A stretch of 64,000 bases of DNA from Flavimaricola sp. Its GTDB lineage: Bacteria; Pseudomonadota; Alphaproteobacteria; Rhodobacterales; Rhodobacteraceae. Positions 1-64,000 of the stretch are shown here, in pieces. The position numbers and the translations under genes were made by a program. Each line of letters begins with the position of its first letter. Positions within the stretch are counted from its first letter, which is position 1. The notes beneath the pieces were generated by a model, which saw only the letters and a program-made list of their open reading frames with translations, was not told the DNA's origin and made no database searches. The stretch lies in contig JAHDDU010000003.1 in the NCBI GenBank assembly GCA_020629175.1, forward strand, positions 67,221-131,220, written 5' to 3'.

Positions 1-91
1 CCGCACATCTGACGCCGTTCGCTTCGGCGTTAACGCTCTGCACACAAACCCACCGCACGGTCCCTTAACCCTGCCCTTTTATGCACTCTCG

Positions 92-135
92 TCTGCATCG
101 CTTGTGCATCAAATGTGCATGGGCTGTGCATCAGC
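92..135. repeat. 11-bp-phased TGTGCAT direct repeats
   Basis: Three exact TGTGCAT copies start at 103, 114 and 125, and a near copy TCTGCAT starts at 92, so the period is exactly 11 bp. A fifth TGCA core at 82 continues the series with a 12-bp step. The tract lies downstream of the leftward acetyltransferase gene and faces whatever gene lies beyond the left edge. A short inverted repeat (ACGCCG at 12-17, CGGCGT at 25-30) precedes it. Helical phasing suggests a cooperative protein-binding array, but the protein is unknown. Nothing else was recognised in bases 1-183. Confidence 0.5.
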
Positions 136-183
136 AAAACAAGGGAAAATGGCGCCGCTAACCCGTCTGAACAAAGCGTTGCG

Positions 184-972
184 TCAATACCCCTTCAACA
201 CCGCATCCACATTGACCTCGTGCACGTCAAACCCGCAACGCCGGTAAATCCGCCCAGCATCACTGTCGGCCATTGCCACGATGATCGGCGTAGCCTGCGG
301 CGCACGCTGAATGGCCCAGTCATATGCCGCACAGAGCAACGCTGGACATATGCCCCGCCGCCTGTGGGATTTGCGTGTCTCGACTAAGCGGTACCGGGCC
401 ATCTGGTCGTTGAACATGATCCCCAGGTCCCCGGCAAACGTGTCGCCATCCCACGCCCCAAACCAAGCACAGCGCCCCGCCTCCACTTGCCCACGTATGG
501 TGGCAAACCGCTGTTCGACATAGGGTCTATGACTGGCTGGATCATGCCCTTCCTCAATGCCGATTTCTGTTTGCAGATCAATCACCTGCACCCATTCGGC
601 ATCGGTCTTCACCGCTCGTATTTCGATTCCCGCAGGCACCGGCGCACGCTGCAAAGGCTGCGTCAGGGTCAGCACATCGGTCTGCTCGATCTCAAAGCCC
701 TTGGCGCGCAGCACCTCGTGCCCCGCCCCCGGCACCATCGCCGGATCATCCCACATGATCAGCTTGTGCTTTGCTCCGGGAAAGGCCGTGTCAAAGGCCG
801 CAATTTGCGCGCTCGGTTCATCAGGGCACGCGTCAAACAGCACAAAATTCCCAAACCAAAAATTCGGCTCTGAGGGCGTTCGGATAACCTTGTGATCTCC
901 GCAATCCTCGACCGTACTCACGCCTTCCATCAGCATGAGGTCACTGGCGATTCCGAGGCAGCGAATGATCAT
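184..972 (-). CDS. GNAT-family N-acetyltransferase
   Basis: A 262-residue protein with a C-terminal GNAT fold. The acetyl-CoA binding motif is visible near residues 195-220 as an ETRKSHRRRGICPALL stretch (the R-x-x-G-x-C/A signature), followed by the usual YRRCGF strand-helix near the end. The N-terminal 110 residues are a less conserved accessory half, as in two-domain GNATs. The substrate cannot be read from sequence. The start codon overlaps the stop of the MarR-type regulator by 4 nt (ATGA), so the two are translationally coupled at the end of the comF operon. Confidence 0.85.
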   Translation of the reverse strand: MIIRCLGIASDLMLMEGVSTVEDCGDHKVIRTPSEPNFWFGNFVLFDACPDEPSAQIAAFDTAFPGAKHKLIMWDDPAMVPGAGHEVLRAKGFEIEQTDVLTLTQPLQRAPVPAGIEIRAVKTDAEWVQVIDLQTEIGIEEGHDPASHRPYVEQRFATIRGQVEAGRCAWFGAWDGDTFAGDLGIMFNDQMARYRLVETRKSHRRRGICPALLCAAYDWAIQRAPQATPIIVAMADSDAGRIYRRCGFDVHEVNVDAVLKGY

Positions 973-1412
973 TCGTCGCCGGCCAAGGACACCCGCATCT
1001 CACGCAGGACAGGCAAGGCCGCCTTGACTTTCTCAGCCCCAACTTTCTTGACAACATCTTGAATCAAAGGGGAAATAACGGCGAGCCCTGCATCCCGCGC
1101 CGCCACTCCAGCGGGCGAGACAGAGACCATCTTGCGCCGCGCATCATCCCAATCGGGCCGGATGTGAACCCAGCCCGCAGCTTCCAGTTTGCCCAGCGTA
1201 TTGGTCATCGCGCCCCGCGTCAGATTAAACGACCGGGCCAGTTGCGCAGGCGTCCGCTCGCCCCCCGCATGGGCCAGATGGTTCAGCACTGTGAAATGCG
1301 ACAGCTCCATGCCTTTGGGGAGCACCTTGGCCACACGGTTCCGCGCCAGCTGATCCACAGCCAGAATCTCGCCAAACAGCGAGACGGCAAGAACATCATG
1401 GGACTCAGACAT
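969..1412 (-). CDS. MarR-family transcriptional regulator
   Basis: A 147-residue winged-helix protein. The recognition region reads TPAQLARSFNLTRGAMTNTLGKL at about residues 54-76, followed by the wing with the D-x-R-R-K basic tip (DDARRKMV) typical of MarR proteins. It likely works as a dimeric, ligand-responsive repressor. It sits between the nitrilase-family gene (stop adjacent to this start) and the GNAT gene (4-nt overlap), so it is probably cotranscribed with both. The ligand and operator are not evident. Confidence 0.88.
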   Translation of the reverse strand: MSESHDVLAVSLFGEILAVDQLARNRVAKVLPKGMELSHFTVLNHLAHAGGERTPAQLARSFNLTRGAMTNTLGKLEAAGWVHIRPDWDDARRKMVSVSPAGVAARDAGLAVISPLIQDVVKKVGAEKVKAALPVLREMRVSLAGDE

Positions 1413-2234
1413 CTAAGGGCCTTTGAAATCACGGTCATGGGTTAGGGACGGCACCCGCCCCCGTGCCTTAGACACCTCCGCGACATCAAAATCAACGAAA
1501 TGAACGCCCGGGTCAGTGCCTGCGTCCAGCAAAACCTCACCCCAGGGGGCCACGCACATCGAATGCCCGTGGGTCTTGCGGCCCGACCCTGCGTGCGTTC
1601 CGGTCTGCGCGCAAGCCAACACAAAGCACCCGGTTTCGATCGCGCGGGCGCGCAACAACGGCTCCCAATGGGCCGCCCCGGTGACGTAGGAAAACGCGGC
1701 GGGTACGAGAAGTATATCCGCCCCGGCTTGTGCCAAAGCGCGATGCAGGTGGGGAAACCTGACATCGTAGCACACCGTCAAACCAAGCGTGCCAAAGTCC
1801 GTCTTGCAGGTCACGGCCTGCTCTCCGGGGCGGTAGCCATCAGACTCGCGGTATGTCTCCTCAGCCGAGACATCGACATCAAACATATGGATCTTGTCAT
1901 AGCGCGCCGCAATCTGCCCCAGCGGCGTGATCACAAACGACCGATTGGCAAACCGCCCGTCCGCATCCTCTGTGAGCAGTCCCAGAGAGCCGATTGATAG
2001 CCAGATCCCATGGGCCTTCGCCGCATCCTGCAACCCCGCGAGCGTTGGATCATTCGCTTCGTGATGCAGCACATCCCGTTGATGGCGGCGCGAATTTGAA
2101 ACACAGTTCGTCACTTCTGGCGTTAAAACGAGCGACGACCCCGCGATTGCAGCTTCGGCCACCATCGCGAGGGCTGTTTCTAAGTTCTCTTCGGGATTAT
2201 CCGAAGAGCTCATTTGGCAGAATGCAGCTTTCAC
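1413..2234 (-). CDS. carbon-nitrogen hydrolase (nitrilase superfamily)
   Basis: A 273-residue cytoplasmic amidase-type enzyme. The catalytic triad of the superfamily is complete: Glu40 (LTPE), Lys114 (RYDKIHMFD) and Cys155 (VCYDVRFP). The KIHMFD and CYDxRFP context matches the Nit1/Nit2 and NitFhit subgroup, which acts on deaminated glutathione or omega-amides. That assignment fits its location directly after a glutaredoxin gene, with a 4-nt overlap. The exact substrate (deaminated glutathione versus another omega-amide) is inference from subgroup similarity. Confidence 0.88.
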   Translation of the reverse strand: MKAAFCQMSSSDNPEENLETALAMVAEAAIAGSSLVLTPEVTNCVSNSRRHQRDVLHHEANDPTLAGLQDAAKAHGIWLSIGSLGLLTEDADGRFANRSFVITPLGQIAARYDKIHMFDVDVSAEETYRESDGYRPGEQAVTCKTDFGTLGLTVCYDVRFPHLHRALAQAGADILLVPAAFSYVTGAAHWEPLLRARAIETGCFVLACAQTGTHAGSGRKTHGHSMCVAPWGEVLLDAGTDPGVHFVDFDVAEVSKARGRVPSLTHDRDFKGP

Positions 2235-2488
2235 GCTGCCAGCATAGCATCCAGCTTGCCCGCACGGTCAAGCGCGTGGAGGTCATCACTGCCGCCTACA
2301 TGCGCGCCGCCGATAAAGATCTGCGGAACCGTCCGGCCCCCGTTTGACCGCTGCATCATTTCAACACGTTTTGCATCATCATTGGTGACATCAAACTCGA
2401 CAAAATTTACGCCTTTGGACGCAAGCAAACGCTTGGCCGCGTGGCAATAGCCGCAGTAACTTGCGGCATAGATTTCAACTGTTTTCAT
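2231..2488 (-). CDS. grxC: glutaredoxin 3
   Basis: An 85-residue thioredoxin-fold dithiol glutaredoxin. The redox motif C-G-Y-C is at residues 12-15 and the glutathione-site TVPQIFIGG motif follows at about residues 53-61. Length and motifs are those of bacterial GrxC. It reduces mixed disulfides with glutathione in the cytoplasm. It lies 29 bp after comF and overlaps the nitrilase-family gene by 4 nt. Confidence 0.95.
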   Translation of the reverse strand: MKTVEIYAASYCGYCHAAKRLLASKGVNFVEFDVTNDDAKRVEMMQRSNGGRTVPQIFIGGAHVGGSDDLHALDRAGKLDAMLAA

Positions 2489-2517
2489 AGGGCAATCCTT
2501 AACTGGTCACCGCTTAT

Positions 2518-3240
2518 CTAGGTCTCTTTGGCGGCCCGCGCTAGGGTCAGCACAGCGACGTCACGCGCACCGGCCCTGTGCGCTGCCTCACAACAGGCCG
2601 CCAGCGTTGCTCCAGATGTCATCACATCATCCACAATCACCACCCGTCGCTCCGCCATCTTCGCACCGCGCTTGGGATGAGGCCGGATAGCGCGGTCTAG
2701 CGTGGCAAAACGGGCCTCACGCGATTGGCCTCCAAGGGACGGGGTCCGCCGCACACGGGCAAGCGCATCAACGCAGACCTGCCTGCCCGCTGCAGAGCCC
2801 ACGGCCTGCGCCAGCAAAGCCGATTGGTTGTAGCGCCGTTGCAGCAGCCGCGACCAATGCAGTGGGACGGGAACAAGCAGGCAATCGCCCGCCAAGATAT
2901 CTCGCCCCGCCTGCGCCATCCATTGCCCAGAGGGCCGCAGCAGATCGGCCCTGTCCCCATGCTTGATGCCCAGAACGATCTTGCGGCCATTGTCATCGTA
3001 TCGCAACGCTGCACGCCCAGCGCTCCAAGGACGGGCAATGCGCAGGCAATCGTCGCACAACACATCCTCGCCCCGATCCTCCCCCGGCAAGGGAGCGCCA
3101 CAGTGATGGCAGCCCAGCCCGGCAATGAACGGCGTTTCGCGCCAGCATGGGCCGCAGAGGGCGAAATCGCTGTCCGTGGGCTGCCGACATATGAGGCATT
3201 CGGACGGATATATCAGCCGCAAGGCCCTTTGCATCAGCAT
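2518..3240 (-). CDS. comF: ComF-family amidophosphoribosyltransferase-like protein
   Basis: A 240-residue double-zinc-ribbon plus phosphoribosyltransferase protein. The N-terminal part has four C-x-x-C pairs (CLICRQ, CGPCW, CHHCG, CDDC). The C-terminal part has the PRPP-binding loop VVIVDDVMTSGATL at about residues 199-212. Known relatives act in DNA uptake (ComF/GntX), and the family is widespread in non-competent bacteria, so natural transformation should not be assumed. It is the first gene of the leftward operon. Its start is 22 bp from the divergent methyltransferase-fold gene. Confidence 0.9.
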   Translation of the reverse strand: MLMQRALRLIYPSECLICRQPTDSDFALCGPCWRETPFIAGLGCHHCGAPLPGEDRGEDVLCDDCLRIARPWSAGRAALRYDDNGRKIVLGIKHGDRADLLRPSGQWMAQAGRDILAGDCLLVPVPLHWSRLLQRRYNQSALLAQAVGSAAGRQVCVDALARVRRTPSLGGQSREARFATLDRAIRPHPKRGAKMAERRVVIVDDVMTSGATLAACCEAAHRAGARDVAVLTLARAAKET

Positions 3241-3262
3241 CCATTTCTCCTACATCCACGCA

Positions 3263-4090
3263 ATGTCCAGACCGCCCGCCCTCTTTGACACCAAGGCCCT
3301 CACCCAAAGGGTGAGCCGTTCCCGTGCAGATGCGATGTTCCTGCACAGGCAAATGGCTGATGAACTTCAAGAGAGACTGATCGAGGTTAACAGAACGTTT
3401 ACGTCGCCTGCGATTGTGACCCGCCATCCCGGGTTTTGGTCGGATCAACTGGCGAGTGCCAAGGTAGTGGCGGACGATGAGACGCTGGATCTCGCGCCGG
3501 GCGCCCATGACCTGATCCTGCATGCGATGTCGCTTCATTGGGCGAATGATCCGGTGGGGCAGTTGGTCCAATGTCGGCATGCGCTGAAGCCTGACGGTCT
3601 TCTGATTGCCACGCTCTTTGGCGGCCAAACCCTGCAAGAGCTGCGCCGGTGCCTCGCTGAAGCGGAAACCGAGGTGACCGGTGGCCTGTCACCCCGCGTG
3701 GCCCCGATGGGCGAGATCCGGGATCTGGGCGGATTGCTCCAGCGCGCAGGCTTTGCATTGCCTGTCGCCGATAGCGCGACCTTGACGGCCAGCTACGACA
3801 CAGCGTTCCACCTGATGCGTGACATTCGCGCAATGGGAGAGGGCAATGCGATGGCCCAGCGCCTTCGGCACGCCACCCAGCGGGCGGTATTTGAAAAAAC
3901 CTCTCAAGTTTATGATATAAGCTTTGCCCAGCCAGATGGTCGCATTCCGGCGACGTTTGAAATAGTCACGCTCACAGGATGGGCCCCGTCCGCAGATCAA
4001 CCCAAAGCCATGCGCCGAGGCTCCGCACAGCAGCGGCTTTCTGACGCGCTTGGCACGTTTGAGATGCCTTTGGACTCATCCAGTGATTGA
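3263..4090 (+). CDS. NDUFAF5/BioC-like methyltransferase-fold protein
   Basis: A 275-residue protein, taking the ATG at 3263, which clears the divergent comF. An upstream in-frame ATG at 3125 lies inside comF and is rejected. The opening FDTKALTQRVSRSRADA, the middle LSLHWANDP and KPDGLLIATLFGG, and a GGLSPRVAPM segment match the NDUFAF5 family, whose eukaryotic member hydroxylates an arginine of complex I subunit NDUFS7. The usual SAM motif I (D-L-G-C-G-type glycine loop) is not visible where it should fall, after the ERLIEVNR segment. Function in complex I assembly is inference. hemH follows 37 bp downstream. Confidence 0.75.
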   Translation: MSRPPALFDTKALTQRVSRSRADAMFLHRQMADELQERLIEVNRTFTSPAIVTRHPGFWSDQLASAKVVADDETLDLAPGAHDLILHAMSLHWANDPVGQLVQCRHALKPDGLLIATLFGGQTLQELRRCLAEAETEVTGGLSPRVAPMGEIRDLGGLLQRAGFALPVADSATLTASYDTAFHLMRDIRAMGEGNAMAQRLRHATQRAVFEKTSQVYDISFAQPDGRIPATFEIVTLTGWAPSADQPKAMRRGSAQQRLSDALGTFEMPLDSSSD

Positions 4091-4127
4091 CGATCCGCGT
4101 ATCAACCATAGGTCCCACAAAAATCCC

Positions 4128-5234
4128 ATGACAGATCACGGTACACCGCCCATGTTTGACGCCAAATCCGACGCCTTTGAAACGCCGCCTGCGCGCTGCC
4201 CCGTGCATGCGGCACCCGACCATCCCAAAGTGCGCCATGGCCGCGTTGGCATCCTGATCGCCAACCTGGGCACGCCAGACGGCACGGACTATTGGTCCAT
4301 GCGCCGCTATCTCAACGAGTTTCTTTCGGACAAGCGCGTTGTCGATTATTCGGCCTGGCTCTGGCAGCCGCTGTTGCAGCTGATCATTTTGACCAAGCGC
4401 CCATTTTCGTCTGGCGCGGCATACCGTTCAATCTGGAACACCGAAAGGGACGAGAGCCCCTTGCTGACTATCACCCGCGATCAAACCGATGCGATCCGCG
4501 CCCAGATGCAGGCCCGCTACGGCAATGATGTGCATGTCGATTTTTGTATGCGCTACGGAAACCCTTCGACGAAATCCAAGGTGCAGGAAATGGTCGACGC
4601 AGGCTGCACCAAAATCCTGTTTTTCCCGCTCTACCCGCACTACGCGGGTGCCACATCCGCGACGGCAAACGATCAATTCTTCCGCGCTCTGATGGAGCAG
4701 AAGTGGCAACCAACCGCCCGCGTTGTTGATCCATATTATGAGGACGACAAATACATCGACGCCCTCGCCCAATCCATCGAACGCGCTTACGCAGAGGCTG
4801 CGACAAAGCCCGAAGTTCTCGTCTGTTCTTATCACGGTGTGCCAGAACGCTATCTGCGCGAAGGCGATCCCTATCATTGTCAGTGCCAGAAGACGACACG
4901 CCTGCTGAAGGAGCGGTTGGGCTGGGATGACACCCAAATCCGCACGACTTTCCAATCCCGTTTTGGACCCGAGGAATGGCTAAAGCCCTACACGGTGAAA
5001 GAAGTGGCAAAGATGGCCGAGGAAGAGGGCATCAAGAATATCGCTGTCTGCGCTCCGGCCTTTTCATCCGATTGCATCGAAACGCTCGAAGAGATCAACG
5101 AAGAGATCAAGGAGAGCTTTGAAGAGGCTGGTGGAGAGCATTTCACCTATATTCCGTGCCTCAACGACGATGACGCACATATCCGCGCCCTCAGCCGGAT
5201 CATTGAGCGTAATCTGGCGGGTTGGATCGACTAA
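4128..5234 (+). CDS. hemH: ferrochelatase
   Basis: A 368-residue enzyme inserting Fe2+ into protoporphyrin IX, the last step of protoheme synthesis. The family opening VGILIANLGTPD, the RRYLNEFLSDKRVVD segment and the catalytic histidine region CSYHGVPERY are intact. A late APAFSSDCIETLEEI segment, with its conserved acidic residues, is also present. The start is taken at ATG 4128; ATG 4152 is an alternative and no strong ribosome binding site separates them. The reading frame extends back to 4050 inside the previous gene, which is unlikely to be used. hemJ, for an earlier step of the pathway, is at 38.5 kb, and hemW at 30.5 kb. Confidence 0.96.
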   Translation: MTDHGTPPMFDAKSDAFETPPARCPVHAAPDHPKVRHGRVGILIANLGTPDGTDYWSMRRYLNEFLSDKRVVDYSAWLWQPLLQLIILTKRPFSSGAAYRSIWNTERDESPLLTITRDQTDAIRAQMQARYGNDVHVDFCMRYGNPSTKSKVQEMVDAGCTKILFFPLYPHYAGATSATANDQFFRALMEQKWQPTARVVDPYYEDDKYIDALAQSIERAYAEAATKPEVLVCSYHGVPERYLREGDPYHCQCQKTTRLLKERLGWDDTQIRTTFQSRFGPEEWLKPYTVKEVAKMAEEEGIKNIAVCAPAFSSDCIETLEEINEEIKESFEEAGGEHFTYIPCLNDDDAHIRALSRIIERNLAGWID

Positions 5235-5267
5235 CGGCGAGGCTGAAACCTTCGAAACAAAACGTGC

Positions 5268-5286
5268 GGCCCGCACAGCGCGGGCC
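5268..5286 (+). terminator. possible hairpin terminator after hemH
   Basis: GGCCCGC, a 5-nt loop, then GCGGGCC, located 34 bp after the hemH stop. The stem is strong but no T-run follows, so termination is uncertain. Confidence 0.35.
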
Positions 5287-5343
5287 ACGTTGCACCTGAC
5301 AAACGAACATGCATTGTGGCCGCAGACCTGACGGACCATTGCC

Positions 5344-6504
5344 ATGCGCCCTCTTTCCCTTCCTCCGCACCAACAGATCTTTGCGGCTTTTGCCGTCTAT
5401 GCGTTTGCGCTTGGCAATTTCTTCCCGCGCTTACCCGACATTAAGGCCGCTATGGAAATTGAGGAGGGGGCGTTGGGCCTTGCGCTGATGGGGGCGCCGG
5501 CGGGTACAATGATCTCGATCACCTTTGCGGCGCCAGTTCTGGCGCGGCTGGGCCACCGCCGGGCGCTTTTGATCCTGATCCCGCTGCTGGCGATCTTCTT
5601 TGCCATTGCTGTGCAGGCGACAGGGCCTTTGGGTCTGTTTATTCTGCTTTTGCCAGCCGGATTGATGATTGGCGCGACCGAGGTGCTGATCAACGTGGAG
5701 GCGGACCGGGTGGAAGCGGGGATGCCGCATCGGATCATGAACCGCTGCCATGCCTTCTGGAGCATCGGCTTTGGCGCGGCGGGGATTTTTGGAGCGATCA
5801 TGGCAGGTCTTGGGATCAGCCCCCAGGCACATCTGGTCCTGGTGATCGCGCTCACGCTCATCGTTATGTGGGTCTTTCTCAGCGGCTTTCAGCCTGCCCC
5901 TGCCCGCGCGTCTGACACCAGCGAAGACACCCCGCTTTTCGCTGTGCCGAACGGACCTATCCTGATCTTGGTGGCCATCAGCGCCTCTGCCATGTTGCTG
6001 GAAGGGGCCAGCATTGATTGGTCCGCGATTTACATGCGCTCGGTTTTTGATGCGGCCCCCGTGATGGGTGGGATCGCGGTTGCGACGGGGGCTTTTTCCC
6101 AAGCCATCGTGCGCTATTTTGCGGATGGGTATGTTGATCGCTATTCGCCGCCGCGCGTGGCGCGCACAATGCTGTGCTGCATGGCGCTGGGCGTTTTGCT
6201 GATCTTCTTCGCCCCCAATCAGGCGAGTGCCCTTCTTGGCTTTGCGCTTCTTGGTGCGGGCACCAGCACATTGTTCCCGCTGACCATGTCCGCCGCAGCA
6301 CAGCGCACGGACAGGCCTGCCGCGATCAATGTCGCGGCACTGGCCCAGTTTTCCTTCATGGCATTTCTGGTTGGTCCACCGCTCCTCGGCCTTGTCGCCG
6401 AAACCTACGGATTGCGCTGGACCTTTGGCATCGGCCTGCCACTCATCGCCTTGAGCATCGCTCTATCTGGCGCGCTGCGCGAAGATCAGAGCAAGACGAC
6501 CTGA
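5344..6504 (+). CDS. MFS transporter (YbjJ-like)
   Basis: A 386-residue inner-membrane protein with about twelve hydrophobic segments. The first carries ALGNFFPRLPDIKAAM and is followed by a cytoplasmic LARLGHRRALL loop resembling the MFS motif A. A second conserved stretch, NRCHAFWSIGFGAAG, resembles the YbjJ-type MFS subgroup, whose substrates are poorly known. The gene ends inside the opposed L,D-transpeptidase gene, with a 19-bp overlap of the 3' ends. Confidence 0.85.
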   Translation: MRPLSLPPHQQIFAAFAVYAFALGNFFPRLPDIKAAMEIEEGALGLALMGAPAGTMISITFAAPVLARLGHRRALLILIPLLAIFFAIAVQATGPLGLFILLLPAGLMIGATEVLINVEADRVEAGMPHRIMNRCHAFWSIGFGAAGIFGAIMAGLGISPQAHLVLVIALTLIVMWVFLSGFQPAPARASDTSEDTPLFAVPNGPILILVAISASAMLLEGASIDWSAIYMRSVFDAAPVMGGIAVATGAFSQAIVRYFADGYVDRYSPPRVARTMLCCMALGVLLIFFAPNQASALLGFALLGAGTSTLFPLTMSAAAQRTDRPAAINVAALAQFSFMAFLVGPPLLGLVAETYGLRWTFGIGLPLIALSIALSGALREDQSKTT

Positions 6505-7082
6505 GTGCCCACGCGGCTGAATGCAAAGAGCTCGGCGATGTGTTCGTTATAAAGCCCAATGCACCCGTTCGAAGAGCGGCGGCCGATCTTGCGCGTGTCA
6601 TGCGTGCCGTGCACGCGGTAGTATTGCCACGACAGGTAGAGCGCATGAGTGCCAAGTGGATTGTCTGGTCCCGGGCCCACGAACTCAGGCCACTCTGGGT
6701 TACGCTCCCGCATAGACGGCGTTGGGCGCCAGCTGGGCCCTTCAACCTTACGGATCACCTCTGTCCGGCCCCGGCGGGTCAAATCCTCAGTCAGCGGAAC
6801 AGAAGAAGGATAGAGGCGATAGGTCGTACCGTCTTCACCCCAGAAATGGACCGCGCGGCTCTCGATATCGCACAGAATACAGCCGTTGTTCAGGTTCGAG
6901 AAATGATCCTGCCAGTTCATCGACCGAAAGCTAGAGATGTTGCGCTGTACTGCCGGGCTCACAGCCTGCTCGAACTCGGTCGAATTAGCCGTCTGGCCAA
7001 AAGCCTGCGTCGCCGTGCCAGCGCCCAGCGCAGCAGCGGATCCAGCCAGGAACCGGCGGCGATCAAATGTTGTGTCTGTCAT
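6486..7082 (-). CDS. L,D-transpeptidase (YkuD domain), Tat-exported
   Basis: A 198-residue periplasmic enzyme. The N-terminus has a twin-arginine type signal (FDRRRFLAGSAAALG) with a likely cleavage after about residue 29. The YkuD catalytic region is at the C-terminus: HGTHD, then about 12 residues later SSNGCIGL with the nucleophilic cysteine. Such enzymes form 3-3 peptidoglycan crosslinks or attach proteins to peptidoglycan. The 3' end overlaps the MFS gene. Its 5' end is divergent from the CAP-domain lipoprotein gene across a 162-bp gap. Confidence 0.88.
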   Translation of the reverse strand: MTDTTFDRRRFLAGSAAALGAGTATQAFGQTANSTEFEQAVSPAVQRNISSFRSMNWQDHFSNLNNGCILCDIESRAVHFWGEDGTTYRLYPSSVPLTEDLTRRGRTEVIRKVEGPSWRPTPSMRERNPEWPEFVGPGPDNPLGTHALYLSWQYYRVHGTHDTRKIGRRSSNGCIGLYNEHIAELFAFSRVGTQVVLL

Positions 7083-7244
7083 GGCATCTTCCGATCACAT
7101 CTTATGACGTTTTGACGTGAGTTAGGATGCCACCCTTGGATAGGCAAATCAAACATATGTCATATCGGCCAACATGCGCCGATGAAGGTTTGAAGTGTTG
7201 CCCAGATGCGGCTAAGCACCATTGAACCAGACACGAGGTCCACA

Positions 7245-7754
7245 ATGCAGCGTCGTCACTTGATCCTTGGCCTTGGCGCAACGGCGCTGGCCTCTTGTAC
7301 CCAGCCCGGTGCCCGCATCGGTGCAGATGGTCTGCCGGAACAGCAGATCTACCGCATCTCAGCGCAAGACACGCGCGAAATTCCGTTCCGCCTGCTCGAC
7401 AGCATCAATACCCTGCGGCAAGCGCGCGGCGCGCAACCGTTGCAACTTGATGCGCAGCTGACCGCCGCAGCCGCGACACATGCACGCGACATGGCGATCC
7501 AGAACCGGCCTTGGCATTTTGGCTCTGATGGCTCCTCACCGCTCGACCGTATCCGCCGCGCGGGGTACCCCGGCGGGCTCATCGGTGAAACGATCTCTGA
7601 AACCTTCGAGACCGAGCTCGAAACACTCGCCGCCTGGATGCAAGAGCCATCAACACGCGCCGTTATTCTTGACCCCCGCGCCACCCGCATGGGCGTGGCC
7701 TGGCTGCAGGAGCCTGCGGGCAAGATTTGGTGGACGGTTGTTTACGGCAACTGA
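7245..7754 (+). CDS. CAP/SCP-domain lipoprotein
   Basis: A 169-residue protein from ATG 7245, which has a GAGG ribosome binding site just upstream. An earlier in-frame ATG at 7206 would bury the signal peptide. The signal RRHLILGLGATALASC combines a twin-arginine-like start with a lipobox (LASC). The mature part is a CAP domain: helix INTLRQARGAQPLQLDAQL, then HARDMA, the HFGSDG histidine and the GETI glutamate. Bacterial CAP lipoproteins are envelope-associated and mostly uncharacterised. Two L,D-transpeptidase genes nearby suggest a cell-wall role, which is inference. Confidence 0.82.
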   Translation: MQRRHLILGLGATALASCTQPGARIGADGLPEQQIYRISAQDTREIPFRLLDSINTLRQARGAQPLQLDAQLTAAAATHARDMAIQNRPWHFGSDGSSPLDRIRRAGYPGGLIGETISETFETELETLAAWMQEPSTRAVILDPRATRMGVAWLQEPAGKIWWTVVYGN

Positions 7755-7794
7755 CGGCTTGGTGGCGACCGCCCCGATGTGCCATGCATAAGGC

Positions 7795-9036
7795 ATGACG
7801 ACTGCATCCACCCAACGCAATATCACGCTCTATCCGTGGTACCGCTTTTTCAGCGGTTTGGTCTTTTGGCAGTCGATCTGGTTTCTCTACATCCAGAATG
7901 AGCTATCGGCCGCTGCGGCCATCACACTTTACGCGATTTACGATGTGTCAACGACCCTGCTGGAAGTGCCCTCGGGCTATATGTCCGATCGCCTGGGCCG
8001 CAAGCGGACGTTGATTGTCGCAGCCGTTGCAGGTGCGATTGCCGCTGGACTGCAAGCCTATGGCGGCAGCTTTGCGATCTTTGCTTTGGGCAACATCTGC
8101 CTTGGGGTGAGCGCGGCTTTTGTTTCGGGCACCGACAGCGCGCTGCTGTATGAGAGCCTCAATGCCGAGAACCGTGAGACAGAGGTCGAGCGGTGCGAGC
8201 TGGTATCCTGGCGCGTCAGCTTTACCGCGCTCGCGCTCTCCGCTGTTTTGGGTGGTGCGATGTGGTCAATCGACCCGCGCGTGCCCTATATCGCCACAAC
8301 TCTCGCCTTCGCGGCCTGCCTCGTGATCGCGATGCTCTTCGCGGAACCCCCTCATAGCGATACGTCCGCTGCAGATACCTTGGACCCGTACCATCTCAAG
8401 CCCCTGTGGACGGCGCTGAAAACACCCGTTCTGATGTGGCTCTTCGTGCTCAGCCTGCTGATGTATATGTTCAGCCATATTCCATTTGTCTTTGGCCAGC
8501 CTTTCATCCTCGAAGCGCTTGATGGAGTGGGGCTGGCGGCGGATGCCCCCCTGATCAGTGGCGCAGTGACTGCAACGATGATGGGGCTTTCGGTGGTCGT
8601 CTCACTCTTTGCATTGCAGGTACGGTACCGGATTGGCCTTGCTGCAATCCTACTTCTCGCACTTGGCATTCAAGTTGCCTTGATTTCTGCCTTGGCCGTC
8701 AGCAACGCGATCTGGGTCATCGCACTTTTGTTCCTGCGCATGGTGCCAAACTCGCTTTCCGGGCCGTTTATTCTGGCCCGCATTCAACCTATGCTGCCTG
8801 ACGATACCCGGGCGACCTATCTCTCCCTCCAGAGCCTTGCCGGGCGCGCCCTGTTTGCCGCCACCTTGTTTGTATCCGCCACAGCCTCTAGCAACGCTGG
8901 GCTGATGCCCTATTCTGAAATTCAGTCCATTCTGGTTTGGTACGTTGTCGCAGGCGTCATCGCTTTGGCAGGGCTCGCTCTTTGGGCACGAAAACTGCCA
9001 TTGGAGGCGCCACAGTCTACGGCAAGATCCAAATAG
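7795..9036 (+). CDS. MFS transporter
   Basis: A 413-residue membrane protein with about twelve hydrophobic segments. The MFS signature in the first cytoplasmic loop is clear (EVPSGYMSDRLGRKRTL). The N-terminus WYRFFSGLVFWQSIWFLYIQ and the ALLYESL segment resemble the DHA1-like group often annotated as drug or sugar efflux, but the substrate is unknown. It is not a close copy of the MFS protein at 5.3 kb. Its last 20 bp overlap the opposed L,D-transpeptidase gene. Confidence 0.85.
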   Translation: MTTASTQRNITLYPWYRFFSGLVFWQSIWFLYIQNELSAAAAITLYAIYDVSTTLLEVPSGYMSDRLGRKRTLIVAAVAGAIAAGLQAYGGSFAIFALGNICLGVSAAFVSGTDSALLYESLNAENRETEVERCELVSWRVSFTALALSAVLGGAMWSIDPRVPYIATTLAFAACLVIAMLFAEPPHSDTSAADTLDPYHLKPLWTALKTPVLMWLFVLSLLMYMFSHIPFVFGQPFILEALDGVGLAADAPLISGAVTATMMGLSVVVSLFALQVRYRIGLAAILLLALGIQVALISALAVSNAIWVIALLFLRMVPNSLSGPFILARIQPMLPDDTRATYLSLQSLAGRALFAATLFVSATASSNAGLMPYSEIQSILVWYVVAGVIALAGLALWARKLPLEAPQSTARSK

Positions 9037-9517
9037 GCGTGCCCGTCCCCACCATCGAGTAGATGACCTCCATCTCGCTGTTGGACACAGCGATGCACCC
9101 AACAGTCCAATCGCGCTGGCCGATGCGGAATTTTGGCGTCCCGTGGATGAAGATATCTCCCCCCGGTGGCAGGCCCAAGGCGGCAGCGGCGGCCCGGTCG
9201 GCCGCATTGGGATAAGAAATCCCCAAGGACAGGTGAAATTCAGACTCTGGATTGCGCCGATCGATCCAATACTGGCCCTCGGGCGTGCGCCCGTCACCTT
9301 CGACCCGTTTGTGGCCATCGGGCGCAAAGCCAAGCTCGAACGCGTAAGAGGCAAGCACCGTGTCATTGTGGAGCAGATGCATCAGGCGTTGACCCTTGTA
9401 GGCAACAATCGATGTTACCTGTGGGCCATCATAGTCCAGAAACCGCGGGCCGCTGGCACAGGCGGCAAGAACCGAGACTCCGCCCAGCAATATCGCCCGC
9501 CTTGAATGCAATTCCAT
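9017..9517 (-). CDS. L,D-transpeptidase-family lipoprotein (YafK-like)
   Basis: A 166-residue protein. The signal SRRAILLGGVSVLAAC has a twin-arginine-like start and a lipobox (LAAC). The catalytic part has FIHGTPKFR followed by RDWTVGCIAVSN, the W-T-x-G-C form seen in the YafK/DpaA branch, whose E. coli member cleaves Braun lipoprotein from peptidoglycan. Whether this protein makes or breaks crosslinks cannot be told from sequence. It overlaps the MFS gene by 20 bp at the 3' ends. The 72 bp upstream hold no recognisable feature. Confidence 0.87.
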   Translation of the reverse strand: MELHSRRAILLGGVSVLAACASGPRFLDYDGPQVTSIVAYKGQRLMHLLHNDTVLASYAFELGFAPDGHKRVEGDGRTPEGQYWIDRRNPESEFHLSLGISYPNAADRAAAAALGLPPGGDIFIHGTPKFRIGQRDWTVGCIAVSNSEMEVIYSMVGTGTPIWILP

Positions 9518-9589
9518 GCCCGCTGCCTCGTATCATCTTTTGCGCAGAGCTTACTCTATGCCGCCCTCCAAAAACAACGCGGCAGTTCA

Positions 9590-10795
9590 TCACGCCATGG
9601 TGAACGTAGCCACCAGTTCAACGTGGGCCGACCAGCGAAACTGATCAACAACCAGCGGCGGCTGCATAACATACCCCGCTTGAACGAGGCGTTGCGCATC
9701 GCGCGCAAAGGTGACCGGGTTGCAGGACACCATCGCGACAACCGGAACCTTTGCTTCAGCGATTTCGGCAATCTGCGCGTCAGCGCCCGCGCGCGGCGGG
9801 TCGATGACCGCCGCATCAAACCTGCTCAATTCATCCGGCAGCAAGGGTCTGCGAAAGAGGTCTCGCGCCTCGACTGACACTGATTTGAGCCCTTGCGCCT
9901 TGCGCCACCCAGCAGACAGCGCCTCGACCATCTCAGTCTCACCCTCTACCGCATGGACTTCGGCCTGCGCCGCCAAAGGCAAGCTAAAGGTCCCGCAACC
10001 TGAGAAGAGATCGACGATGCGCCGGGCGCCGGTTGTGGCCTGCACCACAGCGCGGGTCAGCACCTCTTGGCCATGATCGGTTGCCTGTAGAAACGCACCC
10101 GGTGGCGGCACGACCCGCGCGGTGCCAAACTGCTGGGCAGGAGGATCGATGGTCGCAATAGGCTCATCGCCGTAGGACAGCCGGGCGAGGTCATGTTCCT
10201 GCGCCAATTGCGCGAGATCAATGCGCAGATCACCGGTCAGCGGTGCGTCGTAGTCAACACGCACATCCGGCCCAGCGAGACTCTGCGTCACGGTAATCCG
10301 AGCCTCGCCTGTGCGCGAACACACCCGCCGCACCAATGCCTCCGCCGCTGGCAGCGCCGCCATCAAAGCGGGCGTCAGCAATTGACACTCTGGTGTCGGC
10401 ACCAAAAGATCTGATCCACGGGCATGAAACCCAATCTGGGCGCCCTTTTTGGTGCGACGACCACTCCAGCTCGCCCGCCTGCGAGACTGGGCGGGGGAGG
10501 TTTCGATCCCTGCAAGGTCCGCTGGCAGGCCCTGCGCGGTCAGAGCCTTGCGAACGATGTCCATCTTCCACTTGGCCACAAAATCGTCCGCCGCGTGCTG
10601 CACCGCACATCCGCCGCAGGTTTTGTAGTGTCTACACGGCGCGGCAACCCTATTCACCGACGGCGTGTCGATCCGGACTGTGCCATCCTCGGCCAGCGTG
10701 ATGTCTTCCCCCGGCAGGACCCTCGGCACGAGCGTGCCATCCGTCGCCCGGCCCATCCCCGTGTGGGTCAGTGCCTCAATCCGCATGGAGGTCAC
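9590..10795 (-). CDS. TrmA/RlmD-family RNA m5U methyltransferase
   Basis: A 401-residue enzyme. It has the iron-sulfur cysteines CRHYKTCGGC at about residues 54-63 with a fourth at PECQLL, SAM motif I (VDLFSGCGTFSLPLA) and the PPRAG motif. The catalytic cysteine is in MVSCNPVTFARD near residue 358. These define the 23S rRNA m5U methyltransferase group (RlmC/RlmD). Which uridine is modified cannot be assigned. The N-terminal TRAM domain is reduced. The start overlaps the ABC exporter stop by 4 nt (ATGA), so it is the third gene of that transcript. Confidence 0.88.
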   Translation of the reverse strand: MTSMRIEALTHTGMGRATDGTLVPRVLPGEDITLAEDGTVRIDTPSVNRVAAPCRHYKTCGGCAVQHAADDFVAKWKMDIVRKALTAQGLPADLAGIETSPAQSRRRASWSGRRTKKGAQIGFHARGSDLLVPTPECQLLTPALMAALPAAEALVRRVCSRTGEARITVTQSLAGPDVRVDYDAPLTGDLRIDLAQLAQEHDLARLSYGDEPIATIDPPAQQFGTARVVPPPGAFLQATDHGQEVLTRAVVQATTGARRIVDLFSGCGTFSLPLAAQAEVHAVEGETEMVEALSAGWRKAQGLKSVSVEARDLFRRPLLPDELSRFDAAVIDPPRAGADAQIAEIAEAKVPVVAMVSCNPVTFARDAQRLVQAGYVMQPPLVVDQFRWSAHVELVATFTMA

Positions 10796-12660
10796 TCAGC
10801 GGCGTCTTGGGTCCGCAGAAATCCGCCAGACTGGCGGTTCCAATAGCGGGCGTAGAGCCCGCCGCGTGCCAACAGATCATCATGGGTTCCCTCTTCGACG
10901 ATGCGTCCGGCATCCAGTACGATGATCCGGTCCATGCTGGCAATCGTCGACAGGCGGTGCGCGATGGCGATCACGGTTTTGCCCTCCATCGCATGGGTGA
11001 GTGCCGACTGGATTGACGCTTCTACTTCGGAATCAAGCGCGGAGGTCGCTTCGTCCAAAACCAGAATTGGCGCATCCTTTAACAACGCGCGCGCAAGGGC
11101 GATCCGCTGCCGCTGGCCGCCTGACAATTTAACGCCGCGCTCGCCCAGAAAGGCGTCATACCCTTCACGCCCTTTGAAATCGCGGAGGTCCTGAATGAAC
11201 CCGTGCGCCTCGGCCTTTTGGGATGCCGCGAGCAACTCTTCTTCAGTGGCGTCTGGTCGGCCATAGGCGATGTTGTCACGCGCGGTCCGGTTGAACATCG
11301 CCGTTTCCTGACTGACCATGCCAATATGGCTGCGCAGACTCTCTTGTGTGACAGCACTGATGTCGGTGCCATCCACCAGAATGCGACCGGATTCAGTGTC
11401 GTAGAGTCGCAACAGCAGGTTCACAAAGGTCGACTTTCCCGCGCCAGAGGCCCCGACGATCCCCAGCTTCTCTCCCGGGCTGATCGAAAGGTTGATCCGG
11501 TCAATGCCTCCGGTGTCCCCGCCGTAGGCAAAGCTTACGTCCTGAAACTCAATCCCGGCCTGGGTGATTTGCAAATCCTGCGCACCGGTTTGATCGACCA
11601 GCGTATGACGCGGTGTGAGCGTGCGCATGCCGTCTTCAACTTCGCCCACGTGGCTGTAGATCGCCATGAGCGTGAAACTGACCCAGCCCGTCATTTGGGC
11701 CAAGCGAATGGACACAGCACCCACAGCGGCAATCTCGCCCGGAGTGACAATCGCTGGACCAATCCAAAGCGCAGAGCCGACCATCCCAAGCGGCAGCAAC
11801 CCTGCCAAAAAGATCAGACCGATGCGGAAGGCTGTCGAGACCTCCCCAAAGGAAAGGGCCGTGCCACGCAGCTCTTCCATGGCACTCAACGCGGCGCGAT
11901 CTTCATGCGCAGAACCTGCAAAGAGCTTGACCGTTTTGACATTGGTGATCGTATCCACAACTTGCCCTGACACCATCGCCTGCGCCGCCGCGCGTCTCTT
12001 GGATCGGGACCTGATCTTGGGCAGCATCAACCGCAAAAACAGCGCATAGGTCGCAAACCACGCAAGCAAGACTGCAAGCAACCGGCCATCAATGGCCAAC
12101 AGCATGATCCCAGCACCAGCAACCGAGGCGAGCGCAAAGGCAATCGCGTTCACCGTTTCGACAACGATTTCGGTCATGGACCGCGCCGTCTGCATCTGCT
12201 TTTGCGCGATACGCCCGGCAAAATCGTTGTCAAAGAATGTGACCGCTTGTCCCATCGTCCAGCGGTGCATCCGCGCCAATACCAGCTTGAACACATTCGG
12301 CCCAATCATCACCGATTGTGTGATTGCCAGGGCCCCGAAAAGGAACGGCCGAAAGACCAAGAGAAGGAAAATCGCCGCGATAAACACCCCGGAATTGTCG
12401 GCCCAAACGCCGATCTCTGCTGGTGCGGATGCAGCATCTACAACGCGGCCCAAAAGATACATCGCCAGAACCTCAGTCATGCCTGAGATGATCGAGACGA
12501 AGGTCGCCCCAAGGATGACAATCCAGCTTCCCGTCAGGCACCAGCGCATGAACGCGAAGAGATCGGTCGGGGGTGGTCCTTCGGCCGCGCGTTCGGTGTC
12601 GATCTGATTGCCTGCAAGCTGGATCAGATCGACAAATCTGCTGCGGAGTGTGTTGATCAT
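10792..12660 (-). CDS. ABC exporter half-transporter, subunit 2
   Basis: A 622-residue fused permease-ATPase. Six transmembrane segments occupy roughly residues 45-335. The ATPase follows with Walker A GASGAGKST, Q-loop, signature LSGGQRQR, Walker B ILVLDEATSALD with the catalytic glutamate, and a switch histidine in AIAHRLS. It pairs with the homologous upstream gene (4-nt overlap), giving a probable heterodimer of the MdlAB/MsbA class. Both nucleotide-binding domains look canonical, unlike exporters with one degenerate site. The substrate is unknown. Confidence 0.9.
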   Translation of the reverse strand: MINTLRSRFVDLIQLAGNQIDTERAAEGPPPTDLFAFMRWCLTGSWIVILGATFVSIISGMTEVLAMYLLGRVVDAASAPAEIGVWADNSGVFIAAIFLLLVFRPFLFGALAITQSVMIGPNVFKLVLARMHRWTMGQAVTFFDNDFAGRIAQKQMQTARSMTEIVVETVNAIAFALASVAGAGIMLLAIDGRLLAVLLAWFATYALFLRLMLPKIRSRSKRRAAAQAMVSGQVVDTITNVKTVKLFAGSAHEDRAALSAMEELRGTALSFGEVSTAFRIGLIFLAGLLPLGMVGSALWIGPAIVTPGEIAAVGAVSIRLAQMTGWVSFTLMAIYSHVGEVEDGMRTLTPRHTLVDQTGAQDLQITQAGIEFQDVSFAYGGDTGGIDRINLSISPGEKLGIVGASGAGKSTFVNLLLRLYDTESGRILVDGTDISAVTQESLRSHIGMVSQETAMFNRTARDNIAYGRPDATEEELLAASQKAEAHGFIQDLRDFKGREGYDAFLGERGVKLSGGQRQRIALARALLKDAPILVLDEATSALDSEVEASIQSALTHAMEGKTVIAIAHRLSTIASMDRIIVLDAGRIVEEGTHDDLLARGGLYARYWNRQSGGFLRTQDAAE

Positions 12661-14504
12661 TCTTTGGTCTCCGCGTCTGCCCCGATGAAGCCGCCTGATT
12701 GGCGCTGCCAGTATTTTGCATAGGTGCCGTCCTGCGCCAAAAGCGCGTCGTGACTCCCATCCTCGATGATCCGGCCGTTCTCCATCACGATGATCCTGTC
12801 CATCGCGGCAATCGTCGACAGACGGTGCGCAATGGCGATCACGGTTTTGCCCTGCATCATTCCGTAGAGCGTTGATTGAATGGCCGCCTCTACTTCTGAA
12901 TCTAGGGCGGAGGTTGCCTCATCCAAGAGGAGGATCGGCGCATCTTTCAGGATAACCCGCGCGAGCGAGATCCGCTGACGTTGGCCGCCCGAAAGCTTGA
13001 CGCCCCGCTCACCCACTTTGGCCGCATAGCCAGCATTACCTTCGCTGTCTTCCAGCGTCTGGATGAAGTCATGCGCCTCGGCCTTTTTGGCAGCGTCGAT
13101 CATCTCAGCCTCAGATGCTGCGGGATTGCCGTACAGGATATTCTCGCGCACGGACCTGTGCAGAAGGGCGGAGTCCTGTTGCACCATCCCGATATGCCGC
13201 CGCAGGCTGTCCTGCGTGAGGGTTGAGATTGGCTGGCCATCAATCGCAATCGTCCCCGTCTCGGCATCGTAGAACCGCAAGAGCAGTTTGACCAAAGTCG
13301 ATTTCCCCGCACCCGAGGCGCCGATTAGCCCGACCTTTTGGCCCGCCGGAATAGTTAGATTGATGTTATCCAAACCACCCGTGGTTTTCCCATAGTGATG
13401 GCTCAGGCCAGAAATGGCGACCTCACCCCTGTTGAACACCAATGGCTTTGCTGCCTTGGCATCAACCAAGGCAATCGGTTGAGCGATGGTTTGCATGCCT
13501 TCAGAGACGACGCCAAGCTCGCGGAAGAAGTTGGTGATCGCCCACATGATCCAGCCCGACATCGCATTGAGCCGCAGCGCCATGGCAGAGGCCGCCGCCA
13601 CAATACCCACAGTGGCTGTGGCGCCCATCCACAGATAAATGGCCAGACCGACCACACCGACGATAAGCACGCCGTTCAACAACATCAGGCCAATATCCAT
13701 GATCGTGTACAACCGCATCTCGACCTGAAAGGTCTTGCGCGAGTGCTCAATCGCCTCTTTGGCATAGTCCAATTCCCGGTCGTGATGCGCAAACATCTTG
13801 ACCGAGTGGATGTTGGTATAGCTGTCAACGACCCGCCCCGTCACTGCAGAACGCGCGTCGGACGCGGCCTCTGACGCGGGACCAATCCGTTTGACGACCC
13901 AGCGCAGCAGAACCAGATACGGCACCAGCCAGATCAGCATCGGAATGATCAGCCGCGGGTCCGCATCACCCAACAGGATCGCCGCGCCGATCAGATAGGC
14001 GATGGCAAAGGTGATCGCGTCAAAAAGCTGGAACACAACTTCACCGGCGGCAGGCGGTGTTTGCATAATCCGGTTCGCGATGCGGCCAGCAAAGTCATTC
14101 TCAAACCAGCCGACGGACTGACGCAACACGTGCTTGTGCGCGCGCCACCGGACCAGCGTTCCAAAGTTTGGCAGGATCGAATTGTTGAGCCAGGCCACCT
14201 GAACGATGTGCAAAAGCGGCCTAAGCGTCAGGATGAACACACCAACAAGAATGATCTCGAGCCCGTGACGAGCCCAAACATCATCCGGCTCCCCACTTCC
14301 CAACAAGTCCACCAATCGGCCCATATAAAAGATCAGCCAAACTTCCAGCGCCGCAATCACGACAGACCCAATGGCCGTCAGAATGAAAACGGTTTTGAAC
14401 GGCTGCGAAAACCCGAGAAGGAACGGCAACAGCTTGTTAGGCGGCGTGTCCGTCTCTGCATAATCGCAAAAAGGGTCAATTAAATTTTCGAAGTACCGAA
14501 ACAT
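12657..14504 (-). CDS. ABC exporter half-transporter, subunit 1
   Basis: A 615-residue fused permease-ATPase homologous to the next gene. Transmembrane segments lie between about residues 35 and 325. The ATPase has Walker A GASGAGKST, signature LSGGQRQR, Walker B ILLLDEATSALD and the H-loop AIAHRLS. The start ATG at 14504 has a Shine-Dalgarno GGAG at 14515-14512 that is part of a small hairpin (14510-14526). Upstream lies an unusual structured leader with a possible leader peptide, so translation of this operon may be conditionally controlled. Confidence 0.9.
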   Translation of the reverse strand: MFRYFENLIDPFCDYAETDTPPNKLLPFLLGFSQPFKTVFILTAIGSVVIAALEVWLIFYMGRLVDLLGSGEPDDVWARHGLEIILVGVFILTLRPLLHIVQVAWLNNSILPNFGTLVRWRAHKHVLRQSVGWFENDFAGRIANRIMQTPPAAGEVVFQLFDAITFAIAYLIGAAILLGDADPRLIIPMLIWLVPYLVLLRWVVKRIGPASEAASDARSAVTGRVVDSYTNIHSVKMFAHHDRELDYAKEAIEHSRKTFQVEMRLYTIMDIGLMLLNGVLIVGVVGLAIYLWMGATATVGIVAAASAMALRLNAMSGWIMWAITNFFRELGVVSEGMQTIAQPIALVDAKAAKPLVFNRGEVAISGLSHHYGKTTGGLDNINLTIPAGQKVGLIGASGAGKSTLVKLLLRFYDAETGTIAIDGQPISTLTQDSLRRHIGMVQQDSALLHRSVRENILYGNPAASEAEMIDAAKKAEAHDFIQTLEDSEGNAGYAAKVGERGVKLSGGQRQRISLARVILKDAPILLLDEATSALDSEVEAAIQSTLYGMMQGKTVIAIAHRLSTIAAMDRIIVMENGRIIEDGSHDALLAQDGTYAKYWQRQSGGFIGADAETKE

Positions 14505-14509
14505 AGGAG

Positions 14510-14526
14510 CGCTCCATCATTGAGCG
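14510..14526 (-). promoter_or_regulatory. Shine-Dalgarno-masking hairpin of ABC exporter
   Basis: On the minus strand CGCTC (14526-14522), a 7-nt loop, then GAGCG (14514-14510). The second arm contains GAG of the GGAG ribosome binding site, 7 nt before the exporter ATG. GGAGCGCTCC at 14506-14515 is also a perfect palindrome. The position suits an expression platform that hides the ribosome binding site. No function is proven. Confidence 0.45.
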
Positions 14527-14532
14527 TAAAAT

Positions 14533-14621
14533 CGTAGTAGGTGAATTGGCGGTTGACGGACCGCCCAACGGGATCGGTCTGGTCAAACCAGCGGTCGATG
14601 CATCCCGTTATTCATACTACG
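14533..14621 (-). promoter_or_regulatory. structured leader RNA (three-way junction), unidentified
   Basis: Between cca and the exporter genes, 89 nt fold almost completely. P1 pairs 14533-14539 with 14615-14621 and 14542-14546 with 14610-14614 (12 bp, GG bulge). P2 pairs 14548-14553 with 14560-14565 (6-nt loop). P3 pairs 14567-14574 with 14602-14609 (8 bp) and contains an inner 5-bp hairpin 14579-14583/14587-14591. The orientation is inferred from the downstream exporter gene. I could not match it to TPP, SAM, c-di-GMP, fluoride or guanidine riboswitches. Confidence 0.5.
14583..14615 (-). CDS. possible leader peptide MNNGMHRPLV
   Basis: A 10-codon ORF (ATG at 14615, TGA ending at 14583) preceded at 7 nt by a strong ribosome binding site AAGAGGAG (14630-14623). 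It overlaps the 5' arms of P1 and P3 of the structured leader, so translation would unfold that structure. It lies between the cca stop (14666) and the exporter start (14504). This is the layout of a translation-attenuation leader peptide, but its short length makes chance possible. Confidence 0.35.
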   Translation of the reverse strand: MNNGMHRPLV

Positions 14622-14665
14622 TCTCCTCTTTGGTGAGGGTTTGGTACCGCAACCTTTCCGGGAAG

Positions 14666-15841
14666 TCACCCCCCCAATTCACCGGCAGCGGCAATCAACT
14701 CGTCTTTGCTTTGTGTAAATCCGCTGTCGATCCATCGGCGCTGCAAATCCGCCAGCTTGGCTCCTAGGAGGGGACCCTGAAATTCGGGCATAAGGTCTTT
14801 GGCCTTCAAAGGAAAAACCTGCTCGGCCCCGAAATGAGCCTCAACCTGTTCGGCTTCGGTCATCTCACGCTCAAACGCGGCAGCGCGCAAAGCGAGGATG
14901 TCGATGGCCGTCTCTGCCCCTTCACGGTAGCCCAACTCACCAGCTGTACTTGTGGCATGCAGGCCAGAGACAAGCCGCGTCAGCTGGCCCGCATCCGCCT
15001 TACTCAGCCGCAGGGTATCAGCCACATCTTCGCCGCCAAGTGCTGCCAAGCGGCGGAGCCAGGACGGCGCAAGACGTGCTGCTTCCTCAACATGGATGAG
15101 GACGGTCAAAAGTCCCGTACCTGCGCCGGGCATCAACCGCATCAATACACCGCTCGCCCGCATCGCGGCCAAGGCTGGCGCCGGATCAGCCACGTCCAGC
15201 AGCTTGCGCATCTCTGCGCCAATCCGTTCAGCCGACACATGATCCAATCCGTCGAGCCCCGCCGCACAGGCGGCGAGCCCTTCTGGATCAATCCCACCTT
15301 CTGGATCACCGCATTGGGCATAAAATCGAAAGAACCGAAGAATGCGCAAATAATCTTCGGCTATGCGTTCCTCAGGATCGCCAATGAAACGCACCCGACG
15401 GGCGCGCAAATCATCCAGCCCGCCCAGAGGGTCCACGACTGTCCCGTCCGGCAAGGCGTAGAGCGCATTCATCGTCAGATCACGGCGCGCCGCATCCACG
15501 GCAATGTCATCCGAAAACGCCACGGTCGCGCGTCGTCCATCTGTCGAGACATCCTCGCGCAAGGTCGTGATCTCAAACGGCTTGCCACCCGCAACGAGCG
15601 TGACCGTTCCGTGATCAATGCCCGTAGGCACGCTTTTCACTCCGGCGTTTGCGGCAAGTTCAATAACGGCCTCTGGCCTCGCGTTTGTCGTGATATCAAT
15701 GTCTGCGCTGTCCCTGCTCATCAGAGCATCGCGCACACAACCGCCTACAAACCAGGCGTTGTACCCCGCATCTGTCAGCAACGTGCAAACGGCCTGCGTG
15801 TCAGGATCCATCAGCCAATCAGCGGTCAATGTGGTGTTCAA
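14666..15841 (-). CDS. cca: CCA tRNA nucleotidyltransferase
   Basis: A class II polymerase-beta-type enzyme of 391 residues that adds or repairs the tRNA 3' CCA end. The active-site region WFVGGCVRDALMSRDSADIDI carries the G-G-x-V-R-D and D-x-D motifs. The RRDLTMNALYA and EDYLRILRFFRF segments are also present. The start is placed at TTG 15841, with GAGAGGA about 8 nt upstream and a TTGA overlap with the Nudix stop. ATG 15811 is the alternative. A longer frame reaching 15946 lies within the Nudix gene and is rejected. Confidence 0.93.
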   Translation of the reverse strand: MNTTLTADWLMDPDTQAVCTLLTDAGYNAWFVGGCVRDALMSRDSADIDITTNARPEAVIELAANAGVKSVPTGIDHGTVTLVAGGKPFEITTLREDVSTDGRRATVAFSDDIAVDAARRDLTMNALYALPDGTVVDPLGGLDDLRARRVRFIGDPEERIAEDYLRILRFFRFYAQCGDPEGGIDPEGLAACAAGLDGLDHVSAERIGAEMRKLLDVADPAPALAAMRASGVLMRLMPGAGTGLLTVLIHVEEAARLAPSWLRRLAALGGEDVADTLRLSKADAGQLTRLVSGLHATSTAGELGYREGAETAIDILALRAAAFEREMTEAEQVEAHFGAEQVFPLKAKDLMPEFQGPLLGAKLADLQRRWIDSGFTQSKDELIAAAGELGG

Positions 15842-16437
15842 GAGGCAATCCTCTCTGCCAAAGTGTGCAAAATACGAGCGGTGGCCCCCCAAATATAATA
15901 GGGCCCATAAGGAACAGTGTAATACATCCGGCGGTGCCCTTGCCACATCCGTCCTTCGGTCTGGAAATTTCGCAAGTCGAGGACATGCGACAGAGGCACC
16001 CTAAAAATCTCTGAAACTTCGCCCGGCTCCGGCCGCTCATCAAAAGGTGCGGCCACCAAACCCACGGTCGAGACAACGGAATAGCGAGTGACCGTCTCAT
16101 GCGGCTCAAGGGTGCCAATGACCTTCACCTGCGAACGCGGCAGGCCGATCTCTTCCTCCGCTTCGCGCAAGGCTGCGTCAGTTGCATCCGTGTCGCCATC
16201 ATCCTGCCGGCCTCCGGGAAAGGCGATCTGGCCGGGATGATTTTTGAGATGCGCCGCACGTTTCGTCAGGATGATCTGCGGCTCATCCTGCGTGACATCA
16301 ACGGCCATCAAGACGCCAGCGGGCTTGAGCACTCGGCCCGCGGGCAATGCGATATCTGGATGAAGATCAAAATCAGAAGACCCCGGACCTGCTTGGTCCA
16401 GGGCCCTCTGCAAGTCTGACAGATCAGGCTTCGGCAT
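15838..16437 (-). CDS. Nudix hydrolase, CoA-pyrophosphatase-like
   Basis: A 199-residue protein from ATG 16437 (14-nt overlap with hslO). In-frame starts at 16446 and 16497 are further inside hslO. A Nudix box begins at FPGGRQDDGD and ends REAEEEIGL. The preceding LTKRAAHLKNHPGQIAFPGG stretch is the signature of the CoA diphosphatase subgroup (NudL/YeaB). It would hydrolyse CoA or related diphosphates. It sits between hslO and cca in one leftward transcript with overlapping ends. Confidence 0.88.
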   Translation of the reverse strand: MPKPDLSDLQRALDQAGPGSSDFDLHPDIALPAGRVLKPAGVLMAVDVTQDEPQIILTKRAAHLKNHPGQIAFPGGRQDDGDTDATDAALREAEEEIGLPRSQVKVIGTLEPHETVTRYSVVSTVGLVAAPFDERPEPGEVSEIFRVPLSHVLDLRNFQTEGRMWQGHRRMYYTVPYGPYYIWGATARILHTLAERIAS

Positions 16438-17422
16438 CCGGCGCATCCTCCGCCTCAAACCCAAGCGTTTTGGGATCAAAGCTGTAATGCGCACCACAGA
16501 ACTGGCAGTCTGCTGTTACTGTGCCGTCGTCCCTAGTCATCGTCTCAATATCCTTGGCGGAGTAAATCGACAGGCTCTGACGGACACGGTCATCAGAACA
16601 GGTGCAACCAAACTGCACGGACTGCGGGTCAAAGACCCTCGGCTTCTCCTCGTGAAACAACCGAACAAGCAGCTCCGAGGGCGAGACAGATGGGCCGATC
16701 AGCTCAAGTTCCTCGACCGTATCTAGCAGCAGGTTCACCCGGCTCCAGTTCTCACTCTCATCCGCGTCAAGGATATCTGCGGCGTCCAAAAGCCCGTCTT
16801 CACCAGACCCACCGTCTTCGACATGTGGCGAGGCTTTGGGCATGTGTTGCAGCATGATACCGCCCGCGCGCCAGCTTGCATCCTCACCCGGCACCTGGCT
16901 ACGCCCGTGAGTTAGAGAAAAGCGGGTCGGCAACTGCTCGGACTGCGCAAAGTATGTCTCTGCACAGGTTGTCAACGAGCCTCCAGCAATCGGTGTGATC
17001 CCCTGATAGGGCGTCATATCCTCGCCCTGATGGATCAGGATCGCGAAGTATCCTTTGCCAATCAACTCGAAAGGGGCAACGCCCTCCGCAATCCGATCGG
17101 GATCAAAGCTGGCGTAGGCCCGGATGCGCGCGGGCTGACCGTCCTCGGTCGGGCCGTAGTAATCCGTCGCAATGATCCGCGCCGGGCCGTTGCCGCGCAC
17201 TTGCAACGACAACTTCCAGCGCAATTTGATCGATTGCCCGATGAGAGCGGTCAGCAACGCCATCTCGGCCACAAGCGCTTCAATCGGCGCGGGGTAATCA
17301 TGCTGGGCCAAAACCTCATCTAACACACCGTCCAAACGCGCCACCCGGCCCCGGATGTCGGATGCGTCAAGCTGAAATGGCAGGACGGTGTCGTCCCAGG
17401 CGATGCGTGTCCCGAGTGTCAT
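16424..17422 (-). CDS. hslO: Hsp33 redox-regulated chaperone
   Basis: A 332-residue holdase activated by oxidation. The N-terminal substrate-binding domain includes the DYYGPTEDGQ and ILIHQGEDMTPYQG segments. The C-terminal zinc switch has the required cysteine pairs, C-x-C (FGCTCSDDRV) and C-x-x-C (CQFCGAHY). It is the first gene of the leftward hslO-nudix-cca set and is divergent from a second Nudix gene across 79 bp. Confidence 0.95.
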   Translation of the reverse strand: MTLGTRIAWDDTVLPFQLDASDIRGRVARLDGVLDEVLAQHDYPAPIEALVAEMALLTALIGQSIKLRWKLSLQVRGNGPARIIATDYYGPTEDGQPARIRAYASFDPDRIAEGVAPFELIGKGYFAILIHQGEDMTPYQGITPIAGGSLTTCAETYFAQSEQLPTRFSLTHGRSQVPGEDASWRAGGIMLQHMPKASPHVEDGGSGEDGLLDAADILDADESENWSRVNLLLDTVEELELIGPSVSPSELLVRLFHEEKPRVFDPQSVQFGCTCSDDRVRQSLSIYSAKDIETMTRDDGTVTADCQFCGAHYSFDPKTLGFEAEDAPDAEA

Positions 17423-17501
17423 GGGCTTTCCTTACGTGCTTTGGGGGGGCATACCCCGCCTACATAGGCACGGCAAGCGATGGTCCAAGGGGGAGACGGG
17501 T

Positions 17502-17960
17502 ATGATGAGACGGTATGGCGACGCGCCAAAACGGGGCCAAAAGTACAAGTATCGGCCAGGTGCCTACTGCATCCTGCCACGCGGCGACGACCTTCTGCTC
17601 ACCTTTCAGTCGTCGCCTTGGCCCGAGATACAACTCCCAGGAGGTGGCATTGATCCCGGCGAAGGTCCGACACAAGCGCTCTACCGCGAAGTTTTCGAAG
17701 AAACCGGTTGGCGAATTGCAACACCTCGAAAATTAGGCGTATTTCGCCGGTTTGTGTTCATGCCGGAATATGACATCTATGCCGAGAAGGTGTGCCACAT
17801 CTACGTGGCCCACCCGGTGCGCCCACACGGGCCACCACGCGAAGAGGGGCATATCGCGTTGTGGATGAACGCACATGAGGCTGTAGCTGAACTTTCCAAT
17901 TCGGGCGATCAGGCATTTCTGACCGCCTGGAACAGCTACGTCTCACGCAGGGGCGAATGA
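17502..17960 (+). CDS. Nudix hydrolase
   Basis: A 152-residue protein. The start at ATG 17502 follows a purine-rich ribosome binding site (GGGGGAGA); an upstream in-frame start at 17388 overlaps hslO and is rejected. The Nudix box runs from LPGGGIDPGEGP to YREVFEETGW, with all catalytic glutamates. The opening RRYGDAPKRGQKYKYRPGAY is typical of small alphaproteobacterial Nudix proteins of unknown substrate. The stop overlaps the next start by 4 nt. Confidence 0.87.
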   Translation: MMRRYGDAPKRGQKYKYRPGAYCILPRGDDLLLTFQSSPWPEIQLPGGGIDPGEGPTQALYREVFEETGWRIATPRKLGVFRRFVFMPEYDIYAEKVCHIYVAHPVRPHGPPREEGHIALWMNAHEAVAELSNSGDQAFLTAWNSYVSRRGE

Positions 17961-18604
17961 GCGGCCTGGTCCTCCTCGGCGGCTGGCTCAGCCTGTTTTG
18001 GCTGGCAATTGTCTGGTGGATGACGCTGGACAACAACTACAATATCTCGACCACGGCCTACATCGCACTGGCGAGTCTTTTTGCCGTTGTTCTCAATTCA
18101 CCCGGCATTTGGTTCGCCCTTGGGCGCGGCTATCCTGGAGACAGTTTTGCTACGCTATCCCTTTTTGGCCAAGCGGGCGTCATTTTGATCAGCACACTGG
18201 GGCTCGCGGGCATCTACGCCATATGTGCCGCCAAATCTCGGCGTCTGTTGCGGGATCAGGAAACCCGGGCGGTATTGGCGCTACTCGATTGTTTTGTGAG
18301 CGTCGTGATTTTTGGCCTCGTCTACGCAATCTCGCCCCAGATCTTTTACACGTTCTATCAGGTCATCTTCCCCGAGCTTCCAAACCAGACCGTTTTGCGC
18401 CTACCCCTCGCCATTGAGCAATTCCGCGAGGCTTTGGCCCTCCGTCCTGATGGATCTTTGTCGAGCCATTTGGCCGGAATAGGATGGTTGGGCATCGTCC
18501 CATTCACGCTGTGGTTTCACGCCCGAAAGGTCGAAGGCACAGGACCTGCGGTTCTTTTGTTGGCGCTGGGCTGGCTGTGGCTGCAGATCGGCAATGTGAT
18601 CTAG
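17957..18604 (+). CDS. multi-pass membrane protein of unknown function
   Basis: A 215-residue protein with about six hydrophobic segments, at roughly residues 3-22, 33-55, 66-88, 105-127, 165-185 and 193-212. There is no recognisable enzymatic motif. One aromatic-rich loop (PQIFYTFYQVIFPELP) lies between segments 4 and 5. It is coupled by a 4-nt overlap to the Nudix gene, so coexpression is likely. argG follows 61 bp downstream. I do not recognise a family. Confidence 0.75.
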   Translation: MSGLVLLGGWLSLFWLAIVWWMTLDNNYNISTTAYIALASLFAVVLNSPGIWFALGRGYPGDSFATLSLFGQAGVILISTLGLAGIYAICAAKSRRLLRDQETRAVLALLDCFVSVVIFGLVYAISPQIFYTFYQVIFPELPNQTVLRLPLAIEQFREALALRPDGSLSSHLAGIGWLGIVPFTLWFHARKVEGTGPAVLLLALGWLWLQIGNVI

Positions 18605-18665
18605 TTGCCCCTTGGGCAGAAACGGACTAACGACACAGCGTTCTTGAACGATGGAGTCCCTGCCA

Positions 18666-19892
18666 ATGTCTGCGCCCAAAAAAGTCGTCCTCGCCTATTC
18701 GGGCGGTTTGGATACCTCGATCATCCTCAAATGGCTCCAGACAGAATATGGCTGCGAGGTTGTGACCTTTACTGCCGATCTTGGTCAGGGCGAAGAGCTT
18801 GAGCCAGCCCGCGCAAAGGCCGAGATGCTGGGAATCAAACCAGAAAACATCCACATCGAAGACATCCGCGAAGAATTCGTCCGCGATTTCGTCTTTCCGA
18901 TGTTCCGTGCCAATGCGCTCTACGAAGGTCTGTACCTGCTTGGCACCTCCATCGCCCGACCCCTGATCTCAAAACGGTTGGTTGAGATTGCCGCCGAATG
19001 TGGCGCGGATGCTGTCAGCCATGGTGCCACGGGAAAAGGGAACGATCAGGTCCGGTTCGAGCTTGCCGCCTATGCATTGAACCCGGACATCAAGGTGATC
19101 GCGCCATGGCGGGAATGGGATCTTTCGTCCCGGACCAAACTGCTGGAGTTTGCCGAAGCCAATCAAATCCCAATCGCCAAAGACAAACGGGGCGAGGCCC
19201 CCTTTTCTGTGGATGCGAACCTGTTGCACACCTCGTCCGAAGGCAAAGTGCTAGAGGACCCAAAAGACGAAGCGCCAGACTACGTGTACCAGCGCACCGT
19301 CAATCCCGAAGATGCGCCTGACACGCCTGAGATGATCGAAGTCACCTTCGAGCGTGGTGATGCCGTCGCCATCAACGGCGAGGAGATGAGCCCGGCGAGT
19401 ATTCTGACAAAGCTCAACGAGCTGGGCGGCAAACATGGTATCGGCAGGCTCGATCTGGTCGAGAACAGGTTCGTCGGCATGAAATCTCGTGGTGTCTATG
19501 AAACGCCCGGCGGCACCGTTTTGCTGGAAGCACATCGTGGGATCGAGCAGATTACGCTCGACAGCGGCGCGGGCCACCTCAAGGACAGTATCATGCCCCG
19601 CTATGCCGAGCTGATTTACAACGGCTTCTGGTTCTCGCCTGAGCGGGAAATGCTTCAGGCGCTGATCGACAAGAGCCAGGAACATGTCAGCGGCACTGTA
19701 CGGCTGAAACTCTACAAAGGCTCTGCCCGCACCGTGGCGCGCTGGTCCGATCATTCGCTATACTCCGAGGCGCATGTGACCTTTGAAGAGGATGCCGGCG
19801 CCTACGATCAAACCGATGCGCAAGGCTTCATTCAGCTGAACGCCCTGAGGCTCAAGCTCTTGGCCGCCCGCAATCGCCGTCTAAAGTCATAG
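18666..19892 (+). CDS. argG: argininosuccinate synthase
   Basis: A 408-residue ATP-dependent ligase joining citrulline and aspartate in arginine synthesis. The PP-loop YSGGLDTS is near residues 10-17, followed by [10 protein letters not shown], the citrulline-site [15 protein letters not shown] and the KYSVDxNLWG-equivalent region [16 protein letters not shown]. The start is set at ATG 18666 ([14 protein letters not shown]); an ATG five codons earlier is possible. Length is standard. It is a single-gene unit with an SCP2 gene 80 bp downstream. Confidence 0.97.
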
Positions 19893-19972
19893 CCTCTGCC
19901 ATCTGCTGACGCAGCGTTTGCTTTGCGCGGGTCGGACCCTGCGCTTAGCAAGCTGCAAAAGTGGGAGGATTC

Positions 19973-20260
19973 ATGACATTCGAAGACATTATCGCGCTGA
20001 TGCGCGCCGGCAGCGAGAAGATGACGTTTGCCGATCGGCTCAAGTTCGATTGTGGCACTGACGGTGTGATCCTGCTGTCTCCCGATGGCGTGTCCCAAGA
20101 TGACACGGACGCCGATTGCACGATCAAGATCACAACCGAAAACCTTGGAAAACTGCTGAAGGGCAAGCTCAATCCGATGACGGGTGTAATGATGGGAAAG
20201 CTGAAGGTATCGGGTAATCCGGCGGTTGCCCTAAAGCTTGCTGACGTCCTCAAGCGGTAA
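19973..20260 (+). CDS. SCP2 sterol-binding domain protein
   Basis: A 95-residue single-domain protein. The end of the fold is clear (GKLNPMTGVMMGKLKVSGNPAVALKLADVL), the lipid-tunnel part of the SCP2 family. The ATG at 19973 follows GGGAGGA at only 4 nt, and a GTG four codons upstream (19961) is in frame. The ligand is unknown; members bind lipids or acyl chains. The transcript ends near a hairpin at 20266-20289. Confidence 0.85.
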   Translation: MTFEDIIALMRAGSEKMTFADRLKFDCGTDGVILLSPDGVSQDDTDADCTIKITTENLGKLLKGKLNPMTGVMMGKLKVSGNPAVALKLADVLKR

Positions 20261-20265
20261 AGAAA

Positions 20266-20289
20266 AAGCCGGACCAAAAGGCCCGGCTA
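20266..20289 (-). terminator. intrinsic terminator between convergent genes
   Basis: AGCCGG and CCGGCT arms enclose CC-AAAA-GG, giving a stem with one mismatch and an AAAA loop. On the minus strand the stem is followed by CTTTTTCTTT, so it should terminate the leftward sulfotransferase-fold gene. It may also stop rightward reading from the SCP2 gene, though less well. Confidence 0.65.
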
Positions 20290-20355
20290 GAGGTAACCAC
20301 ATACTCTGTAACTGCATATACAGCTTTTTGCTGCATTGCCTAATTAACGGTGCCT

Positions 20356-21075
20356 TTACGAAATAGTTTCATTGCCTGCGATCTTTTTCTGGGAAAGTTC
20401 CGCGAAGTAAGGCATCGCTTGGGCCAAGAGTGTTTCTTGCGGCCCGGTCAATTCCGGTAGCGGACCCTCAGCCCCTGCAAACCCCTGGCTTTTGTGGATC
20501 GCGCCATACCAATGCGCCGCCCAAATCCCATCGTCGGGATGCCCACCTTTGGGCCAAGCCAACATTGCAGGATCGAAGTGCAGATCGAGTGCTGCGCAAA
20601 GCCGTCGAAGCATTGTCTCAGGAGCAGCGCGAATGTCTGAGCTATCGATCACAATGCCACCGATCTGCGCATAAAGCTCGGACTGCTGCCGGTAGCCAAT
20701 ATCATCCAGCGTGACAGTTTCGCGTTTGGCGGCGTAACTTGCGATCACCCGCGCCGGATGCCGGATCAGGTGGATGTTGATGCACGTCTTTGCCCAGTCC
20801 ATCGGCATACCGTCGATCATATGATGTGGCATATGCTTCATGTAGAAATGCCGCCTGCCCCGTGGCACCGGACCTATGCAACGCGCAGCGATAACAGCCG
20901 GATCGGTCTCATGATGCGCCATGATCTCGTCCGCCATCGGGTGCGGCAGCCCGGTCGCCGCGAGATATGGGGCATAAAACGGCTCATCCCAAACCGCGAA
21001 GTCTGACCGAGACGCAAAACTGTACATCATTGCTGTCGAAAGATTTCGAGGCCCAGACCACATCGCCACCCTCAT
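20356..21075 (-). CDS. sulfotransferase-fold protein
   Basis: A 239-residue protein from ATG 21075, with an AAGGGA ribosome binding site about 8 nt upstream. An earlier in-frame start at 21150 adds a nonconserved 25-residue stretch. The N-terminal WSGPRNLSTAMM is a P-loop-like phosphosulfate-binding motif, and IHLIRHPARVIASYA resembles the 3'-phosphate-binding motif of PAPS sulfotransferases. The acceptor is unknown, and some relatives are annotated only as sulfotransferase-like. Three TTGT-N-ACAA sites lie 55-135 bp upstream. Confidence 0.8.
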   Translation of the reverse strand: MRVAMWSGPRNLSTAMMYSFASRSDFAVWDEPFYAPYLAATGLPHPMADEIMAHHETDPAVIAARCIGPVPRGRRHFYMKHMPHHMIDGMPMDWAKTCINIHLIRHPARVIASYAAKRETVTLDDIGYRQQSELYAQIGGIVIDSSDIRAAPETMLRRLCAALDLHFDPAMLAWPKGGHPDDGIWAAHWYGAIHKSQGFAGAEGPLPELTGPQETLLAQAMPYFAELSQKKIAGNETIS

Positions 21076-21129
21076 GACATCGTCCCTTTCCGTTCGCGTC
21101 CTCGAAACGATCCCTAGGACACCGCCTCT

Positions 21130-21210
21130 ATTGTAACAATCGCCTTTCAAGCTGCCCCGAGGGAAGCTTCGCTCACACTTTGTGACAAATCGCGCTGCCG
21201 ATTGTTACAG
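21130..21210. promoter_or_regulatory. three TTGT-N-ACAA operator-like sites
   Basis: ATTGTAACAAT (21130-21140) and TTTGTGACAAA (21179-21189) are perfect odd palindromes. ATTGTTACAG (21201-21210) is a near match. Site centres are 49 and about 22 bp apart; the latter is close to two helical turns. They sit in the 256-bp gap between the leftward sulfotransferase-fold gene and the rightward 52-residue ORF. A fourth imperfect palindrome centred on AAGCTT lies at 21159-21174. The regulator is not identified. Confidence 0.5.
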
Positions 21211-21331
21211 GATTCCGACGGAAATGCAGGGCTTCGGCGTAAATAGGTAAACCGCGCGTGAGATCACAGCCGGGTGAATTGAAGCTGGAAAAGGTCAGGC
21301 GCATGATATCAGCACAACAAGGAGCAAAAAC

Positions 21332-21490
21332 ATGACACGCACATTCACAAAGACGACGTCAGACAGCCCTTTGAAGTTCACGGCGCTTTGCATCGCCATT
21401 GCGTTAGGCTGGATTGTCCAAGGGGCGCCAATTCTCGCTGAGGAAGCAACGCTCGCCAGCGCACAGATGATTTTCAGCCACGTCTGCTGA
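21332..21490 (+). CDS. 52-residue putative membrane or secreted small protein
   Basis: ATG at 21332 follows AAGGAG at a 7-nt distance, and the ORF runs 53 codons to TGA at 21488-21490. A polar N-terminus (MTRTFTKTTSDSPLK) is followed by a hydrophobic stretch FTALCIAIALGWIVQGAPIL and then a short tail EEATLASAQMIFSHVC ending in cysteine. This looks like a single transmembrane segment or a signal peptide. The stop abuts the convergent ribokinase stop. Family unknown. The good ribosome binding site and hydrophobic pattern support a real gene. Confidence 0.5.
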   Translation: MTRTFTKTTSDSPLKFTALCIAIALGWIVQGAPILAEEATLASAQMIFSHVC

Positions 21491-22369
21491 TCAGCCGCTC
21501 TGCATCATGGTCTGCACATCAGCAAGATCAGGAATGACATCCGCTGCACCATGCCGCGTGACCATAAGCGCCCCTGCGATCATCGCCTGACCTATCGCCT
21601 GCTCAAGTGGCAACCCTCGATCCAAACCGGCGAGGACATAACCGGTGAAAGTATCCCCCGCCCCGGTCGTGTCGACAGCGTTCACCTTTAGCGGCTGAAA
21701 GCTTTGCGGTGTCACATTTCCAGCCGAATAAAGATGCGTCTCTTTTGCGCCCCGCGTCACCAAGACATGCGCAATTCCCTGATCATGAATGTCTCTATTC
21801 GTGGCCGCCACGAGTTGCTCGGCTTCGATCTCGTTCACAAACAAGATGTCCAGATCAGGCGCCAGCGTCTCAACCATCTCGACATCAAAAGGCGCTGCAG
21901 CATAGGCGAGTGTCATGCCCTTGGCCTTCGCCATCCGCATTGCTTCGATCTGAAGGTTCGTTTCGTTCTGGCAGAGAAACATGTCACCCGGACCCGCACC
22001 ATCCAGCGCTTGTTCAACCGCGCCCAGCGCAATTTTGCGGTTGGCCCCTGCCAGCAGAACGATGCTGTTTTCACCATCAGCCGCGACTGCAATGATTGCA
22101 TGACCTGTTGGATGCGGCACGGTCTGAATATGTCGCGTGTCGACACCGTATTCCATCAATCGCTCAACCGCCCAGACGGCATCCGACCCTACGGCCCCAA
22201 TATGCGCCGCATGTCCCGCGGCCCGCGCAATGGCGACGGACATGTTGGCGCCCTTGCCGCCCAAACCACTGCTCAGCGCAGTGCTCGTCAGCGTCTCGCC
22301 CGGCGCCGGGATATGCGGGACGGCATAGACATGATCAATGTTGATCGAGCCAAGGTTCCAGATCGTCAT
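21491..22369 (-). CDS. rbsK: ribokinase (PfkB family)
   Basis: A 292-residue sugar kinase. The N-terminal PfkB signature GGKGANMSVA and C-terminal DTTGAGDTFTGYVLAGL with its catalytic aspartate are both intact, and the NEIEAEQL segment is also typical. It phosphorylates ribose or a related sugar or nucleoside; the exact substrate is less certain because no ribose transporter is adjacent. It lies 13 bp after the malic enzyme gene in the same direction. Confidence 0.85.
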   Translation of the reverse strand: MTIWNLGSINIDHVYAVPHIPAPGETLTSTALSSGLGGKGANMSVAIARAAGHAAHIGAVGSDAVWAVERLMEYGVDTRHIQTVPHPTGHAIIAVAADGENSIVLLAGANRKIALGAVEQALDGAGPGDMFLCQNETNLQIEAMRMAKAKGMTLAYAAAPFDVEMVETLAPDLDILFVNEIEAEQLVAATNRDIHDQGIAHVLVTRGAKETHLYSAGNVTPQSFQPLKVNAVDTTGAGDTFTGYVLAGLDRGLPLEQAIGQAMIAGALMVTRHGAADVIPDLADVQTMMQSG

Positions 22370-22382
22370 AGCCGCAGGCCCC

Positions 22383-24638
<2,256 letters not shown>

Positions 24639-24765
24639 CGTCGTTCCCAAAGTTGCGTCCAACAGTGATAGCGGGGGATTGACCTCCGGGGCAACGGCAT
24701 CCTTTTCGACTTTCGTCGCTAACAGGCCGCAGCTAGTATTTGACGACGTTCAACCGGGGGGTTTT

Positions 24766-27393
24766 ATGGCCGACGCTGCAGTCACACCGATGATGGCGCA
24801 ATATCTCGACATCAAAAGCGGCTATGAAGATGCGCTCCTGTTTTATCGGATGGGCGATTTCTATGAGATGTTCTTTGAAGACGCCGTCAAAGCGGCGGAC
24901 GCGCTCGATATCGCCCTGACAAAACGCGGCAAACATGCTGGCGAAGACATCCCTATGTGCGGCGTGCCGCATCATGCCGCCGAAGGGTATTTTCTCACCC
25001 TGATCAAAAAGGGCTTCCGCGTTGCTGTTTGCGAACAGATGGAAAGCCCCGCTGAGGCGAAAAAGCGCGGCTATAAGGCTGTTGTCAAACGCGATGTTGT
25101 CCGGCTGGTGACGCCCGGCACCCTCACTGAAGACTCTTTGCTTGATGCGCGCAGCCACAATTACCTCGCCGCCTACTCTGAAGTCCGTGGCGAGGGTGCC
25201 TTGGCTTGGGTCGATATCTCGACCGGTGCATTCTCTGTCATGCCCTGCTCTGCACTCACTCTTGGGCCAGAGCTTGCACGGCTTGCGCCAAAGGAACTGC
25301 TGCTGTCAGAGGCAACGGAGGGCAAATTCGACACTATTGCAGAGGAAAATGGAGCTTCTGTGACCGAGTTGGGCCGTACGGCGTTTGATAGCACAGCGGG
25401 CGAAAAACGCTTGTGCAGTGTCTTTGGCGTCTCTTCCTTGGATGGCTTTGGATCGTTTGACCGCGCTGCAGTGTCTGCAATGGCAGGGCTGGTTGAGTAC
25501 CTCAACATTACCCAAAAGGGCAAAATGCCTTTGCTCCAGCCGCCGGTGCAGGAGGGTGCGGAACCCGCAATGCAGATCGATGCGCCGACACGACGTTCTT
25601 TGGAGCTGACACGCACAAATGCAGGCAGCCGCGCTGGATCCCTTTTGTCTGTGATTGACCGCACCGTCACCGCGCCAGGAGCGAGGTTGTTAGAACGGCG
25701 GCTCGCAAGCCCATCGCGCCGCGTGCGCGACATCACAGACCGGCAGGACTGCATTGCGGCACTGATCGACGCGCCGGACTTGCGAGACGACCTCCGCAGC
25801 GCTTTGCGGCAAGTTGCCGACACCGATCGTGCGTTGTCACGGCTCGCGCTCGAACGCGGTGGCCCACGCGATATGGCCGCCGTCCGCAATACGCTGAGTG
25901 TGGCAGAACACATTGGTCAGTTGTGCGCGAAGGCGGACCTGCCAAGCATCCTGAAATCCTCGGTCGACGCTTTGGCAGGCCATGATGATTTAGCGAACCT
26001 GCTCGACATGGCGCTCGTCGCTGATCCCCCGCTGCTGTCACGTGACGGCGGGTTTGTGGCGACAGGGTACGACAGCGAGCTGGACGAGGCCCGCACGCTG
26101 CGAGACGAGGGGCGCGGCGTAATCGCAGGACTACAATCAAAATACGCGGCGTTGACGGGCGTTGGCGCACTGAAGATCAAGCACAACAACGTGCTGGGCT
26201 ATTTCATTGAAACAACCGCACTGCACGCCGAGAAAATGTTGGCTGCTCCTCTGAGCGAGACCTTCATTCACAGGCAAACAACTGCCAATCAAGTCCGCTT
26301 TACAACACTGGAGCTGAGCGAGCTGGAAACGAAGATTCTCAACGCAGGAAGCCACGCGCTGGAAATCGAAAAAGGTGTCTTTGAGCATCTGCGTCAGAGT
26401 ATCGTTGCCCAGTTCGCGCCGCTTACCGCGCTGTCCGCTGGTTTGGCGGAGATCGATCTCGCAGCCTCTCTGGCCGACCTCGCCATTGGTGAAGGGTGGA
26501 TCCGTCCTCAGATCGACGAAAGCCGCGCATTTGATGTGACGGGGGGCCGTCATCCTGTTGTTGAACAGGCTCTAAAAAGGGAGTCTGAGCCCTTTGTCGC
26601 AAATGACTGCGGCCTGACACAGACACCAATCTGGCTCCTCACGGGCCCTAATATGGCCGGTAAGTCGACATTTCTCCGCCAGAACGCCCTCATGGCCATC
26701 CTCGCACAAATGGGCAGCTATGTTCCGGCAGAGGCCGCGCACATCGGGATCGTGAGCCAGGTGTTCAGCCGCGTGGGCGCCTCTGATGACCTTGCTAAAG
26801 GGCGGTCCACCTTCATGGTTGAAATGGTTGAGACGGCGGCGATCCTTAACCAGGCAGACGACCGCGCTCTCGTCATCCTCGATGAAATCGGGCGCGGCAC
26901 GGCGACGTATGACGGCCTCTCTATCGCGTGGGCCACGCTTGAACATCTCGAAGCCACCAACAAATGCCGCGCAATCTTTGCAACCCATTATCACGAGATG
27001 GCGGCGCTTGCTGCGCGGTTGGATGGCGTCGACAACGCGACCGTGTCCGTGAAGGAATGGGAAGGCGACGTCATTTTCCTGCACGAGGTCAAACGCGGGA
27101 CAGCAGACCGCTCTTATGGCGTTCAGGTCGCGCGATTGGCCGGCCTGCCGCCCAAGGTCGTAGAGCGGGCAAAGGTCGTGCTCGATGCGCTTGAAAAAGG
27201 AGAGAGGGAAGGCGGCGCAAAGCGGGACACATTGATTGATGACTTACCGCTTTTCGCGGCCACCCCGGAACCTTCGGCCGCTCCGGCACCTGTCTCAAGC
27301 GTCGAAACGCGACTGGCAGACATCGCACCGGATGACCTGTCTCCGCGGGACGCCTTGGCTCTGATTTATGAGTTGAAGGCGCTGGCCAAATAG
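24766..27393 (+). CDS. mutS: DNA mismatch repair protein MutS
   Basis: An 875-residue mismatch-recognition ATPase. The start is placed at ATG 24766, preceded by GGGGGG, giving the usual short N-terminus (MADAAVTPMMAQYLDIK). The mismatch-wedge motif FYRMGDFYEMF has the conserved Phe and Glu. The C-terminal ATPase has Walker A GPNMAGKST, Walker B VILDEIGRGTATYDG and the ATHYHEM segment. A frame extension to 24631 would overlap maeB and is rejected. It ends 10 bp from the convergent grpE. Confidence 0.97.
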   Translation: MADAAVTPMMAQYLDIKSGYEDALLFYRMGDFYEMFFEDAVKAADALDIALTKRGKHAGEDIPMCGVPHHAAEGYFLTLIKKGFRVAVCEQMESPAEAKKRGYKAVVKRDVVRLVTPGTLTEDSLLDARSHNYLAAYSEVRGEGALAWVDISTGAFSVMPCSALTLGPELARLAPKELLLSEATEGKFDTIAEENGASVTELGRTAFDSTAGEKRLCSVFGVSSLDGFGSFDRAAVSAMAGLVEYLNITQKGKMPLLQPPVQEGAEPAMQIDAPTRRSLELTRTNAGSRAGSLLSVIDRTVTAPGARLLERRLASPSRRVRDITDRQDCIAALIDAPDLRDDLRSALRQVADTDRALSRLALERGGPRDMAAVRNTLSVAEHIGQLCAKADLPSILKSSVDALAGHDDLANLLDMALVADPPLLSRDGGFVATGYDSELDEARTLRDEGRGVIAGLQSKYAALTGVGALKIKHNNVLGYFIETTALHAEKMLAAPLSETFIHRQTTANQVRFTTLELSELETKILNAGSHALEIEKGVFEHLRQSIVAQFAPLTALSAGLAEIDLAASLADLAIGEGWIRPQIDESRAFDVTGGRHPVVEQALKRESEPFVANDCGLTQTPIWLLTGPNMAGKSTFLRQNALMAILAQMGSYVPAEAAHIGIVSQVFSRVGASDDLAKGRSTFMVEMVETAAILNQADDRALVILDEIGRGTATYDGLSIAWATLEHLEATNKCRAIFATHYHEMAALAARLDGVDNATVSVKEWEGDVIFLHEVKRGTADRSYGVQVARLAGLPPKVVERAKVVLDALEKGEREGGAKRDTLIDDLPLFAATPEPSAAPAPVSSVETRLADIAPDDLSPRDALALIYELKALAK

Positions 27394-27403
27394 CCAGCGT
27401 CAC

Positions 27404-27958
27404 TTAACTTGCGGGTGTGGACGAAACGCCAACCTGCGCAGGCCGCAAGAGCCGGTCGTGCAACATGAACCCTTCAGCTGCCACCTGAATGATGTCACCC
27501 GCCTTCGTACCGGGAACAGGCGCCTCAAACATGGCCTGGTGCAACTGCGGATCGAACTTGTCACCAACCTCTGGCGTGATCGGATCGATCCCGTGTTTCT
27601 TAAACACCGAGATCAGCTCGCGCATGGTCAGCTCAACACCTTCGAGTAAAGCCGCATTCACATCTTGTTCGGCCTCGTCCGCTGACGTCAGGGCGCGGCG
27701 CATATTGTCGTAGACAGGTAGCAAATCCCGCGCGAGCTTGGAGCCGCCATAGTTCTCGGCCTCACGCCGATCTCGATCTGCTCGCTTACGCATGTTTTCT
27801 GCATCTGCGAGCGCACGCATGAACTTGTCTTTGAAATCGTCCCGCTCGGCCTCAATGGCCGCGATCTCTTCAAAGGCCTTTTCATCCGAAAGTTCCATCT
27901 CATCCGCTTCGGCGGCGAGGTCATCAAGGGATTGGAGCTCTGGTTCTTGGTCTGTCAT
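27404..27958 (-). CDS. grpE: nucleotide exchange factor GrpE
   Basis: A 184-residue DnaK cochaperone. An acidic N-terminus leads into a long coiled coil (about residues 35-85, with FMRALADAENMRKRADRDR), then the four-helix part and the C-terminal beta domain (PGTKAGDIIQVAAEGFMLHDRLLRPAQVGVS). It exchanges ADP on DnaK. It lies 14 bp after hrcA, the usual heat-shock pairing; dnaK and dnaJ are not in this window. Confidence 0.95.
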   Translation of the reverse strand: MTDQEPELQSLDDLAAEADEMELSDEKAFEEIAAIEAERDDFKDKFMRALADAENMRKRADRDRREAENYGGSKLARDLLPVYDNMRRALTSADEAEQDVNAALLEGVELTMRELISVFKKHGIDPITPEVGDKFDPQLHQAMFEAPVPGTKAGDIIQVAAEGFMLHDRLLRPAQVGVSSTPAS

Positions 27959-27972
27959 TCTTTAACGTTCCC

Positions 27973-29037
27973 CTAAGACCGATCAGCAATCAGTTTGCTG
28001 ACCAGCTGCGCAGTGTAGTCCACAATGGGCACAATGCGCCCGTAGTTCAGGCGCGTCGGACCGATAACACCTACCGCGCCAATTATCTTTCGATCAGCGT
28101 TCATATAAGGAGAAACCACCAAAGAGGAACCCGAAAGTGAGAAGAGTTTGTTCTCTGAGCCGATAAAAATGCGCACACCGTCACCGTCCTCTGTCAACTC
28201 AAGAAAATCGGCAATGTCTCGCTTGCGCTCAAGATCATCGAACAGAGTTTTGATCCGCTCCAGATCCTCTTCGGTTGCGCCCTCATCCAAGAGATTCCCT
28301 CGACCACGCACAATCAGCCGCTCATGCCGGTCGCCCTCATTCACCCAGGTGGCCAAACCACTTTCAACAAGATCAGCAGCGAGCGTGTCAATCTCTTGCC
28401 TGCGGGTTGATATTTCCTGTCGAATTGCTTCCGTCAATTCACTCAACGTTCGGCCCTCGGCGATCGCGTTGAGGAAATTCGCGGCCTCCCGCATCGAGCT
28501 TGGCGTTTGTCCTGGGGGCGGGGTGAAAACGCGGTTTTCGACCTGACCATCAGAGAACACCAAAACCACCAAAGCACGCTCAGGGCTAAGCGAAACGAAT
28601 TCGATGTGCTTGATCGGCGCTTCTGTCTTGGGCGTCAGAACAAGGCTCGCGCCATGTGTCACGCCCGACAAGGCAGACCCCATACGGTCTAGCAGCGACG
28701 GCATGTCTGAGGCATTGCTGCTGATGGATTGATCAAGCATTGCACGGTCATCGCCCGCCAAATCCCCGACCTCCAACAAGCCATCCACAAACATGCGAAG
28801 GCCAAGCTGTGTCGGCACACGTCCTGCACTGACATGCGGGCTGTTAAGAAGACCCAGATATTCCAGATCTTGCATCACATTGCGAATGGTCGCCGCACTT
28901 ACCTGTTCGGACAGTGTCCGTGTCAGGCTGCGTGATCCTACGGGATCGCCGGTTTCAAGGTATCCTTCGACAACCCGGCGAAACACTTCCCGCGAGCGAT
29001 CGTTCAATTCCTCAATTTTTGGCGCGTCATCCGTCAT
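27973..29037 (-). CDS. hrcA: heat-inducible transcription repressor HrcA
   Basis: A 354-residue repressor that binds CIRCE elements of groESL or dnaK operons. The N-terminal winged helix runs LNDRSREVFRRVVEGYLETGDPVGSRSL, then SAATIRNVMQDLEYLGLL. The centre has the DGLLEVGD segment and the C-terminus ends in IGPTRLNYGRIVPIVDYTAQLVSKL. The start is ATG 29037; a GTG 13 codons earlier is in frame. I saw no CIRCE inverted repeat in the 118-bp gap to rph. Confidence 0.95.
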   Translation of the reverse strand: MTDDAPKIEELNDRSREVFRRVVEGYLETGDPVGSRSLTRTLSEQVSAATIRNVMQDLEYLGLLNSPHVSAGRVPTQLGLRMFVDGLLEVGDLAGDDRAMLDQSISSNASDMPSLLDRMGSALSGVTHGASLVLTPKTEAPIKHIEFVSLSPERALVVLVFSDGQVENRVFTPPPGQTPSSMREAANFLNAIAEGRTLSELTEAIRQEISTRRQEIDTLAADLVESGLATWVNEGDRHERLIVRGRGNLLDEGATEEDLERIKTLFDDLERKRDIADFLELTEDGDGVRIFIGSENKLFSLSGSSLVVSPYMNADRKIIGAVGVIGPTRLNYGRIVPIVDYTAQLVSKLIADRS

Positions 29038-29155
29038 TTTGGCCCTGCTGTCACACGAGGGGTCATTAAAACCCACCGTGCGCAGAGGTCAATCGGGGTT
29101 GGCATTGGGCAGCGCGCCGCGTATCGGTACCGCAACCATCAGATAGGAGTTTGCC

Positions 29156-29863
29156 ATGCGTCCCTCAGGCCGTCAGCTTGACGAAATGCGCGCTGTTTCG
29201 ATCGAAACAGATGTCACCCGCCACGCCGAAGGATCGTGCCTGATCAAGATGGGCGACACGCATGTGCTGTGCACCGCATCAGTGGACGAAAAGGTGCCGC
29301 CCTTCATGCGCAATTCTGGCTTGGGCTGGGTCACGGCGGAATACGGGATGCTGCCTCGTGCCACGCACACCCGGATGCGGCGCGAAGCCAAGAACGGACA
29401 GAGCGGCCGGACACAAGAAATTCAGCGGCTCATAGGTCGCTCGCTGCGGGCGGGGGTTGATCGCGTCGCTCTCGGCGAGCGTCAGATCACGGTGGATTGC
29501 GATGTGATCCAGGCCGATGGCGGCACGCGCTGCGCCTCCATCACGGGCGGTTGGGTCGCGCTGAAGCTTGCCGTCAACAAACTGATCAAAGCAGGCGATG
29601 TCCTGAGCGATCCCCTGATCAATCCGGTCTCGGCGATTTCATGTGGCATCTATGCAGGCCAGCCTGTGCTGGATTTGGATTATCCTGAAGACAGCGACGC
29701 TGGCGTTGATGGAAATTTCGTGATGACCGGCGGCCAGATGATCGAAATTCAAATGTCCGCAGAGGGGGCGACCTTCAGTCGGGCGCAAATGGATCAATTG
29801 GTCGACTTGGCGGAAAAAGGTGCGGCTGAGTTAACAGCTGCCCAACTGGCTGCGGTCAGCTGA
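29156..29863 (+). CDS. rph: ribonuclease PH
   Basis: A 235-residue phosphorolytic 3'-5' exonuclease trimming tRNA precursors. The opening [11 protein letters not shown], the [17 protein letters not shown] stretch, the [16 protein letters not shown] segment and the [17 protein letters not shown] motif are diagnostic. An AGGAG ribosome binding site precedes the ATG. It is divergent from hrcA and directly precedes rdgB, a pairing common in proteobacteria. Confidence 0.97.
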
Positions 29864-29864
29864 G

Positions 29865-30473
29865 ATGCGGCGGTTCGAGGGCAAAGACCTGCTGGTGGCC
29901 ACGCATAACACTGGCAAGCTCGAAGAAATTGCGGTGTTGCTTAAGCCCTTCGGCATTGCCGTCACCTCGAACGCTGATCACGGCTTGCCCGAGCCTGACG
30001 AAACCGAAACCACCTTTGTCGGCAATGCCCGGATTAAGGCGCATGCTGCCGCCAAGGCCACAGGCCTGCCCGCCCTTGCCGATGACAGTGGGATCGAGGT
30101 GGAAGCGTTGGGCAATGCCCCGGGCGTGTACACCGCCGATTGGGCAGAGACGCCGCAAGGCCGGGACTTTGAGATGGCGATGACACGCGTTTGGACCGAG
30201 CTTGAGGCCATCGCCGCCCCTGCCCCGCGCCGCGCGCGCTTTTGCTCGACACTTGTTCTTGCCTGGCCCGATGGACACGACGAAGTCTTTGAAGGTGTGG
30301 TAAAAGGCGAGCTGACCTGGCCCATGCGCGGCACCAATGGGCACGGGTACGATCCGATGTTTGTACCCGAAGGCTACGCCGAAACCTTTGGCGAAATGGA
30401 TCGCTGGGAAAAGAACAAAATCAGCCACCGCGCCGATGCCTTTGCCAAACTTGTCGCAGGCTGCTTTGCCTGA
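29865..30473 (+). CDS. rdgB: XTP/dITP diphosphatase (RdgB/HAM1)
   Basis: A 202-residue enzyme that removes noncanonical purine nucleotides. The family opening [13 protein letters not shown] (T/S-x-N-x-x-K), the central [19 protein letters not shown] and the C-terminal [15 protein letters not shown] and [10 protein letters not shown] segments are intact. It starts 1 bp after the rph stop and overlaps hemW. Confidence 0.96.
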
Positions 30474-31620
30474 CTTGGCAGATCCTTCGACCCTCGGCCT
30501 CTACGTGCATTGGCCCTTTTGTCAGGCCAAATGCCCCTATTGCGATTTCAACAGCCATGTCATGGCAAACGTGGATCAGAAGCGCTGGGCTTTGGCCCTC
30601 TCCCATGAAATCAAGCGCGTCGGGGCTTTGACACAGGATCGCACGCTGACCTCCATTTTCTTTGGCGGCGGCACCCCCAGCCTGATGGACCCGGAAACCG
30701 TCGAAGCAGTGCTCGTTGCCGCACATGAAACGTGGCGATGGGCGAATTCGATCGAGATCACGCTCGAGGCCAATCCCACCAGCATCGAAGCTAACCGGTT
30801 TCGGGGCTACCGCACCGCTGGCGTCAATCGCGTGTCCATGGGATTTCAGGCGATGAACGATGACGACCTGAAACGTCTGGGCCGCCTGCATTCCGCCCAA
30901 GAAGCGATGGCCGCGTTAGAGGTCGCGCGATCAACATTCAACCGGGTCAGCTTTGACCTCATCTACGCTCGGCAGGATCAAACGCTGCCCGCCTGGCGCG
31001 ATGAATTAACCCGCGCACTGGAGACGGGTGTTGATCACCTCTCTCTTTACCAATTGACGATTGAGGACGGCACAGCTTTTGGCGATCGGTTGGCCAAAGG
31101 TGGGCTGAAAGGGTTGCCGGACGAAGATCGTGCGGCAGACATGTGGGATTTGACACAAGAGCTGACCGAGGCACGCGGGATGCCTGGGTATGAGATTTCA
31201 AATCACGCCCGACCAGACGCCGAATCCCGGCACAATCTTCTCTATTGGCAAGGAGGCGATTATGCTGGCGTTGGCCCGGGCGCGCACGGTCGCCTGACGC
31301 GTGATGGCATGCGAGTGGCGACGGAATGCGTAAAACAACCAGGTCTCTGGCTTGCTGCTGCCGAGCAAGCTGAGAGCGCGACAACACAGTTAACCGCTCT
31401 TTCCGCGAAAGAGGTTTTCGAAGAGCGGCTGATGATGGGCCTACGGTTGCGCGATGGTGTCGATCTTGGGTCTAGCGCTCTTGAAAACACGTCTTTGTGT
31501 AATAATATCAAACTGTTAGTGGATTTTGGACTGGTCGCGTTGACGGGAACACAGCTTCGGGCCACCGATCAAGGGCGGCCCGTGCTGAACTCTGTCCTGC
31601 GGCAGTTGCTTGCAGATTAA
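30466..31620 (+). CDS. hemW: heme chaperone HemW (radical SAM)
   Basis: A 384-residue radical-SAM protein if TTG 30466 (8-nt overlap with the rdgB stop) is used, or 394 residues from ATG 30436; neither has a strong ribosome binding site. The cluster motif [11 protein letters not shown] and the [11 protein letters not shown] motif are at the N-terminus, with [17 protein letters not shown] further on. The sequence lacks features that would make it HemN, and HemW proteins carry heme rather than oxidise coproporphyrinogen. Its end overlaps parB by 4 bp, convergent. Confidence 0.92.
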
Positions 31621-32507
31621 TTGCCCGCCAAAAGGCGCAGCAGATCATCAAGCTGATCAAGATCGCGGTAGCTGACCGAAAGCTTACCACCTTCGCCGTT
31701 CGGATTGTGATCTATCGCCACTTTCATTTTCAGCGTTGCCGTAAGCTCGGCTTCGATTTGCTGCGTATCCGCGTCTTTCTGCGCGGCAGGTCGTTTGCTG
31801 TTTTTGGCCGATGTGTCAGACGTTCCTTGTTTTACAAGACGTTCTGTCTCTCTCACCGACAGCTTCTTTTGGACAATTTGCCGCGCAAGCTCAGATGCAT
31901 TTGGGTGGCCAATCAATGCGCGCGCGTGACCAGCGGTCAGGCTTTGCGTCACCAACATCGCCTGGACATCCTCGGGCAGTGATAACAGACGCAGACTGTT
32001 AGCGATGTGGCTCCGGCTCTTGCTCAACGCGGAGGCCAACTGTTCTTGCGTATGGCCAAACCGCTCCATCAACTGCTTGTACCCAGCCGCTTCATCAACA
32101 GAGTTCAGGTCTGAGCGCTGGATGTTTTCGATGATGGCGACTTCGAGCATTTCTGTGTCATCGTAGTCGCGCACCAGCGCCGGAACCTCATGCAGCTGCG
32201 CGATCTGGGCCGCACGCCAGCGGCGCTCTCCCGCGACAATCTGGTACCGACCAGAGGCCGATGGATCACGCCTCACAATCAGTGGCTGGATGATGCCCTT
32301 CTCACGGATGGAGGCGGCAAGATCCTGTAGCGCCTCATCATCAAAGTGACGACGGGGCTGATCCGGGTTCGGATGCACCTGCTCAATCGGGATATGCTGA
32401 TCCGGCCTGCGCGGGGCGCTGGACGATGCTGCATCGGCCCCTACGTCCGCCATGAGCGCTGACAAGCCGCGCCCGAGGCCTCTGTTCCGTGTTGGTTTGT
32501 CTGCCAT
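31617..32507 (-). CDS. parB: chromosome partitioning protein ParB
   Basis: A 296-residue CTP-dependent clamp that loads at parS. The N-terminal CTPase part has the GERRWRAAQIA motif and the ENIQRSDLNSVDEA segment. The helix-turn-helix region LASALSKSRSHIANSLRLLSL follows, and the C-terminal dimerisation part ends the protein. It starts 18 bp after parA. Two perfect parS sites lie 1.4 and 3.3 kb upstream in rsmG and mnmG. Confidence 0.97.
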   Translation of the reverse strand: MADKPTRNRGLGRGLSALMADVGADAASSSAPRRPDQHIPIEQVHPNPDQPRRHFDDEALQDLAASIREKGIIQPLIVRRDPSASGRYQIVAGERRWRAAQIAQLHEVPALVRDYDDTEMLEVAIIENIQRSDLNSVDEAAGYKQLMERFGHTQEQLASALSKSRSHIANSLRLLSLPEDVQAMLVTQSLTAGHARALIGHPNASELARQIVQKKLSVRETERLVKQGTSDTSAKNSKRPAAQKDADTQQIEAELTATLKMKVAIDHNPNGEGGKLSVSYRDLDQLDDLLRLLAGN

Positions 32508-32525
32508 TTGCCCCCGTCCCCGTAT

Positions 32526-33326
32526 TTATGGCGCTTCTCGCGCAATCAATTCCGCTGCCAAATCTCGGTATGCAGCGCTGCCGGTTGATGTCGTGTCATA
32601 GTCCAAGACCGATTGTGCAAAAGACGGCGCCTCGCTCAATCGGACGTTTCGTGGCACGACAGTCTTAAAGACCAACGACCCGAGATTGTCCCGTGCATCC
32701 TTTTCGACCTGTTGAGACAAGTTGTTTCGCTTGTCATACATTGTCAGAACCACGCCCTCGATCCGCAGGTCCGGATTTGCTGTATCTCGGACATCTCGCA
32801 AGCTGAGCATCAGTTGCGACAAGCCTTCAAGCGCGAAGAACTCACTTTGGAGCGGGACAATGATGGAATGTGCGGCAACCATAGCATTCACCGTCAATAT
32901 ATTGAGAGATGGCGGGCAATCAATCAATATGTAGTCGATTTTGAGCTCATCCATCGCCAGATCACGCAGGGCGTCGTGCAGCAGGAAGCTTCTCTTTTCA
33001 TTTGAAATCAGCTCCACATCTGCCGAACTCAGATCTGTCGTAGCAGGAATAATCAATAGATTATCCACATCGGTGGATTGCGCGGCATCCAACCCCGCAA
33101 CATCCCCCAACAGAAAGTCATACGTCGTAACTGACCGATCCTCTGGCAAAAGACCCAGCCCGGTGGATGCGTTCCCCTGAGGGTCGAGGTCGATGAGAAG
33201 GACACGCTTGCCCGCCTCGGCCAATGACGCTCCAAGATTGATTGTGGTCGTCGTCTTGCCCACGCCACCCTTCTGGTTCGCGATAGCAATGATCTTGCTT
33301 TTGTGACGGCGCAACAGGTCAGGCAT
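32526..33326 (-). CDS. parA: chromosome partitioning ATPase ParA
   Basis: A 266-residue deviant-Walker ATPase. The Walker A' motif NQKGGVGKTTT is near residues 18-28, with LLIDLDPQGNASTGLG and the YILIDCPPSL motif further on. It drives ParB-parS segregation through DNA-bound gradients. The start at ATG 33326 gives an 8-nt overlap with the rsmG stop; an ATG four codons earlier is also in frame. Order rsmG-parA-parB is the usual one beside the origin. Confidence 0.97.
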   Translation of the reverse strand: MPDLLRRHKSKIIAIANQKGGVGKTTTTINLGASLAEAGKRVLLIDLDPQGNASTGLGLLPEDRSVTTYDFLLGDVAGLDAAQSTDVDNLLIIPATTDLSSADVELISNEKRSFLLHDALRDLAMDELKIDYILIDCPPSLNILTVNAMVAAHSIIVPLQSEFFALEGLSQLMLSLRDVRDTANPDLRIEGVVLTMYDKRNNLSQQVEKDARDNLGSLVFKTVVPRNVRLSEAPSFAQSVLDYDTTSTGSAAYRDLAAELIAREAP

Positions 33327-33924
33327 TCTTGATCTCACTCACGCGCAGTATCCTTGAAGCTTGGTGTGTTTGGCTTTGTAAAACTTCACAGTCAAATGTC
33401 CACGCCTGACGTGCGTCTTCCACCTCTTGTTCAAAATCGCGTCCTTTCGCCAGCAGGGCGTATCCATTTGGGGCGAGGTGACGATCCACAAAACCCAAAA
33501 GCTTTGGCAGCGGAGCGAGCGCTCTTGCTGTTATAAGATCGGCTTGTTGTGGTTCGAGGTTTTCAATGCGGCTGCAAAGTACTTTACACCCCAGCTCTAA
33601 ATTTCGACTCACAGTGCGAAGAAAAGCAGCCTTGCGCTGATCGCTTTCCACAAGGTGGACCTGCAAATCCCTTCGGGAGATCGCGATCACGAGTCCTGGA
33701 AAGCCACCGCCTGAACCAATATCGAGGATTTTCCTTGTATCCGGTGCGATGTGGGACATGAACTGGAGGCTATCCGCAAAGTGCCGGTTCCAAATATCCA
33801 CCTCTGTGCTTTTGGAAATCAGATTAATCTTGGGATTCCATTGTTTTATCAAGGATTCATACGCAGCAAGGCGATCCAATGTTTCACGTGAAACATTGCT
33901 CATGCGGGGATCATCGGCGATCAT
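33319..33924 (-). CDS. rsmG: 16S rRNA m7G527 methyltransferase
   Basis: A 201-residue Rossmann methyltransferase. The opening [27 protein letters not shown], motif [17 protein letters not shown] and the [13 protein letters not shown] segment identify RsmG (GidB). Start ATG 33924 overlaps the mnmG stop by 4 nt; ATG 33903 is the alternative. The codons for NVSRET are a parS site, a constraint seen in many bacteria. Confidence 0.97.
33880..33895. other. parS site 1
   Basis: TGTTTCACGTGAAACA, a perfect 16-bp match to the bacterial parS consensus, extended to a 20-bp palindrome by flanking AA and TT. It lies in the 5' end of rsmG, about 5.1 kb from the oriC candidate. Confidence 0.93.
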
Positions 33925-35798
33925 TTAGCCCTCATGCGTCGGGCCGGGCCCTTTTTGACCGCCGCAGAAACAAGAAGGAGCGCAGATGGCGTCATGCCAT
34001 CAATCTTCGCCGCATGCCCGATTGTGGAGGGCCGAGTGGCGGTCAGCTTTTTGCTTAGTTCCGCGCTCAGACCTGCTATGGCTGAATAGTCCAAATCCTT
34101 TGGAATCGCCTGCCCTTCATTCTTTTCCAAAGCCGCTACTTCTGCCCGCTGCCGCTGAATATAAATTTCGTACTGGGCGTCATTCTTGATCTGGGCTTTG
34201 ATATCCGCAGAAATCTCGGAGAGCCTTGGTATATGATCTTCAAGGTGCTCGAAACCAACGTCGGTCAGCTGTAACGCTTCAAGCGCAGTTCGGCTTGGTT
34301 TGTCCGCATTGATCTTGATGCCCTTGTCTGCAAGCTGGCGTGCTGAGACGACTTCCGAACCCAGAATGTCTTTTGCCTGAGCCAGCTGTTCAAGCTTCAT
34401 TGCGTGTTTGAGCCACCGTTCTTCACCAACACACCCAAGGTCTCGACCAAACGTCGTCAACCTCTGGTCCGCATTGTCGGCGCGCAGAGCAAGACGAAAT
34501 TCAGCGCGTGACGTGAACATCCGGTACGGCTCAAGGACACCTCGCGTCACCAGATCATCAATCATGACACCAATGTATGACGTGGTTCGGCTGAAATGAA
34601 CGGGCGCCTCACCGCGCACCTTTTGAAGTGCGTTCATTCCGGCAACCAGGCCCTGAGCTGCCGCTTCCTCATATCCGGTCGTTCCGTTGATCTGCCCGGC
34701 AAGGAATAGCCCATCAATACCTTTGAGCTCCAATGTAAAATCCAGTGATCTTGGATCTACGTAGTCATACTCAATCGCATATCCAGGCTGAAGAATCTGC
34801 GCACTCTCTAAGCCCACAATTGAAGCGACATAAGCCTTCTGAACATCCAAAGGCAAGGACGTCGAAATGCCATTCGGGTAGACGGTGTCATCATTCAGGC
34901 CTTCTGGCTCAAGAAAAATCTGATGCGACGTCTTTTCGGCGAAGCGAACGATCTTGTCCTCAATGGACGGGCAATACCGCGGCCCCACCCCATCAATATG
35001 TCCACCGTACATTGCTGATTTAGCGAGATTTCTCTCAATGATGTCGTGCGTCTGTTCATTTGTATGCGTGATACCGCAGTGGATCTGTGGTGCCTCTGGC
35101 GAACCAGACAGAAAGGAAAAGAGCGTCGGATCATCATCCCCCGCCTGCATCTCAAGCGCGTCCCAGTTGATAGATTTGCTGGACAGGCGCGGCGGTGTAC
35201 CCGTCTTGAGGCGGCCAAATTCCACGCCTGTGGATGTCAGGCGCTGCGCCAAGGCGATGCTTGGACGCGCACCCATCCGGCCCGCTGATGTCTTTTGGTC
35301 TCCGATGTGGATCACGCCATTCAAAAAAGTTCCCGTGGTGAGCACCACGCTCCCTGCGGAAAGGCTCTGGCCGTCTGCAAGAAGAACGCCTGACACCACA
35401 CCCGCCGAGGTAATCAGGTCGACAACCTCCCCTTCAAGGATTTCAACACGCTCAAGATTTTGAAACTCGGCTTGCATCGCTTTCTTGTAGCGCTGCCTGT
35501 CTGCTTGCGCGCGCGGGCCTTGAACCGCAGGACCTTTCGTGCGGTTTAGAAGGCGAAATTGAATACCGGCATAATCTGCCACCCGCCCCATAATTCCATC
35601 CAGCGCATCAATCTCACGCACAAGATGGCCCTTGCCAAGACCGCCGATGGCCGGATTACACGACATGACCCCAAGATCGCTTGCGTTCAGTGTGACAAGT
35701 GCAACGGTGCCACCCATGCGCTGAACCACATGGGCCGCTTCGACGCCGGCATGACCAGCCCCAACGACAATGACATCAAAATGTTTCACGTGAAACAC
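33921..35798 (-). CDS. mnmG: tRNA uridine 5-carboxymethylaminomethyl modification FAD enzyme
   Basis: A 625-residue FAD protein (GidA) that with MnmE makes cmnm5U34. The FAD motif [12 protein letters not shown] is followed by [36 protein letters not shown] and [15 protein letters not shown]. The frame starts with GTG 35798 (encoding FHVKHFDV next), but AGGAG fits GTG 35789 better. Both codons lie within a parS site. It starts 2 bp after the mnmE stop. Confidence 0.97.
35782..35797. other. parS site 2
   Basis: TGTTTCACGTGAAACA, a perfect parS, covering the first codons of mnmG and lying about 3.2 kb from the oriC candidate. It is 1.9 kb from site 1. Confidence 0.93.
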
Positions 35799-35800
35799 TC

Positions 35801-37081
35801 CTACTTTCCGATGCAGAAACTGGAGAAGATCTCACCGAGCAGGTCCTCCACATCGATATGCCCAACAAGCGCGCTGAGCGACCGAATAGCTGAACGGCAG
35901 TGCTCCGCCAGAACATCCGCATCTTCGATGCTCCGATCAAGCTTCTGAAGCGCCTCCTCTATCGCATCTATTGCTCGATGCATAGCCTCGCGATGACGAT
36001 AGCGGCTCGCAGTGCTTACAGTCGCAGCTTTCCGCTTTAGCCGGTCCGTGATCTCACTGATCAACCATTCAAGTCCTGCCCCGGTCTTGGTGGATATACC
36101 GTCATGAGTCCCGGAGATATCCACTTTGGAGCGGACCAGTATATCGGACACCCCGGCAGGTACATCAAATGTCCCAGTCTCGGACATATGAATGCGCAGG
36201 TCAGCTGCTTCGGCGCGCTTCTTTCCCCGCGCGATGCCCAAACCTTCTATCTCGTCGGTTGTGTCCCGAAGGCCAGCCGTGTCGAGGAATGTCACTGCAA
36301 ATCCGCCGATATCCAGATGAACTTCGATAACGTCTCTGGTTGTCCCCTCAATGTCAGAGGTGATAGCCGCTTCTCTCTTTGCTAGTGCGTTGATAAGGCT
36401 TGATTTTCCTGAATTCGTCGGTCCGACAATCGCCACTTCAAATCCGCTCCTGATGCGTTCTGCAACCGCAGCGCCCGCCGCTTCGCGCTTCAGGTCTGTC
36501 AGTACGCCGGCAAGCAGCTGGCCAACTTCTGGCGTAACGTCGGTTGGTACCTCTTCATCCGCAAAGTCGATGGTTGCTTCAATCAAAGCCGCAGCTCTCA
36601 ACAGGTCGCGACGCCACCGGTCCACAAGCGCTCCGAGGTCGCCTGCAAACACGCGCATCGCCTGGACACGCTGTGCTTCGGTTTCCGCATCAATAAGATC
36701 CGCAAGGCCCTCAACTTGGGTCAGATCCAACCGCCCGTTTTCAAAGGCGCGCTGTGTGAACTCACCCGCTTCTGCGTGCCTTAGTCCTTCGATCTCAGCA
36801 AGAGACCGCAGCACCGCATCCGCGATGGCGATACTGCCATGAAGGTGCAACTCAACAGTCTCGTCGCCAGTAAAACTCTGATCTTCCGCGAAATGAAGCA
36901 CCAGCGCTCGGTCAAGCACGTCTCCCTTCGTGCTTCGAACCTTACGCAGGGCACGCCCGTTCACGGGAAACGAACCACAAAGTCTTTCACCTGCAGCGCG
37001 CGCGCCAGGGCCAGAAATTCTAACAATGGAAACACCGGCGCGGCCTTGGGCCGACGCCAGCGCAAAAATCGTCTGTTTCAT
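35801..37081 (-). CDS. mnmE: tRNA modification GTPase MnmE
   Basis: A 426-residue GTPase. The N-terminal folate-binding domain opens [22 protein letters not shown]. The G domain has G1 [11 protein letters not shown]2 GTTRD and G3 DTAGLRDT. The C-terminal F-C-I-G-K motif, with the functional cysteine, is present. Together with MnmG it modifies wobble uridines. It is immediately followed by mnmG and sits 27 bp after rho. A degenerate parS (12 of 16 bases) overlaps its start at 37074-37089. Confidence 0.97.
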
Positions 37082-37108
37082 GTCAAGCCTTTGTAAATAA
37101 ACAAAAAC

Positions 37109-38380
37109 TTAGGTGTTCATGGAATCAAAGAAGTCTGAGTTGGTTTTCGTCTGCTTCAACTTCCCAATCAGGAATTCAATTGCATCCGTGGTTCCCATTG
37201 GATTCAGAATACGCCGCAGAACATAGGTCTTGGCCAGATCGCCCTTATCGACCAGCAGCTCTTCTTTCCGCGTTCCCGACTTCAGAATATCCATCGCTGG
37301 GAACACGCGCTTATCAGCAACCTTCCGGTCGAGCACGATCTCGCTGTTACCCGTTCCCTTGAACTCTTCAAAGATGACTTCGTCCATCCGGCTGCCGGTG
37401 TCGATCAGGGCCGTGGCGATAATCGTCAGAGAACCGCCCTCCTCGATGTTCCGCGCGGCACCAAAGAAGCGCTTGGGCCGTTGCAACGCATTCGCATCCA
37501 CACCACCGGTCAAAACCTTGCCTGAGGACGGCACAACAGTGTTGAACGCACGGCCCAGTCGCGTGATCGAATCGAGCAGGATCACCACATCCCGCTTATG
37601 CTCAACCAGACGTTTCGCTTTCTCGATCACCATCTCAGAGACGGCAACGTGACGTGTCGCAGGCTCATCAAATGTTGAAGAGACAACCTCGCCTTTGACA
37701 GACCGCTGCATGTCCGTCACTTCTTCTGGACGTTCATCGATGAGCAAAACGATCAGATAACATTCGGGATGGTTTTGTTCGATCGAGTTGGCGATGTTTT
37801 GCAGCAGAACCGTTTTACCAGTCCGCGGCGGTGCCACGATCAAAGATCGCTGGCCCTTGCCAATTGGCGAGACCAGATCGATGATCCGTGCAGAGCGATC
37901 CTTGACAGTCGGATCCGAGATTTCCATCGTCAGACGCTCTTCCGGATAGAGCGGTGTCAGGTTGTCAAACGCCACCTTGTGACGCGCCTTTTCAGGATCT
38001 TCAAAGTTGATGCTTTCGACATTGACCAGCGCAAAGTACCGCTCGTTGTCGTTCGGCTCTTTGATCACACCCTGAACCGTATCGCCCGTCCGCAAAGCAT
38101 GTTTCCGGATCATCTCTGGCGAGACGTAAATATCATCGGGGCCCGGCAAGTAGTTTGCTTCTGGAGAGCGCAGGAAACCAAAACCATCCTGAACCACTTC
38201 AAGAACACCATCCCCACCAATGACCCATTCTTCGTCAGCCCGCTCTCGCAGGATGGCGAACATCATATCGCCCTTGCGCATGGTGGAGGCATTTTCAATC
38301 TCGAGCTCTTCGGCCATGGACAACAAGTCCTTGGGGCTCTGAGATTTCAGGTCAGACAGGTTCAAGCGATCGCGCGTCAA
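37109..38380 (-). CDS. rho: transcription termination factor Rho
   Basis: A 423-residue hexameric RNA helicase. The RNA-binding cold-shock domain includes [23 protein letters not shown]. The ATPase has Walker [14 protein letters not shown] and the [16 protein letters not shown] segment. The start is TTG 38380, chosen because GAAGGAG lies 6 nt upstream; a TTG at 38404 lies before that site. A small stem (38405-38419, AACGG/CCGTT followed by TT on the minus strand) just upstream could serve autoregulation, but it is weak. The 128-bp gap to hemJ holds nothing else clear. Confidence 0.97.
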
Positions 38381-38508
38381 AGCACTCTCCTTCGCAGGCG
38401 TCAAAACGGACAGGCCGTTCGTTCAATGTATCAATAGAAATGTCGGTGATCCCGGACGGGCCAACGAAAGAAGGCTTAGGCGATCCCACCGATGCTGTCA
38501 ACGATCGG

Positions 38509-38955
38509 TCAGAACGGCCGGACAATCACCATGACGACGATGACAAGCATCAGAACGGTTGGAACCTCATTGGCCAATCGATAGGCGCGCCCTGTTCGCG
38601 TGTTTTGACCGGCATCAAATTCCTTGCGCACCTTGGATAGCCACCCGTGCATCCCGGTCATCGCAATGACACAGGCCAACTTGATCCAAGACCACGCCGA
38701 TCCAAAATCAAATGCTCCCATCCCGATCAACAAGAGCCCGGCAACCCATGTCACAATCATCGCCGGGTTCATGATCACACGAAGAAGCTTTTCCTCCATC
38801 ACTTTCAGCGTTTGATCCAGTTCTCCACCCGCCTTTGCGCGTTCAGCGTGATAGACAAACAGCCTTGGCAGATAGAACATGCCAGCCATCCACGAGATGA
38901 CGGCTGCAATATGCAGAGCTTTGATCCAAGGGTAGAAGGGCATGAGCCAGGTCAT
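38509..38955 (-). CDS. hemJ: protoporphyrinogen oxidase HemJ
   Basis: A 148-residue four-helix membrane protein. Conserved features of HemJ (UPF0093) are seen: the YPWIKALHIAAVISWMAGMFYLPRLFVYH start with its histidine and arginine, and MHGWLSKVRKEF in the middle loop. It oxidises protoporphyrinogen IX to protoporphyrin IX, the substrate of HemH. It is the last leftward gene before the putative origin. hemE, often beside the origin in alphaproteobacteria, is not here. Confidence 0.93.
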   Translation of the reverse strand: MTWLMPFYPWIKALHIAAVISWMAGMFYLPRLFVYHAERAKAGGELDQTLKVMEEKLLRVIMNPAMIVTWVAGLLLIGMGAFDFGSAWSWIKLACVIAMTGMHGWLSKVRKEFDAGQNTRTGRAYRLANEVPTVLMLVIVVMVIVRPF

Positions 38956-39360
38956 GGGAGGCCTTTCAAATGAACGGCTCTCTTTCTCTAATATATTATA
39001 TTAAAAGAAAAGATGATGTTTATGTAGGACCGTGGATAACTACGCCTGACCTCTTTGTCCTCAGAGTTTTCCACAAGACGGAAGCAAAAGTTTTTGGGTA
39101 AACCAATATCTTACGTCACAATAACCCATTGAAATATATAGAATAAGATAGAGATTTAAAATTCAGATCAAATCTGTTTCAGCTTGACAGAAGGCTCTAG
39201 AGGAGAGTCGTGCACAGGCTGAGTTATCCTTGTCCCCATGGGATAGTCTGTGCAATTCACCAAGAGTTTTATCTAAGTTATACGGTGAAAGATGGGGGCC
39301 ATACTTTTCCCCATAGTCATCCCACAGATCATCCGCCGCATTACCCTCAGAGTTCTCCAC
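38956..39360. other. candidate chromosomal replication origin (oriC)
   Basis: A 405-bp gap at the point where gene direction switches from left to right. An AT-rich tract at about 38987-39024 could be the unwinding element, and a second lies at 39131-39180. DnaA-box-like sequences: TTTTCCACA at 39067-39075 (fits TTWTNCACA), TTATCCACG at 39039-39031 (minus), TTCTCCACA at 39353-39361, TTTTCCCCA at 39305-39313 and TTATCC at 39224-39229. Two TCCCCA hexamers (39233, 39308) resemble weak Caulobacter boxes. No perfect CtrA site was seen. A small ORF on the minus strand here looks spurious. Confidence 0.75.
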
Positions 39361-39960
39361 ATGACCCAGCCCATCATTCTGGCCTCAGGCTCCTCAATCC
39401 GCGCAACTCTGCTCCGCAATGCAGGCCTCAGCTTTGAGGTTGCTGTGCCCAAAGTCGATGAGGACAGCCTTAAGGCATCTCTCCTCGCCGAAGCGGCAAC
39501 ACCGCGAGATATAGCAGATGCCCTGGCAGAGATGAAATGTCAGAAGATCGCGGCCAAGACCCCGGGGCATCTTGTTATCGGCTGCGATCAGGTCCTTGAT
39601 CTGAATGGCACCTTGTTGTCGAAACCCAAAACCACTGAAGACGCGCATCATCAACTCCGCGCTTTGATGGGGCAAACGCACAAGCTTCTGTCAGCGATTG
39701 TTGTCTATGTTGATGCACGTCCCGTCTGGCGGCATGTTGGCGTGGCAAAACTCACCATGCACGAGATGTCAGAGGCTTGGTTGGCCGACTATATTGATCG
39801 CAATTGGGACAGCATTCGTCATAGCGTCGGCAGCTACAAACTCGAGGAGGAGGGGGTGAGACTCTTTTCTCGCATTGAGGGTGATTACTTCACGATTCTT
39901 GGACTGCCGCTGCTCGAGCTCTTGTCATATCTGACGCGACGCGGGACATTACCATCATGA
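39361..39960 (+). CDS. maf: Maf-family nucleotide pyrophosphatase
   Basis: A 199-residue house-cleaning NTP diphosphatase. The opening ILASGSSIRATLLRNAGL and the central VIGCDQVLDLNGTLLSKPKT are the Maf signatures, with GSYKLEEEGVRLFSRIEGDY near the end. Within the Maf group, the absence of the Q-x-P-x-E-type dTTP pattern suggests the YceF (7-methyl-GTP) branch; this is tentative. Start ATG 39361 is chosen; the frame is open to 39292 inside the origin region. Confidence 0.93.
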   Translation: MTQPIILASGSSIRATLLRNAGLSFEVAVPKVDEDSLKASLLAEAATPRDIADALAEMKCQKIAAKTPGHLVIGCDQVLDLNGTLLSKPKTTEDAHHQLRALMGQTHKLLSAIVVYVDARPVWRHVGVAKLTMHEMSEAWLADYIDRNWDSIRHSVGSYKLEEEGVRLFSRIEGDYFTILGLPLLELLSYLTRRGTLPS

Positions 39961-40790
39961 CACAGGATTTCATTCCCATGGCGGGTGTTCTTGGAAACGC
40001 GGTCGCGCATTCCAAGTCGCCAAAGCTCCACCGCCATTGGCTGCAAAGGTACAATCTTCGTGGTGACTATGTTCCGCTGCATGTAAACGAAGCAGATTTT
40101 TCGCAAGTTGTCCGGACATTGCCAAAAATGGGGTTTGTTGGGGCGAATGTGACCATTCCGCACAAGATCGCCGCCTTGGAAGTGGCTGATCAGGTGAGTG
40201 ACCGGGCTATTCTGATTGGCGCTGCCAACACGCTCATCTTTCGCGGTGATGGATCGATTTACGCCGACAATACCGATGGTTATGGATTTCTGGCAAACCT
40301 GAGACAAGGCGCGCCCGGTTGGGCGGCGTCGGACGGCCCGTGCGCTGTCTTTGGAGCAGGCGGCGCGGCGCGGGCTGTGATTTCCTCGCTCCTCGAGAGT
40401 GGGGCCGAGAAGATCTATTTGTCCAACAGAACCCGACCAAAGGCAGAGGCCCTAAAATCCGACTTTGGGTCGCGAGTTCAGATCATTGAATGGGTGCAAG
40501 CTGGCAATATGGTGGAAGACGCGGCTTTGGTCGTGAACACGACATCGCTGGGCATGGTGGGGGCCGCCGAATTCCGTGTCCCGCTTGATGGGCTGCGGCG
40601 CGGCACAGTTGTGACGGACCTTGTCTACAACCCGTTGCGCACGCCATTGTTGCAACAGGCAGATCAGGCAGGCTGCATAACGGTGGATGGTCTTGGCATG
40701 CTCTTGCATCAGGGTGTCCCGGGGTTCGAACGCTGGTTTGGCGTTCGGCCAGAGGTGGATGATGCCCTGCGCGCGGCGATCTTAGGATGA
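39957..40790 (+). CDS. aroE: shikimate dehydrogenase
   Basis: A 277-residue enzyme reducing 3-dehydroshikimate with NADPH. The N-terminal substrate site has NAVAHSKSPKLHRHW and GANVTIPHK with the catalytic lysine. The NADP part has VFGAGGAARAVISSL and SNRTRPKAEAL. The C-terminal VTDLVYNPLRTPLLQQA follows. Both ends overlap neighbours by 4 nt, so it is coupled to maf and coaE. Confidence 0.97.
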   Translation: MTQDFIPMAGVLGNAVAHSKSPKLHRHWLQRYNLRGDYVPLHVNEADFSQVVRTLPKMGFVGANVTIPHKIAALEVADQVSDRAILIGAANTLIFRGDGSIYADNTDGYGFLANLRQGAPGWAASDGPCAVFGAGGAARAVISSLLESGAEKIYLSNRTRPKAEALKSDFGSRVQIIEWVQAGNMVEDAALVVNTTSLGMVGAAEFRVPLDGLRRGTVVTDLVYNPLRTPLLQQADQAGCITVDGLGMLLHQGVPGFERWFGVRPEVDDALRAAILG

Positions 40791-41380
40791 CGTTCAGGCT
40801 TGGGCTGACCGGATCAATCGGTATGGGCAAATCCACAACGGCTGAGATGTTTCGGGCCGAGGGCATTCCGGTTTGGGATGCGGATGCTGCTGTCCACCGG
40901 CTGTATCAAGCCGGTGGTGCTGCGGTGGAGCCCATCCAGCAACTTGCGCCATCCGCAGTTACCGAGGGTGCTGTCGATCGCGACGAGTTGAAGGCTTTGT
41001 TGTCGGATAATCCAGAACTGATCAAAGAGCTGGAAGCCATCGTGCATCCCCTCGTCGCTCAGGACCGAACGCGATTTGCGGACGCGTCTGATGCAGAAAT
41101 CACTGTTTTTGACGTCCCGCTCTTGTTCGAGACGGGGTCTGAGGCATGGTTTGACGCGGTCTGTGTCGTCACTACCTCCGCCCAAGAGCAGAGCCGTCGC
41201 GTTCTGGCGCGGCCCGGCATGACCCAAGAGCACTTTGACTTTGTCCTCTCGCGCCAGATGCCCGATAAGAAGAAACGACAAAAGGCGGATTTTATCATTC
41301 GCAGTGACACGCGTGAAACGGCGCAACAGGACGTTGTTTCCACGCTTGATACCATTCGGCAGGGGTTAACCGATGCGTGA
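40787..41380 (+). CDS. coaE: dephospho-CoA kinase
   Basis: A 197-residue P-loop kinase for the last CoA synthesis step. The Walker A GLTGSIGMGKST is at the N-terminus, followed by PVWDADAAVHRLY, VFDVPLLFETG and the lid region RQMPDKKKRQKADFII. It starts by a 4-nt overlap with aroE and overlaps dnaQ by 8 nt. Confidence 0.97.
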   Translation: MTFRLGLTGSIGMGKSTTAEMFRAEGIPVWDADAAVHRLYQAGGAAVEPIQQLAPSAVTEGAVDRDELKALLSDNPELIKELEAIVHPLVAQDRTRFADASDAEITVFDVPLLFETGSEAWFDAVCVVTTSAQEQSRRVLARPGMTQEHFDFVLSRQMPDKKKRQKADFIIRSDTRETAQQDVVSTLDTIRQGLTDA

Positions 41381-42065
41381 GATCGTACTCGACACCGAAA
41401 CCACCGGGTTCGAACCGTCCGAAGGGGATCGGATCGTCGAGATTGGGGCTGTGGAGCTCTACAATCATGTGGCAACTGGCAAGACCTATCACCAGTACAT
41501 CAATCCAATGCGCGCCATGCCGCAGGAGGCCTTTGAAGTTCATGGGCTGGGTGATGATTTTCTGCGTGATAAGCCCGTGTTCGCCGATATTGCACAGGAG
41601 TTCGTGGATTTTGTTGGGGACGCGCGGCTCGTCATCCATAACGCCGCCTTCGATATGAAGTTTCTCAACGCCGAGCTTGGGTGGGTCAATCGCCCGCTTT
41701 TGCCGATGGATCAGGCGCTCGATACTCTGGCCATCGCGCGCAAGAAGTTTCCCGGCTCGCCTGCGTCGCTGGATGCGCTGTGCCGACGATTTGGCATCGA
41801 CAATTCATCGCGCACATTGCACGGCGCATTGCTCGACAGTGAAATTCTGGCTGAAGTGTATCTGGAGCTGATCGGGGGTCGGCAACCCGATCTCGTTCTG
41901 GCGCAAGGGTCTCAGTCGTCGTCGCAATCGTCGGGGGAGGGGGATGCGTGGCGGCCTCTGCCACGGCAACGCGCCTTGCCGTCACGACTTACAGAGGAAG
42001 AGGCCGCCGCCCACGCGAGCTTTGTCGCTGGATTGGCAGACGGCGGCCTTTGGCCCAAAACTTAG
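41373..42065 (+). CDS. dnaQ: DNA polymerase III epsilon subunit
   Basis: A 230-residue proofreading exonuclease. Exo I is LDTETTGFEP, Exo II HNAAFDMKFLN, and Exo III is HGALLDSEILAEVY with the catalytic histidine (DEDDh type). The C-terminal tail after residue 180 is the polymerase-binding segment. It closes the maf-aroE-coaE-dnaQ transcript and overlaps secB by 4 bp, convergent. Confidence 0.97.
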   Translation: MREIVLDTETTGFEPSEGDRIVEIGAVELYNHVATGKTYHQYINPMRAMPQEAFEVHGLGDDFLRDKPVFADIAQEFVDFVGDARLVIHNAAFDMKFLNAELGWVNRPLLPMDQALDTLAIARKKFPGSPASLDALCRRFGIDNSSRTLHGALLDSEILAEVYLELIGGRQPDLVLAQGSQSSSQSSGEGDAWRPLPRQRALPSRLTEEEAAAHASFVAGLADGGLWPKT

Positions 42066-42577
42066 GCGTCGGGCTTTGCAGCACCGGCCGCTTTGTTGGC
42101 CTCAACCCGGCGCGCAAGTTCATTGCGATAGAGCGCCATGAAATCGATGGTCTCAAGGTTGAGCGGTGGGAAGCCACCATCACGCGTGACGTCTGAAACA
42201 ATCCGACGCACAAACGGGAATGTCAGACGTGGACATTCGATCAGCAGGTATGGGTGCATCTGCTCATCCGGAATGCCGCTGATTTCAAAAACACCAGCAT
42301 ATTCCAACTCTAGCAGGAACAATGTCTGATCGCTGCCCTTCGCTTTGGAGGTGATGTTGAGTTTGGTGATCACCTCAAACTGGCCCTCCGTCGGACGTTT
42401 GCGCGCATCAAGGTTTACCTGCACCGCAATCTCGGGCTGGAGATCGCCGGTATGGCCTTTTTGTGCGAGCACGTTTTCGAATGACATGTCCCGAATGTAC
42501 TGCGCCAATACCCGCTGTTTGACTTTGGATGGGTCAAGCGCAGCAGCCGCGCCGTTTTGTGGTGTTTCGTCGGCCAT
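42062..42577 (-). CDS. secB: protein-export chaperone SecB
   Basis: A 171-residue tetrameric chaperone handing preproteins to SecA. The opening VLAQYIRDMSFENVLA, the FLLELEYAGVFEI strand and the YLLIECPRLTFPFVRRIVSDVTRDGGFPPL stretch are family hallmarks, although the first acidic residues vary. GGAGGG lies 5 nt before the ATG. It is leftward and faces dnaQ. Confidence 0.96.
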   Translation of the reverse strand: MADETPQNGAAAALDPSKVKQRVLAQYIRDMSFENVLAQKGHTGDLQPEIAVQVNLDARKRPTEGQFEVITKLNITSKAKGSDQTLFLLELEYAGVFEISGIPDEQMHPYLLIECPRLTFPFVRRIVSDVTRDGGFPPLNLETIDFMALYRNELARRVEANKAAGAAKPDA

Positions 42578-42643
42578 GAGGCCCTCCGCTAAATGAATAT
42601 CGCGGCAGGTGTATCAGGCTGGTGTCGTGGTCTCAATGGCTGC

Positions 42644-43126
42644 TTAGTGCCGCGTCCATCCTGATGGACCTTGATCCCCGCGCGGCTGCTCGCTGATATC
42701 CTCAAATTCACCGTCGATGACGCGGTCCCCATGGGGATTGCGCGTTGGCTCTTGCATGCCGCCCATATCAAAGGTCTGAATTTTGACCTTCGATTTCACA
42801 TATCGGAACACCGCTCCTCTGACCGCTGGGATGAGAAGGGAAAAACCGAAGGCGTCGGTCAGAAAGCCGGGCGTCAACAACAGCGCGCCCGAGAACAGGA
42901 TCATCGCTCCATGGGCGAGGGGTTCTGTCGGATCGGTCAGATTTGAAAGTGAGGAGCGCACCGCCAGCAATGTTCGGGCCCCTTGGCTGCGCACCAGGAT
43001 CGTCCCGGCAATCGCCGTCAGGACGACGATCAGGAGCGTAGGCCATAGGGTAAGCCACCCGCCAATTTGGATAAACAGCGCGATTTCAATCAGCGGTATC
43101 GCGATAAACGCAATCAAGAGCCACAT
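42644..43126 (-). CDS. fxsA: FxsA-family membrane protein
   Basis: A 160-residue protein from ATG 43126, which has GAGGA 7 nt upstream; an earlier frame start at 43186 lacks one. The N-terminal part has three hydrophobic segments (IAFIAIPLIEIALFIQIGG, LWPTLLIVVLTAIAGT and a later LLTPGFLTDAFGFSLLIP). The E-I-A-x-F and G-x-x-T-D-x-x-G motifs are typical. E. coli FxsA suppresses F exclusion of phage T7, but its cellular role is unknown. It is divergent from the Tim44-like gene across 115 bp. Confidence 0.88.
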   Translation of the reverse strand: MWLLIAFIAIPLIEIALFIQIGGWLTLWPTLLIVVLTAIAGTILVRSQGARTLLAVRSSLSNLTDPTEPLAHGAMILFSGALLLTPGFLTDAFGFSLLIPAVRGAVFRYVKSKVKIQTFDMGGMQEPTRNPHGDRVIDGEFEDISEQPRGDQGPSGWTRH

Positions 43127-43241
43127 GCAGCAATCCTCAGCTTTCATGTTCACTGGCGCACAGAGTGGACTTGCGCGCCCCTGCACCCTACATAAGGCAT
43201 TGCAGCCGGGATGCTATGGCTGGCGTTAACAAGAGGCGGTC

Positions 43242-43904
43242 ATGAACTCACCAATTATTCAGCTTTTGGTTCTTGCGGGCATCGCGATCTTTTTGATCCT
43301 GCGGTTGCGCAACGTCCTGGGAACACGGGAGGGTTTCGAGAAACCCTCTGTCCCTCGTCAGGACGAAAGCGCCCGGCGCGCACGTGCCGAATTTGAGGTG
43401 ATCGAGGGGGGTCCGGATCGCGATATCATCGACAATGTGCCCGAAGGCAGCGCATCCGCCGAAGCCTTGGCCGCGATGAAGGGTGCAGACCCGTCGTTCA
43501 TGGTCGGCGACTTTTTGCAAGGCGCCCGTGGTGCCTATGAGATGATCCTCATGGCCTTTGAAAAAGGGGAGCTGTCAACGATCCAGCCGTTCATCTCAGA
43601 AGAGGTGTATGAGGCGTTCGCATCTGTCGTCGAAGACCGCGCCGAAAAGGGCCTGACCGTTGAGGCAACGTTCGTCGGTGTGAGCAATCTAGAGCTGAAG
43701 GACGCAACCTTTGACCGTGACACCGGCGAAGCTGAACTGACGGTGAAATTCACAGGCGAGCTGACCTCTGCCGTGCGTGATCGTGCGGGCGAAATTATTG
43801 AAGGCAGCACCACCGCCGTGAAACGTCAGAAAGATGTCTGGTCGTTTGAGCGCAAAATGGGCACGGACGATCCGAACTGGATTCTTGTTGCCACGAGTGA
43901 ATGA
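43242..43904 (+). CDS. Tim44-like domain protein (TimA)
   Basis: A 220-residue protein with an N-terminal membrane anchor (IIQLLVLAGIAIFLILRL) and a C-terminal Tim44/NTF2-like domain from about residue 80 (DFLQGARGAYEMILMAFEKGEL, then FISEEVYEAFASVVEDR). Bacterial relatives are cytoplasmic-membrane proteins of uncertain role, some linked to protein translocation. It is coupled to mltA by a 4-nt overlap. Confidence 0.9.
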   Translation: MNSPIIQLLVLAGIAIFLILRLRNVLGTREGFEKPSVPRQDESARRARAEFEVIEGGPDRDIIDNVPEGSASAEALAAMKGADPSFMVGDFLQGARGAYEMILMAFEKGELSTIQPFISEEVYEAFASVVEDRAEKGLTVEATFVGVSNLELKDATFDRDTGEAELTVKFTGELTSAVRDRAGEIIEGSTTAVKRQKDVWSFERKMGTDDPNWILVATSE

Positions 43905-44944
43905 CCCGGCTCCTCCGCTGGGTAGCCGCCGCCTTGCTTGCCAGCCCAACACTGGCCATGGCTGAGCGCACGATCACAACACTTGAGTTTTCTCAGTTGA
44001 ACGGCTGGGAAGAGGACAATCACCAAGACGCGCTGAACGTGTTTCTGGACACCTGTCGCGACTTGCGTGATCCGGAGTGGTCAACCCTGTGCACCATGGC
44101 CGGGTCTGTTCAGGATGCGAAATCGTTTTTTGAAGTCTTCTTTACGCCTGTCTTGATCGAAGATGGCGAGGACATGCTTTTTACCGGCTATTTTGAACCC
44201 GAACTTTCGGGCTCGCGGTTTCGGTACGGCCCCTATCAATATCCAATCTACAGCGTTCCCGACGCACTGCCCCGATCGGGGCCTTGGCTCACCCGGCGCG
44301 AAATTGACGAGGGTGCATTGGAAGGGCAGGGGCTCGAGCTGGCATGGCTGCGCGATCCTGTAGATCTCTTCTTTCTGCAAGTGCAGGGATCGGGCCGCAT
44401 TATCCTGCCCAACGGCGATTTGATGCGCGTGGGCTATGGTGCGGCGAACCGCCAGCCGTATTCGTCCATCGGTCTGGCGCTCGTGCGGCGCGGCGCTTTT
44501 GAGCGGCATGAAGTTTCGGCACAGGTCATCCGGCAATGGGTGCGTGACAATCCCGAAGAGGGTCGCGAGCTGTTGTGGGTCAACCGCAGCTACGTCTTCT
44601 TTCGCGAGGTGTCTGAGGTGCCAGCAGACCGCGGGCCGTTGGGGGCGATGAACCGCTCGATTACGACAATGCGCTCCATCGCCGTGGATCCGCGATATGT
44701 GACACTTGGTGGCCCGGTCTGGATCGAGAAAGAGGGGGAATCCCCGCTCAATCGCTTGATGATTGCCCAAGACACGGGGTCGGCGATCAAAGGCGCGCAG
44801 CGGGCTGACATCTTCTTTGGCACAGGGGAACAGGCCGGGCTCGACGCGGGGCGCATTCGGGACGGTGGGCGTATGGTTGTTCTTTTGCCGATCCAGTTGG
44901 CACATGATCTGACGGCTGACCGCTTTGCACGATTGGATGATTGA
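43901..44944 (+). CDS. mltA: membrane-bound lytic transglycosylase A
   Basis: A 347-residue peptidoglycan-cleaving enzyme. A signal peptide (LLRWVAAALLASPTLAMA) is followed by the MltA domain (FTGYFEPELSGSRF, FFLQVQGSGRI) and a C-terminal 3D domain carrying QDTGSAIKGAQRADIFFGTG with the catalytic aspartate. There is no lipobox cysteine, so it is likely soluble in the periplasm or anchored otherwise. It overlaps the TimA-like and Smr genes by 4 nt each. Confidence 0.95.
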   Translation: MTRLLRWVAAALLASPTLAMAERTITTLEFSQLNGWEEDNHQDALNVFLDTCRDLRDPEWSTLCTMAGSVQDAKSFFEVFFTPVLIEDGEDMLFTGYFEPELSGSRFRYGPYQYPIYSVPDALPRSGPWLTRREIDEGALEGQGLELAWLRDPVDLFFLQVQGSGRIILPNGDLMRVGYGAANRQPYSSIGLALVRRGAFERHEVSAQVIRQWVRDNPEEGRELLWVNRSYVFFREVSEVPADRGPLGAMNRSITTMRSIAVDPRYVTLGGPVWIEKEGESPLNRLMIAQDTGSAIKGAQRADIFFGTGEQAGLDAGRIRDGGRMVVLLPIQLAHDLTADRFARLDD

Positions 44945-45537
44945 GGATGCGGCGGCCGCGACATCTTTCGCCGGACGAGCGTGCGCTATGGGACCATGTG
45001 GTCCGGCAGGCCGATCCGCTTGAGAGTAATGCGCCTCCTCTGCCTGATCCCGCAGCAGAAGAGACCCTGCCAGCCAAACCGAAGCAGCAGATCAATCCGC
45101 TGCCCAGCTTCCGCGTTGGGCAAGTCGTTGATCATAAACGCGACAACGATCTTTTGCCGGCCTTGGGCGAACAGCTCCGCAAAGCGCCGATCTCTATGGA
45201 TGCCAAAGCCCACGGCAAGTTGAAACGCGGCAAGCTGCGCCCTGAGGCGCGGATCGATCTGCACGGCATGACGGTGGCCGAGGCGCATCCGACGTTGCGC
45301 AGCTTTGTCCTGTCAGAGCATGCTGCCGGATCACGTTTGATCCTAGTGATCACCGGCAAAGGCAAACTGCGGGACGAACTCGCGCCCATGCCAGTGCGCA
45401 AAGGTGTCTTGCGCCATCAGGTGCCGCAATGGCTGGCCTTGCCGCCGTTGCGGCAGGTCGTCCTCCAAGTCACGCCCGCCAATATTCGCCATGGCGGGGA
45501 CGGGGCCTACTACGTCTATCTACGGCGCAGCCGCTGA
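44941..45537 (+). CDS. Smr/MutS-domain protein
   Basis: A 198-residue protein with a C-terminal Smr domain. The IDLHGMTVAEA and VITGKGKLRDE motifs are the L-D-x-H-G and G-K-G of the family, which has nuclease activity in some members. The frame opens with TTG 44941, overlapping the mltA stop; ATG 44947 is the alternative. It is not part of MutS here. The 3' end overlaps the opposed MFS gene by 18 bp. Confidence 0.88.
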   Translation: MRMRRPRHLSPDERALWDHVVRQADPLESNAPPLPDPAAEETLPAKPKQQINPLPSFRVGQVVDHKRDNDLLPALGEQLRKAPISMDAKAHGKLKRGKLRPEARIDLHGMTVAEAHPTLRSFVLSEHAAGSRLILVITGKGKLRDELAPMPVRKGVLRHQVPQWLALPPLRQVVLQVTPANIRHGGDGAYYVYLRRSR

Positions 45538-46755
45538 CATACTCTTGACCTTGATCGTCACCCAAAAGAGGGCGAGTGCGGCCAGCGCGAAGGTTACGGC
45601 GTAGATCAACTGCTGCACCTCAAATCCGACGCCTGCATCAATGAGCATGCCAGACAGTCCAGGCCCGATCGCAGAGCCCAGCACCATCACCGCCGCCGCT
45701 GCCGATTTGATCGCCCCAATGTGCCGGGTGCCATAGAACTCTGACCAGCACGCCGCGATCAGCGTCGCTTGCCCGCCGCCTGTGATGCCCATCAGGATAA
45801 CGGCGATGGCCGTCCACGCCAGCCCGGGGGCGTACCAGTTCAGGACAAAACCGAGGGTATATGGGATAAGGTAGAACGGCAGCAACCGCAGCACGCCAAA
45901 GCGATCAATCGCCCAACCGAATGCGACCGTTGAGAGCGCAAGGGCCATGGTGCCCAGCGGAAAGACAGCCACCAGAGCCAAATGCTCCCATCCCTTGATC
46001 TCGGCAAAGTGCACCTGATGGAACCAAAAGGCCGTGCCAAAGGCAGGGACAGTGATCACGGCGGGCACCATGCCCCAGAACAGCGGATGACGTAGCGCCT
46101 GCATCCGCGTCCAATGCCGCCCCTGAAGGCCCGTGGCGCTTTGCGTGTTGGCCACGTTCTGTGGTGTCCTCTCTAATCGCAACAGGCGATAGAGCACTGG
46201 CATCATGGCAAAACAGAGCACGCCAAACACCAGCCAGAGACTGCGCCAATCGACAAAGCCTTTGAGCCACACAAGGGTCAGCGGAAAGACGGCCTCACCC
46301 AACATAAAGCCGAGCGATGCCACGGCCAAAGCGCGCCCACGTGCGGCGATGAACCAGCGCGACATCGCAACGACAGAGACATGGCTGGCCATGCCCTGGC
46401 CCAGAAACCGGAGGGCGAAAATCACAAGGACGAGGAGGCTGGCGGCTGTGTTGACCGCCATCGCAAGGCAGGCCAGCCCAAGGGCGCCAATCACCATCAA
46501 TCCCAGCGAACGGACCCGAAACCTGTCTGCCAATCCGCCGGCAAAGACCATGACAACCGCCGAGCTGGCGGTGCCGATCATGTACAGAACACCCCAGTCA
46601 CCATTGGTGAGGCCATAGGCCTGTCGGATTTCACCGCCAAAAATAGCGATGAAAAACGTCTGACCAAAGCAGGACATGAGCGACAACAGCGCTCCTGTGG
46701 CCAGAAACGGTGCATTGGCGCGGACAAAGCTGAGGTATCCTTGTGGCGATGACAT
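45520..46755 (-). CDS. MFS transporter
   Basis: A 411-residue membrane protein with about twelve hydrophobic segments. MFS motif A occurs as FAGGLADRFRVRSLG in the first cytoplasmic loop, with FLGQGMASHVSVVAMSRWF following, typical of monocarboxylate or oxalate-formate type carriers. The substrate is unknown. It is convergent with the Smr gene and stands 37 bp from hslU on the same strand. Confidence 0.85.
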   Translation of the reverse strand: MSSPQGYLSFVRANAPFLATGALLSLMSCFGQTFFIAIFGGEIRQAYGLTNGDWGVLYMIGTASSAVVMVFAGGLADRFRVRSLGLMVIGALGLACLAMAVNTAASLLVLVIFALRFLGQGMASHVSVVAMSRWFIAARGRALAVASLGFMLGEAVFPLTLVWLKGFVDWRSLWLVFGVLCFAMMPVLYRLLRLERTPQNVANTQSATGLQGRHWTRMQALRHPLFWGMVPAVITVPAFGTAFWFHQVHFAEIKGWEHLALVAVFPLGTMALALSTVAFGWAIDRFGVLRLLPFYLIPYTLGFVLNWYAPGLAWTAIAVILMGITGGGQATLIAACWSEFYGTRHIGAIKSAAAAVMVLGSAIGPGLSGMLIDAGVGFEVQQLIYAVTFALAALALFWVTIKVKSMSAAAP

Positions 46756-46792
46756 GCCGCAGGGATAACGGGTTTAAACGCAAGGAAAAGCG

Positions 46793-48097
46793 TTAAAGCA
46801 CGTACCGCGACAGATCAGTGCTGCGGCTGAGCTCGCCTAGATGGGTTTCGACAAAGTCCGCATCAACCTTGATCTCACTCCCAGCCTTGTCAGGCGCGTT
46901 GAAACTCAGATCCTCAAACACCCGTTCGATCACGGTGTAGAGCCTGCGCGCACCGATATTTTCGACACTCTCGTTCACTTCGGCCGCGATCTTGGCGAGG
47001 GCGGAAATCCCTTCTGGCGTGAAGGTCACTGTCACGTCTTCGGTCTTCATCAAGGCGGAGTATTGCAAGGTGAGCGCGTTGTCGGTTTCCGTGAGGATGC
47101 GCACGAAGTCATCCTCTGTCAGCGCTCGCAGCTCGACCCGGATGGGCAGGCGTCCCTGAAGCTCGGGAAGAAGATCGGACGGCTTGGCCACATGGAACGC
47201 GCCCGAGGCGATAAAGAGGATGTGGTCGGTCTTGATCGGACCATGCTTGGTGCTCACCGTTGTCCCCTCGATCAGGGGGAGGAGGTCGCGCTGAACGCCT
47301 TCGCGGCTGACATCCGCGCCGCGGGCATCGGCACGGGCGCAGACTTTGTCGATCTCGTCGAGAAAGACGATGCCGTTCTGCTCAACTGCTTCAAGCGCTG
47401 CCTTTGTCACAGTTTCATCGTCCAAGAGCTTGTCCGCCTCATCCGCTATCAGCGCGTCATAACTTTGCGCGACGGTCATCTTCTTTTTAACCGTGCGGTT
47501 CATGCCCATTTTGCCGAACAGATCACCAAGGTTCATCATGCCCATGCCGCCCGGTTGGCCGGGGATTTCCATGCCGCCAAGTGGGTTCGAAGTATCGGCC
47601 AACTCAAGCTCGATCACCGTGTCGTCCAGCTCGCCTGACTTTAGTTTCTTGCGAAACATGTCGCGTGTGCTGTCCCGCGCATCTGTGCCTGCGATAGCGG
47701 TGATCACCCGCTCTTCAGCAGCGGCGTGGGCCTTGGCCTTCACATCTTCGCGCATGTGTTCGCGCGTTTCGACGATGGCAGCCTCAATCAGGTCCCGGAT
47801 GATCTGCTCAACGTCGCGGCCGACATAGCCCACTTCAGTAAACTTTGTGGCCTCAACCTTAATGAACGGCGCGCGCGCAAGTTTGGCCAGACGGCGGCTG
47901 ATCTCAGTCTTGCCCACGCCGGTCGGGCCGATCATCAGGATGTTCTTGGGGTACACCTCATCGCGCAGATCATCGCCTAATTGCTTGCGCCGCCAACGGT
48001 TGCGCAGGGCGACGGCGACAGCGCGCTTGGCATCCTTTTGGCCAATAATGAACCGGTCGAGTTCCGAGACGATTTCGCGGGGGGTAAGGTCAGTCAT
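46793..48097 (-). CDS. hslU: HslU ATPase of the HslVU protease
   Basis: A 434-residue AAA+ unfoldase. The N-terminus [32 protein letters not shown] is diagnostic. Walker A is [15 protein letters not shown] and Walker [10 protein letters not shown]. The intermediate domain follows and the C-terminal tail ends LSRYVL, which docks into HslV. hslV is 1.7 kb away rather than adjacent, see the findings. A stem with AACGC/GCGTT arms around the stop may terminate the transcript weakly. Confidence 0.96.
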
Positions 48098-48109
48098 AAG
48101 TCAGGCCAA

Positions 48110-49189
48110 TCAGTGAGCGGGTGGCAGATAAGAGCGAAGGTTGCCCAACGGGAGTACTTTCAAAATCAGAGCCCGGATACGTTCCCAGAACGACCCTAGC
48201 AAGAGCATCCCGATGCCGAGGACCAAAATCATGAAGAAGGCATTTTGGTCAGCATTGCTTTCGGACATCGTGGTGACAACCACCACCACATATCCAATTG
48301 CGGCCAGCAAGAAAGATCGACGGTCAATTGCGATGGCAACAACCGCAAACATCGCCAAGCAAACAAGCAAGATGACATTGGACCCCGTGCTGTCCGTCGA
48401 AAGAAGAGATAGAGCCACCGTGTTCACAATGGCGGGTGCTGCCACGACATGGAGCCAGAAGCCTTGCGCTGATCTGCGGGTGACGCGGTGCGGATCACTG
48501 CCGTCAAAGATCATGGCGACGGCGAAAACAGCGATGCCCAACGCGATGGTGATCCAGGCAAAAGGGCCCGAGCCAGAGAACGTAAAGACCTCTGTCACGC
48601 TTTGCGGCGTGCCCGCGCTGGTCGCCGCCGCAAGAAGCGCGGTTGCAAACAGGCCAACCGCCATGATCGCCATCGCAAACGGTACCTTGAAGCGCATCCA
48701 GTAGAGAAAGACCGCCAATACGGACAGCAGGCCCGGCAGTACAAGGCTGCTAAAATCCTCCTGAGCGACCATGAAGACCTGAGCGTAGTATTGCGTCAGT
48801 CCGAGAGTTGCCGTGGTTGCAAACATAATCGACAGTAGGATTGCTGGGCCAACCATGCGTCTGCGGCGAATGAAGTACTCAGAGGCGAGCCAGACTATTG
48901 CCGCTGTTGCCACCGCAGCGATCAGCGCATTTCGTTGCAACGAGCCAAAGGTGTCTGACAATGCCCATCCAACCACACCGGCCCAACCCGTGGTTACAAT
49001 GATGAGGCCGACCATGATGAAAATCTCGTTAAAGCCACGGAACAGTTCAAACGGCTCATCCCCGGCAGCGAGGTTCTCGCGCGCGCCTTTGCGGCTGTCG
49101 GCCAGCGCCGTGAGAGACGCTGCCTGCTTTTCCGAGAGGATGCCTGCCGCGACAGAGGCGCGAAGATCAGCCTTTTCGATCATGTTCAA
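48110..49189 (-). CDS. DUF2157-like multi-pass membrane protein
   Basis: A 359-residue protein. A soluble N-terminal region of about 50 residues (SVAAGILSEKQAASLTAL) resembles the short helical domain of DUF2157 proteins and is followed by about ten hydrophobic segments. No catalytic motif was seen. It lies 12 bp upstream of hslU on the same strand, so it is likely cotranscribed with it. Function is unknown, and the family assignment rests on layout only. Confidence 0.7.
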   Translation of the reverse strand: MNMIEKADLRASVAAGILSEKQAASLTALADSRKGARENLAAGDEPFELFRGFNEIFIMVGLIIVTTGWAGVVGWALSDTFGSLQRNALIAAVATAAIVWLASEYFIRRRRMVGPAILLSIMFATTATLGLTQYYAQVFMVAQEDFSSLVLPGLLSVLAVFLYWMRFKVPFAMAIMAVGLFATALLAAATSAGTPQSVTEVFTFSGSGPFAWITIALGIAVFAVAMIFDGSDPHRVTRRSAQGFWLHVVAAPAIVNTVALSLLSTDSTGSNVILLVCLAMFAVVAIAIDRRSFLLAAIGYVVVVVTTMSESNADQNAFFMILVLGIGMLLLGSFWERIRALILKVLPLGNLRSYLPPAH

Positions 49190-49220
49190 ATCCTTTGCTG
49201 TCCAGAACCTATGGGCTGAT

Positions 49221-49282
49221 CACGCCAAGTTGAAGGGTAGGGGCCAAATATCCAAAAATGACATCAAGTTCACTTTGGCGTG
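49221..49282. promoter_or_regulatory. inverted repeat in divergent promoter region
   Basis: CACGCCAA at 49221-49228 and TTGGCGTG at 49275-49282 form a perfect 8-bp inverted repeat with a 46-bp spacer, in the 160-bp gap between the DUF2157-like gene and the DM13 gene. A paired operator or a chance hairpin are both possible. Confidence 0.3.
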
Positions 49283-49349
49283 GGGCAAATAGGCGCAGAC
49301 CCAATTGATCGTTAAGTTGCCTCCAACGTCGCATCAAAAGGAGGTCCTC

Positions 49350-49715
49350 ATGGACAGACGCATGTTTCTCGCAGCCCTTGCCGCTTCTTCCGCCGCCCCA
49401 GCCTTTGCTGGCGGTCATGGCCGGTTGTTTTCCTTCCGGGGCATCAACAACCACGTCGTGACCGGCACGGCCGAGATCGTGGGCACAACAGTGCATTTGC
49501 TGGATGATTTCCGCTTTGACGGTGCGCCCGATCCCAAAATCGCGCTGGGCAATGATGGGGTCTACGATCCGGCCACGCTGAGCGGCCAACTGACCAACTT
49601 TAGCGGCGCATCTTCGTTTGAGCTGCCAGAGGGCATCAACCCCGACGACTACAACGAGGTTTGGGTCTGGTGCGAGCGCTTTAGCGTGGGTCTGGCCATC
49701 GCCTCTGCCAGCTAA
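49350..49715 (+). CDS. DM13-domain exported protein
   Basis: A 121-residue protein from ATG 49350, which has a strong AAAGGAGGT site. The signal DRRMFLAALAASSAAPAFA is twin-arginine-like. The DM13 domain shows FRFDGAPDPKIALG and the end LPEGINPDDYNEVWVWCERFSVGLAIA with the conserved cysteine. DM13 domains are proposed to bind redox groups in electron transfer, which is unproven. It is the only rightward gene between hslU and hslV. Confidence 0.87.
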   Translation: MDRRMFLAALAASSAAPAFAGGHGRLFSFRGINNHVVTGTAEIVGTTVHLLDDFRFDGAPDPKIALGNDGVYDPATLSGQLTNFSGASSFELPEGINPDDYNEVWVWCERFSVGLAIASAS

Positions 49716-49722
49716 TTGTCAA

Positions 49723-49755
49723 TTTTGGGCGCAGATTTCGATTTTGCGCCCAAAA
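49723..49755. repeat. perfect 11-bp hairpin
   Basis: TTTTGGGCGCA (49723-49733) pairs with TGCGCCCAAAA (49745-49755) around an 11-nt loop, just after the DM13 stop. The T-run is on the 5' arm in either direction, so it is not a classic terminator. It may protect the DM13 transcript end. Confidence 0.5.
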
Positions 49756-49773
49756 CCTTCCCCGCGGGGAAGG
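49756..49773 (-). terminator. hslV transcription terminator
   Basis: CCTTCCCCGCGGGGAAGG is a perfect 18-bp palindrome. On the minus strand it is followed directly by TTTTGGG, 23 bp after the hslV stop. Abuts the hairpin at 49723-49755. Rightward reading is followed by only a mixed CGTTCTTT. Confidence 0.65.
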
Positions 49774-49795
49774 CGTTCTTTGGGGTAGGACGACG

Positions 49796-50353
49796 TTAAC
49801 CTATCTGCTCAACAGTGAGATTTCCGTTGGTGTAGACACAAATGTCCGCCGCAATCGCCATCGCAGCGCGGGCCACTTCTTCGGCTGATTTGTCGCTGTC
49901 CATCATGGCGCGGCCGGCCGCCAAGGCGTAATTCCCGCCGGATCCAATCGCCGTCACGTCATGCTCGGGCTCCAACACATCACCGGCACCGGTAATCACC
50001 AAAAGCTCTTTGCCGTCCGAGACGATGAGCATCGCTTCCAGCTTTTGCAGGTATTTGTCGGTACGCCAATCTTTGGCCAGCTCGACGCTGGCCCGCGCGA
50101 GTTGGCCAGGTGTCGCTTCGAGTTTCTTTTCAAGCCGCTCAAGCAAGGTGAAAGCATCCGCCGTCGAGCCTGCAAAGCCGCAAATCACATCCGATCCACC
50201 GGGGGACAGCCTGCGCACTTTGCGCGCGGTGCCTTTGATCACAGTTTGGCCAAGGCTGACCTGACCATCGCCAGCGATGACGACTTTGCCGCCCTTGCGG
50301 ACACCGATGATCGTGGTGCCATGCCATCCCGGAAATTCGTCTGATTTGGCCAT
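49796..50353 (-). CDS. hslV: HslV peptidase of the HslVU protease
   Basis: A 185-residue proteasome-type threonine peptidase. The segment [27 protein letters not shown] marks the site where the catalytic threonine (residue 13) is exposed after a 12-residue leader. [23 protein letters not shown] follows. GGGGG precedes the ATG. It works with HslU at 46.8 kb, although the two genes are separated here. It ends near a strong palindromic terminator. Confidence 0.96.
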
Positions 50354-50413
50354 ATCGCCCCCTTTGTTTGCATCTATATGCGGCTTGACGCGCAGTGGTG
50401 CAAGGCAGAGGCA

Positions 50414-50441
50414 AAAACGAAAAGGGCGCCCGAAGGCGCCC
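50414..50441 (-). terminator. trxA intrinsic terminator
   Basis: GGGCGCC (50424-50430), a CGAA loop, then GGCGCCC (50435-50441). On the minus strand it reads as a UUCG tetraloop stem followed by TTTTCGTTTTT. It is a textbook terminator, 22 bp after the trxA stop. Confidence 0.85.
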
Positions 50442-50463
50442 CAAGAACCAAACTGCGGTGTGT

Positions 50464-50784
50464 TTAGATCGATTCCTTGATCCAGCCATCCAACGCCGCC
50501 TTAGGTGCCGCGCCTGTCTTGTTGGAAACAACCTCGCCGCCTTTGAACATGAACAAAGCTGGAATGCCACGAACGCCCATTTGCGCCGGGGAGTTGGGGT
50601 TTTCGTCAACGTTGACTTTGACGATCTTCACCTTGCCTTCATATTCTGCCGACAGCTCTTCGAGCGCTGGGCCGATCTGTTTGCAGGGGCCACACCATTC
50701 TGCCCAGAAGTCAACGACAACGGGGATGTCAGACTGGCGCACTTCGGCGTCAAATGTTGCATCGGTTACGGCAACTGTGGCCAT
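50464..50784 (-). CDS. trxA: thioredoxin 1
   Basis: A 106-residue thioredoxin. The active site is [14 protein letters not shown], with the cis-proline in [13 protein letters not shown]. Start ATG 50784 follows AGGAG; the frame extends to 50856 without a ribosome binding site. It is the last gene after addB-addA, 85 bp from addA. A GCGCCG/CGGCGC stem between them has no T-run. Confidence 0.97.
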
Positions 50785-50869
50785 GGTCTCTCTCCTAGAT
50801 GGAAACTGCAAGTAGCGTTGGAGGGCGAAGCTATGCACGATATCTTGCGCCGTCAAGGGCGGCGCTGGG

Positions 50870-53800
50870 TCACTTCACGCCATTGAGAGCGGTGTCCAAA
50901 AGCGGCTGGGGCAGGGGCATCAATTGCTGTGTGGCGGTCCAAAGGATGGCGACAGAAACGTCCTTTCCGGGCCAAATCTGACGGAGCATGATATCGTAGG
51001 CCGCAAGCTGACGGAGCACACCCTCTGGCGTATTCTCAACGCTGTCTGGAACGACGCGGTTGGTTTTGTAATCAACCGCGAGGATCTGATTATCGCGGAT
51101 CAGCAAACGGTCGATGATTCCATGCATCCGACCAAGGCCGGGTACCTCGGCCGTTAGATCCACCTCGCGCAGCGCATCCGGCGCAAAAATGTCAGCCAAA
51201 TGCGGCGCGTCGATCAGGGCAAGAACGTCCGAAACAATGTCTTCGACATCCGTGAACCGCTCGTGACTTGGAAAGCCGTTAATGATGCTTTGCGCAAGGT
51301 CAGCCCGTTCACCTGCTGGGGCCTCCGGCAAGTGCTCAAGCAGAAGGTGGATGAGGGACCCGCGGGCGCGCGCCTCCTCTTCGGTCAGGTCATGCGTGAT
51401 CTCGCCCGCCAGTGCCTTTGCTCCGCCAAGGTCGGACGGGTTGCGGACCGATTGCTGAACGTCAGGGGGCGCAACGATAGGGTATGTATGAAGGACCGCA
51501 CCGTCATCCGTGGCGTTCGCTTGCGGGTGCAGCAAGGCCCCTTGCGTCCAATCCCCATGGCTCAGCCGTTTGCCAGCGCCAGTGGGGGTGATCAGATCAA
51601 TCGTGCCAGCGTGGTCGAGCCCGTCAGAAACCATCGCATGCCAGCTGTTTTGCGCATCGCCCATTTTGCCGGCTGCACAGACGATCAGCCAATTCTCGGC
51701 CCGTGTCATGGCAACATAGAGGAGCCGATCTCGCTCGCGCTGTTGGGCCTGCACTTTTGCGGCATGGACGTCCGCGATGGCCGGCGTTCTGTCCGCTGAC
51801 GCGGGGGCCCAAATGGGCAGATCATCCAAGTGATAGAGGGGGTCGTTGATCTTGATATCCCGTTTCGCCGTGTCCGGCAAAATGACGATGGGTGCCTCGA
51901 GCCCCTTGGAGCCGTGCACTGACATGACCCTGATTTGATCACTCGCACTGTCGATCTGTCGTTTGATCTCCATCTCATCGGTTTTGATCCATTCGAGAAA
52001 GCCCGTGAGGCTGGGCACATCAGATCGTTCGTATGCAAGGGCTTGTGACAGCAGCGCGTCAATCCCGTCCTCTGCCTCGCGCCCCAAGCGCGACAAGAGC
52101 TTGCGGCGTCCGTCGTGGCGGGTGAGCAGGCGATTGATCAGGTCATAGGGGCGCAAAAAGTCAGACTGGTCGCGCAGATCGTTCAGGATGTCCATCGTGG
52201 CCGGATGCGCGTCCGCCGCATTGCGCAGGGCGGTCCAGAGAAAACTGCCCTCAGGCCGATGGTGGGCGAGGGTGTAAAGCGCCTGTTCGTCCCAGCCAAA
52301 GAACGGGGATTTCAAGGCGGTGGCGAGGCTGAGGTCATCTTCGGCCAAGGCCAGAAAGCTGAGAACCGAGATGATGTCCTTGACGGCAAGCTCGGCGCCG
52401 ACCTTGAGCCTGTCTGATCCCGCCACATCCAGTCCACGCGCTTTGCAGCTACGGATCAGCTCGGCAAACAGTGTCGATCGCCGTTGTACGAGGATCAGGA
52501 AATCCCCGGGCGTAATTGGCCGGTGCCCATCCCCTTGCGGCAGCGTCTCGGACGCGATCATCCGGGCAATCTCGTCAGCAATCTTGCCCGCAAGCTGCAC
52601 ATTGGTATCGAGGGAGGAGACCTGATCGACGGGTGCGGTCCAGTCGAAATCCTCATTCTTGTCACTTGTCTCTTCGAGCGGAGGCCAGAGATCGACCCGC
52701 CCCGGCAAGGTGTCTTTGAACGCGCGGTGCGGGGTGCTGTCCCACCCAGTTTGCCCCCGATGAGGCCCGTTGAAGACGAGGTCAACAGCCGTCAGGATCG
52801 CAGCGGATGAGCGAAAGGAATACTCAAGCTCGAGCCGGACCAGGTCTTCGTTGACCTGCGCCAGTTCTTGCCCGAAGTGATCGCGCATTTGATCAAAGCC
52901 TTCGGGGTCGGCACCCTGGAACGAGTAGATCGATTGTTTTTTGTCGCCGACAACAAAGATCGTGCGGCTGCGGTCAGGCTGCGCACCCTCTCCTGCGGAG
53001 AATTCCTGCGCGAGACTGCGGATCACGTCCCATTGCAGCGGACTGGTGTCTTGTGCTTCGTCCACGAGGATATGGTCAATGCCGCCGTCCAGCCGGAAGA
53101 GGACCCATTGTGCCACTGCCGGATCCCGCAGTAACCCCCGCGCCTTGTTGATCAGATCGTCAAAATCGAGAAGGGCGGCGGCCAGCTTTTGCTGTTCGTA
53201 TTCTGCGATGAACGCGGCCGCAAAGCGGTGTAAGCTGGTAGACTTGTCCAACACAGCAAGGCCCAACCGCATAGGCCGGGCGGCTTCGACCCGCTCCATC
53301 AGATCGTTGAGGGCCTCTGACACGTCCGGATGCGCCGCGCGCGTGGCCTTAATCAGCACGCCGGTGGTCTTGGCGGCGAAAGGGGTTTTGCCGGATTGGG
53401 TGAGTAGGATTTTTTCCAAAGCAGTCAGTGCGATAAGAGATGGAAGCCGTGGCACTGAAGAGAGCTTGGCTGCGTCCTTTTGTTCGTTCGATGATCCGGC
53501 TTTGCCCAGCGTGATGGTGGCGGTGATCGTGTCGCTGTCTGATGCGGTGAAGGTCTGCTCGAGCAGCGCTTCCTCGGTTAGATCTAGCGGCAGGTCGAGG
53601 GCCGTTCGTAGCTCTGCATCTGTCGCTGGCGTGCGGAAGTGATCGGCCGATTTCAGAATGGCGAGCAAGACGTCGTCGAGCCGCTCTTCGGGGGCAAAGC
53701 GGGCAAAGTCTGAGACGATTTCGGGGTGTGCTACAGATAATGTGTCGAGGACGCCCAACCGCAAATCTTTGGCAGCTTGTTCCTCCATTTCGCGAAACTG

Positions 53801-54226
53801 CGGACTCACCCCGGCCTCGAGCGGGAAGCGGCGCAATAAGCTGGCGCAGAAGGAGTGGATCGTCTGGATGCGCAGGCCGCCGGGCGTCTCAATCGCACGG
53901 GCAAAGAGGGTCCGCGCGGTGTTGAGTTGCTGGACGGGGACAGGGCCGTCGAGGCCGAGGGCGTGCAGCTCGGACGTGAGGGCCGCGTCATCAAGCATTG
54001 CCCAGCGCCCAAGCCGGTCAAACAGGCGGTTCTGCATCTCGCTTGCCGCAGCCTTTGTGTAGGTCAGACAGAGGATGTGCAGCGGATCCACACCATCGAG
54101 CAACAGCCGCGCAACCCGGTCGGTCAAAACGCGGGTCTTGCCCGACCCTGCGTTGGCCGAGAGCCATGTTGAGGCGGCAGGATCAGCGGCCTGCACCTGT
54201 CGTTCAGAGGCGGCGTTGCGGATCAT
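50870..54226 (-). CDS. addA: AddA helicase-nuclease
   Basis: A 1118-residue UvrD/RecB-like helicase with a nuclease end. Motif I is [16 protein letters not shown], and motif II is [17 protein letters not shown] near residue 410. Motif VI-type residues are in [15 protein letters not shown]. The C-terminal RecB nuclease motif is [11 protein letters not shown]. Paired with AddB it resects double-strand breaks for RecA. Start ATG 54226 overlaps the addB stop by 4 nt. Confidence 0.95.
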
Positions 54227-57165
54227 GAGACCACCTGCGGGGTAATCGGCGTGGCCAGATCCCATTCGCCGAACCGCGCCAGGTGATCATAGCTGCCCTC
54301 AAAGTCGAGGTATTGCGGTGCGATCTGAGCGCTGTAGCCACGCTCGGGGTCCTGCCAGGCGAGGACGAGAGTTTCGAGGTCTTTCCAAACACGCTCGGGC
54401 GGCTGCTCGACCAAAGGCGCGGCTACAAGCGCGCGCTTGGCCCCAAGGCCGATATAGGTGGCAGAGGCCACATGGCGCGGGCCCGTGCGTTCAATCCCGC
54501 CAAAGTGGACGAGCGCTGCCTCTAGCAGCAGTTGTTTGTCGTAGTGAACTTGCGCCTTTGGGGATGGGGGCGTGCCGGTCTTATAATCATAAATCACCGC
54601 GTCCCCCGTCGGGGTCAGATCAATCCGGTCGGCGATGCAGGTGAGTGTGAACGCTACACCGGGAAGAGATGCGGCCCCACGGATTTCAAAGAGGTCGTCC
54701 GGGGTGGCGACGGCTCTGCGCTCCACCTCTGTTTGCAAGAACCAATCCGCCAGGCCTGCCACCCGTGCTGTCCACATGTGGCGGTAGGTTGGCCAGGGGC
54801 AGATATTTGACAGGACGGTCGCGGTGCAATCCAACAGGCGTGTCTTGGCCTGCGGTTCAGCAGGATCGGGGCAGGCACGTACGAATGTTTCAAAGACCTT
54901 GTGCAATGCTGTTCCGCGCAGGGCTGCATCCGGCTGCGGAGACAGTGGATCGAGCGGGCGCAGCCGGAGTACCTTTTCGGCGTAGACGGCATAAGGATCA
55001 CGGATCAGTCGGGAGACGCCTGTCACAGAGAGCTGCTTGGGCCTCGCGGCGACGGGCGGCTGTGGCGATGGCCGGGGGGCTGGGCGTGGCGGGCCAACCT
55101 CGGACAGTCTTGCCGCGGCTTTAAGCCACTTCTGGCCCTTGCTGCGCATGTCTTCGAGCGCTTGAGCGCCGCCCTGATCCGGCAGTCCGCCCAACAGGTT
55201 GGTCAGGCGATTCAGCCAACGCGACGCAACAGTTTCCGCATCCTCAGATCGAACTGAGCGCGTGATCCAAACCTCTGCCCCGGAGGAGGCTTGCATAAAG
55301 TCATGCGCAGATAGCCCGATCCGCCGCTCGGGCAGCAACAGTCCCGCCTGCTTGCGCATCGCACGGTTGAGCCAGGGATCAGGGGCGGGGGCTTCGGGCC
55401 AAGTGCCTTCGTTCAGACCGGCAAGAATGGTCAGATCAGCACCCTGCACACGCGCCTCGAGCGTGCCCCATATCAGGACACCCGCATGGGCCTGCTCTTG
55501 CTCGCGCACCTCGGCAGAGTTGAGCAGGCTGTCAAAAAGAAGCCGGTAGTCAAAGAGCGCTACGGCCCCGGCCGCGTCAGCGTTTTGAGCGAGATCGGCA
55601 ATGACGCGCTGGGCTGTGCGCCCGGCCGCTTTGTCCCATAACCCGCCTGCTCCGATGCCATCAGCGCCTTGGGCAAGACGTTCACACAAATGCACATGAG
55701 TGCTGAGGTGATGATCGAGCGCCTCTCCCGTCGCAGCAGACATTTCAGCGCAGAGATCGGCCAGCCACGTGGCCCATGCCATTCGCCCCGGATCAGACGT
55801 GCCGGACTTTTCGGCCCAATCGACGAGGTGCTGGCGGGATGGGGTGGGGATGGCGCGACGGCGCAGCCAGAGCTCCAGCTCGTTGGTGCGCTGGATATGC
55901 GGGCCGCGGTCCGAGCCGGAATGCGCGAGGGGGTGCTTCAAGATCGTGATGACATCTGCAGATGACACCGTGTTCCCCAATAGACCCGCGATATGGCGCA
56001 GCAGCCGTCCCGGGGGCGACAACGCCAGTGGCACACCAGCGCTGTCGTCGGGCACAATCCGCCAGCGATCCAGCGCTGCCGCCACCTGCCGCGTGAGCCC
56101 TCGGTCAGGGGAGATCAGCGCAGCTGTTTGGCCATCTTCTACAGCGCGCCGCAGCCGCAAAGCGATGGTTTCTGCCTCCATCCGGGGGGAAGGTGCCTCC
56201 AGCAGCGTCAGATGCTCGGTCGCCTGAAGAAGATCGCCGAGTTCGGGGCCGTCGCTCCGCCATTGATCGGTCACCGGCGCGGGGCGGAGCGCGAGTGACA
56301 TCAGCTTGTTCCATGCTGGATGAGCAGGTTCTTCCGAGGTCCATGGGCGGATTTGCGTTGGGCAAACATTTAGGCTCTGCGCCAATTGCGCAAAGCGCGC
56401 CTGTGGGTGGTCTTCGGTCGGAGTGCTGCCGGTGAGCTGTTCCCAGACCTTCTTTGGGGCTTCAAAGTCAAAGCCCGGAAGGATCACCGCGCCGTTGGGC
56501 AACTGGGCGACCGCCTGCAAAAACAGGTTCGTCGCCCCACGCGAGCCGGTGGAACCAGCGACAATGATTGGGTCCGGGGGCGGGTTTTCGGCCCATGTTG
56601 CGGCCAGCCGTTCGATGACACGGCGTTGGCGCGCCTCTTTGTCTGGTGCGGCACCATTGTCAAAAGTGCTGCGGATGATGTCGAGAAAGGCCAAAGTGCG
56701 GGCCCAATGGCCCGACAAATCTGTAACATCCAATGCTTGTAAGATGGCCGGATCAACGCCTTCGCCCTGCATTTCGTCGATCAAGGCGGCGAGACTGTCA
56801 GACAGATCAAAGAGAGCAGACCGCGCGGCGAGGTCCGGCTGTTGGTCCAGAAGGGCGCCGACGAGTTGGGACAACTCTAACCGCCTGCGAAGCGGTGATA
56901 TCGCAGGCGGCAATGGATCAGTGCTGGGATCATTGGCGAGGTCTGTGATGAGCCGCATTTTGGGCAACAAACGGCTGCGTCCTGCATCAAACACGTCGCG
57001 AAGCCGGCGCTGCATGCGCCGCGTGTTGACGTAGATCGTTACCCGCGCGAGCGCCTCAGGTGGCTGATCCTCAAACTGGTCCAAAAGGCCGTCCATCACG
57101 GCGGTTGCAAAGTCAGCACCGGGCGGGACGCCAAAGAGGTTGGGACCATCACGCTCGTCAAGCAT
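54223..57165 (-). CDS. addB: AddB helicase-nuclease subunit
   Basis: A 980-residue partner of AddA of the alphaproteobacterial short type. No intact Walker A motif was recognised in the N-terminal half (VPPGADFATAVMDGL opens it). The C-terminal PD-(D/E)XK nuclease has VIYDYKTGTPPSPKAQVHYDKQLLLEA, with the catalytic Asp and Lys. The start at ATG 57165 overlaps the murU-like stop by 8 nt. The frame extends to 57192 within that gene and is rejected. Annotated as double-strand break repair protein AddB. Confidence 0.92.
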   Translation of the reverse strand: MLDERDGPNLFGVPPGADFATAVMDGLLDQFEDQPPEALARVTIYVNTRRMQRRLRDVFDAGRSRLLPKMRLITDLANDPSTDPLPPAISPLRRRLELSQLVGALLDQQPDLAARSALFDLSDSLAALIDEMQGEGVDPAILQALDVTDLSGHWARTLAFLDIIRSTFDNGAAPDKEARQRRVIERLAATWAENPPPDPIIVAGSTGSRGATNLFLQAVAQLPNGAVILPGFDFEAPKKVWEQLTGSTPTEDHPQARFAQLAQSLNVCPTQIRPWTSEEPAHPAWNKLMSLALRPAPVTDQWRSDGPELGDLLQATEHLTLLEAPSPRMEAETIALRLRRAVEDGQTAALISPDRGLTRQVAAALDRWRIVPDDSAGVPLALSPPGRLLRHIAGLLGNTVSSADVITILKHPLAHSGSDRGPHIQRTNELELWLRRRAIPTPSRQHLVDWAEKSGTSDPGRMAWATWLADLCAEMSAATGEALDHHLSTHVHLCERLAQGADGIGAGGLWDKAAGRTAQRVIADLAQNADAAGAVALFDYRLLFDSLLNSAEVREQEQAHAGVLIWGTLEARVQGADLTILAGLNEGTWPEAPAPDPWLNRAMRKQAGLLLPERRIGLSAHDFMQASSGAEVWITRSVRSEDAETVASRWLNRLTNLLGGLPDQGGAQALEDMRSKGQKWLKAAARLSEVGPPRPAPRPSPQPPVAARPKQLSVTGVSRLIRDPYAVYAEKVLRLRPLDPLSPQPDAALRGTALHKVFETFVRACPDPAEPQAKTRLLDCTATVLSNICPWPTYRHMWTARVAGLADWFLQTEVERRAVATPDDLFEIRGAASLPGVAFTLTCIADRIDLTPTGDAVIYDYKTGTPPSPKAQVHYDKQLLLEAALVHFGGIERTGPRHVASATYIGLGAKRALVAAPLVEQPPERVWKDLETLVLAWQDPERGYSAQIAPQYLDFEGSYDHLARFGEWDLATPITPQVVS

Positions 57166-57844
57166 CTGCGTTTTCCAACATGGCTTCGGCAAGCGGAATG
57201 CTCTCAGGCTGGCCGACGTCGCACCATTTGACGGAGGTCTCGAGGCCGAACAGACGCTCCCTTTCGATCAGCACATCCCACAACTTGCGAAGCGAGAAGA
57301 CGGGCTCTTCTATGAGATTGAGGGTCTGCGTTTTTATGATCTGTGCGCCGGTATAGACATGCCCCAACCCCTGCTGAAGAGGGCCGCCCGGCGAATATTT
57401 GAAGTCGCCAGCCCCTTTGTGGCCGATAGCATTTTGTGTCGGTACAAGGTGCAAAAGAGCGTCCATTTTCGCTGGCTCCCAAGCAGCCAGCAGATCTACC
57501 AATGGGTTGGGACCGCGCCAAACCGCATCAGTGTTGAGGGTAAAAACGGTTTGACAGGTAAAGAGCGGCAATGCATGCCGCAAGCCACCACCTGTCTCCA
57601 GCAGGGCATCTGTTTCGTCAGAATACACGATGGTGGACCCGGCAAGATGGTCTCTGATCATCTGCGCCTTGTAGTGCAAGTTCACGACTCGGTTTTGAAC
57701 AGGCACGTCGGCCACCAACGCAAGCGCATGATCAATGAGCGGTTTGCCTGCCACATTGATCAAAGGCTTTGGCATGTTGTCTGTCAGCGGCTGCATGCGG
57801 CTGCCAACGCCAGCCGAGAATATGAGGATGTCGTTTGGCGTCAT
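57158..57844 (-). CDS. MurU-like nucleotidyltransferase
   Basis: A 228-residue nucleotidyltransferase. The signature FSAGVGSRMQPLTDNMPKPLI (G-x-G-x-R-x-x-P-x-T-x-x-x-P-K) and the NTDAVW metal-binding segment are present. Context with the AmgK-like kinase matches the Pseudomonas MurU/AmgK pair, which converts N-acetylmuramate 1-phosphate to UDP-MurNAc in a peptidoglycan-recycling shortcut. The substrate is inferred from synteny, not proved. Confidence 0.82.
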   Translation of the reverse strand: MTPNDILIFSAGVGSRMQPLTDNMPKPLINVAGKPLIDHALALVADVPVQNRVVNLHYKAQMIRDHLAGSTIVYSDETDALLETGGGLRHALPLFTCQTVFTLNTDAVWRGPNPLVDLLAAWEPAKMDALLHLVPTQNAIGHKGAGDFKYSPGGPLQQGLGHVYTGAQIIKTQTLNLIEEPVFSLRKLWDVLIERERLFGLETSVKWCDVGQPESIPLAEAMLENADA

Positions 57845-58788
57845 TCGGTGGGTCCGCCGGTCAATATGGGATCTAGCAAAGGTCGAAGGTCAGAGCATGC
57901 CGGGTGCCTGATGTCCTGCAAGACATAGGCCCGTACGCGGTTAATGAGGGCCAGATATCCTGACTTTCCGTCCTGTTTGGCGAGGCTCACGAAGAGGCCA
58001 AGGATGCGCAGATTGCGTTGCACGGCCCAGAGACATGTGGCGCGTTGCACCTGAACGACCGGTTGGTTCATCAACTGGGCAAACCGTTCTTCGGCAGCGT
58101 CTTGTACAGATTGTGCAACATCGCGCCGCGCGTCTCGAAGAAGAGATGCCAGATCGTACTCAGGTGGTGCAAGAAAGGCGTCTTGGAAATCCAACAGCCC
58201 GAACTGCGAAATGCCCGTCTCATCTGCCCGAAAGATGATGTTTTGCGCATGAAAGTCTCGCAAGTTTAAGACTTGCGGCGTTGAGAGGCCCTTAGAAAGT
58301 TTAGACCCCAAAGCACTTTCGATATCGCGCCTTTTGTCGGAGGACAGCGTTGGCGCAAACCAATCGAAGAATGGTTTGATCATCGCGGTTGCAACCTCGG
58401 GTGTGAGGGCGGGCAGGTCTGTAGGTGCCGGGATTGATTGGTAGGTCCGAATGACCTCTAGGATGCTAAGGTAAACCTCTTGTTCATGTTGCGGGTTGCG
58501 GTCCAGATGGCTCGCCACATCGACCGAGCCAAGGTCTGAGACGATCGCTGTTCCGTTCTCCTCACTCAGGACCGCAGGAGCGCTTAGACCCGCGGACAGA
58601 AGGTGTTCAGATATGTTCTTGAAGGCCGCGAAACTCGCCAGCTGGTCAGGTGGGGTCGTCATTTCGATGACGGATTGCGATCTGTCTGGGCTCATCAGCC
58701 GAACATAACGCCTGCTTGACGCGTCACCCTTTATCGGCCGCCGGGTCCAGCCATCATAGGCCGAGCTTCCTTGGACGAGCATGGTCAT
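57841..58788 (-). CDS. AmgK-like sugar kinase (aminoglycoside phosphotransferase fold)
   Basis: A 315-residue kinase of the APH/choline-kinase fold. The catalytic loop is LNLRDFHAQNIIF and the metal motif LLDFQDAF. The opening GDASSRRYVRL is the glycine-rich N-lobe. The AmgK family phosphorylates MurNAc or GlcNAc at the anomeric position. It overlaps tsaE and the murU-like gene by 4 nt, which supports a shared recycling task. Confidence 0.84.
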   Translation of the reverse strand: MTMLVQGSSAYDGWTRRPIKGDASSRRYVRLMSPDRSQSVIEMTTPPDQLASFAAFKNISEHLLSAGLSAPAVLSEENGTAIVSDLGSVDVASHLDRNPQHEQEVYLSILEVIRTYQSIPAPTDLPALTPEVATAMIKPFFDWFAPTLSSDKRRDIESALGSKLSKGLSTPQVLNLRDFHAQNIIFRADETGISQFGLLDFQDAFLAPPEYDLASLLRDARRDVAQSVQDAAEERFAQLMNQPVVQVQRATCLWAVQRNLRILGLFVSLAKQDGKSGYLALINRVRAYVLQDIRHPACSDLRPLLDPILTGGPTE

Positions 58789-59225
58789 GTGCGCAGTCCG
58801 TCCGTCCGGCGTACTATGTGCCCTTCTGAAGACGCCGTGAGGTGCAACGTCGTCGCATGAGACGGGGCAAGATCACCCAGCCTGTCTGGCCATTCGATCA
58901 AGCAGATTGCCTCCGTGAACGCCTCATCAAGTCCAAGCTCCAAAACCTCATCCGGTGCGGCCAGCCGGTAAAGATCGCAGTGCCATATGTCGCCATCTGC
59001 ATGTTCATAGGTTTGGACAAGGGTGAACGTCGGCGAGGGCACGTCCTCACTCGGGTTTTGCAGTCGGGCACGGATGAAGGCGCGGGCAAAAGTGGATTTT
59101 CCGGCGCCGATCTCACCTGCGAGCAAGATACAATCACCCGCGCGCGCGGTGGATGCAAACTGCCGCGCGAGGGCGACAGTATCGTCTTCGGACATAAGGG
59201 TAAGGGTTTGGCCGGGTGCGAGCAT
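58785..59225 (-). CDS. tsaE: tRNA t6A biosynthesis ATPase TsaE
   Basis: A 146-residue P-loop ATPase. The Walker A GEIGAGKSTFARAFI, the SPTFTLVQTYE segment and LIEWPDRLGDL are diagnostic. It is required with TsaBCD for threonylcarbamoyl-adenosine in ANN-decoding tRNAs. It follows divL by 49 bp and couples to the AmgK-like gene by a 4-nt overlap. Confidence 0.95.
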   Translation of the reverse strand: MLAPGQTLTLMSEDDTVALARQFASTARAGDCILLAGEIGAGKSTFARAFIRARLQNPSEDVPSPTFTLVQTYEHADGDIWHCDLYRLAAPDEVLELGLDEAFTEAICLIEWPDRLGDLAPSHATTLHLTASSEGHIVRRTDGLRT

Positions 59226-59274
59226 AGCGGCATCGTAGTTCTGCCATTCCGACGCGCAAGCACTGATCGCCCGT

Positions 59275-60834
59275 CTATGTCTGGTGGGCGGGTGCTTTTG
59301 CCAGTTCTGCCTGAGATGTTTTGGTCAGGTTCACGGACCCAAACCGGACAAGTGTTGCGCCGTTGATCAAGGGCGCAATCGAACACGTGTGGACCGTATC
59401 ATCCATGCGACGTATCGGCTCACTAAACGTGGGGCGGCTCTGATGGAGCGGCAGTCTGTCAAAAGACTGCGACCAAAGTCCTGATGGTGCGGTGATTTTG
59501 CGCCAATGGGCCATCTCCTTAGAGAAAACTCTAGTATGAGTCATTGAGGCAGGCTTCGCCCATAGTTGATCATATTTTGCATTGCTGTTGATGAGCGTTC
59601 CGTTTGTTGAAAAAACCGCGATGGCATCGTCCAATGCATCAAGTGTTGCGTAGGCAATTGTCATCTCATTGCGAAGGCTGCGCGTCATCGTCATCACAGA
59701 GGAGACATCTTCGATCATGAAGGCAAGCGCACCCTCGCTGTGGTGCCGAACCGCGACGCGGTAGGTTTGTCCATCTGGAAGGCTCCAAAGATCGTTTAGT
59801 TCTGGTGTTGAAGGGTCCGCTTCAAGCGCCAAAAATTGGTCGCGCCAAAGCTGATAATCCTTCGGTTCGGGCAAAATGGTGCGGTCACGCAAAGCATCGA
59901 GAAACGTCTGGACCGTAGGTTCCTGACTAAGCAGCGCGACTGGCAGTTTGGTCAGTTCGAGAAGTGCTGGGTTGAAAATGACCAAGCGCCGGGAGGCATC
60001 AAAAACCGCAAGACCTGTCGACAAGTGCGAGAACGTCTTGGTCATGGTTTGCAGGAAGAACGACATCTGGTCTTCGGCGTGCACGGCTGACGATGCATCG
60101 GTGGCAAAGTGGACGCGGCCGTAGCTGCTGGCGACACCGGTGACGTCAAACCATGCGCGTTCACCGGTCACCCGGTTTCTTGCCGCGCAACGGCGCGGTG
60201 TTGACGATGGCGGTGCGTTTTCGGCCTCTGGAAAAAGGACTGCAGGCGGCCAAGTTGCAACTGTCTCTGCTGTTCCTGCCAGCTGGTCCGAGAGTGATAC
60301 ATAGGCTTTGTTCGCCCAAATCACCGCTCCTGTGTTATCCGTTCTCCAGATCAACTGCTTCGATTCTTCGGACAGATGTCTCAATATCTCTATCTCGTCC
60401 TGAAGAAACGGATGCGCCACAGTTTCCTGTGACAGTGCATTCTTCAGGCTGAGGCGAAGAAGACCGTCTGTTGTTTGAACCTCTGCCAAGCCAAGCGTCT
60501 GATCACGCGCGCGTATCGTGCTCGTTGACGTGGTGGGAGTGCGCAACTGGTGCAGAAGGCCGGGAAAGTGCGGATCAAGAGCCCTCCCAATCATTTCTAG
60601 CGTATGCTCGGCAATGGCAAAGCCGTTCAGAAGGTCACGACCCTTTTGGGTGGCGTCTATAAGGATTTGGCCATCGAACAAAAGGGTTGCTTCGGCTTGG
60701 GACGCTTGGGGCGTCGAACCGGACATATCCTTAATATCTAGAAGTCTGTAATTGATGAATTGTATGACGGCAGCCGCCATGAGCGCTGCCACCACAGCCA
60801 GAAACATAAGTGTAGGGACACCGTAATACAGCAC
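59275..60834 (-). CDS. divL: DivL-like PAS-domain protein, no kinase domain
   Basis: A 519-residue protein. An N-terminal transmembrane segment (residues 6-28) is followed by three PAS-like regions near residues 155-255 (LIWRTDNTGAVIWANKAYVSL), 270-350 (LSTGLAVFDASRRLVIFNPALLEL) and 400-500 (DDAIAVFSTNGTLINSNAKYDQLW). The protein ends without histidine-phosphotransfer or ATPase boxes. Synteny with tsaE marks DivL, a regulator of CckA and CtrA. To my knowledge Rhodobacterales DivL proteins lack or reduce the kinase half. A perfect CtrA site lies 46 bp upstream. Confidence 0.75.
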   Translation of the reverse strand: MLYYGVPTLMFLAVVAALMAAAVIQFINYRLLDIKDMSGSTPQASQAEATLLFDGQILIDATQKGRDLLNGFAIAEHTLEMIGRALDPHFPGLLHQLRTPTTSTSTIRARDQTLGLAEVQTTDGLLRLSLKNALSQETVAHPFLQDEIEILRHLSEESKQLIWRTDNTGAVIWANKAYVSLSDQLAGTAETVATWPPAVLFPEAENAPPSSTPRRCAARNRVTGERAWFDVTGVASSYGRVHFATDASSAVHAEDQMSFFLQTMTKTFSHLSTGLAVFDASRRLVIFNPALLELTKLPVALLSQEPTVQTFLDALRDRTILPEPKDYQLWRDQFLALEADPSTPELNDLWSLPDGQTYRVAVRHHSEGALAFMIEDVSSVMTMTRSLRNEMTIAYATLDALDDAIAVFSTNGTLINSNAKYDQLWAKPASMTHTRVFSKEMAHWRKITAPSGLWSQSFDRLPLHQSRPTFSEPIRRMDDTVHTCSIAPLINGATLVRFGSVNLTKTSQAELAKAPAHQT

Positions 60835-60879
60835 TCGGGACCGACTCCTTGGGACGTCTGTCAGAGTCGCTTGTTTTGG

Positions 60880-60894
60880 TTAATCGAACGTTAA
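60880..60894 (-). promoter_or_regulatory. CtrA-binding consensus upstream of divL
   Basis: On the minus strand TTAACGTTCGATTAAC fits TTAA-N7-TTAAC exactly. It overlaps the regB stop codon and lies 46 bp before the divL start. It is the only perfect full site I found in the intergenic regions I inspected. Confidence 0.6.
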
Positions 60895-62273
60895 GAAGGC
60901 TGAAGTCCGAGCGTGTCAAACTGCTGATTGGCTCCGAGCGGTGTCTTTGTCGATTGCTCAATGTCTGATCTGTTCCATTCGGCCACCACAATGGCCCCTC
61001 CAGTGCTGGACGGCCCCATATTGGCAAAACTGAGCTTGGCCCCTGAGCGCTCGAGCAATGTTTTGGCAATGAAGAGCCCCAGCCCCATACCTTCGTACTC
61101 AGGGCGTTGTGCAGATGTGAGAGAAACCCGTTTGCGCCGTACGAATGGATCACCAATTCGACCGATGATTGAAGCTGGAAAGCCTGGACCATCATCCTCG
61201 ATACGGACCAGTATCACACTGTCAGACCAAGTCATTTCGATGTCGACGGCGGTTTGTGCAAAGTCGACGGCGTTTTGGATCAGATTTCGCAGGCCGTGAA
61301 TGATCTCGGGCCTTCGCCTGACGATAGGATGTCGCGGATCATTGTCTTGCCAAGGAGCGGTTTTGAACCGGACCTCTTTGCCACGATCTACGTGTGGCTC
61401 GGCGGCTTCTTTGACCACGGTTTCCAGAGGAACGTGACGCAGTTGGAGATCATCTTTGCCGGCGCGACCCATAGACGTCAGAATATCCCGACAACGGTCT
61501 GCCTGATCCCGGATCAACCGCGCATCCTCAAGCAGCGCTTCATCGTGCTGCAACTCATCCATCAACTCGCTCGACGTTAGTTTAATTGTGGCCAATGGCG
61601 TGCCCAGCTCGTGCGCGGTTGCGGCCACCACCCCGCCAAGATCAGTCAGCTTCTGCTCGCGCGAGAGTGCCAATTGCGTGGCGACGAGCGCGTCGCTCAT
61701 GGCATGCATCTCTGTGGTCACTTGGCGTGCATAGATTGACAGAAACAGAACGCCCGTGAGCAGGGAAATCCAAAACCCAAAGAGGAAGATGGGCGGCATA
61801 ACAAGGACGGTTCCACTGAGCGTCAGGAGCGGTAGGTTCCACTGCCACAGAAGCGTGACAATCAAAATGGTCAACCCCCCAAGGCTGATGGTGCTGCGCA
61901 GATGCAGGAAGGTTGCGGCAATCGTTACTGGCGCCAACAATAAGAGCGCGAACGGGTTGTTCAATCCGCCTGTGAGGTACAGCAACAAGCCGAGTTGAAG
62001 AAGGTCAAACGTCAGCATCATCGTGGCTTCTCGTTCCGACAGCCTGCGGTTCTCGGCCGAGAAAACCGTGGAAATTAGGTTTGCAATGACCGAGGTTGCA
62101 ACGGCCGCAATGGCAAGCACCACGTGAAACTGTAAATCAAAATAAAAGGCCGCAACGCCGATCGCTATGATTTGGCCAACGATGGCAAACCAGCGCAAAA
62201 CAACAAGCGTCCGAAGCCGGACCCAATTGCTGCGTTGATGATCGCCAAAAATCTCTAGCTCGCCGAGTTTCAT
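60891..62273 (-). CDS. regB: RegB/PrrB redox-sensing histidine kinase
   Basis: A 460-residue membrane kinase from ATG 62273; the frame extends to 62363 into the divergent promoter. Six hydrophobic segments lie at residues 25-180, with the quinone-site GGLNNPF at 102-108. The H-box AATAHELGTPLATIK has His221. Cys261 in ADRCRDIL matches the redox-active cysteine described in RegB. The ATPase has NLIQNAVDFA and GMGLGLFIAKTL. It controls photosynthesis, respiration or nitrogen genes in relatives. Confidence 0.93.
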   Translation of the reverse strand: MKLGELEIFGDHQRSNWVRLRTLVVLRWFAIVGQIIAIGVAAFYFDLQFHVVLAIAAVATSVIANLISTVFSAENRRLSEREATMMLTFDLLQLGLLLYLTGGLNNPFALLLLAPVTIAATFLHLRSTISLGGLTILIVTLLWQWNLPLLTLSGTVLVMPPIFLFGFWISLLTGVLFLSIYARQVTTEMHAMSDALVATQLALSREQKLTDLGGVVAATAHELGTPLATIKLTSSELMDELQHDEALLEDARLIRDQADRCRDILTSMGRAGKDDLQLRHVPLETVVKEAAEPHVDRGKEVRFKTAPWQDNDPRHPIVRRRPEIIHGLRNLIQNAVDFAQTAVDIEMTWSDSVILVRIEDDGPGFPASIIGRIGDPFVRRKRVSLTSAQRPEYEGMGLGLFIAKTLLERSGAKLSFANMGPSSTGGAIVVAEWNRSDIEQSTKTPLGANQQFDTLGLQPS

Positions 62274-62428
62274 TCCGATGTCCGCCGTTGGTATCACGCC
62301 TGAGCATTCCAATTTGTTAGATGTCCTGCAAGCTGTGACCAGATGTCGCGATGTCAAGAACACACGCAGCAGTTTGACCGGACGTATTGGGGTGCTACCT
62401 TTCTGCTAAGTAATTGAAGAGCAGCGAA

Positions 62429-62980
62429 ATGACCCAAACAGCCCCAACTCTTGGTGAAGACCCAAGCCTCTTGCTTGTCGATGATGACGAAGCGTTTCTC
62501 AAACGTTTGGGAAAAGCGATGGAAAAACGAGGTTTTACCGTGGATATGGCATCAACGGTCGCCCAAGGGCGTGCGATTGCAAGCACACGTCCGCCGGCCT
62601 ATGCAGTCGTGGATCTCAGGCTTGAGGATGGGAACGGCCTTGATGTGGTCGAGGTCCTTCGTGAGCGGCGGCCTGAGTGCCGCGTCGTTGTTTTGACGGG
62701 CTATGGTGCAATTGCGACGGCGGTGGCTGCAGTCAAAATCGGGGCTACGGATTACCTCTCCAAACCCGCGGATGCGGCGGACATAATGAACGCCCTTCTG
62801 GCAGATGAAGAGGCCTTGCCTCCGCCGCCCGAAAACCCGATGAGCGCGGATCGTGTGCGATGGGAACATATCCAGCGAGTGTTTGAGCTGTGTGATCGCA
62901 ACGTGTCTGAAACTGCGCGACGGTTGAACATGCATCGCCGTACACTCCAGCGGATTTTGGCGAAGCGCAGCCCGAAGTGA
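62429..62980 (+). CDS. regA: RegA/PrrA response regulator
   Basis: A 183-residue regulator from ATG 62429 (MTQTAPTLGED); an in-frame ATG at 62414 is less likely. The receiver has the acid pair DDDEAFL and the phosphoacceptor Asp62 (VVDLRLEDG), then LTGYGAIATAV and the Lys in YLSKPAD. A proline linker (ALPPPPENP) joins a Fis-type helix-turn-helix (NVSETARRLNMHRRTLQ). It is divergent from regB across 155 bp. The usual senC is absent here. Confidence 0.95.
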   Translation: MTQTAPTLGEDPSLLLVDDDEAFLKRLGKAMEKRGFTVDMASTVAQGRAIASTRPPAYAVVDLRLEDGNGLDVVEVLRERRPECRVVVLTGYGAIATAVAAVKIGATDYLSKPADAADIMNALLADEEALPPPPENPMSADRVRWEHIQRVFELCDRNVSETARRLNMHRRTLQRILAKRSPK

Positions 62981-62985
62981 CGGTG

Positions 62986-63486
62986 TTACGTCATGTCAAA
63001 ACGTTTGCGAATGCGGTCGACAACTGATCCGTCCCGCAGCGGCACGGCCTTGAGGATGTCGTAATCCACAAAGCCCATTTTGCTGTAATACGCGAGCCCA
63101 CCTGGATTGTCCGCCCGAATGGTTGAATCGATTGCAACGACACCCGCGGCGGCAGCGGCTTGGCGCGTATGGTCAAACAGGGCGCGCCCCACACCTTTTC
63201 CGGCCGCCGCACTGTCAACAAATGTTGCGATGATGGCCCATCCGTCTGGGAAGGGTTGTCCCTCCGCATCCGGCCAAGTCAAAGATTGAAACCCGAGTGC
63301 CTGACCATTTTCCGTGGCGACCGAACACTCGATAATGCTCGCAGGGGCAATGTAGTGTGCAGTGAGCCTGGCTGGATCAAATGGCGTTTGATGTGCGGTC
63401 GTTCCGCCAGCCTTCACGATCCTATTCAGAATCTCGGTCAAAGCGTCTGCATCCGTTTGTTTTGCCGACCGAATTTCTAGTGCCAT
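62986..63486 (-). CDS. GNAT N-acetyltransferase
   Basis: A 166-residue protein of the phosphinothricin/methionine-sulfoximine acetyltransferase type. The acetyl-CoA motif occurs as AAGKGVGRALFDHTRQAA (residues ~93-110) and the end reads GGLAYYSKMGFVDYDI. The amide or amine acceptor is unknown. It is convergent with regA, with 5 bp between stops. Confidence 0.83.
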   Translation of the reverse strand: MALEIRSAKQTDADALTEILNRIVKAGGTTAHQTPFDPARLTAHYIAPASIIECSVATENGQALGFQSLTWPDAEGQPFPDGWAIIATFVDSAAAGKGVGRALFDHTRQAAAAAGVVAIDSTIRADNPGGLAYYSKMGFVDYDILKAVPLRDGSVVDRIRKRFDMT

Positions 63487-63544
63487 GACAAACCCTTTGC
63501 GCTCTGATCGAAGGTAGCGAAAGTTGTCTTCAAGGCAAGCGTTC

Positions 63545-64000
63545 TTACAAAAGTTCGATCAGAGCTTGGCAGGTTTGGGTGAAGTCCTGTCGCACCTCAA
63601 TCGGTGGTCGCAGCCGAATGGTGAATGTGCTCTGCAGGTCTGCGTCCACAGGTCCAAAAAATTTATCTGCCTCGGCTTTGCTAAAGCCTGCGATCTGGGT
63701 CGCCTCCAGCCATGCGGACACTTTGTCTGCAACCTTTATCTTGCGCTTCAGAGTTTTGGGGACGTCTGCTGGCAGGCCAAACCGTATGTGAATGGCGCGT
63801 GCCAGTCTGTCATCCAGTGCGCCGTAATCTGCTCCGACCGCGGCCTTCACGGGCGAAATCATATCGCCAATCACGTATTCTGGGGCGTCATGCAACAGGG
63901 CCAAAAGCCGTTGTTGTGGTGTGGCCTTTGGCGTCAGGTGGTCAAAGATGCGTTCAACAAGCAGCGAATGTTCGGCGACAGAATAAGCGAAATCGCCTTT
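63545..64000 (-). CDS. HD-domain phosphohydrolase, N-terminus beyond the window
   Basis: The frame runs open to the right edge, so the gene start is outside the window. The visible part includes FAYSVAEHSLLVERIFDHL, with a conserved histidine, and ALLHDAPEYVIGDMISPVK, the H-D pair, typical of YfbR-like 5'-nucleotidase or phage-type HD hydrolases. The last 60 residues end in LRPPIEVRQDFTQTCQALIELL. Substrate unknown. Confidence 0.8.
   Translation of the reverse strand, partial: KGDFAYSVAEHSLLVERIFDHLTPKATPQQRLLALLHDAPEYVIGDMISPVKAAVGADYGALDDRLARAIHIRFGLPADVPKTLKRKIKVADKVSAWLEATQIAGFSKAEADKFFGPVDADLQSTFTIRLRPPIEVRQDFTQTCQALIELL

Follow-up and report, generated by a model that had tools for sequence, protein, structure and literature searches.

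A conserved uORF-containing leader RNA, probably a translational attenuator, before an ABC exporter operon in Rhodobacteraceae

How is an ABC exporter operon controlled when the gap in front of it holds both a short open reading frame and a compact RNA fold? The question arises from Flavimaricola sp. contig JAHDDU010000003.1, of which a stretch of 64,000 nucleotides was analyzed (the window, to which all coordinates refer). The element is on the minus strand, between cca and an operon of two ABC exporter genes. The regulated gene (12657..14504, minus strand) encodes the first exporter half, of 615 aa with ABC_membrane and ABC_tran domains, and overlaps by 4 bases the gene of the second half (10792..12660, minus strand; 622 aa) in the same operon. 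ABCB-type exporters are the closest solved structures. The upstream neighbor, cca (14666..15946, minus strand; CCA tRNA nucleotidyltransferase, start codon uncertain), ends 50 nt before the leader in the window and about 60 nt before it in general. The genes that follow the exporter pair on the minus strand (9017-10795) encode a TrmA/RlmD-like RNA uracil methyltransferase and a YkuD L,D-transpeptidase domain protein. The exporter neighborhood is one of RNA-modification genes, with the methyltransferase downstream and cca upstream.

All parts of the leader are on the minus strand. A strong Shine-Dalgarno (SD) sequence, GAGGAG (14623..14628), precedes an upstream open reading frame (uORF; 14583..14615), which was read directly as ten codons plus TGA (ATG AAT AAC GGG ATG CAT CGA CCG CTG GTT TGA, 14615-14583) and encodes MNNGMHRPLV. 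The exporter SD, GGAG (14512..14515), was also read directly. The segment 14621-14533 (89 nt) has a predicted folding energy of -35.3 kcal/mol, a stability reached by none of 200 dinucleotide shuffles (z -3.6); with flanking sequence the z-score was -2.7 to -2.9. The fold is a three-way junction with almost no unpaired bases. In helix P1 (12 bp with a 2-nt bulge at 14540-14541), CGTAGTATGAAT (14610..14621; fold, swap test), which includes the uORF start codon, pairs with ATTCACCTACTACG (14533..14546; fold, pair counts). P2 joins AACGGGA (14603..14609, uORF codons 3-5; fold, swap test) to TCCCGTT (14567..14573; fold, pair counts) over 7 bp and has a 3-bp extension (14596-14598 with 14574-14576; fold). 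P3 is a hairpin of 6 bp (GGCGGT/ACCGCC, 14548..14565; fold, pair counts). A 5-bp stop-codon hairpin (CTGGT TTG ACCAG, 14579..14591; fold, weak alignment support) has its loop and 3' arm straddled by the uORF TGA (14583-14585).

Two further helices reach the start site of the exporter. Hairpin P4 (CGCTC/GAGCG, 14510..14526, arms 14526-14522 and 14514-14510; fold, pair counts) lies over the exporter SD, as it does in most copies of the leader. In the minimum free energy (MFE) fold, helix P0 pairs AGGAG of the uORF SD (14627-14623, the 5' strand) with CTCCT (14505..14509; MFE fold, swap test, pair counts), which abuts the exporter ATG. With P0 added to P1 and P4, a single domain has the two SDs and the uORF start codon within its paired strands. 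P0 had been missed in the first-pass annotation of this DNA. The features which that annotation did describe were found in place: an 89-nt three-way fold with a junction almost free of unpaired bases (its 8-bp helix being the 7 bp plus 3 bp of P2), a 10-codon frame with a strong ribosome binding site, and a hairpin hiding the exporter GGAG at 14515-14512. A reading of the structure on the plus strand was rejected; the genes are on the minus strand, and the plus-strand fold reached only z -1.95. In the window, GGAGCGCTCC (14506-14515) is a perfect palindrome that contains the exporter SD, a local SD trap without counterpart in most relatives.

A known riboswitch or other RNA family was considered and ruled out by empty Rfam scans. 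Rfam 15 gave no match in the window at the gathering score, none in the region at E values up to 10, and none in 20 relatives at E values up to 1, in agreement with the first reading of the DNA, which could match no riboswitch class. No earlier description of the leader was found in the open-access papers searched.

The leader is a conserved cis-regulatory RNA of Rhodobacteraceae, and its layout is not due to chance, because it is conserved across the family. An ortholog of the exporter is present in 317 of 395 Rhodobacteraceae genomes, and upstream DNA was fetched for 131 exporter loci. An ATG uORF with an SD at about -114 was found at 75 of these 131 loci, against 3.3 +/- 2.1 expected from dinucleotide shuffles. 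Its length was 8 codons in 21 loci, 9 in 4, 10 in 38, 11 in 11 and 12 in one. The upstream neighbor was cca in 71/75 loci with the uORF and in 32/56 loci without it; in the latter, the cca gap is mostly too short to fit the element.

Plain MAFFT plus RNAalifold, applied to 20 diverse leaders, misaligned the 3' half, and the first covariance model (R1) was therefore seeded from three well-aligned relatives and searched against both strands of 267 kb. It returned 38 matches, all of them exporter leaders: the window copy (66 bits, E 1e-15) and 37 others. All 38 were among the loci independently found to have the uORF. A second model (R2), built from 33 copies and run on the 395 family genomes, matched 95 of them exactly once each; this number is a lower bound because the strict filters lose weak copies. 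All 40 R2 matches for which the context was fetched lay directly before the exporter, 38 of them with cca behind. Across the class (385 genomes) R2 gave three matches, all within Rhodobacteraceae. A DNA pattern scan for the SD plus ATGTAYYACGGGATYTGG, with one genome per species, found 106 stretches, and among the 80 listed, all 77 with enough DNA for the test had the exporter 109-141 nt downstream. The leader was found in no other genomic context in the 395 family genomes, the 385 class genomes or the pattern-scan matches listed. Its carriers include species of Ruegeria, Phaeobacter, Leisingera and Tritonibacter.

In a tree of 30 exporters, both halves defined by the midpoint root contain the leader, and five changes are needed, a distribution that fits an old element lost several times. 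The leader is not essential to the exporter, because it is missing from 56/131 loci and appears to have been lost repeatedly. Ten loci with no detected uORF and a cca gap over 95 nt were folded, and none was a clear case of a leader-like RNA without the uORF. One locus (L097) has a cca-exporter gap of 171 nt and a TACGAA/TTTCGTA outer helix, with no SD-bearing uORF, and is possibly a decaying remnant of the leader. At another (L144, G204:C11) the exporter is only 47% identical to that of the window, yet cca still lies upstream and the leader RNA is retained (69.9 bits); the leader thus outlasts strong divergence or replacement of the exporter.

Selection on the RNA structure was assessed with two tests. 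In the alignment-free strand-swap test, the duplex energy of the 5' and 3' strands of each of 74 leaders was compared with that obtained with strands of other species. Swapping strands between species weakened P0 (z -6.0), P1 (z -9.3) and P2 (z -6.6), with 0/5000 permutations in each case, and three control pairings gave z-scores of +2.9, +0.2 and -0.9. In the pair-count test, which used the 33-copy model alignment, double changes were present in 34 of 39 pairs, and covariation was 0.432 versus 0.167 in shuffled and 0.041-0.079 in slid controls. The pair-count test is biased in favor of the model, having used an alignment fitted to that model; the swap test is free of this. Double changes were counted in 6/6 pairs of P0, 10/11 model pairs of P1, 6/6 pairs of P3 and 4/5 pairs of P4, a helix kept in 92% of cells. 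P4 gained no support in the swap test (z +2.0), either because its sequence is near-constant or because the segments were badly cut, and support for P4 is weaker than for P0, P1 and P2. As a fixed helix the stop-codon hairpin is weakly supported (paired in 55% of cells). Two properties of uORF attenuators are present in the family: a covarying structure in which uORF sequence occludes the main ribosome binding site (P0, P1 and P2), and a short ORF with its own ribosome binding site that is conserved in relatives (75/131 loci). The first-pass annotation had proposed a covariance model from homologous leaders between cca and the exporter, and had named as its own refutation either non-conservation of stems or short ORF, or an Rfam hit that explains the element. 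Such a model recovers the window copy, its helices covary, stems and ORF are both conserved, and Rfam gives no hit, so neither refutation succeeds.

A compact three-way junction, strong covariation and sequestered SDs would also suit a metabolite-binding riboswitch, in which a small molecule, perhaps the exporter substrate, binds the junction and thereby shuts or exposes the start sites of uORF and exporter, with a secondary role for the uORF. This reading, one of two offered at the outset, found no support in the alignment and is quite improbable. The 33 aligned copies have no conserved unpaired core outside the uORF; what is conserved are the start codons, the SDs, the stop codon and the helix strands. 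P3 varies widely in length and sequence, the RNA and the uORF are always found together, no Rfam riboswitch matches, and a single operon is the sole context found.

The leader is more plausibly, with a probability of about 0.6, a uORF-controlled translational attenuator of the ABC exporter operon. Joint conservation, covariation and the sole context lend good support to the other original proposal, that ribosomes on the leader ORF control the exporter through a fold that hides its ribosome binding site. A conserved, covarying RNA domain closes around a uORF of 8-12 codons, and its outer helices join the uORF SD (P0) and the uORF AUG (P1) to the final ~45 nt ahead of the exporter ATG. The proposed attenuator would work as follows. 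While the P1 3' strand is still missing from the nascent RNA, the uORF ribosome binding site is predicted to be cheap to open; once that strand has appeared, the start sites of uORF and exporter are both occluded in the model. With fast translation, the first ribosome would clear the uORF, the RNA would shut and little exporter would be made. A ribosome that halts at the uORF start or within its first few codons would cover the 5' strands of P0 and P1, leaving the 3' strands free and the exporter translated. Such halting may be caused by stress at initiation or early elongation, for instance by some ribosome-targeting drugs. The leader is filed as a uORF attenuator by its layout, from which we infer a drug or stress response.

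The opening costs behind this scheme come from a masking model that uses energies only and leaves out sterics, kinetics and pseudoknots. In this model, the exporter start site had a median opening cost of 10.4 kcal/mol. A ribosome on the uORF start codon lowered this to 7.7 kcal/mol, like deletion of the uORF (7.6 kcal/mol), whereas one on the stop codon left it at 10.1 kcal/mol. Relief of more than 3 kcal/mol with a ribosome at the uORF start was predicted for 28 of 75 copies. For the window copy no relief was predicted (9.5 kcal/mol, and 10.6 with a ribosome at the uORF start), probably because the exporter SD stays paired locally, within P4 and the GGAGCGCTCC palindrome. For the uORF ribosome binding site, the modeled opening cost was about 7 kcal/mol before synthesis of the P1 3' strand and 12-14 kcal/mol after it; in the window the values were 3.7-5.8 and 11.8-13.7 kcal/mol. 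Transcription attenuation of the BmrB type was rejected; 14480-14900 holds no terminator-like site, and no U-run follows P4.

The leader might alternatively be a static or general device without a specific inducer, which sets a low basal exporter level or couples the exporter to ribosome supply, RNA decay or read-through from cca. No promoter consensus was found in 14480-14900, and read-through from cca, whose stop lies so close before the leader, is possible since no consensus promoter or terminator was found near the leader. Repeated loss of the leader would also suit such a device. A weak ribosome binding site alone would give a low level, however, and an ORF kept with its own ribosome binding site in a covarying fold across the family implies a conditional role; we give the static device little credence.

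If uORF ribosomes control the exporter, the signal may be the position of the ribosome or the peptide that it makes. The start, SD, short length and stop of the uORF are kept while the peptide falls into classes that differ between subclades: MY[YHRC]GIW.. in most copies, M.RDRI.ISFA, MIYRI.., MDNRI.. and MNNGM.. in the window. Much of this pattern arises because codons 3-5 form the P2 5' strand. An amino-acid-starvation attenuator (trp or cysS type) was rejected, as the copies share no codon run for a single amino acid, and Trp starvation is not a general signal because Trp is absent from the other classes. One copy of the GIW class stands before an exporter 72% identical to that of the window in a record titled Nocardioides marinus, an actinobacterium (L251, JAHVJD010000003.1); probably the species label or record is wrong, or the assembly is contaminated.

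The GIW class gives some ground for nascent-peptide arrest, in which a leader peptide (Y-x-G-I/L-W in this largest class) would respond within the exit tunnel to a drug or metabolite by stalling the ribosome in mid-uORF, as ErmCL does. In 42 GIW-class copies the Trp codon, the sixth, is invariant. Codons 2 and 5 show few changes, most of them at the third position, although the two codons lie largely outside helices (P unpaired up to 0.75), a pattern suggestive of constraint on the peptide; most copies also have 8, 10 or 11 codons. Against arrest, a constraint on the RNA could also account for the codon pattern, and positions 1-2 of codon 3 change freely whereas its third base is fixed by P2. 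Other subclades, the window's included, carry unrelated peptides on the same RNA, and the energy model predicts little freeing of the exporter start by ribosomes beyond codon 2-3. No arrest peptide common to all subclades, of the ErmC type, was found, and a nascent-chain signal shared by all of them is unlikely. Of the stalling at the peptide suggested in the first-pass annotation, the apparent constraint on some GIW-class codons stands, whereas the peptide itself differs between subclades; arrest is an unlikely explanation of the leader as a whole.

A more specific form of the attenuator can be put forward tentatively, at somewhat less than even odds. The leader may be a peptide-independent sensor of stalled initiation, in which a single closed domain joins the ribosome binding site of the uORF to the exporter start region and the first ribosome on the nascent RNA is thus the signal, the RNA being conserved while the peptide drifts. 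Conservation of the RNA can be separated from that of the peptide, and ribosome position versus nascent peptide as the signal is therefore directly testable.

The leader is a structured, translated control element outside Rfam 15, spread through Rhodobacteraceae, including species that can be grown in the laboratory. As modeled, it would be a case outside Firmicutes of a uORF that controls a pair of ABC exporter genes. Should drugs induce it, abundant marine bacteria would have in it an inbuilt response to antibiotics; if it is a peptide-independent sensor, it would serve one bacterial family as a switch by which translation stress in general turns on an exporter, possibly of drugs.

Among known systems, ErmCL/ermC-type translation attenuators combine a leader peptide with hairpins that hide the ribosome binding site of a resistance gene. 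These attenuators (reviewed in PMC12121999 and PMC11264731) resemble the exporter leader in both respects; here, in contrast, the peptide is not common to the subclades and the gene is an exporter, not a methyltransferase. The uORFC-8-2 motif before cysS in Rhodobacterales (PMC8632094), with tandem Cys codons and a terminator with a terminal U-run, is likewise a uORF-containing RNA motif confined to the same order, but precedes another gene, and the exporter leader has neither tandem Cys codons nor a U-run terminator. In the odc1 (uORF-25-1) motif of Alphaproteobacteria (PMC8632094), a stem sequesters the ribosome binding site along with a uORF of 11 aa; there the start codons of uORF and main gene are only two bases apart (UUG) and a pseudoknot is present, whereas in the exporter leader the two ATGs are separated by about 114 nt and each is preceded by an SD. 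BmrB of Bacillus subtilis, the 53-codon leader of the BmrC/BmrD ABC exporter, contains an intrinsic terminator and acts by transcription attenuation (PMC4191407). Like BmrB, the exporter leader places an ORF ahead of an operon of two ABC exporter genes and would use the ribosome as sensor, but it has 8-12 codons, no terminator-like site and structure over the translation start. A further parallel is the toiL uORF of topAI-yjhQP in Escherichia coli, which is paired with the main ribosome binding site and on which antibiotics stall ribosomes; tetracycline stalls them at the uORF start codon, and the main ribosome binding site opens (PMC12121999). The toiL system belongs to a toxin-antitoxin gene of another bacterium and is likened here by layout, not sequence, to a leader that precedes an ABC exporter pair and has in addition a three-way junction and P0, which pairs the uORF SD with the bases before the main start codon. 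No intrinsic terminator was seen in the exporter leader, and as in toiL, a short uORF pairs with the main ribosome binding site, a ribosome at its start codon would open that site, and control would be exerted at the level of translation.
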